Source: Hyperoplus lanceolatus
Taxonomy: Eukaryota; Chordata; Actinopteri; Uranoscopiformes; Ammodytidae
Reading direction: 5' to 3'
Assembly: GCA_026929865.2 (NCBI GenBank)
Contig: CM049395.1
Location: 31,737,501-31,801,500, forward strand
Length of the DNA: 64,000 nt
In this document: one piece after another, positions 1 to 64,000 of the stretch
Layout: each line of letters starts with the position of its first letter
Numbering within the stretch: position 1 is the stretch's first letter
Translations under genes and position numbers: made by a program
Notes under the pieces: model-generated
Seen by the model: the letters and a program-made list of their open reading frames with translations, nothing else
Told to the model about the DNA's origin: nothing
The model's database searches: none

Positions 1-31
1 CCACAGTCCTGCAATCAATTCTTTTTTAATT

Positions 32-297
32 GGTGCAACGAGGAACTTTCAGTTTGTGTTAATTCTTGCACCCCCTTTGCTTTTGTTCAAAGGGGGTAAA
101 TTCTTGCACCCCCTTTGGACAAAAGCAGCAGTATTTTTATTATGCCAGCTATAGTTCTAGGGTGAGGGACCCATGACAAAGGGCATTAAGAAAAACTGTA
201 TAAAATGTGCGTTCTTTGCACTGACGGTCTCGTTTGTTGTGACCTCAGAGGAAACATTTGACTGTTTAAGAAATATTTAAAAGTTCCTCGTAGCACC
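32..297. mobile_element. small TIR element (hAT-like MITE)
   Basis: GGTGCAACGAGGAACTTT at 32-49 is repeated inverted at 280-297 with one mismatch. TTTAATT flanks both sides (25-31 and 298-304), a seven-base duplication that could be part of an eight-base one. No ORF inside. The right duplication overlaps the TTAA of the next element. Inside, the 17-mer TTCTTGCACCCCCTTTG occurs twice. Confidence 0.6.
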
Positions 298-302
298 TTT
301 AA

Positions 303-915
303 TTAAAGAGGACTTATTATGCTACTTTTCTGGTCTTAATTTCTTGTTTTACACTGCTATAGAGCAACCTGACACGAATCACATCACAAAAAACTATGTA
401 GATTTTCGGGAAGCTCTTTCTCTTATTTTGGCGATCCAGCACATCCTGTCAACACTTGAGTGTGTGTGCTTCGGCTCCCTCCGCCTGTGCTTCGGCCATC
501 TCCGCTCCCCTCCCCCCCCCCTCCTGCAAACCCCACTCCGTTGTGATTGGTTACCTTCCTTCCGGAACACTTTCAGTGGCGGGAAGCGCGAGCATGGACC
601 TATAAGGGCGCGAGGCAGACGCGAACAGGGAAGTGACAGCATTACCATACATGGAAACATCCGCGTGGAGACGTCACAAAGTTTTATGCGACGTCACAAA
701 TTATGAAAGGGTAGACCGCTTTGAAGACGTGACTTCTCGACTGGCTAGAATAGTGTTTAGTGCTCTGCACAGACACCCCAGACGGTCAGCAGGGAATATG
801 TCGAAATGCATGTAAGTCATTATTTGATAATTTAGTATGGTTAAGCATGACTATGAATCATCATAACAACGTTTATAGGTCATAAAAGTCAAAAAGCATC
901 ATAGGTCCTCTTTAA
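303..915 (+). mobile_element. piggyBac-like non-autonomous element, copy 1
   Basis: TTAA at both ends (303-306 and 912-915), with TIRs AGAGGACTTATTATG and CATCATAGGTCCTCT. TTAA target duplication is typical of the piggyBac superfamily. The core is CG-rich and promoter-like, with an inverted CCAAT box. No transposase. A near-identical copy lies at 24805-25424 in the same orientation. Confidence 0.75.
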
Positions 916-2160
916 GGATATGATGTTTTTGTTCAGGTGTTGCAAAATGTAGTTTGGGCTTCTGCTTAAATGTTTGTTTGTACAAAATGTTTTTTTATTA
1001 CATTTGGTCTACCAACACTGGTATATGTTATGCAGTCCTCTTGATAAAGAAAACAAAGAGAATATGTGAATCAATCCAGGCTTCAGTTTTTTCTGCTTAG
1101 CTTTGAAAAGAGGAGTGCCTCATTATTCTTATAAGGGCCAATATAACCTTGTCTTTTGGGATCTTTGACGGCATGTGGTTCACCTTAAATGAACAACTCT
1201 GATCAGACGCGCTACCACTTGACAGGATTTGTTTGAACATGGCCAACACATTTTTTACCAATGCAGCAAACATTCCTTAGTTCATCTGACGTTTGATTTA
1301 AAAAAAAAAAAAAGAAAAGCAGAGAACAGACAGAGTTTTTATCTTAAAGTCTTCAAAGAGACGTTCCGTGGTCCAGTTGCTGAATTCTATAAGTATTATA
1401 TTTTAACTCTTGTATATCTTACTCTTGTAAGATATGAAATCTAAGGATCCAGTGCAGACACAGTACACTGTGTTAGTGTGTTAGCTGCCAAAAATAGAAG
1501 TTGAGTGGGAGGCAGGAATCCAGGTTATTGTATCTCTATTATGACTTGACAATTGGGTCCGTACAGTAGATCTTTTCACACACAGAAAATAGGACGAAAC
1601 AAAGATTCCCTCTTTGTGGATCAGGAACAGGGAGAAGAGGGTGTGGACATTCCTACGTCTACCTGATCACAATCTGCTGAATCATCCTCAGGCAGAGTTC
1701 ACAAAGAACTTGGATTAGGGAAGAACTGACGCTCAGCAGAAATAGACATCTCTTATTATTCAACTCCGAGATAAGAGTGATTCTGTGAAGGCAAAGTAGC
1801 CACAAGTGATTTTAACTATTCACTTAAACAGTGCAAACACACTTTGGGTTTTCAAAGTGAACATGCTTGTTAAGCAATGTATTTTGTAGTTATACTGTTG
1901 TAATTTTGCAGATGAAGGAAAAACAGCAAAATACCTATAGCTGGTACCACAGGTAAAGAAATATGTTAAAATATGTACACATGGTGTCCACTGATTATAA
2001 AATAAGAGCCTTTTTTTTTTTAAATGTTGAGCTTAAAAGAACAATGTGTAAGTGGGGAGACAGAGGACACGAAATATTTGTATTTCTGCTTCCCAGAATC
2101 CGTTGTCTATTTTCTTCCACATTGGAAAAATGGTCTGCAGAGCTGAGGGGAAATCCGTAG
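916..2160. other. pacsin3 intron, no coding signal
   Basis: AT-rich DNA between the piggyBac-like copy and the first TG tract. I looked for the missing pacsin3 linker and SH3 exons on the minus strand here and found none. Confidence 0.5.
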
Positions 2161-2189
2161 ATTCCCACAAGCAACTAAATAAACCAGCA

Positions 2190-2313
<124 letters not shown>

Positions 2314-2389
2314 TCAGACTGAATATTAATCAGGCCACTAGTGAAAGTCTTGTTGTGTGACTGAGAGCTCTGAGTGGGGTCAGGAATGT

Positions 2390-2394
<5 letters not shown>

Positions 2395-2444
<50 letters not shown>
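2395..2444 (+). repeat. (CA)n microsatellite
   Basis: About 25 CA units, opposite in sense to the TG tracts on both sides, so the region could fold into alternative hairpins. Confidence 0.95.
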
Positions 2445-2447
<3 letters not shown>

Positions 2448-2545
2448 CAACAACAACTCCAGTGCTGCACTGTACTGTTCTTTGTAGAGTCTTGTACTCC
2501 AGACGTTTGAAGAAAAAAAAACCTTGAATGAATGAACGTAGTCTA

Positions 2546-12707
<10,162 letters not shown>

Positions 12708-13211
12708 TTTGGGGTCTTCCTTACAGCACAGAATGATGGCGGCTAGAGAGAAAACTGCAGAGAGAGGGAAAGGGAAAATATACATGTTTTGAGTCCACAT
12801 GGAGGAGACATTTTTAAACATTTACAAATCCCAAGACTTCTGTTGCTGAGAATGTGATATGATGGACACCTCCAAGACAGCTAATAACAGGACCTGTTTG
12901 TTGAGAGGATTTTCTCTTCTGAGTTGACAAAGCTTCTCTCAAGCCTCACCATGACTAGTAAACTGATCTGAAAATGTCACATTTTAAAAGACCGTTTAAA
13001 AAAAGCTGATAATACAAAAATAAAAATAGTACATAGTGATATAAACGTTGAATAACATGCATGGTATTTGGGAAGTCATGGGGCTTGTATGATAGGTAGA
13101 AGACAACTGCAAGAGAAATCATGTCCTCTGAAAGGTCACGAGTTTAATGCCTCAACAGTCTAACTGCTCCACTGTTAGCTTTCCAGTTTCCAGCCTGTGG
13201 CATACTGCAGC

Positions 13212-13373
<162 letters not shown>

Positions 13374-13689
13374 CGACAAACACTGATGCCCTGTCTCACA
13401 CATCCGTTTCACAGGAATCTGTGCCTGCCAGTCCTGTTCATCCACAATAGAACTCATTCATCAGAGAGAAAAGATGAAAACACATTTGTAGAGAATCATC
13501 TCTGATAATAACTTGCAGACACAAATAACTTGCAACATACAACGACAGTAGGATTGGGCCTGCGGATGACACCGCCTGTACTGCACTTTTAAAAGGATGC
13601 CCTGTGGAGTACTCTTGTAAACAAACAAAAGGTATGTTTACATTCAGTGTTAGTCATCCTGTCTATCCTTGAGCTCTAACAAATGTGTG

Positions 13690-13840
13690 GAATTATTTTC
13701 CTTCCTCTAACGTGTTTTAAACTTTGTACTCTGCTCCCTCCGCCTGGAACACTCTTCAAAAAAACACTCAAATTGCAGGAACTCATCACTATGAATGATT
13801 TTAAAACTAAGCTCACACGTTTTCCAATGATGGAGATCCA
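13690..13840 (+). pseudogene. LINE ORF2 tail fragment
   Basis: Plus-strand reading gives SAWNTLQK, then after a one-base shift in an A run TLKLQELITMNDFKTKLT, the usual C-terminus of fish LINE reverse transcriptases. Short, frameshifted and within pacsin3 intron 1. Confidence 0.55.
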
Positions 13841-15234
13841 CTCCACATAGTAAAACATATTCAATGGCGCTGGAAATTACGAAAAATTATTAATTTTTGC
13901 AGTAAGAAATCCAAGCAAGAAATAAAATGTACTGTTAATATTAAAGTATCATTTAAAGCAGCAGTTCCTATCATCTGGACCCCTCTTGGTTGCCATATTC
14001 CTCATATTGTTTTCTTTTCTTTTTTTTTCTTTTCATAAGTCTGCCCAAAAAACAACTACATTCTACCTTTAGCGTACTACTTTGTCCTCAATATAGATCA
14101 CAGGATGCTATCTATAGAATAACATACAATTGAATTTCAGTCACACTCCAAAGTGACCTGAAGGTTGGTGTCTCCTTCAGCTGTGCAGCTCTGGAGGGAA
14201 TCTGCTGATGAAGCCTGTCAATAGCTCACGGTGACCCGACCTCTCTCTATACACAGTCATCCCATTGGACAAAACTCTGTGACAAGGCCAGACAACTTCC
14301 TGTGTGCACTGATTCTCAGTCTGCAATAAACTAGGACCCTACTGAAGTCTAGTCTCCTGTCAGACTCACTTTGAAATGAGCCAGGGGTTAAGCTTGTTGC
14401 AGTGCATTTTGGTCAATGTGCTACTGTGGGTGCAGAAAGTAGTTAATGGAAATGTGGGTTGTGAAGGAAAAGCTTACACCAGTCATGTTTGAATAAAAAA
14501 AAATGGCATAGACAGTATAATGAGAGACACAACTTTTTATTGGATATATCATTTAAAATCTCTCTAAACATCTAAATGTGTAATTTATATGGAGGAAAAT
14601 GTATACAAGAGTCTTTAAAGTATTCAAGATGGATTCTTCCGGAACAGTTAGAAGTGCCGAATAGAGCAGACAAGACTACTCCTGTATTGTGAAGAGTTTT
14701 GACAGTTATATAACTGTAAAGCACTATTAATATCTCCTTTATGAGATTGTGCTCTAAAACAAGGCTTGACATGACAGGACTGTGAGAAGTTCTTTGCTAT
14801 TTTTCCTCCTGCCTGCTCTCCCGCTCGCTGTAAACAACTAGTTGCCTCCCAAAATAACAGCAGTAGATCTTGTGCACTGCACTGCGAGCAAGCCGGTGGT
14901 AAATTAGATGTAGCCTTGGTGATATCTGCAGGGAACAATGTGGGAGTGAGTCTAAATAAACTCTGCAGTTAGCTATGAGGCAGGAGAAGGAGCATGCACC
15001 TACTTGTGCTCCATACTAACAGGTTTAATGTAGGTGCTGTAGGTGTGTCCGTGGGCTGTTGGTGTGTTGCGTTCAAGTGACGTTCAAGATTAGTCGAAAC
15101 CAGTGACGTTCATCAACATTACATCCCTCAGACACTATAGGGTAATCCCCTTCAGACAGCTGAACTCTAATATCCTCTGCACATGGTATAGTCTGTACAT
15201 CACAGGTAGAGGCAACAGATCAGAGGAAAGACTG

Positions 15235-15383
<149 letters not shown>

Positions 15384-16407
15384 ACAAGTGAATGGCAAGT
15401 ATGCTAGCAGTAGAGGTATCTGCCACCAGCATGCTGGAACATGAGTGAGTATGAGAAAACTGACTTTGCCATGGATCGCTAATTACTGCTCCTATATCCT
15501 AAAGGACAGCATTGTGTTTGTTTCCGTGTGTGTGTGTGTGTGTATGTATGTGTGGTGTGTGTGAGTATCTGGGTGCGGCTCATTGAGAGCCAGTAGCTAT
15601 TATTTCTATACCCGTTGGAGGTGTGCAGACGCAGACCATGAAAGTTAAACAAACATCTACTGCGCTAAATTACAACTCACAAAATTTCCAGTATTTAATT
15701 TTAAAAAAAATACGGTATGTGTGTGTGGGCATGTGTGTACATTGTAAAAAATGTTTTACAGAAATTCATACTCATTCTGATCAGTTAATATATTATTTTA
15801 GCACTTACAAGAGTAATTGTCTACAGCCTTTATACCATCTGTGTGAGACTGTAGCTAAATTAACATAGCAGCATGCTAACATGCTTACAATGACAAAACT
15901 ACCATGCTGAGAATAATATTCACAATCTTAGTTAAGCATGGTAAACTTGCAAATAATATTATTATTATTACACAATCTCAATTAAATAGTGTGCTGTAAA
16001 TGCCTTTGATTCCACCATGGAACACTGGCTTGAGGTTAAGATATGAAATATGGTCATTTTTATGGTCAAGTGCGGTTTATGTGGATGTTTACATTCCACA
16101 ACCACTGATCATGAACTTGGGTTCAGTTCCCTCACACACATCAGGGCCAATTTCTAATGTTATGGGTGGCCATGTACAAGACTATTTACTGGCCAAGAAG
16201 CAGTCTCTTACATGCTCATGTACGCCTCTGTTTTATAAGTATTGACCAAATGAGTGACACCATGCTAATTATCGAGCTTAACGGCCTCTGCACACATCCT
16301 GCGTCTACCTCTGGAGCGCTTCGCCTTACGGCCTCCGCTCACATCCTACCTCTACTGCGCGTCTACCTCGCGTCTGCGTCTGACTTTTTGTCACTGACCG
16401 TGTAATC

Positions 16408-16445
16408 CATAGACATTATAAAGGATATCCTTTATAATGTCTATG
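16408..16445. mobile_element. 38-bp perfect palindromic mini-element
   Basis: CATAGACATTATAAAGGAT followed directly by its exact reverse complement, flanked by GTGTAATC on both sides (16400-16407, 16446-16453). The other arm of the surrounding inverted repeat (18081-18100 region) has one GTGTAATC and no insert. Confidence 0.8.
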
Positions 16446-16653
16446 GTGTAATCAACCTAGAGCGGGCACACATCCAACCTCAGGGCCCACTCACACTAGG
16501 GCCGTTTGCCTGTTCCGTGCTGCAGGAAGATTCAGCACGCCCACTCTCCACTCCCCCCACTGGCCCGTGCTCACACTGCTCGTGGCCTGGGCACGTTTGC
16601 ACCTTGCCTACGTCACCGTGCGCATTTAGGATTTGGAGCGTAGTCTTGTAGAC

Positions 16654-16702
16654 CATAGACATTATATATGGATCCTTATATATATCCTTTATAATGTCTA
16701 TG
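16654..16702. mobile_element. 49-bp near-palindromic mini-element, second copy
   Basis: Starts CATAGACATTATATATGGAT and ends CCTTTATAATGTCTATG, flanked by TTGTAGAC on both sides (16646-16653, 16703-16710). Same 13-base ends as the 38-bp element 200 bp away. Confidence 0.75.
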
Positions 16703-19700
16703 TTGTAGACTATACGACTGTTTGTGAATATTTTCATCCGGCCAAATTTGCATCATATATTCCACTTCCACATTAGAGCAACGGGAATCCTTAAGCTATT
16801 GTTTTTTTTTTTAAATGTAGCCTTGACGTAATAGGTCGCGGTGGACAGTCTCATATTTGTGCAGCACGCTGTTTATTATTAATATAACGGCCCGTCATCA
16901 GACCGGATGGTTTTATACACACACACATCGCTCCATCAAATCCAAGTCAGAACTTTTTGTATGGGCAGAGATCGTTTTTTTGAGTGTCTTTCTAAAGTTT
17001 CTTGTTAAACCTTAGTGTAGGCTACTGTTTCCTTATCACCGGGCCGCGTGTGTTGTTTTGGGTGCGTCTCCACCGCCATGCGTAAAGGCAGTTATGACAG
17101 CTGACGGGAGGAAAAAGAAAAAAATCATCTGACGAACGTGAGTAAACACGAAAACCTTTTGGCTTTGCTTTCTGCGCTCACCTATTTAGCTCTCTCCCTC
17201 TTTTATTAGCCCACACCTCGGCCTACACACACGTTAATTCTCACAGATTTTATGTAGCTACAAGTCCAAGTGGTGGGCAATTATGGTGCCGACTAGTAAG
17301 GCAGCGGACGTTAACGGACTATCCATCCTTAATAAATTCAGTCAGGAGCAGCCTGTGCGCTTGCTTGTGCGCGTGTCATCTCATTAGCATCTGTACTTTG
17401 GCCAACGGGCTGTTCCGTGCTGGAATACAAGTTGGCGTGGTCACACTAGCCAAACGTTCTAGACTTTAGTATGCAAATGAGCTTTGCGGGGCCGCGGCCC
17501 TAATGTGAGAGAGAAAAAAAAAGGCAATGGGGCGCACGGATTACTGTCAAGACTCTATATTAGACTCAATATAAATCATATGCATCATAAATGACACGAA
17601 AGAACCTAATTTTAAATGGGAATTATCTATGAAAACTCTATGTAGAAAGATAGGGCTTTTAGAAGCAGGCTGCAGCAGCAGCAGCTGCTGAGCGTTCATG
17701 TGTTCAGAAAAGTCCGAGAGACGCAGCAGTAAGGTAAGGCGACGCGCTCCAGAGGTAGACACAGGATGTGTGCAGAGGCCGTTACCTTACTGCTGCGTCT
17801 CTTTTTTCGTTTTTTTTTTTTTCACATTTTCGCTTGTTGGAAGTTTTATTTTGAAAGGAACACACCAGGAAATGGTGAAACTACAGCGAAAACTGCCGGT
17901 ATGAAGTCAATATGACTCGCAGCAGAGTATTTCTCTATCAGTTAAAGCAGAGAGTCCCGAGAGAGACGCGCGTGTCGAAAAATAGGCGAGCCTCCTGAGG
18001 TAAAGGGGAGCGTCGCTGCAGACGTGCCTCCGACGGGCATCAGCAGTGCGTCTGAGGTTGGATGTGTATCCGCTCTAGGTTGATTACACGGTCAGTGACA
18101 AAAAGTCAGATGCAGACGCGAGGTAGACGCGCAGTAGAGGTAGGATGTGTGCAGAGGCCGTAAGACATGTTGGAATGCATATAGCATTACCTTTGAAAGG
18201 AGCAAGGCTAGATGTTCCAGTCTTTACGGTAAGCTAAACCAACTGGCTGCTGGCAGTGGATTTATATGCAGGCTACCATACAGAGTTAATTGATGCGAGT
18301 AATGATCAACCTTTGCATCCAACTCTCTGGTAAAAGTGAATAAGCAGCATATCTCCAAGTGTCAAACTTTTCCTTCAAGCATATCAACTCAATGTTTTCA
18401 ACCGCACCAAGTAATTAAAAACTTTGTTAAAAAATGGATGTTTGTGTCAATATGACATCTGGTTTATTTTTCACTGATCACTTAACCATCTGAAGACATA
18501 CAGGTTTGTCCCTGATCCAGAGCAGGGCAGCAGACTGTCAAGCCTGAGCGACAGAGAACAGGAGGACTGTTGAAAGACTCAGGGTAACAGTGATGGAAGG
18601 AATGAGGCTTAAGGAAACGAAAGAGCAACGATTTTGGCAGACAAGCAATGAGACACAAGGGAAGTGTGGTAGAACACAAACTCTTTTTCACTGACTCTTT
18701 CGAGAAAAATGAAGAATTGAAAAGATACCTTAGGAGGAATGGGGGTCTAATGGCACAACAACACAGCAGCATTTGTTGATGTGGTTTCTGTTACAGAATG
18801 ACACAGATACAACTTTTAAAAGGCCAAGTGGAGCTGCTGTGTCATGCTCAGACGAATAAAGGAGGAAGCTGTATGAACAAAACACTAATGAAGCCACACC
18901 AACCAAAGAAATAAATCAGATATCAAATGACAGAATTGTACACCTCCATTTCTCTTTGTGATTCTGAACTGAGGTGTGGCTTTTTTCACCACAAAGACTT
19001 AAGCACCAGTCATTATATCTTGTAGGCCTGGGTTTTAAAGAAATGCTCAAACCGAAAACTGGTCTTTTTGGGTATCAAACACTAACCTGGTATCAGAAAC
19101 ATGGTCGCTGTTCACATTACAAACATTTTATGGCTCGTTCCCATAATTGAAAAAAAAAATCGTTTGCCAGAAAAATGCTGATCAAATAAGTGCTACGACA
19201 AGCCATATATGGGTCAATTTAGAAAAATAATAGTACTTCTTTGTTCACTGATCCTAGCAAGCACAGTTTCTGTGTCAGCACTAATTATTATTGGCAACTG
19301 GACAAGAGAGCACAGCTGAGGCTGATCTGCATGTAATTAGTTCTGCAGATATTTTAACATTGGGGTAAGGGTTTATTCTGTGGCTTTGAGAAGTTTCTAT
19401 GACATTTTATTAAGGAGAGAGAGAGAGGAATTCAAAATACAGACTTTCAGTGCAGTGTTTCTTTAAACGATGTTTAATTTTTAATAACGGTTCTACTAGC
19501 AAAAACAACTTCAAAACTATTTTTGGAGCTCAGACATTTTGAAATAGACAGTTACAGCTGCAAGTCAGTGCTACAGCAGTAGATCTGCAACCCAGACTAC
19601 CACAGCAAACAGCACCATTTTACTGTTCCCAATACAAAACCGCTGGCTTTGATTCTCCTAACAGAGAAATGACAATAAACACACTCAGACATTTCACGTT

Positions 19701-20961
19701 TCACATTCAAGGAAGATTTACAACCAGACAAAAAAATTACATCTTTGCTCACAAGCGCACAGAGGATCAGAGAAGTGATATTCAGTGGTCAGGGAATCGA
19801 CAATACAAATATCAGCTTTCAGTACAGGCCCTGATAAAGAGGTGGGTGACGGGGTCATGGCCAGACAGAAGAGGATTCTAGCTGTTGGTTTATAGAGAAA
19901 TGGGTCAAGCCATTGTAGGGGGAGGAGGAGGAAGGGGAGGGACGGATAGAGAGAGAGAGAGGCTGGCTGGTCCAGACCTCCTAAGCTTCACTGGAAAACC
20001 CACGCTCATTAATCTGATTAATGTACACCACCAGTTTCCCCTAGCAGCCATTCTCGGTCTATATGGTAGATCTACATAGCGAGCACGTGGAGGGCCGACA
20101 CCAGTATAAGTCTATAAGCTCCTCTTGCTTTCAGTACGCCTGCATTCCAGCAGTTTATGAGGGTATGTGGCGTACATGTCACACACCAACAACAGCTGGC
20201 TGTATATCAGAGCCTGAGAACCAGCTGTGGACCAGAAAGCTGCTGTGTCCCTTTCCAAGGAGAGAGATTCGGTGTATAAAAATGGAGGAAATTATAACCA
20301 TGCTCTTACCAGGGGGCAAAACTAAACTACATTATGGGTAACATCTAGTTATAATGCGTTGTTTTGATTAACAACTATTTTCGCCTCGAAATGGCAACTC
20401 ATGTAAGAGATATTGTATTCAAATGTTTGTGAGTGAGTCCCTTCTTGGATGAGCCTTCACCAACATGCTGTTTTATTAGTTGTTGTTTCCATGATACAGA
20501 CCACAGCAGTGTGTGGCCTAGCGCTAGCAGTAGCAGCTGTAGCTTCACTAAAATTTCCATGAGGAGGAGTTGAGTGTCATTGCTCCTACCGCCCCCAGTA
20601 CAACACAACTGCCAAGTAAGTGCACACAAGACAAGAGTGAAGAGGGTAAAGAATGAGAAGGCAGCAGTCCTTCCAACCAGCCTCAAATGTTATGCCAGCA
20701 ACACACTCTAAACTAAAAGTTCAACTGTTCAATGTTGTCAAGCTGTCTTTTTGAATTCAGCAATGCAACCAAACGGCTGAATACTATAGGGCTGTGATAC
20801 TGTATCCAGAAACAGCACAAAGTGATACAAAGTGACACACAAAAGGTGTAACTTTTGCTTGCACACGTTAAATGCCATCCATGGCATTCGATAAAATGTT
20901 CAGAGGTCTTACATAGTTAAAAAAAAAGCATCCTTCAGAAGCCTAGTTTGTTTGAAGATGT

Positions 20962-21140
20962 TTAAAGGAATAGTTTGACATTTCGGGAAATATACAATCA
21001 TTGGCTTTACTGCCAAGGGTTACTTTGGGAATTCAGTTCAGGGGGAGAATGGAATCTCTTAAACCATCAATCAAAATCAGTTACTGAAGGAATGTTAAGT
21101 GAGAAATGGGGAGTAATTCCTTATTTCTATCTCTTTAACA
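20962..21140 (+). mobile_element. partial interspersed repeat
   Basis: AAAGGAATAGTTTGACATTT, then CGGGAAATATACAATCATTG, resembles a MITE terminus common in fish genomes. The opposite end was not found, so the limits are approximate. Confidence 0.35.
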
Positions 21141-23314
21141 TTAAGTTTAAATGGTTTTGATAGGTGGCGATTTGGGTTTTTGAGTAGAAAATCCTCTTAC
21201 TTGATGGAATCGGTCTGATAAGAACATGGTCAGGCTCGATTACTTTTCAAAGTATGTCAGAAGATATAATCTGGTTTGACACAACTACAAAAAGATACCA
21301 TCAACAACATACTCAACAAATCAGGATAGGGAGAGGATTATCTGGCAGCAGGGGCAGGCAGAAAGCTGTGTGGATGTCAACATCGGGTCCAAAACACAGA
21401 AAGCAATTCGTCGAATCCCAAATGAAGCGTGTTAAATATTACTGTTATGTTAATGTATGAGTGGAGCACAGAAGCTTAATAATGAGCAGTGTATAAACAA
21501 CAGACACAGCACACAAACAAAGCAGGCCCTGTTGAATGGTACAGAGCCCAGAACTTACCTTATTAGAGATGAAAACAGGGATGGACAGATGTCCAAACAG
21601 AAGACAGCCTTTCTGTCTCCTGAGGGCCTGAGAGACAGAAAGATGGAGGATCCCCGTCAGGAGCAGATGCGGTAGCAAAGGAAAAACACAGAGAGGTTTG
21701 TTAGACAGTCAAGCAGCATGCGGTTAGTTCCCCCAGCAGACAAACAGTGTTCGGGCAGGGCTGGACGGGCGGCCCCGTTATAAGGCACGGTGTGGGCTGG
21801 AAGGTGGCACATTCTGGGAGACGTGGTGAAATGCCACACATGGAGCCAGGTAGTGGAGGGCTAATGAAACAGCTAGAGACCAGCGGCCCCCTTCAAGAGG
21901 AGGTCAGAGCAGTTAGCTCACACCTCTAAAATTACCTGCCTGAACGATGAGTTGGGAAGGGTGTGTCAGATTTTTTTATAAAGACCACACCAGTTATTTT
22001 GTAGTCACCCATTTTGCTGAATATTTCCTTCCTTTTTAGGGACTCAAAACATGGTTAAAATTCAGTAGATCCAGGGGAAATGTTACAACTACATTGCCAC
22101 ACAATTATAAGGTCGGTTTGACACTAATTGTGATGAATCACACGGAGTTGACAAGTCAATTTTAAAATGCTGTTCAAGTAAGCCGGGAAAGCCAATATCT
22201 GCTTGGAAGATAGGAAAGGAAGTCAGTAGTTGAAGTTGGTATAATTTGTAAATAAACAGGATTAAAATGCAAAATATGATCTAATCTTGTTCTCTCCAGC
22301 TAACTCGGAATTAATACAGGTGCCATCCTCATGTAAAAAAAGGACAGCTTCTCTGAGCGCCTCCCATTATGATGATTGTGCAACTTCTGACCTGACATTG
22401 GCTTCACGAGCCAGAGCCGAGAAACCTCCTTTGCATACACTGAATGCAACTGGTTAGTAGTGTGAACATGAAATATAACAATGGAAAAACCAATATACCA
22501 GCTGCTCCGCGACATGAGGGGGTTAGATATTTAGAAAACAGTGAGAGAGCGCAGGTGAAATGTGCAACAAAGATAGGCCAGCTCCATGAAAAATAAACCA
22601 GAAGCAGAACATCTATTCACTTCATTTGTCATTCATTTTAATGCTCCAGTCACTGCGGGGAAGAGTTGTTTGTAAACAACGAGGATTCATTGTGATCCCT
22701 ATACCGCAACTATCTAAAAACAAAGAGTGACTCGATCCGGCTTCAAAACTAAACAAAATGAACATAAAAGATCAGAAGAATCTCATGTGTTTGGTCTATG
22801 TAATTCGATGAGAGTAAAACTTACAGTCATGATTTACAACTTGGGAAAACACTGGTCTTGAATTCTTGTTTGCCAAACAGAAACAGCATTATACGATCAA
22901 AAATCAATGTAAGGAAAAGGTATCTTGGCAGCTTTATCAACTGATATTTAAAGCAATCTTTCCCTGATTTTGAATACATCACAGCCATTAAGTGATTCTT
23001 GTAATTTACTTAAAATTAAAGCCTTCATGTTTCTTATTAATATCCAATGAAACATGACTAATTCTCCCCATCACAGTATTCAAACATGGAAACAATGTAG
23101 TGAAACTCGACCTGGCAAGGATCTCTAAGTTGTGAATCACATGTAATTGCAGGTCTTGGGCAACTATGTTAAACATTTCACACTCTCTATGAATGTAACC
23201 GACAACAAACGGTTGTCTGGTGGAGGCCAGGCAAGAAAACAAAACGAAAGCAGATCATCAGATGGAGGAGGGAAACGGGTGACCAGAGAAAGAAAAGGAC
23301 AAGTCAGCCTTGTT

Positions 23315-23349
<35 letters not shown>

Positions 23350-23906
23350 TAACCAGCCCATCTCTAAACCATAACCACATCAGTGTTTGCCATGGTGGGC
23401 CAGAACCGCCCTCCATGCAGACTGCAGTGCTGAGGCCAGCCTGGCACAATCTGCTGCACTTTGCCAGAAGAAACACTGCAAAAGATTAACCCAGAGCCTA
23501 GTCTGCCTGCTGTTCACATTTGACTGGATAGTGTAACCGCATTAAGCCTTGCTGTCAACAAAAGACAACACTCAAACAACTAGGTCTTGTATTCTCTGAC
23601 AAAAGCTTTACTTCTTATCTTCTGAATTACCATTGTATGTACCAATATACCAAGGCAAATGCCATGTATGTGAAAACTTAACAATAAACCTGATTCTGAT
23701 TCTTTAACAAAAATATTGCCATTAATTGGCCACTATTTTTATAGGATTTTATGTCATTTTTCAAGCAAAAATGCCAAACATCTATGCATAGATTGAAGTA
23801 AACCCTTTACAAAAATTGAAATGTTAAGTAAATACAGTTCTAGGCTCAATTTCTCACACTTTTCATGTGATATTCTTTTTAAGCTCAAAATAACGTATAA
23901 GATTTA

Positions 23907-24064
<158 letters not shown>

Positions 24065-24804
24065 ATATATATTTTTTTTTACACGAGTACATCATTTAAA
24101 AAAAATTTAAGAGTAGTATACACTGTCACTTCAGTTACTCTTTCGGTTCAATGTAGGTTGAAATGTAAAACATATAAAACTCCTTAAGTAATATTCAATA
24201 CCTAATGGCAAACCATTTAAACTTGTGTTTGATAACAGATTTAAATAAAGTAGAAGATTCTGATAGGGAACTTGTTTTGTTAAAATTAAAGGCTCCTACA
24301 CCATTCAGCTGGTTTATGTGAGGTGAAGTAGCCTAGTTGCCAACTATAATTTACTAATCCTTGTGTCCCAAAATGACCTGCACTCTTCAGTTTTTGACTT
24401 CTGGTGTCACTTTTTAAAGTTTTGATTTAAAAGGAAGCACGAGCAGACAAGTGAGCCAGCCAACCAGAGGAGAGATTGACAGACTGGGGGTGGAAGTTCA
24501 CGTTCTGCGTGGACATATTTCTTGTTTCTATGAAATTCCACTTGCTTGGCAGGATTTGAAAACCTGAAGCTTGGGGGGAGGTTTATGCCCGTCTACCTGC
24601 CCCGCCCCTTTATAGATCCTATTCCTATTGGCCAACAGGCAGGTTTAGGATTTCTGATGAAACCTTTAATAGTTAGAGATAATGTAGTGGAGATTGTTTC
24701 CATTCAACCCTCAGACAAAGCATGACAGAAATTGCTCAGGGGTGATCATTCTCCTTTTCTATCTTGATTTGTCTGGTTCACAAAAGCAGTTTGAATTGAT
24801 TTTC

Positions 24805-25424
24805 TTAAAGAGGACCTATTATACTACTTTTCTGGTCTTAATTTCTTTTTTTACATTGCTATAGAGCAAACTGACACGAATCACATCACAAAAAACTATG
24901 TAGATTTTCGGGAAGCTCTTTCTCTTATTTTGGCGATCCAGCACGTCCTGTCAACACTTGAGTGTGTGTGCTTCGGCCATCTCCACTCCCTCCGCCTGTG
25001 CTTCGGCCATCTCCGCTCCCCTCCCCTCCCTCCTGCAAACCCCACTCCGTTGTGATTGGTTACCTTCCTTCCGGAACACTTTCAGTGGCGGGAAGCGCGA
25101 GCATGGACCTGTAAGGGCGCGAGGCAGACGCGAACAGGGAAGTGACAGCATTACCATACATGGAAACATCCGCGTGGTGACGTCACAAAGTTTTATGCGA
25201 TGTCACAAATTATGAAAGGGTAGACCGCTTTGAAGACGTGACTTCTCGACTGGCTAGAATAGTGTTTAGTGCTCTGCACAGACACCCCAGACGGTCAGCA
25301 GGGAATATGTCGAAATGCATGCAAGTCATTATTTGATAATTTAGTATGGTTAAGCATGACTATGAATCATCATAACAACGTTTATAGGTCATAAAAGTCA
25401 AAAAGCATCATAGGTCCTCTTTAA
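24805..25424 (+). mobile_element. piggyBac-like non-autonomous element, copy 2
   Basis: Same ends as the copy at 303-915: TTAA at 24805-24808 and 25421-25424, TIRs AGAGGACCTATTATA and CATCATAGGTCCTCT. It differs from copy 1 by scattered substitutions and a partial duplication of CTTCGGCCATCTCC near 24971-25016. Lies in pacsin3 intron 1 if exon 1 is at 27.09 kb. Confidence 0.75.
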
Positions 25425-27086
25425 GGTTTCAGGTCTGTAAAGTGCGTGCTTTGCAAAGTTAAAGTCATGAGAAAATGTCACTGTTTCAAAACCTCCAAAT
25501 GTGTTTTTAATGAACCATCATAAAATGATGTTACCATAATGATGCAAAACCGAAACCATGATTAATAACGGCAGGCCCACATTTAAAACACATCAGAGGG
25601 TTTTTTTTGAGTGGCCACAATCATGGACACTTCCCATTACTTTCATATGGAAAAGAGGGAAAACTTTCTCTTATTCTGTAGTTTTGAGCTGCCTTCATGA
25701 TATAATAACAACTCTTAGAGCATAATAATCGTCCGTAGATTAAGTGGAAGTGTTACTACATTGCCACAAAATGATGAGGTCGCTTTGACACTAACTTTGA
25801 TGAATCACACAAAGTTGACAAGGTTATTTAAAAGTTCTATTTATGTAAGGGAAATAGAACATCTGGTGGAAGATGGGAAAATAAATCAGTAGTAATACCG
25901 TAGTTAATGCAAATGTTGTAGAGGCTACTTAATGAGAGTGTGGCATTGTCTTTTTAAAGGTGTATTTTGATAATAGAAAAGTTAATTGCACTCTGTACAG
26001 CCTACAGCCTAATTAAGCTATAGCGGCCTCTTCAAAGCTGCCAACGTCTACTACGCCTGTGCTTTTTCTACTATGGAAAGGTAAGTCTGCTGTGGAAAAG
26101 GCCTACGGGGTCAGAAAGTTGCTCCATGTCCGCTAGATTTGTAAATACTGTCGACATAGCCATAACAACTGGATAAGCGAACAGTTGCGCACTGTAAGTA
26201 TTTGGATGGTGCACTCAAAACTGTCAAAAAAGTTAAGTGTGCAACGATGGACCACCAATATATTTCAAACTTTGTTAAATGGCAGCGGAGAAAATGTTCA
26301 ACACTGTCAAAACATATATGTGCTGTACAAACGTAAGTGTATTTTTTACTACTGCTTGTTAGAAACACACATGCAGGCCTACAACTTCATGTGTAAATGT
26401 AGGCAACAGTTGAAGTCAAGGGTGTAAACCAGCAGATATTTTCGCACGTTATAATTGTTTGACAAACTTAGGCGATGACTGTTGCAGTTTAAACTATGCA
26501 GAAGATGAACAGCTGTCAAATGCAATTGTCATTTCAGGTAGGCTATGTGATTGACACTGTTTGAGACAATACCTGTGGAAATGAGTGCACCATTCAAATA
26601 CGGTGAACACAGTGCACTACATGCAAGTGTATGCCCACTTCTAGACACAATTTTGGCCCCCTACTGGTCAAAAATCACTCAGAGCAGCTTTAAAATGTTG
26701 AGCAACTATCAGGTAGGCTAAAGCATCAATGTGATGATTGAGGGCTAGGCTAGTGTTCGAGTCAGACATGTTATAACAAGCCTTTAATATTAAAAAAGAG
26801 GTTGAAATCAACAAAAATGTTATCAACATGACGATTATATCAAATAACTTGACCCGAATCTGGATGCATAGGATTTGGCAGTTTAACGATAGGCTATAGC
26901 CTAGGCTACTTGGTGCTAAGACACAGTTGAGTTAGTAAAAGTAGGCTACTGATGTAACACACGCAATATGCCTATTATATAAATGTAGGCCTTTATAGCC
27001 TAAAACAAAACAGGGTTACAAGCCCGCTGGGTGTAAACATGTGCTGTCTGGCTGGCTGCAGACGAGCTGCAGGTGAGCTCTCTTAC
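25425..27086. other. non-coding, between MITE copy 2 and pacsin3 exon 1
   Basis: Contains the second half of the diverged duplicate (about 25745-25910). No coding exon seen; several TAGGCTA words around 26.7-27.0 kb. Confidence 0.45.
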
Positions 27087-27175
27087 CTGTTTCGCTCCGA
27101 TCCGGAGGAACCAACTAAAAGGCACAATCCTCCCCGGTGCTGCTGCAGCCGCTCTCCTCTCTCACTCACAGATTA
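27087..27175 (-). other. pacsin3: probable non-coding exon 1 of pacsin3
   Basis: On the minus strand a strong donor, AAACAG|GTAAGAGAG, ends a GC-rich stretch with no long ORF. About 30 bases upstream of the proposed start is a TATA-like TTTAAATAAG (about 27193-27202). The next minus-strand acceptor with coding sense is pacsin3 exon 2, which carries 5' UTR, so this is the natural first exon. The link is inferred from strand and order; the 5' end is estimated from the TATA-like box. Confidence 0.45.
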
Positions 27176-27330
27176 ACACTCCGATTTGGATCTTATTTAA
27201 ACACAGTTATAGTGAATAAATACAGCGGTTATTCCTTGTTTTAAGCCTCCACGAGCTGCGACATGTTGCAAGTTATCCTCCCAGTTCCCCCTCAGCCATT
27301 TACACCATGAGAAGATCCGACCCGCAGCCC
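27176..27330 (-). promoter_or_regulatory. candidate pacsin3 promoter
   Basis: Sequence directly upstream of the proposed exon 1 on the minus strand. It holds the TATA-like TTTAAATAAG, and local GC content is raised compared with flanking AT-rich DNA. No experimental mark is available. Confidence 0.3.
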
Positions 27331-27764
27331 CCTCTAGTCTCCAACAAGACAACACCGTGTCCGTAGCGTAGGCTACTCCTCGCTGAGAAAGGTTTTCTTG
27401 TATTTCCTGAGTGAACTGGATCAACGTATAAGTAAATTTGTTTCCCTCGAAGGCGAAACGAAGGGCACTTTTAGCTGGTAGATAATAATGTTTTTTCTTC
27501 TTCCCCCCTCCGAAGCCTACTGGCGTCTGTGTAATCAGATGCTGCTCACCACAATATCCATTCATCCTATTACAGAGTTTAACCCTTCACTGTCTGCAGG
27601 CTTTATGCTGCCTTCCAGGACCGTCGGAAGAACCAAATCTGCTGGCAGTCCCTCCTCACATGAACATTATTGTAAACAAGTCTGATGAACTGAATAGCCT
27701 ACATAAATAAGCATAGTAAGATTTTAATACAAAAAAAATATTCCTAATTGTTGATTTTTTTTAA

Positions 27765-28714
27765 CCCTTTCATGCATGAATAATGATATCCTTAGTCCGG
27801 ATTTTTTTCTCAAGTGATTTTATACTTATTTAGGCATGAAAAGAAAAAAATATAACTTAATTTTTTTAACACACATTTTTCAGAGAGTTTTACACATGTC
27901 CACTCGGGTGGACTCCATGCGTTTTGACTTCTCAACTTTGCACTTATTTACTTAACAAAACAGTGAAAAAAATTATATATTATCTGAAAACTATAAAATA
28001 ATATATATTTTCAATGCCTGTTCACATATATTAACATATTCCAATACTGCAATCTAATGAAAAAGCGTGGAAAATTTTTTTCAATCAATTTTCTAAGAAA
28101 ATAACAGACAACTTTTTCCTTGATTCTCCAATTTCTTTCTTTTTTTATATGAAAATTGGCATCATAGTGACACCAACTGTTTTACACATAATGGAATAAT
28201 CTGGAAACAAAATACTAATAACATACTAATAACATAAATAAATTGAAAACCAAAAGGTTACAGCAAAGTAAGCTTTTTCAAGCGCAACACATCTGCAGTC
28301 TTCGTATTTATTGAAGTCAGTGCGCATGATGTCCAATTTAGTGGACAGGTGATTAAACAATTTCCTCCCAATGTAAAATCAATAATTGGACATTTTAACA
28401 ACTATATGACTCCTAAGATGTTACTTGATGTTGCCATATTTTTTTTACCTGCCAGGCTCTCCTATTTTAAAAGTATTTACAGGATATTCCTGAGCTGCTC
28501 AACTTTTCTGCTCCCTGTCGGCCATCTTGGTTTTGACTAATTGTGGCTGCTGCTCTTACAAAGGTTGGCCACTGGTTGGCAATGCATTGGATGACACAAA
28601 AGAGTCCACTGTAGTGGCTGAAATGCAACTAGGCGATCTACACCCATGCATATTCAAGAAAACAGCATTTGAATAGCTGTCCACAGTAGTGACTGACCAC
28701 TATGCGTGAAAGGG
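27765..28714. mobile_element. piggyBac-like element (950 bp)
   Basis: TTAA (27761-27764) then CCCTTTCATGCAT; the far end reads ATGCGTGAAAGGG then TTAA (28715-28718). AT-rich interior, no transposase ORF. It lies between the proposed pacsin3 exon 1 and the ero1a 3' end. Confidence 0.6.
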
Positions 28715-29243
28715 TTAAACAAAAATGTCCCCAACCCTTTTTTTCTTTTTTTTTTTACTATCTTTTGATTGTAAGATACATGGTTTTGTTATATATACAT
28801 ACAAAATAAACATCCGGACAGTTAAAAATATTCTTGATAGTGGACATTTTAGCATGGCCTATCTTACAAGCCATTAAATTGTTCATTAGACATTAAAAAA
28901 AAAATACTTTTCTACAGTACAGTTGTTGAATATAAAAATTATTGATATTAAAAAAAAGAAGAAATAATGTCATTATCATATTTTCTAGATTCAACAGAGA
29001 GCCCAGTGATGATATTTGTCACTTTTGGAAAGTTGGCCAAGAAATGTAATGTGCCTCACTGGAATATAATAATTGACATTTTATTAAAACAGTCACATTT
29101 TCTGCTGACAAGTAACAAAAGCACATAAACAAGTTAATAAATGTCAAGCAACAAGGAAAAATATAGAATGTCTTAATCTGAGGGTGTATGAAGGCCCCAT
29201 TAACCCTAGACCCACTGATAAAACTGGGTTAATGACAGGCGCG

Positions 29244-29246
<3 letters not shown>

Positions 29247-29316
<70 letters not shown>
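29247..29316 (+). repeat. (CA)n microsatellite
   Basis: About 35 units, just beyond the proposed ero1a poly(A) signals. Confidence 0.95.
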
Positions 29317-29318
<2 letters not shown>

Positions 29319-29377
29319 TTAAGGAGGAGGTCATGTTCTTATGACAATGTATGATAGTTATAAATAAAATCATCACT

Positions 29378-30019
29378 TTTATTAATTTATTTCCCATACA
29401 GTTCTTCACATTGACACATTTCATGTGTTTTGTTTTTTACAGTAAATTAAGATTTTCAAAATGCAATAACATTTAGCAGTAGAAATCTCTTTTCTTTACA
29501 AACTGCGCCACCCTCAGGACATAATCAAAAAAGCACTGTGCAACTGGAAACTGCACTGTAATGTGTGCAATGTGCAAACCCTACCTCCCTTATACAAAAA
29601 GCACTTTTGATAGTAGATACTCTAAACCACAATCATAATAGTCATAGACTGTGTGGACGTAGCCACGTGACCTGTTGGTTTTTAACAGAGTTTAATGGTA
29701 ATAACAGGCACCTGGAAAAAGGAGTGTGCAATTTTTTTTTAAAGACTTAATTCCTTTCAGTCAAAATAAACTGAAGAGTCTCTGTCTGTTCAACTAATAA
29801 CAGCAGGGTCTCATTCTTCAGACATGGATAAGTGCATTATCCAGATCATGACATAGATGATTTGAAATTAGTCTGTATGTTTTGGTACTTTGAAGATTGT
29901 ATTAAACCTCATCTGGAAGTTTTTTCATAACACATCGTTAACCTCTCAGAGGAATATGACTTTTAACAGTGATATTTCAGCAGGGCTAAAGCACAGGAGT
30001 GCACCTCCTTCCAACATGG
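29378..30019 (-). other. ero1a: probable ero1a 3' UTR with poly(A) signals
   Basis: Two AATAAA hexamers on the minus strand (29386-29391 and 29378-29383) lie about 630 nt after the stop codon. The stretch has no other coding signal. The true 3' end was not observed. Confidence 0.4.
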
Positions 30020-37271
<7,252 letters not shown>

Positions 37272-37480
37272 TACGACCTCGCTCGACACTTTTCACGATC
37301 CTTGATGCTTGAAAACTGTAGCGCACTTTTTATCCTACGTCTGGCTGTAAGTATCTGATGAAATGCACTTCTCCAGTAGGTAATAGGAGAGGCTGCGTGG
37401 TGGAGGCGGTTTAGAGTAGTGGTTGCTTCCTGATACTTGCTTCCTGTCAATCCGCTACGTGCGTGAACTACGTGACTGGT
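37272..37480 (-). promoter_or_regulatory. ero1a: ero1a promoter with ACGTG cluster
   Basis: A TATA-like ATAAAAAG on the minus strand (37326-37333) lies about 55-60 nt upstream of the ATG. Further upstream, 37457-37474 holds ACGTG, GCGTG and ACGTG within 18 bp, in two CTACGTG units 13 bp apart. RCGTG is the HIF core, and ERO1A is a known hypoxia and unfolded-protein-response target. I found no full CCAAT-N9-CCACG ERSE. Occupancy is inference. Confidence 0.45.
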
Positions 37481-37499
37481 CGATCGCAGCTTTACAGTG

Positions 37500-40400
37500 A
37501 CTCAGATCTCGTCATCTCTTACAGTGAAGTCACTCAGTTTTCAACAGATAACCCATTGCCCCAACAATCTTAGTTTAGCTTTTTTTCCTCTATCTTAAAC
37601 TTGAAGTGCATTTTTGTTGTTGTTGCCCTGTTCGCTCGTAAAACAATCCGACTAAAACCTTCACTATGTCCAACATATCTCCATTGGGATTAATAGCCTA
37701 CCTTCGCCATTCAGTGGACTATAGAAGACTTTGGTAGAATGTATTCATTGAAGAAATACCCATAACTATATCTTAGAATGTAAATGTAAATATGTGTATT
37801 GTTTTATCCAAACGGATGTTATTATATATAGGCCTATATATATTTTTGATGAATAGCATTTTCTTGACAAAAATATCCACAAACACGTCGACAATTTTTT
37901 GTCAATTTTCTTCTGTTTTAAGATAATTGAAATGTGATTTGTTCAAGGCAGATCAGTTATACATTAGGTTCATTCTATGTGATGTAAAAATTAGCCCACA
38001 CAGTGGAGCTAAAGGGCCTTCACACTTAAAGGGACATTCCGCTCAAATTAAAGTTTTCTAGGGAGTGTATCGTCCAGGTTTAGCATGGTACCAGACCATC
38101 TTACTTTATTTCATTTGTACTGAAAATTAAGCGGAAGTAGGTAGGCGGGCGGTGCCAGGCTAGTCCAGGTTTATGAAAACAAACAAATATAAATCGGTAT
38201 TTAAAAAAAATAAAATATATGATTTTTAGTTTTCATATTTATTTATTTTTGCATAAATTGGCTTTTTTTAAATAGCTACATTGGACTTAATTTAACATCA
38301 CATTTAAAATATTTAAATATAAACATATAAAAAATTATTCATAGCATTATTGACAGTAGCCTACTGAACAGTGAAAGATAAAAATAAATCTAAATAAATA
38401 AATATTTCCAATGTAAACAATAGGGGAGACCGGGGGCAACTGTAACAGGGGGCAATTGTAACACATCAAATTGCACCTATAAGAAATAAAGTAGATACAC
38501 AACATTTATTTTGCACATGTGTTTTGATGATGTCCCTGCATAACAACGGGAAAATTGATATTCCCTTTTAAAAATATTTTTTCAGAAAAAACACGTTTCT
38601 GAGGTACGAAAGGAATCTACAGTATTTTTCTCATACTGTCTTAACATTTTATTTCAATTAAATTAATTCTGTTTTGTTTTGATGACATTACTATTGTGTA
38701 AGATATGACTAATTTGTTAAACATTAGCTCCATTGTTTCTAGCCATCAGGGTACTTTCTGTTAAGTTGTTATAGTCGGGGGCAATTGTAACACTGTGTAT
38801 AAAAATGCTATACATTAAAATACAAATATATATATATTGTAATAGGAAAGCTATCTGATTGTTAATTTTGAAGTTATGGTTTGAAGTTGGTTTGTTTTTA
38901 ACTGTTTGTTGTTTTTTTAAGCATGTATTACGAATATAATGAAATCAGCATTTCCAGTAAAGTTAATTCTTTAAATGCACTTTGTCGATTGTTTTGATAT
39001 AAAATAAATTTTCCAATTGATAATAAATAGTTTCCCCTATATTTCCCAGCATTAATAGGAAGATTTTTGTGGTCCTTAATTTTTATATGAAGCTATGAGA
39101 TCTGTTGTTACAATTGCCCCCACACCAAGGGGCGATTGTAACGTTTGACTTGCAATTTCTAGATCAATATTGTGAATGTAACATTGCCTATAAAAGAACA
39201 TTATTAATGTTCACAAGGAGAGTACAGATACAAATTGCCCAATTAAAACAAATTATCTAAATAGTTCAAGAGGTTTTTGAGCAATGACACTAAAACCAAA
39301 AAGTGTTACAATTGCCCCCGGGCTCATAGGTGGGGTAAGTTTCGTGTATGTACTTTCCTAGTGGGAGATAGCAACCTTAGCCTAACCCTAGCTCTTCAGG
39401 AAATGAGTGGAGGTCAATGTAAATAGCCCAGGGTTAGGGTTGACTTAGGGTTATGAAAATCTATTTCTCTTCATCCTATAATCAAATCCTTTGGTGTGTA
39501 TAGTTGTAGGACTGATGCTAATAGTCAATCTAAACTGAAATCTTGCTATTAGGATACTAGTAACGTAGTGCCTAAGTGATCCGGAAAGCATCCTCTGTGA
39601 CTGTGTCCAGTTCCCATAAGGTTGTATTCCATTTATTATCTCATTCTACATCTTTGGGATTTGCTAGAAATCTTTATCTCTTTGACTGGGGACCACCCCA
39701 GATGGCTAGCGCCCTCTGCTGGAGGGAATTCACTCTGACTGAATAACCAGGACCCACTAACAAGTGGGTTGATGGGGAAACATACTAGCTGCATTGAAAC
39801 TCCCTGAAAGAAGGCTCCTTTTTTCTTTTCTTTTTTGAAAATGTTGTGTGTTGAACTTCAACTTGTTTTTTTTTCTCCAAAATTTGCTGTGCTCCATCCA
39901 CGTACCTATTATAAGGCTCCATCCCATGTCAATAAGAATGAGGCCATTATTTATATTATTTGTTTTGGATTATTTGGACACTTCCAGTGATACTGAAAGA
40001 AGAACTGGTACTGAGTGGGTTATGCAGATTAGAATTGGTAAAATGTATAATAAAGCGCAGAAGTATATAGCTGTTAGCAGAAAAATGGCCTTCTAAGAAG
40101 TGCATTGGCCTATATGCATTAACTGTGCTTTTGTAAAATAAATAAAAAAATAATGATAATAATCCAAGTGACCAAATCTGTAAGTAAAAGCTTTATCTGA
40201 AGAGTGCCTTATAGCCTAGTTATCTGATATAGAATTAAAAAGTTATATTTCATATTCAAAGCACCCTCTTAAATATTCTGGTTAGATGCCAGTTGCATTT
40301 AACTGTTGCATTAGGCTACCCGTACTCCGTGACAATACAGTTGAATTGGCTCTTAACTAATATCATCTCATCTATAACCTGAGTTAAAGTACAACACCAT

Positions 40401-41030
40401 TAAAATATTTTACTACTAAAAGTATAATTATTCAGCAGTATTAGTGGTAAACTCGCATAATGATAGTTTTCATGCTCATACGCCTATATTTATGCTATTA
40501 TTATTACTATACTATATATGTTTTTAAATATTATGGAATTAGTTCTTACTTATCCATTAATCCACACCATTAATTCACAGTGAAGTAGCCTATTAATAGG
40601 CTACTTCAACAAGAGTAAAGGATCTGAGAAGGCTTCCTCTACCACCATTGTATCAAAGTAAAGTAACAATAAGCCAAACATTCTTGAGAGGAGGGGGACT
40701 ACATCCTTTACAATTCATCACTTGTTTTGTTTTAGGTAAACTTAAAGGCCTAATGTACAATTAGGCCATACCTTTTTAATTTAGCTAGGAAATAACCAGA
40801 GTTTGGTAAGATACTAGCCTAATATATAGGCTATAATTGGAATGTAGTGAAGTAGAAATGTCAAAAAGCAGAAATTGGAGAAAAAAAAGTGAAAGTTAAC
40901 TTCGAAAGTGTAGGCTAGCACAGTAGGCTTTTGTTTGAACAGTGATCTTCCTCATTGTTAGGAATTGAACTTTATTATCTGTGGAAAGGGTTTTGTTTTC
41001 TTACATTTTCATTTAGTTTCGTCGCTGGTC
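37500..41030. other. ero1a-samd4a intergenic region, left part
   Basis: AT-rich, with the GGGGGCAATTGTAAC element (38423-39325) and no recognisable exon. Confidence 0.45.
38423..39325. mobile_element. TIR element with repeated GGGGGCAATTGTAAC motif
   Basis: The motif or a close variant occurs six times: plus at 38432-38446, 38448-38462, 38777-38791 and 39129-39142; inverted at 39107-39121 and 39305-39319. The outer copies form inverted ends. ATAG occurs at both flanks but the exact boundary is unclear. AT-rich filler, no ORF. Confidence 0.5.
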
Positions 41031-41250
41031 GCCCTACTCTCTTTTACTCTGTTGGCTAGACGCCCCTCTGTCCCAGGATCCCACTCTCGCTCGCTCTCTC
41101 TCTATTTTGGTGCTTCCTCGCGCTGCCAAGCCCCTGACGTAATGCTCCGCTGTTAATGATTAGCATGTGGAAACGAGCAGCGCGAGCCTCCCTTCGTCAA
41201 AGCGGCCGAAACTCGGCCGGAAGTTGGTTGGTCTCATCTTCAAAATAAGA
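41030..41250. promoter_or_regulatory. CpG-rich promoter-like block upstream of samd4a
   Basis: CG-dense island in AT-rich surroundings with a CRE-like TGACGTAA, a TAATGATTAG homeodomain-type core and an ETS-like CCGGAAGT. It sits about 1.1 kb before samd4a exon 1 and 3.8 kb from the ero1a start. It could be an alternative samd4a promoter or a conserved enhancer; no exon was assigned to it. Confidence 0.35.
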
Positions 41251-41349
41251 GCGTTGGTGTTAGTCAAACTGTTGCTGGAGGAAAATAGAGATACACATCA
41301 TAAAATACCAGTTTATTTTAGTTTTGGTTGGCCTATTGGCCTATAAGAA

Positions 41350-41760
41350 AGTGGCAGTAGCTCAATTAGTGGGGTTCAAGTCCAGTATGGGACCAGTATC
41401 ACGGAGTGTGGGCTGGTTGCTGGAGAGGTGCTAGTTCACCTCCTGGGTCTTTGAGCAAGACCCTGAACCCCTAACTGCTCGGGTGGGCAAATGGGCCTGC
41501 CTCGCTCTGACATCTCTCCATACATTAAAATTCATGTTAACAGGTCCTGCTTGTGTGTCTGTAGTGTGTAGAATAATCATAGCAGAGTTAGGCTAGGCCT
41601 ATATGTTTATTTTTTCATGTCGTCTTCAGCTTTGTTCTCGGGTGTATTTAAATCTTCCTGTAAATTGTTCTGTGTGTAAGTACATTGAGAACAACTTGAA
41701 ATGTCTTGTATGTTTAGATAGATTTGGCCTTTAAAGCTGATTCTAATTAAATGTGGACAT
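41350..41760 (+). mobile_element. tRNA-derived SINE upstream of samd4a
   Basis: Plus strand: GGCAGTAGCTCAATTAG (A box), GGTTCAAGTCC (B box), GGAGAGGTGCTAGTTCACCT, then CTCTGACATCTCTCC. This is a widely spread fish SINE pattern. The 3' tail is degraded around 41700-41760. Confidence 0.65.
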
Positions 41761-42289
41761 AAAAACACATTTCATGAGGACAGTTTTTTGGAACTTCTAC
41801 GTTACCTATAAGTCTGAACTGTGCTGATACGTTTTTCTTGCGCCATACTAAAACGATTACAAAACTGATTGATGTTAGAAACCCATTACATTCTAAGAGA
41901 ATTTAAAGTTCTACTCACTGATTTTTAAATAATATTTGTGACTGTATGTAATGTTATAAATAATTTGCTCTAACGCTACAATTTAATTTAATAATTTCAC
42001 AAAAGTGTGTTTTATTTATTTCTATATTTGCATCTTTATTATATTAGCCGTCTTTCCTGTTTAGTAGGCTACTGCTCCCAACTGCTGCATATATATATAT
42101 ATATATATATATATTTCGTTTTGGTACTGAAAACAACAGTACAGACAGAGAAATTCGAAATGTTTCACAATAATGTATAGGTGTCAGGGAATACGCACCT
42201 CTCTTCAGGGTTTATTTTGAAAGCTTTCACACAGGATGTTACGCACTGCATTCCGTCTAACTTGACCGCGTTGATTTAGACCAGAGAAA

Positions 42290-42439
42290 GCGAGCAGCCC
42301 GTCTGCCGGGGAGAGACATAGGAAAAGTTAGTCAAGATGGCAAATCCCGCAGACCCGGAGTGAAGGGGCACCGCTCCCCGAAAAGCTGAGCCTGTCGCCC
42401 GACCTGAGACAAACCTAACGATGCAAACTGCGCCAGCAG
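42290..42439 (+). other. samd4a: samd4a non-coding exon 1
   Basis: GC-rich leader ending at a strong donor CAGCAG|GTAAGA. It splices naturally to the acceptor at 43515. It holds a short ORF MANPADPE (42337-42363) in good start context and a second ATG (42421) whose eight-codon ORF ends just after the junction. The 5' end is a guess from local composition. Confidence 0.55.
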
Positions 42440-43515
42440 GTAAGAACCACGAAGTTAATTACATCTAACCGTTTCTCCGACTATTCAAATAGCCTATTTC
42501 AAAACTGAAGTTTCCAAAAATCTTTTTATGTCGTTATTTTGTCCACTTTCCTTTTCGGCTTGAATATGTACCCAAGAAGAAAATGCTAACGGAATCTATT
42601 CTATCAGAAGCAGCCTTCACATTGAATTCGCACCATTTAACCAGTTAACTAGCAAACGCTTTTCATTTGAGTTAATGGCCACGGTCACTGGGAACTATTT
42701 TAGACCTGATTGGTAGTTTATAGTCTTCTTGCTAACGGTGCAGGGAATTGTAACTTTGCCAACATTAACTTACGTTAAAGTCCCAGTAACATAGCACTTT
42801 AAAGCAATAGAGATAGTTATATTATTCGTTTTTTTTCTACAGACTGCTCACTCAGAGAGAACGTATCCCCCTACGGTCAGTCCCTGTGTGCTGATGAAGC
42901 AAAGTGACAGTTTTAGACAGAGGCTAACGCTCAGCTCCTAGCTTACTCATCGCCGTTTCTCTGGCTGAAACTCACGGCTACAGCCTGCTCTAGCTTTGAA
43001 ATACATCTTTATAAGACGAACCTGTCATTAAAATAATGGAGAGGAAGTCGTCTCTAACGTCTCTACAACACTTAGCCTTTTACTAACGGTCGCCGCCGTC
43101 GGTAACCCGGCGTCCTTCCCTTTGGAAATTTCCCGGGATGCAGCGCCAGTAGTACCGACAGCTGTATTTTTAGGAATGGGTGGATACCAAAAACGAAAAT
43201 TATTTATTTTTGTCTCGGGCGGTGAATGCCACAAGCCTATGCGTACAGGCGACGGCAAGGAGGCAACCTTTAAATGCATGTATGGGGTTTTTGAAGGCTG
43301 TTTTTTTCTTCTTTTTTCTTCTGTCTGCAGAGCTGAAGCAACAGGGACACTGTCGCATTTCCAGTGAGGCTGTCTTCTACAGTGCAACTGTAGTCACCAT
43401 GTCATAGCATATTTATGTATGAAAGCGAGGGAGATGTGTACAGTTCACATAGCTGCACTGTATGTAAAATATGTTTTAATGTACCCCTCCCCTAACTTCT
43501 CACATCCTCTTGCAG

Positions 43516-44082
43516 GCTTATGAGGGATTCCCTGAAGAAAAAAATGCCAGTGATGCTAAAGCTGGTGTGACTGGGAGAACGCTGACTCATCAAATATCAA
43601 ATCCCCTGGGAGCGACGTAGGCAGCAGAGAAGCAGCGCGTATCACCTAATGCCTAGCTAGAAGAGCACCTTACATCCCACCCCGCATCCACCCTGACCCC
43701 CCCCCCCCCCCAATCCAACAAAGGAGATTATCAGACAGGGGAAGAAGGTGCAGAATCCCCCCTCAAGCACTGTCTGCGAGTGAAGAAGATTTTGGGCACC
43801 AGAAGGCGAACAGTGACTCTTGTCCTCATGACAAAAGATAAGAATGGCATCTCAGTACTTCAGCTGAACCACAGCGACTGACTGACTGACTGACTGACCC
43901 ACCTACAAATATCAGCCATCAGCTGATAACATCACCGCCTCCCCTCCACCCGTTTTTTAACCCAAAACCAATAAAGATCAGTATAAAGTTTGGTGGAGGT
44001 CGCGCTTTCTCCGAGTCACTACCCAAGCACAGGCACCACCGCCACAGTCAGTCCGCCCACACCACGCGCCTCCTTGCAGACC
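43516..44082 (+). other. samd4a: samd4a 5' UTR part of exon 2
   Basis: Acceptor cctcttgcag at 43506-43515. The leader of 567 nt contains several short ORFs (43520-43570, 43649-43660, 43828-43881), a poly-C run near 43697-43711 and an (ACTG)n run at about 43875-43898. No alternative in-frame start exists upstream of MMFRDQ. Confidence 0.75.
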
Positions 44083-44278
44083 ATGATGTTTCGCGACCAG
44101 GTGGGCGTGCTGGCCAGCTGGTTCAAGGGGTGGAACGAGTGCGAGCAGACGGTGGCTCTGCTGTCCCTGCTGAAGCGTGTGAGCCGGACCCAGGCCCGCT
44201 TCCTGCAGCTGTGTCTGGAGCATTCCCTCGCCGAGTGCACCGAACTGCAGGTCCTGGAGGGAGAGGCCAACAACCCAG
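44083..44278 (+). CDS. samd4a: samd4a (Smaug homologue), first coding exon
   Basis: First 65 codons plus one base of a Smaug-family RNA-binding translational repressor. Smaug proteins bind stem-loops in target mRNAs through a SAM domain and recruit deadenylase and translational repressors. The visible part starts [20 protein letters not shown], followed by [20 protein letters not shown], and ends EGEANNPG at donor CAG|gtagga. This is the N-terminal Smaug similarity/dimerisation region. [14 protein letters not shown] is nearer SAMD4A than SAMD4B. The first ATG has A at -3 (accATGA). The next exon, expected to open with an NQWQQE-like sequence, was not found, so the SAM domain lies right of the window. 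Confidence 0.9.
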
Positions 44279-46134
44279 GTAGGACCGCACACACGCACTG
44301 TAAATCCGCTACAAAACCCAAGTGAGACGTGATAAAGACACATTTAGAGTCTTTCAATGGTTTCACTGCATTTCACTCCTACAACGACCTCATTCTGGTC
44401 TTCTTATTAGGGCAATGAACTATTGGATAGTACATTTACACTTCAAATTAGCAAATAAATACTTCATGTGTTCCTCATGGATTTATTATAACGTATTTCA
44501 GACTGCTGGGAACTGGCAGCATTTGTATCAGAAACGATATAACTGATATTATTCCTCTTGTATTTAGTTAAATTTAGTAAGTTTTTTATGATAGTCATTG
44601 TTGATACAACTGCTTTTACATTACTTCTGCTTCACTTTACTTCTTTTTTGATCTGTAAGATAGTGACAGTAGTAGTCATATTCAAATCTGTCTACTTTTT
44701 TTCTATTTTCTTACACGCACATTTTCAAAGTTCTTTTTTTAGTTTTCATGGACACGTTCCCCTAGAGGCTTTTTCTAGTCCCTGACTCTGGAACAAACAC
44801 ACACACATACAAGCTGCACACACACAGGCATTAGAGAACATTTCCTGTGCAAAACCTTCCTGCAGATTCATAAAGAGAAAGAAAGAGCTGAATCATTGAT
44901 GTTATGAAACGGCAAACTGTAGCGAGTCAGTAAGTGATTGTGGAAGGAGGGTTTGTGTATAGTGTTAGCTCAGCTGGCACTGTGGCATGTCAGTCAGTCA
45001 ATGTGCCAGCCTATAGCACTGCTGTAGAACTCCCTGGTATAGCGCCAGGGCACCCAAGGGCCTTTCTGGCTAGGTTTTGTTGCATCAGACTGCAGCGTGG
45101 TCATGGAAACAAAAACCCTGGCAACCAACTGGGCTCATGAAAAATAGTAAGAAGGGCTTGTGCTGCTGCGATGGGGAGCAGTCAGCGTCTGTGTGTACCT
45201 ATGGCAACATCTGTATGCGCTAACACATCTGATGGCTTACACGCTGGGGTGACATAATGGCCCCCTCCCTGCACTCACACTCACACATATTACACAGAGT
45301 TTCCATCAAGAGTTTACAATGGGCAGTGGCTGCAGTTAATAATGCAAGTTGGTCTTTGTTAATGTTTAATGTGAAGCTGGAGACATCAAAGTACATTTAC
45401 TATATAAAGTTTCCTCAGTGGACCCCTCCCATAGTCAAGCTGGTTCATACTGTCAAAGATCAAAGAAAGATGGATGACATGGGGAGAGAGAGAGGGGGGG
45501 GACATCTTCTTACAACTCAACTAAAGGTTTAGCTGTCTTCTTAGATGTTTCAGGATACAGTGCATCATGTGTGAGTCAAAGAGATGCCGTATTGTGTGAT
45601 CGTTGTGGTGATACTTGAGTCACAGACGTATTTCACTCTTATACTCTGTGAATCGTCTTTTCCCAGTTAGCAAGACTCTGATTTATTAGGTGGGAATAAG
45701 TCACTGAAGGAAGTGTGCCCACGGATGGAATGGACATCGTTTTGGACGATAGTGTAAAAAAAACATTGAGAAAAGGTCTGTGAGTTGAAGAATAATTTCC
45801 TTGTATTTTTAATTTGATTTTCCAGAATTGCTTTTTTAACACCATGTTATTAGCAATGGATGCACAGGTGCCATCTCTCAGTTTTCTCTTCTTTCGTTTT
45901 TTAGCGGCAGATTCATGGTGTCTCTTACTTGCCATTGGGGCTGGTTCTAGCCAGTCAGATTAAGGTGGGCTGATAGAAGTAACCAATATGGTTGCGTGCC
46001 CTTGCAAGATTTTTGCGACTGCTTTTGGCACATTTACTGTAATGTAAGCTTTTTGACGGGGCACGTACCCCACGCGCTCTGCGTATAGGGAGCGGCGGCG
46101 GAGTAAATGTTATTAATATATATATATATATTTT

Positions 46135-46308
46135 TTTTTTTTGGCATTTTCAAGCTTTATTAGATAGTACAGAGTTTAAATGGGGAGACAGAGAGAGAGG
46201 AGGATTACCTTCAGTAAAGGTCCACGGGTCGGATTTGAACCCGCGACCACTGCAACGAAGGTCGGGGCCAATATGGTACGCGCTCTATCCGCTAGGCCAC
46301 CGGAGCTT
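46135..46308 (-). mobile_element. tRNA-derived SINE
   Basis: On the minus strand: A box region GTGGCCTAGCGGATAGAGCG, B box GGTTCAAATCC, then CTAATAAAGCTTGAAAATGC and an A run. The head looks like a tRNA but lacks a clear cloverleaf end and has a SINE tail. Lies in samd4a intron. Confidence 0.65.
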
Positions 46309-49300
46309 TTTCCTTTCTGCTGTACACTCAGCACATTCTGTGAACAAATTGTAATTATCATGGCGACCCAAATTCCTTTTTACAAAAAAATACTTTTTTT
46401 ACCTGTTAATACATATGTTTTACTATAAATCATGTTTGCTGAAGCCAGATTATTCCCAAAGAAACAATGCAGAACATTTTCCTATTCAATTCATCCATTG
46501 TCTTAAAAAATACTCTGATTCAGCATCAGGGCTGGTGTTATTGTCAGTCAAGAATGAGCTGTAGCAGTAGGAAGAGTTTAACCTGAGAAAATTACATCAT
46601 TGAAGATTTCCTGGTTGAGGCTCTGTGTCTCTGAACAGACTTCTCTGTGTCATCAGGTCAGGGATTTGCAATGTGAGGTAACCTTTACAATGGCCGACTA
46701 CATTTACATCAACACTAATACTTGGAAGTCAGAACTCCAGAAACATTTATTTAAAAAAAAAATGTGTTAATGCTTCAATTTCATCAATTTAGGTAAGGTC
46801 ATTATATACTACTATAATATAGTAATTCTGTACAGTGCGGCTGCTTTCCTCTTGCTCTTCCTCTAGACTGGGACACATCAATATGTGTTTCTAAAAGTAT
46901 TCTTAGTGAAAGACAGTACACAGTTCTACTGTCCACTCATACTGTAATGACTAAATAACATAGAAATGGAGTGAATAAAAAATATTTCTGTATTTTTTTC
47001 TATTTTATAAATATTATTCCCGTTAGTTTATGTTTACTTGCACAGATGATGTATTGTGCACTGTTGGAGAGAGTGAACAAGAATGTGTCATTTCAGCATA
47101 CGTCAAGACCAAATAAAAGCAACCTTTGTCCGGTTGAAATCATACTTAAGGAGATTTTGATGCGTTTTCTTTAACTCTAGAGGACATTTTGGGGCCACAC
47201 CCTTAAGTTTTCTCCCACCTGTGTCAGCCTGTGGTCCCTTCCTGTCCGCTGATTCAGCTAAGTAAGGTGGAATCAGCCGACCTGTTACAGCGCTGTAGAC
47301 CTAATGTAAGGACACATGTTGCTCAAAAAGAGGGAGATTGTCTGGTTACATGATCCTTCTGGTATGCTGTGGTAGCTTGTTTGAGTGAGTATGAGTCAGA
47401 GTAAGGCAGATATATCGGTCTCCCATTTTACTAAGCCAATAATAATCTTGTATTGATTATAGAATGTTTGTCATTGGTTTCTTCACAGCTACATACAACA
47501 GAATAAAACACTAAATCCCTGTATTTTGATTACTTAAAAGAATCCCAATATTAGTAATGTTTGTCTAATAGCTATTAAAAATCCTGTGTATCACCACAAC
47601 CTCATTCAGTTTAGGAACAACTTGCTAACAGGTTGAAAAAACCTTTTCTCAGACCACCAGCCCCACATTCACAATTGTTAGTTTACCAATCAATTAGTAA
47701 TGATTGCAGTGTGATTTGTTGCTGCTACAGAAATGAGACCGCAGGCTGTTAAAGGGTTAACATGCAGCTGGAAGTCTTGAGCTGAGTGGAAAAGCGCAAC
47801 TATTTGGAAAGCGTTGTACAAATGAATGGAATCCTCAGTGACCTACTTCTCCGAGCGGCTGAGAAGCTGCCTTGTTTTAGGGACCCGGCAAGTGATGTGA
47901 CTTTATTTGCTACTTGAGAGGCAATCATATTAGTCGACAGGGTCACTCTCTGACTGAAATACGGATGGAGTAACATCAGACAGATTTTTATTTTTATCAT
48001 ACTCACTTATTTTATTTTCAGATTGTCATGATTTCCTTGACTCCTGTGTCTAATTTTGTTAAGAGGTTGTGCATATATAAGCCCCAGTATTATAGTATAT
48101 CTGTACAGCCAATTACAGATGTTTTCAGGTCAGATCTAACCCTAAGTCAACAAGGAGATGGAATCACTAATCATCCCCTAGCTAATCACCCCACAGGGTT
48201 GACTGTTTTTAATGGAGAAACCACAGAAGGAAATAGCATCCTGGTTTTCTTCTGTGATTTTTGACGGGTGGCATGTAGCATTTCACTTGTGGTTATTAAG
48301 GAATGTATCTTCCTGTTTTTCCTCCCACTTTGAGGAGAACAAAACTTCTTTTTGAGACAATCCCAAGAGGGACAATATCAGATCAAGTTGAGAGGACATG
48401 AATAGCAAGCATCGTATACTGTCTGAAGGACGACAAACACACACACACACACTCTCTCTCACACAGGGTGTAGGGTTAGTGTAAGGGGTGGGGTTAGGGC
48501 AGGACAGTGGGCCTGGTGTTCTGAATGACTAACTTCATTTTGGTGTGGTGTGGTGTACTGCTGACCTGGCCTGCACCACTGTTTGAGCTGGAAAGAGGCA
48601 GACATGGATTCAATATGTACAAACAGCTGTGTTGGGTGACAGATAAAGAGTTATGTGTGTCTGGGATGAGTGGCAATAATATATGTCACTGTGTAATTGA
48701 AAGTTCCTTAATTTCAGCGTGGTAATCCCGCACATTCTTCAAATTGGTCTCTGTCTTGTGTTGCTTGAAGGGTTTTTGCTGTGGTGAAAAACCATATACA
48801 GCATAATATAGTATACTGTAGGTAGTAAGAACTAAAATCAGCGGGCATAACTTCCTTAAATTAAATAAGATATCAATGTATTGTTGATTAACATCGTGTA
48901 ATCAGACTGCTGCTAGTAAAGTAACTATTTTTGAAGTTCCCATCCACTCAAAAACGTGTTTTGGTTAGTGTTACTCCACTTGGATCTTTGAAATGTGGAA
49001 ACTTGAAGCCTCCAGTTTGCATACAATGAGAATGGACTTTAGGAGACATTTTGTGTCTTGTAGTTAAACTTTTGAAGCAAGCTATTTTTGCATAGTCATT
49101 TGTTCGGGATTTTCCAGTCAAGGAAAAGGAGTGAATGAAATGCATTTAGAAGTGTTCAATGAACTTTTGTGGAACATAACGTCATACTGTACATAAGATT
49201 ATTTCAAGCAGTCATTGTCTACACATCAAATGTGCTCTTTGTATGTTCAACCAGTGAAAAACAACAGTGTGAACTGGAAATGAGAACAAGATGAGTCTCT

Positions 49301-50666
49301 GACAGCTCAACCTGAATGCTCTATTGTTTTGTGTCATAATGAAAGGATTTTCCAAAGCATGTCTATGGAAAAAACACCTTTTCTTAAGATCTGGAAGCAC
49401 CAGATCCTCAGAAATGCCAGGATTATACAAGGGTTGCTGGGGAGGTTTACCTTCAGTCGAGAATTTGAATTTGAAAAGCTGTTTGAATCTAGGTCAAAAT
49501 ATGACTTCCAGCTAAATAATCACTTTTCATAGGAGCTAGTAGCCACTGGCACTAGCATTGCTTCTATATTGTAGAGAGAGGGAGAGAGCGAGAGAGAGAG
49601 AAAAAAAAGCATACTTGTGCATTTGTCTGTGCGTATGATGACTGACATGGAGGGAAAGTCTGCGTTGTATAATGGCTAGTATTACTCAGTGAATTCCTGT
49701 TGCTCTCTCTGCCTAAACTAGGTCTGATGAAAAGCTGGACTGGAAATCAGCATTCCCGGCTGAGGCGGTGAAAGGTTCCGGTGTTGGGGATACTGTCTAG
49801 GAATTTGGGCACGTCGGAGCTCAGCACACTTGAGTTCAGTTAGGCAACTCAGCGAGAGTTGGACGTGGGGCTTTTCCAGCGTGGGGGGAAAAGACACAGT
49901 GGAAAAGGAAAAGTGATTCCACCTTCAGTGGAACTAAGGTCTCCTGAGTACACAGTAGGATTATGGAAGAGGGAGGAGGGACGGGTGGGGCCAAGAAGGG
50001 AAAAGATGAAGACTTGAGAGAATACTGCTGCCATTTACAGCTGAAACTCATTCACCATTTTTCGCCTTTAACTTTCCCCAAGTTGTTTTAGTGCAGATTT
50101 GATGGTGTCAAAACTAGCTTTAAACGATCAGCTGTCCTAAACAACAACTAATATAAGACAGAATCTAAAACATTTTACAAACATGAGATTCTTTTTTTCA
50201 GGTCAGGTGATCAGCAGAAAGTTTAACTAGATTACTAATTTCAAAAATAAACTCAGGTATCACCCTTTAACTTGAATGCATGTGTAGTTGACTTCCCCGC
50301 CAAGGGAATATCTATAAATATACACAGTTTAAAATGGAAGTGATCTGATAACCTTTTCCAGACATTCACTCAAGCTCTGTTTGTCAACATCCTTTGTGTC
50401 CATCTAATTCTGTCAAAGAGAGACGGAGAGAAAACTCTTGTCTCTGTCCAAACTCTGTCTTGTCCAAACTATTTCATCGCACCCACGCATGAGCAAACAG
50501 TTTATTTCTGGAAGTTGACGGCGCGTTCTGTGAACTTGAACTGAACCTCAGGAATGGGGACAGACGACCTGCCAAAACGACCAGAGGGGAAAACGAAATA
50601 AAGCTCTTCTTTTCCTCTCCGGCTGTAAAGCAAAGGCTTTTTACTTTTGAATTCTTGCTTCCAGTT

Positions 50667-50849
<183 letters not shown>

Positions 50850-51198
50850 TTCTGATTCTGATTTTCTGTATGTGTTTCTGTGTGAGAAAACACAAGGATG
50901 GACAGTAACTGGGGCTTAGGACGAGCTGCCAAAAGGTCTCCACTCTGATGGAAGCTACTCGAAGCCTCAGACATGACAGGTTCTTGATATTATCTCTGAG
51001 CGAGGCGGACCACATATCACTGATAGCAGGGATTATGCAATCTAGCGCTTCATAAATCCTTGAGGTTTAGTTTCTCACTCGACCCTTCTGTGCTTCTTTA
51101 TAACTTTGATCTCAGCTTTGCTTTTCCCAGTTAGTTGGAATAGTGCACCACACTGTATCTGTGTATGTTAACACCAAGCAGCAAAGCAAAAGACCCGG

Positions 51199-52080
51199 GG
51201 CCTCTACGAATAGTCCAATCTCCTAACCTATAAACCTCCTTTCCTATACCTTAACCCCAAACGTCATCGGGGTTAAGGAGAGATGAATAGGTGCTTCTTA
51301 TCAAACGTAGGAAAAGACAGCACTGTTTCAAATGAATTCGACTCCACTTTTCCTAACCGACGTCATTGCGCGACGGCGGGTATTGCTGACGTGAGTCACT
51401 AGCGTGAAACTACACTATTCTCCGAAAATGGACTACAACAAGCGCTCCTTTGATCCATGCGTTCTTTTCATATTGATTTTAATCAGGTTGTCGCCAACAG
51501 AGTGAGAATCACTTAGATCGGACTTGGCTAAGGGGAATATATCCCAATTCACATGTGGAATAAAAAGAGGCTACACTTATGTTGATGTTGAAATTAACTG
51601 CCCCCAGTAACTTCATTAAATGTGAAGTTGGTATTTTATTTTCTTATGGTGTAAATGATGTGCTACGAAAATAACTATGATGATGCTGGTCTTTTATGAG
51701 TTTTTTTATTATCTTTATGTGGTGGTGGGGGGGGGTATTTTGTTTTAGCCGAGTTAAATCTTCCTCTCTTCTCTTCTCCTCTCCTCTCTTCTGTTTTACC
51801 TCTTGTTTGTATTTGTGTAGAGTCGGTAAACTCCGGCGGTGGCCTATTGCTTTAAATCTTGCCGCCGTAAAGGATTGCGGGATACCACTATCTCCTTTCC
51901 TTTCGCATAGGTTGGTCTGGAGTAACCTATGCTAAAGGAGGGTTAAAGGATGAATCGAGGCTCCTTTCCTAAGCATTTTGAGAATTCGAATCACCTATCC
52001 GCCGAGTACTTCCGGGTCATCTCGATAGGAAAGGAAATTTCCTATGCAAAAAAGAGAATCCGTAGAGGCCTCCACTATCA
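51199..52080. mobile_element. TIR element in samd4a intron
   Basis: GGCCTCTACGAAT at 51199-51211 is matched inverted by ATCCGTAGAGGCC at 52068-52080, with one mismatch. Internal CTCCTTTCCTAT-type motifs recur in both orientations. No clear target duplication and no transposase. Confidence 0.45.
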
Positions 52081-52164
52081 TCAGTTTTGATTGAGTTGCG
52101 AGTATACTAGCGATAAGGAAGTGTTTCAAACAGACAGAAAACAGTTTGAATTGTGTTTAGAATG

Positions 52165-52166
<2 letters not shown>

Positions 52167-52216
<50 letters not shown>
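52167..52216 (+). repeat. (TG)n microsatellite
   Basis: About 24 units; a homopolymer G run of about 19 lies close by at 52384-52402. Confidence 0.9.
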
Positions 52217-52217
<1 letters not shown>

Positions 52218-52810
52218 GGGGTGTGCGGTGGGGCATGTGCGTTTGATATAAATGAAAGAGTTTGTATTAGAGAAATGCCCCCTCAAGTTTTCCACTTCAG
52301 AGGGGGTCATAACCCAGGGTCAGCCATAGTACAGTCACCCCACAGTGTGTGTGTGTACATGTGTGTTGTGAAAGGGTGAAAAGGGGGGGGGGGGGGGGGG
52401 GAAAAGGGGAAGGATCCCAGTCTGTGTCATAGATGACCAGTGAGTCTGGTCCTGACCAGACATACAGGCGTATAATAGCCCCCCAGCCCTTCCCCATCCC
52501 CATGCAGCTCTCAGGCAGCTGGCTGTGCTCTACAGTACACTTCTTGTGTACAAAGGCTGTTTAAGCTCTGGAGCCATCCAGTTCCAACAGACAGGTTGAT
52601 CTGTATACCCAAAACAGCTTAAGTTATGTAACATAAGGTACACCTTTTATGCAGGACCTAATATTATACTGTGTGTCACCCAAAAATCTAGTTATCACAA
52701 GCTGTGCTCTATGATCAATAGGTCCAAAGTTTACACCTGCAGCTCACACAAAGTATGAAACAACTGCTGACATCAAACCTCAATAATAAACAAAAGTAAA
52801 TAAATTTAAA

Positions 52811-53161
52811 CCTGCAGTGTGTAGAATTTTGGATTTTGTAGAAAGTAATTATAATATCCATAAGTACATTTAATTTAATGCATAATAGCTGAAAAAAAAA
52901 TGTATAATTATTTTTTCCTTAGAAAGGGTCTCATATATGTCCATATTTCTGCATATTTTGGACCAAGGCCTTGTGCCGCCATCTTGAAAGTGTCATAGTT
53001 GGAATGTCATCTGGAGCATTGTTTAAAATTTAGAATTGTTCTTGTCCTTGAAGGCCACTGTAGCTTCTGTCATTATTCGAAAGGGGTGGGGTTACCCAGG
53101 GAGTGTTGCATTCTAGAACTTTGTAGAACTTTCTTGATGATGTCATATTACACACTGCACC
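52811..53161. mobile_element. MITE flanked by TTTAAA
   Basis: CCTGCAGTGTGTAGAAT at the left and ATATTACACACTGCACC at the right form imperfect TIRs; TTTAAA lies on both sides (52805-52810, 53162-53167). 351 bp, no ORF. TTTAAA contains TTAA, so a TTAA-targeting element is possible. Confidence 0.5.
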
Positions 53162-56100
53162 TTTAAATCCTTGACGGTGTCAATCAAAACTCAACATTTG
53201 TATCTCTGTACAGGAACAATACATACAGTAGCAGAGGAGATATTCACTCATTTTGACAACAACAACAACAACAACAACAGCGTTCTCAAGAATCGCTCAC
53301 TCCACCTCTTTTAACACTCATTCTAACTTTTTTAGAAAATAGTCATTTGAAAAAGGGCATCTTTATTTTAGAAGGGCTGCTGTTGAAAAAGTTAGGCAGG
53401 GATTTTTTTTATACATTTGCCAGCCCACTGCTGCTGAGCCAAAACCTTAATATGAGACAGCCTGCACTGTGTTTCTGACTGTCTCTCTGTCCTCACATGA
53501 ATGGTGGGTGACAGTGGAGACACAGCAAGGCGCCGCCGACCACACTCATTTACTTCTGATTGGTTGACAAGCTGTTGGCCACGACAAACCAGAGTGACAT
53601 CAGCTGAACCAGTCGGTAAGAGAGTCCCAGGGCAACGGTTGCCGTGACGGCCATACAACAGCAGTCTTTGAATCCCCAGTGGGTGGAAATGATCTCACCC
53701 AAAAACCAAACTAATCCAGGAAGCTGTGTTCACTGTCTGATTCCATACTCACCAAGGAATTGACTATGTACTTATTGTAGAGAAAAAACACATTACAATA
53801 AAGTGATATTCTATGTCTGTATACCTTTTTTAAAATATCAACTAATCAATTATTGTAATTCTGCTCCTGCTTACATGCTCCATGAACTAAAATGATTAAT
53901 TATTACTTTTAAGATTTCTCCCCTGTTGCATTTACACAAATCACCTAAACCTGTGTTTCTGTTCTGTCCTGATGGTGAACTGATTTAAGTATAAAATAAA
54001 ATAAAAGATTAATCTCAAACTTTATTGATAAATTAATTTAAAATGTTTTACTTTTGTCCCACTCTACATACACCTACATATGAATTTGGTATTGATATTT
54101 TGGATACCTTGGAGTTTCCTCATCTAAATTTAATTCTTATAAGTTTATAATAGAAAAAAACCTCCAGCACACTGTCTCATTTCTCGCTGGAAATGTATTC
54201 AAAGAAAGGCAATGTTTCGGTCAACTGACCTTCATCACGTTTGCTTGCAGGTCTCTATGCTTTTTCTCTAGTGAAAAACATTTTTTTTTCTAGTTTGATA
54301 TTTCAGAGAATAGTGTAGTGTGGTCAACACGCCGGCTGCCATCTTTAACCACTGATCGACCCTAGTGAATACAGAGTAGAGCTCTCGTAGCCTCAGGCTG
54401 TTGTGCAGGTGTGTTTTTTTTCTGAAAGGGCCTCTGTGCGTCTTGGACTCTATCTACTCACATGGTTTTACATCCTGATGCAAACGCAAAAGTTAAAGTA
54501 CATCAAAATCTACAATGAAAAACACGCTTTACCTTATCAATGGCCCCTGGGCAGAAACAAGGGCTGACTGGGCTTTAGACTTAGGCAGACTGAAGTGGTC
54601 AAACCAGTTAGATACTGTATGTGCTATGTTGTTAGCACACGCTGAGCTGCAGTGCTGCACACAACAATCATATGTTTGTGAGATCAAATGTTTATAATCC
54701 ATACACCAAATTTGGAAGGCCAGTATAAAACCGAGATTAATGTTTCATCAGTAGTCTGTATTTTTAGAATTTTAAAGGCATGAACTAATTGTTGTAATAG
54801 GACCATTCCCAATTCCCAATCATAATAAGTGGACAAAGTTGATGTCAGACAGCAACACATATGTAGTGCAAGCCTGATTTCCAACCCTTATGTTATAGCG
54901 TTTTGTCTTTATATTATTTGGTACAAAGGCCAGGTCAGTGCTGCTTACTTTCACTTTCTTTTAAACTTCCCTTCTCTTTAACTGGCTTGTTGTTGTTGTT
55001 CTTGTCGTTGTTATTTGGCAGACCACAGCACTAAAGCAGTTTACAAAGACAAATCCCTAATAAGCTCACAAATGTACCGGAAATGATTTCCCAAACCAAA
55101 CCAGACAATCAGTGATCCACTGCTGTGTCTAAGCGCACACCTTCTTGTTTGTATTCTCCTTCTTCCAAGCAGGTACGGATATAAACCTTTCTTTTTTTGT
55201 CACAAAGTAAAAATAATTATCATTGTTTTATAAGGAAGAAAGCGGGCTTTAGCTGAGTGAGCGACAGACAGACAGAGAACTGGAGAGGCAGAGAGGGCGG
55301 CTGATAGGCCCCTGACTGCCATTTCCTTAAATAGAGTTGTGGGCTTCTCCGGTCCAGCCCTGGCAGAGCGTAGGCTCACATTCCCGGCATAGCTGCGACT
55401 GCCACATTCAGAGCTTAACCCCAACACTGGAGCGCTACGTACACTTCCACAGGTAGACTGCAGAGCAAATCATTCCCCCTGCTTTCAGCCCCCACCCTGC
55501 TTCCTCCAGACCACCAGTTACCATTGCAGCAGGGGAGAAGAGGGGATGTTGATGAAAGACTCAAGAGGAAGTGGGAACGGAGGGGGGTTGGAGTAAGGCA
55601 TACCAAGGAATTGTTCTCCATTCATACAGCAGCCGTGTCCTTCTGCTAGGAAAACCTCCCACACGGCTGGCGAAAAGATGAGACAATGAAAAACCGTCTT
55701 GCTCACGTAAAAGACACACATTAAGATAGCGGCCTAAAACAAGTGGTCCAGGAAGTACACGAAGACAGAAATAATTGTGGTACAAATCGAGCACCTATTA
55801 TTTAATAGTTATAAAAAAGTATAGTATTTTACATTAAATATTTAAGGAAACAGGGTAATTTATTTTTATTTTTAGGGCAGGGATAAATTTGCACCCGTGA
55901 ACCAATATGACCATCTAAAAAAATATATATATCCTCTTTTGATAAGGTTAGTGCTAAAACTGTTGGGTGATGTCCAGGTGAAGTACGATGACGTGTGCTG
56001 GGTTTCCATGGGCCTTTGACAAGTTCAGAAAGGTTGCCAATTTGGAAAACATGTGGTGATTTGAAATAAATATTATTTTCTTCCACGTTTTTAAATTAGT

Positions 56101-57808
56101 CACCCAAATGTATCAATATTTGTCACGATTCTCCTCTGAATTATGAACACTTTTTTTATGATGAGGGAAACACTGACACAGACTTTTCTGTGAATGGAGC
56201 AACACCTGGATTTCTTGACTTGGCTGACCTGGTTTGAATGAGACTCAGAGTGGATGTGAAATGATGTCAGACATTGTGAGGAGCACTTTGAAGAAGCCAG
56301 TAAAGCTGGATGCTGGCGCGTACAGTAGCTCTGATAATGCTTTTCCTTTTCCTGTGAGAGGCAGACATGCGCACACTGGCAAACATGTTGAACTCATCAT
56401 AAGGCAGGTGCTTCCCACTTTAGAAGTGTCCACGTGTTTGCACATACATACACACTCACTCTTATCTTGGCCACTGTTAAAAAAGTTCAACTGTATAAAC
56501 AGGAAAATACCTACCTTACACCTATTGTAAACCAGCACTGCTGCATGTGCACACACAGACTCACACACTATGTGAAAACCATATGAGAGCTTTGCTTTAT
56601 ATTATGTTCTATAAATTGACCAGATGTGCTGGCTGTGATGATGCAATATTGCAATGAAAAGGTGTTCCTCTTCTTGTTCTATTATGGGATGAAAAAAAGG
56701 AATTCACTGATTCAGCAAAAGTTACTCCTATGTTCTAAACACAGAAAGAAATATACAATTTTTTTGCTTTTTCATTGGAAATGGGATGATGGTTTGTGCC
56801 CTTGTCTGCTAACTAGGATCAGGCACTTAAAATAATTTGACTGTTTTCAATGTTTTAACATCCCAAATGATGATATAATACACTAAACCTTGAGTTTAAC
56901 GTTTTTAACTTGTAAGATTTATGTAAATATATCCTCCCACTAGACATACTTCCAAAAGTGACGGACAAACTATAAATAATAATTTGACAGGAGAGTGATT
57001 GCTTCTCACCACTGCTGGCAATGTCAACAGGCCAACTATCTATACCTTCACACTCATGGATCCCGGGCAGAACTAGCATATAAAATATAAATACAGGTAT
57101 TGTAGCTGGAATATATATTTTGTCTCTTTTGATTAATGACAACCAGGTTTCTCATTTACATGAGGTTTAAGAAACCTGGTTACTGCACTGCATATTAACA
57201 CAAAGTCGGCCACGCTTGTTTTAAAACGGTCTACATATATGAAGATCAGAGCAGCATGTGTGCATGAGAGAGTCGGCCCGTGAGAGCCAGTGTAAATCAC
57301 CTGCTGACTGGGTTCCTGACAGCTTGACTGCCTGTTTCCTCTCACTCAGCTCCACCTGTCTGACACAATGACTGACACACATTATTTAGATGGACTGCTC
57401 TCCTCCTTCTGCAGTTTCACCACTCTTCTAGCGGACACATCATAATTTAGATCCATGCCATATCTCCTTGTATTAACTTCTGAAACTAAAGCCGACCAGC
57501 AAAGAATCATCCATACTAACAGCTCTACTTTTAGGACTTATTAATTCATTGTACGTACCTACCTACCTACCTACCTAGTCTTTTACAGTACATTTCGTTG
57601 TTTGGTAGTGCATTTTCCTTTTTGAGTGATGCCAACTTTAAATTTGTAACAATGCTGTGATGGAGATTGATAGCAGATGTTGTCCCAGTTAGTAGTTTTA
57701 CAAATATCAGATGAATACAGATGTATCTCTTTGGATCCCATGAATGAGTCTTTCCAGTTAGTAACATCAGTCCACCGCTATAAAGAGCCAAGAACTCTTA
57801 CAAAATCT

Positions 57809-58309
57809 GGTAACACTTTATAATAACTATCCGTTGTAACTCGTCAATAGATCATTAGTAAACTCTTAATTAATGATTATTAGTAAACTCTTAATTAATG
57901 ATTATTAATGATTTGTTAAGTGTTTGTTAGCAGTTTGTTAAGGATTTATAACAATGGTAGATAGTTAATAGCTTAATAATTGAATCAGTTCATCTGGGAC
58001 GAGGCTGAAATAGGCTATAGACTATACACAGTGCATGGGCAACTGAGGGCAGCCCCATTTTCAAATATTTTTAAATAAACTCAATACACACTGTGCATGC
58101 CATGGACTTGAACGTGACGTGATCAGTTAAACTCGGATTACCTCCCAGATGAACTGATTCAATTATTAAGCTATTAACTATCTACCATTGTTATAAATCC
58201 TTAAAAAAACTGCTAACAAACACTTAACAAATCATTAATAATCATTAATTAAGAGTTTACTAATGATCTATTAACGAGTTACAACGGATAGCTATTATAA
58301 AGTGTTACC
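57809..58309. mobile_element. 501-bp element with about 190-bp terminal inverted repeats
   Basis: Starts GGTAACACTTTATAATAACT and ends with AATAGCTATT...AGTGTTACC-type inverted sequence. The arms (57809 to about 57999 and about 58143 to 58309) are near-complete inverted copies. CAAAATCT flanks it exactly on both sides (57801-57808, 58310-58317). An eight-base duplication fits hAT-type elements. A direct repeat inside the left arm (AGTAAACTCTTAATTAATGA twice, near 57860 and 57884) is absent from the right arm. Confidence 0.75.
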
Positions 58310-59012
58310 CAAAATCTTCTTCTATCCCACTACCATAAACATTTTAAATAAAAAGTAATGATCCACACACCCACAAAAACACTATGCCACTTTGTATATA
58401 TTGTAAATTTAATCCTATGGAAAAAAAATGTTTAGGAACACATGTCAGTTTGTTTTGCACCATAGGTGTTATGGTAAGCTACTTCCAGGACGATTGTCTA
58501 TCATGACAATAAAGTTTTCTGAATAGTTAAAAGACGTTCTCGGAAATGGCAAAAAGAAAAAAAGAAATAGACAGGAGTAAACAGCACATGTCCTCCTTGT
58601 CTTGGCTCTTAAGATCGGTTGTGTGTCAGTAGGTCAGGCTGAGGCCAAGGTCAGGGTGATTCCACAACACTGTTTCCCCCTCTCGTTCTCTTTTCTCTCT
58701 CTCTGTTTATCTTTCGTTTTCACTCTTGGCTATTTGGTTTTGTTTCCTCCCCTCTTGTTTATTGCACGTCTGATCGCCCGTCTTGTTTATTTTGCAGTCT
58801 TCCCTCTCTCTCTCTTTTCTCTGCCTTCAGTTAAAATTTGTTGACACCAGTGAACTCTCCTGTCTGTTTCTCGGTATCTTGTATCCACCCCCTTCCCCTG
58901 TGTGTGCGTGCGTGCGTGCGTGTGTGCGTGTGTGCAAGTACAGGGCCCCAAAGCTTGTGTTGGGGCCTGTGGGAGCCTGCCTGCACTTCTTGTCAGGACA
59001 TGGACTTCTTCA

Positions 59013-59017
<5 letters not shown>

Positions 59018-59046
<29 letters not shown>
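59018..59046 (+). repeat. (TC)n microsatellite
   Basis: About 14 CT units; a second CT tract of about 21 units lies at 61321-61363. Confidence 0.9.
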
Positions 59047-59048
<2 letters not shown>

Positions 59049-59807
59049 GTGGGGCAATGCAGCGTATAGCATTAGATCATATATTTTTTGTACCACACCT
59101 CTTCCACTGTGTATGCAGTATATACACTGCCCTCACTTTCTCTTTTCTGACTCACTTTTTCAGGTGTTGTCACGGACTGTTTCTATTGAAACTCAACTGC
59201 ACACGCATTGAAATAAGTCGTACAATGCAAATAGAAATACAATAGAATTCCCCTTCACTTTATTCGGCAAACAAATTAATGGGACACTCATGGCGCTTTC
59301 CTACTTGCCTTGTTTGGTCCGATAGAAATTAACCTGAGTTAGTTTCCACCGTTTGCTGCTGTTCGTTTGCGCTGGTGACAACACAGCAATCGTACTCAGG
59401 TGCAAACAATTTGACGGAGACCTAACTGAAGAGGTTGTATCGGTATGTTTCCAAACAAACTCTGGTAAGGACTGTTTATGGTGAGAACGTGACCGGCTTC
59501 TGACCAATTGTAAAGCAGTTCATGAACTGCAGTATTGCTCCCGTCCCAGACACATCTGACCATTGAGTGAAAAGAACTTTCTAACGTGGCTTATGCAGCA
59601 GCATCACTTCACCAACTCATCGGATCACAGGAAACGATGGGTGTAGGAACTGAACCTGGTGAAAAACTAAACAATGTATCATTCTTGCATTTAGTGCAGA
59701 CCAAGTAAGTAAACTAGAAGCTGACTATCAGGTGTGAAGACGCCCTTAAGCATTCTCCACAAGTACTTTATATTTCACAACATCCAGCATCGAAGTATCA
59801 TAGTTGC

Positions 59808-60441
59808 TAGGGATGCACCGATACACTATTTTTAGTTCCGATCCGATTCCGATATCTGGGTTTTGGATACTGTCCGATACGATATCCTAATTATTATACA
59901 TTTTTTTGTTAGTGGTGATGTTATGTGTGAGGCTAGCAATGCTTAAGCAATTCTAATTCAAAAGAGCAAGATATATACACATGCGTATAGGTTTATCTTA
60001 AAGGCAGACTATGCAATATTTTTATGAAAATGTCAATTATAGAGTCACTCAAAAATAATCCTTCTCAATGATTACTTCTGCCCCACTAGAATATGTGGTG
60101 GTGTGTTTGTCTGCACAGTCTTCCTCTCTCTGGCTGTATCTTACATAGTAGAATTTGTCACAGTGCAGAAGCCACTTCCTTGACTTGGGTTAGCTTTGGT
60201 TAGCTCACTGGCTAACAAACTGATATGTACTGTATGTCTAACTATGAAGTGGTGTCCTCTCTCCCTCCACCGAACGTCGGCACATGCTCGCACAGGCTTG
60301 TTTGCTCTTTCATAGTAAAAAAAAAAATATATATATTTTTTTTCTTTTTTAATATCGGAGCCGACAGTCCGATATCCGATACGCAGATTTCGGCCATGTC
60401 GGACCTGATACCGATACTGGATCGGATCGGCCCCATCCCTA
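59808..60441. mobile_element. hAT-like MITE, 634 bp
   Basis: Starts TAGGGATGCACCGATA and ends ATCGGCCCCATCCCTA; ATAGTTGC flanks both ends exactly (59800-59807, 60442-60449). The inner ends carry repeated CCGATA/TATCGG words. No transposase ORF. Confidence 0.75.
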
Positions 60442-61316
60442 ATAGTTGCATTCCATAGCCTGCTACTTAGGCTTTACACTCCCTTGAGTATTATGTACGA
60501 TTGGTGCTATGAATGGCACGAGGGATTTGTGCTATTATATAGCATTTCTGCATAAAACTACCGTGGTTACTCTTCATGAGAAGTTGAACAGAAGGAATTT
60601 TTTTCGTATGTTTTTTTTGTTTGACTTTGTTATACTGTGTTTTAATCTCCTTTTTCACTCTTCCAGTTTAAACCAAAACTACTAATAGCTCAGGTGACAA
60701 GTAGCCTACATCGACCACTCATTTATAAGGTTATTCCTGACCTGAATTCCATGCCAGTGTATAGTGTTAAAACGATTGGACATTGTGATATTGTAGCTTA
60801 TTACGTGTGGTGTTAAAAAGACCCGCCTTGCATACTGTTATATAGAACTTTAGTACAGAGTAGGGATAGGACTAGGGTTTGGTCCATATGTGTGTGTGTG
60901 TGTGTGTGTGTGTTAGCTCGGCTGTGGAACCGTTAGGAATCACTGCATTCTTCAGCAGCAGGCTCTGTGGTATGCCAGCACATTCCCCACTGCTGAGCTG
61001 GAGAATCCACTCGGAAAGCAGGAGCGGGAACTTTTCCTTTCTACCCCCTCCCACCCCTCACTCCACCCTTCTACTACTCTCTGTCTTGACTTTGTTCAAC
61101 TCACCAACCGGACCCTATCTTGTAGTTGGTTGTCTAAACTATTTGTCAAAATTCCTTCCCCCACAAAGTCTGGGCCTTTGTCTAAACCATTAAGTATTGT
61201 TTTATGTACTGTATGTGAATCTGTGCTGGAATGTGTCTATGGTTACACAATCAATTCCAGAATTTTTCAAACATACATTTAATTCACCTTGTATCTCTGT
61301 ATTTTCTCCCTGCCCG

Positions 61317-61366
<50 letters not shown>

Positions 61367-61845
61367 TTGGGTTTTTCAGTTAGTTCGTAATAACTGACAA
61401 GCTAACTGTCCATGTCAGGTCCTTTCTTGGATCTGTGTATTGTCAGTCAGCTCTCTTTAGCTTGCGCTGGGGTTTCTCTCATGTTGGTAAAGGGAAAACG
61501 CTGTGTCGGACATGGTGTTGAATCAACAACAGCTTTAGTGAGTTGGCGGTAGTGGGACAAAGTGAGCCAGCCTCATGTTTGTTTTGTTAACAGGAGAAGC
61601 ACAGGACAGAGATTTAGAGGACACACTCAAACACAGACTTGTAAGGATTTTCCATGGACTAGAGTCAGCTATTAACCGTATCCCTCCTTGGTTACACTAC
61701 AGCCTAAGCTTTATCTTAACACTAACCAAAGTAATCAATCTACTGAATGCTCAGAAACCCTTTGATGTTTGGGCTCAAGTTTACATATCTTACAAATCTT
61801 TACTCACACACTCATCCACATACATTTACTCATTTTGTCTGTCTT

Positions 61846-61849
<4 letters not shown>

Positions 61850-61885
<36 letters not shown>

Positions 61886-62001
61886 GTGTGTCTTATCTGT
61901 TGTGCTAGCAGCCTTATTGTAGCTTTGTGTGCTGTTGACCCGTCTATATTTAGAATGAGAGGAATCATGTGTCAAACTAACAGTCTTCCCAAGTTTGTGT
62001 G

Positions 62002-62066
<65 letters not shown>

Positions 62067-62067
62067 T
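61850..62067 (+). repeat. (CA)n and (TG)n pair
   Basis: A CA tract at about 61850-61882 and a TG tract at about 62003-62066 in opposite sense, 120 bp apart, capable of forming a hairpin in samd4a pre-mRNA. Confidence 0.9.
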
Positions 62068-63346
62068 CTCTCTCTATTGGTGTGCGTCTGTTTGTACAAA
62101 TGAGCTAAAACAATCACATTGTTTCTACTGCTGTCACTTGTGTCTTGTGATCACAGAGCCACATGTGACTCAGCTCAGGTTCAAAGTTCAAGCCAATCCA
62201 TAACATCTGCTCTCAGGCTCCTGGGTCTTTACATGATAGGGGCTCATTTTACTTGAAGATGTAATGTGATTGTTTATTGCAATATTTTTCAGTTGTTTGA
62301 ATAATTCAGTTCTACATCAATGTTTCCCGAATGGGGTTAAACAACCCTCAGTGAACGAGAGTGAACTTGTGGCATTCAGCTAAAACTTAGATCATCTTGC
62401 TCAGCAATATTTATCAATGTAACAGTGTCCACCTACTTGTACAACACACAGGAAAAAATGAGTCACACGACTCTCACCCCTTACCCAAAACTCAAACAGT
62501 GCCCCATTACTGTTAAAACTCCAACAAATAAACATGCAGAGACCTTAGATTCTAGAATAACAATGAAAAGCAAACTTTAGATATAAACTGAGTTTAATCA
62601 TTGCCATGCCATATTTTTAAGATGCCCTCCGAGAGGAGGGTTAGCAGATCTGTGTGCGTGTATTACACCCATAGATAGTAAATAATATGGATGTAGCATC
62701 CGGGCTGACCTCAGTTATTCACACGGCATCCAATAATCCTGGTTTGTGCACGTCGCCATTTTGTGAGGGGGAGGGAGATAGCTGACGTATACCTCCGAGG
62801 CAAAGTGAGGGACAACGGGCGGAGAGCTGTCACTCAAGAGATCGCGCCAATACATTTTAACCTCCGATAAAATAAAAACTAGCGTAGTCCGAAAAAATTC
62901 TCCCCCCTCAGTGTTGTCATGGAGATATGACCTAAACATACAGACTAACATGGTTTTGTGGCCCAGGCTGTAAATAGGTTTAAAAAGACTTTGAAAACGG
63001 CCTGTCTAACAAGTGAGTCAAAGAAAAACTGCTCGGTCTTGGCACCACCCCCCTAGTGGCACTTCCGGTTACTACAGTTGTGGTCACTTCCTTATTGGAT
63101 GCTGGTAAAAATTGCTGAGGTTGGGGCTTGATTACACCAATGTGATCACTATGAGTATCTTCCACAAGTCACCAGATGTTCATAAAGTAAATTCAGCAAA
63201 CCCTCCCATTTCGAAAGGTTTCCCAGTCCTCTGAAGTAAGATAATCAAATGTCAGATCATTCCTGACCTGTTTCTTCTGATAATTCAATTCAAGTGAAGT
63301 TTCCTTGACTTCAGGAGCTGCAGATCAACAAATGGATAATATTAGG

Positions 63347-63494
63347 TAGAGATGCGCCGATCCACTATTTTTCAGTTCCGATCTAATATCTGGGTTTGCG
63401 ATATCTGGGTTTGTGTCAGTCCGATATCTGATGACTAAATTGCAGCAATATCAGATCCAATACCAATATTGGATCTGAATTGGTCCCTTTTCTA
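63347..63494. mobile_element. short hAT-like MITE related to the 59.8-kb element
   Basis: Starts TAGAGATGCGCCGATCCACT and ends GGTCCCTTTTCTA, with the same CCGATAT/ATATCAGATC words as the 634-bp element. Flanks ATATTAGG and ATATAAGG match in seven of eight bases. 148 bp, probably an internal deletion derivative. Confidence 0.6.
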
Positions 63495-64000
63495 ATATAA
63501 GGACTTTATTTGTTTATGAATTGTGCTATACAAATAAGTTCCCTTGCCTTGCTTTTAGTTATCATAAGTGTAAATACACAGAGAGCCACGACTTCCCTAT
63601 CTGTCCACAAAGTGGCAAGTTTGTGAAAGAAATTTGGGCAGTTTCATGTGAGGCTGACAGGGTAAGAATTCTACTTGGAGAGTCAACGCTCTGTTAATAG
63701 TAACACCCTTGTCTTAGTGCCAGTGAGGGTGTCAGAGGGCAGTGCCAGGGTGGCACAGAGTTCACCGGCAGACATTGTCCACAACAGGGAAATGCTGTGT
63801 CAGCCCCTTAACAAATGACTCTGTGTCTGAGGTTTTGGTTTTTGCATGTCAGACTTTCTTTTTCACTGTGTGTCTTCTTGATGCTAATATGATTCATCAG
63901 TTCCCAGCATGCCCCTCTTTCGCAATGTCTGGCACTCAAAAGGAAACTTAACTTCTTGTCTCATTGAATACTTCAAATTAGCTTTCTCTTATAATAGCTA

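Follow-up and report, generated by a model that had tools for sequence, protein, structure and literature searches.

Small palindromes in the Hyperoplus lanceolatus genome read as excision scars of a P-superfamily transposon

Two small units in the window

The window analysed here is a stretch of 64,000 nucleotides from Hyperoplus lanceolatus. At 16408-16445 it holds a 38-bp perfect palindrome flanked on both sides by GTGTAATC. These features are read directly in the window and confirm the coordinates, 16400-16453, at which a first-pass annotation had placed a palindrome with an exact 8-bp target site duplication (TSD). In 64 kb of random sequence with uniform base composition, about 2e-7 perfect palindromes of 38 bp would be expected. 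The right tail of the palindrome overlaps the left tail by 2 nt, a TA microhomology join. A second unit, absent from the first-pass annotation, lies 208 bp beyond the palindrome; it is an imperfect palindrome of 49 bp at 16654-16702, also with an exact TSD. The features are as follows.

16400-16407, no strand: left copy of the 8-bp TSD GTGTAATC; the sister arm has a single copy, at 18082-18089
16408-16427, forward strand: left tail, 20 nt of end type A (CATAGACATTATAAAGGATA), identical to nt 1-20 of a 1.9-kb element (L117e)
16426-16445, reverse strand: right tail, also 20 nt of end type A, identical to the opposite strand of L117e at nt 1893-1912
16446-16453, no strand: right copy of the TSD GTGTAATC, in the window sequence
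16646-16653, no strand: left TSD of the second unit, TTGTAGAC, exactly duplicated at 16703-16710
16654-16673, forward strand: 20 nt of end type B (CATAGACATTATATATGGAT), a 20-mer found at 95 genome sites; 20 were fetched, and in 18 of them the long parent follows
16674-16682, no strand: 9-nt filler CCTTATATA between the B and A tails
16683-16702, reverse strand: 20 nt of end type A, by match to end A
16703-16710, no strand: right TSD of the second unit, TTGTAGAC, an exact duplicate of the left copy
18052-18164, reverse strand: empty target site in the other arm of the inverted repeat, 108/113 identical to the joined flanks of the first unit

The host of the palindrome is an interrupted inverted repeat (window 16279-16483 and 17734-18164) with a repeated GGATGTGTGCAGAGGCCGT motif. 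For an empty-site test, we joined 16325-16399 to 16446-16483, omitting the unit and one TSD copy, and aligned the product to the reverse complement of 18052-18164. The alignment is gapless, with 108 of 113 positions identical, and the sister arm, which carries GATTACAC at 18082-18089, is thus the unoccupied site. The earlier claim that an element inserted here with an 8-bp duplication, and that the other arm kept the empty site, is borne out by this match. The window site itself held no intact element.

The two window units differ in their ends: the palindrome is A/A and the unit at 16654-16702 is A/B. BLAST of the 6381-bp and 1.9-kb parents described below against the window matched both small units and nothing else. 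Elsewhere in the window, a 442-aa open frame at 8457-9785 (reverse strand) resembles a LINE reverse transcriptase by eye. On C2, a partial copy of the host repeat (L121) bears a 22-bp scar.

Genome-wide survey of small units

We searched the 806.7-Mb assembly that contains the window. A search for the exact pattern CATAGACATTATA-(0-30)-TATAATGTCTATG returned 131 sites, compared to 0 for a reversed-pattern control across the whole assembly. With gaps of 31-61, 12 sites were returned (control 0), five of which are, by eye, neighbouring pairs or members of a tandem array. A looser pattern, CATAGACA-(0-30)-TGTCTATG, gave 304 sites against 10 in the control; independent scars are fewer than 304, because some of these sites are copies of one scar within a host repeat.

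Our sample consists of the 50 listed among the 131 pattern places, all 50 of them examined (48 fetched, two in the window), and 15 places added from the upper part of the similarity list (four as loci, eleven fetched); a tandem array, L083, was kept apart. These 65 sites reduce to 57 non-redundant units, as one (L077) was left unparsed with an extra base in one end and seven were dropped as copies with an identical unit and identical adjacent 8-mers. An exact 8-bp TSD flanks 44 of the 57. All 44 TSDs are different, and the units between them comprise 37 distinct sequences of 29-55 bp. Once the 22-bp set described below is added, the small units span 22-56 bp with mostly differing centres, and there are 61 distinct exact TSDs, whose consensus, G T n n n n A C, is like that of 13 longer elements. 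The first-pass annotation had named confinement to one larger repeat as what would speak against it; the units instead lie at many places with different 8-bp flanks.

The 13 units without an exact TSD include three with one mismatch (L068, L072, L079) and one with the TSD 4 bp off (L006); others lie in multi-copy repeats or adjoin another unit. Some units recur with different TSDs among the 44: a 36-bp unit four times, a 33-bp unit three times, and a 34-bp and a 29-bp unit twice each. The 22-bp unit occurs at 17 TSDs. We read these recurrences as favoured microhomology joins, while noting that a moving micro-element would also give them.

Several units have been carried along by their hosts. 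A 34-bp unit is common to seven of the 50 listed places (L029, L035, L043, L046, L052, L054 and L058), where it sits, scar-like and without a TSD, at the same place in seven near-identical copies of another repeat, and is thus a scar multiplied by its host. L034 is a more distant copy, with another centre. In L044 and L055, a 34-bp unit has flanks that are inverted copies of each other over 16 bp, with no direct duplication. L083 (C14:31838700-31839400) is a scar turned tandem array of about five 44-bp units, each made of a 36-bp scar and a GGGCCTAC-like TSD. Among the looser-pattern sites we also noticed a third end type, CATAGACATAATA, with its own scars, such as the 24-bp CATAGACATAATATTATGTCTATG (e.g., C1:10348504-10348530).

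The parent element family

A 64-base query identified 47-nt ends common to dispersed places, with at least 42 matches (40 of 509 candidates scored). Nine of the 30 returned loci have a second border with an exact 8-bp repeat inside the locus, delimiting elements of 60, 64, 118, 293, 351, 376, 459, 1247 and 1447 bp. Four of the other 21 loci were fetched at 5 kb, and all four end at 1696, 1703, 1704 or 1912 bp with an exact 8-bp repeat at the borders. The 1.7-1.9 kb copies have inverted repeats of about 300 bp. One long copy, L116, has a damaged right end.

End A, read as CATAGACATTATAAAGGATAGACGCCGC with A or T allowed at base 10, has 328 exact occurrences in the genome. Among the 20 fetched of the 95 occurrences of end B, 18 continue GGATAGACGCCGCG and L158 does so with one difference. 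On C1, all five B ends other than that of the window unit face an A end within 2 kb (by eye); parents, like scars, therefore come in both A/A and A/B forms. At C2:29463398-29469535, another A end faces a B end at a distance of 6.1 kb, possibly another coding copy.

A hard limit on arm length

The arms of the small units match the end of the long elements, in which CATAGACATTATAAAGGATA is followed by GACGCC, and halt just before GACGCC. Of 114 arms from the 57 units, 20 nt are kept in 21 and 19 nt in 22, and 21 nt of end A are kept in none. The tail of end A is thus about 20 nt long; 19 and 20 nt are not fully told apart, because base 20 is A and the fillers are A+T-rich. For end B, 2 of 15 arms reach nt 21. 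When both end types are allowed, none of the 88 arms of the 44 exact-TSD units extends beyond the border between GGATA and GACG. We note that the minimum arm of 13 nt was set by the search pattern, and that the upper limit alone is the result.

The joins between arms are short. In 18 of the 44 units there is no filler, and the tails overlap by 0 nt in six, 1 nt in three, 2 nt in six and 3 nt in three; the other 26 contain filler. On a plain, uncontrolled reading, many fillers hold words of the tail. The window palindrome is a TA join of two 20-nt tails, and the 36-bp form (4 of the 44) is an AT join. The tail also contains a 6-nt palindrome, TTATAA, able to pair with itself between two tails, and microhomology joining would therefore be expected to give a 22-bp unit, CATAGACATTATAATGTCTATG, a product that we predicted before searching for it. 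The genome search returned 50 such sites, with 0 in the control. Exact TSDs flank 18 of the 21 examined (20 fetched stretches), 17 of them distinct; two of the 50 sites sit within larger units (L031, L059).

We explored whether internal deletion by interrupted gap repair, in which synthesis from the sister is followed by end joining, could have produced the small units instead of the direct joining of tails. Derivatives of 118, 293, 351, 376, 459, 1247 and 1447 bp with exact TSDs point to such repair in this family, and two insertions differ in length between copies of their host repeat. In the first of these, a 33-bp unit (L032) and a 64-bp unit (L084) have a common TSD and common flanks (99 per cent), L084 having 7 extra bases on the left; in the second, flanks and TSD are common to a 1696-bp element (C7:24706101) and a 351-bp element (C4:18508657). 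We read each pair as one insertion that was copied with its host repeat and then met different fates. The long copy L151 (C4:8183692-8184091) has a B end that stops at the same border, with about 21 nt kept and interior element sequence directly after it, which is what gap repair from one side would leave. In flies, SDSA often precedes end joining (PMC2895639). Gap repair predicts many arm lengths, however, and the short class has a hard stop, followed by a dip at gaps of 31-61 (12 sites against 131 at 0-30). Two units of 60 and 64 bp with exact TSDs (L085 and L084), in each of which one arm passes the border, are classed as internal deletions. Gap repair thus accounts for the class of 60-1447 bp and not for that of 22-56 bp, for which we regard it as very improbable.

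Slightly less probable still is that the 22-56 bp units are micro-MITEs, themselves mobilised by a hAT or P transposase. Exact and differing TSDs at 44 of the 57 units would fit such movement, as would identical units at different TSDs (the 36-bp unit at four, the 22-bp unit at 17). The 44 units nevertheless fall into 37 distinct sequences rather than having one common interior, their arms stop where the long parent continues, and the predicted 22-bp joining product exists. In the shortest units, as few as 8 nt of one end remain outside the 6-nt overlap, and the parent is P-type, as set out below. We dropped the micro-MITE reading on centre diversity, the arm limit and the 22-bp prediction. 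The first-pass annotation had taken the 38-bp unit itself to have transposed; the diversity of the units, the fixed stop inside a longer parent and a structure like that of P scars speak against this.

The coding parent carries P-superfamily domains

One member of the family, of 6381 bp, lies at C3:38106098-38112478 (L165, L161, L166). It has ends CATAGACATTATAAAGGATAGACGCC at both borders, the terminal inverted repeat CATAGACATTATAAAGGATAGACG at both ends and the TSD GTTGGGGT, and is 95.7 per cent identical in DNA to the 1.9-kb element over 833 bp. Its open pieces match four Pfam models (PF05485, PF21787, PF21788 and PF21789): THAP at 5e-11, TNP-like_RNaseH_N at 1.7e-48, TNP-like_GBD at 1.2e-30 and RNaseH_C at 6e-7 and 4.6e-6. 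The last C-terminal piece had no Pfam match. THAP, an RNase H-like fold and a GTP-binding insertion domain, along with an 8-bp TSD and terminal inverted repeats, are features of the P superfamily, and by these predicted domains the parent family is P-type, with THAP9-like transposase domains, rather than hAT.

Four long non-coding copies keep a C-terminal remnant of the transposase on the reverse strand, with 59 per cent identity over 59 residues (BLASTP) to L118, a P-type transposase elsewhere in the genome with a Pfam match to THAP9_C at 1.6e-7. In a Pfam search of six-frame pieces of the 1.9-kb copy, neither this remnant nor a LINE-like piece matched a model; the remnant is tied to the P type by the BLASTP match to L118 and by DNA identity to the coding copy. 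A PDB sequence search with the C-terminal piece of L118 returned three matches at E 0.36-0.42, none of them a transposase.

The P-type GTP-binding insertion domain has 19 matches in the genome. Seven of these loci were read (L118, L119 and L160-L164), and one of them, L161 on C3, belongs to the scar-parent family. The other six (L118, L119, L160 and L162-L164) were rejected as parents, as the stretches fetched lack a CATAGACATTATA pair.

A hAT parent, with the units as hAT footprints or hAT MITEs, has almost no credence left: an 8-bp TSD whose second base is T and whose seventh is A fits a hAT target pattern, but hAT excision leaves flank letters rather than 20 nt of each end, and we dropped this reading because the coding copy between the same ends has P-type domains. 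A hAT MITE would share its ends with a hAT transposase gene, and the ends here are shared with a P-type one. The hAT assignment made at first pass is accordingly not supported. As the parent is P-type and the small unit is not the mover, the palindrome also says nothing on how little sequence a hAT transposase needs, the wider meaning it had been given.

A model of excision and tail joining

We consider the small palindromes to be excision footprints, that is, repair scars, of a P-superfamily transposon and not mini-transposons, with a probability of roughly 95 per cent. At the window palindrome, GTGTAATC was duplicated by the insertion of an element whose ends read CATAGACATTATAAAGGATAGACGCC; the sister arm kept the empty site. 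The arms, taken with what is known of the Drosophila P element, suggest that a P-type transposase then made staggered cuts at each end, with one strand cut at the border and the second about 20 nt into the element. After the element's departure, each flank would have kept a single-stranded 3′ tail of about 20 nt of the transposon end. The junctions suggest that the two tails were end-joined where 2 nt (TA) overlap, and the product reads TSD, 20-nt tail, inverted 20-nt tail and TSD; the palindrome arises because one and the same tail sequence is present in both orientations. Sealing was presumably by end joining of the polymerase-theta type. We read the unit at 16654-16702 as a second scar, left by a parent with one A end and one B end and joined through the 9-nt filler.

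P-type cleavage with 3′ tails is proposed here from the junctions only, which keep both TSDs (44/57) and a fixed maximum of end sequence (0/88 arms past the border), as P-type footprints do. Their tails do not have the 17-nt length of Drosophila, as 43 of the 114 arms keep 19 or 20 nt. For four further scars (L032, L042, L045 and L066), the surrounding repeat was also fetched in a copy whose site is empty, with the 8-mer present once.

We think it likely, with less assurance than for the scar reading itself, that a few hundred germline scars of P type have been archived naturally in this genome, and that the transposase cuts about 20 nt inside its ends, compared to 17 in Drosophila. An inner motif may set the position of the cut, a ruler suggested by the fact that the two end types are 1 nt apart in length and yet both break immediately ahead of GACGCC. 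Both the stagger and the rules of germline end joining would then be readable from one assembly.

The usual pipelines would label palindromic insertions this short, with TSDs, as micro-MITEs; here they appear to be scars, a distinction by which counts of transposition become counts of excision. With scars of this kind, the stagger of a P-type transposase can be measured from sequence outside Drosophila. As numerous independent germline joins of identical substrates, they would also be a natural parallel to the fly P excision assay with which polymerase theta is studied. The type of scar is already known from flies; what looks new is the length of the tail, about 20 nt, and the archive across the genome. 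In the open-licence PMC literature we found no description of such scars in vertebrates or of a longer stagger, which is weak evidence of absence, and a literature search with CATAGACATTATA found no paper.

Comparison with known P-superfamily systems

Galileo has long inverted repeats and a TSD, and the 1.7-1.9 kb copies here are like it in their inverted repeats of about 300 bp. It belongs to the P superfamily (PMC4168063), in a different host and with a different sequence.

Like zebrafish Pdre2 and THAP9, the family belongs to the P superfamily, with 13-bp terminal inverted repeats beginning CATA, an 8-bp TSD and internally deleted copies; the Pdre2 terminal repeat, CATACCTGTCAAC, differs from that of the family here (PMC10983969). 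The accessible text of that paper gives the 17-nt stagger for the Drosophila transposase only and describes no genomic scars.

The units also resemble excision junctions of the Drosophila P element. Its transposase makes the cut on one strand 17 nt within the element (PMC7776569) and leaves 17-nt 3′ tails on the flanks, which end joining turns into TSD-tail-join-tail-TSD (PMC2895639). The repaired junctions read TSD, CATGATGAAATAACATA, join, TATGTTATTTCATCATG and TSD, and among short-microhomology isolates from the spn-A mutant the join is (AT) in 14 and (TA) in 5 (PMC2895639). As in Drosophila P{wa} excision junctions, the units here have an 8-bp TSD on both sides and inverted-repeat tails in opposite directions, the joins are AT or TA or short, often apparently templated insertions, and the tail ends in ATA (PMC2895639). 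Unlike the 17-nt tails of Drosophila, those here are about 20 nt for end A and 20-21 nt for end B, and unlike the junctions recovered in the Drosophila assay, the scars here are natural and have accumulated at a few hundred places in the genome (PMC2895639).
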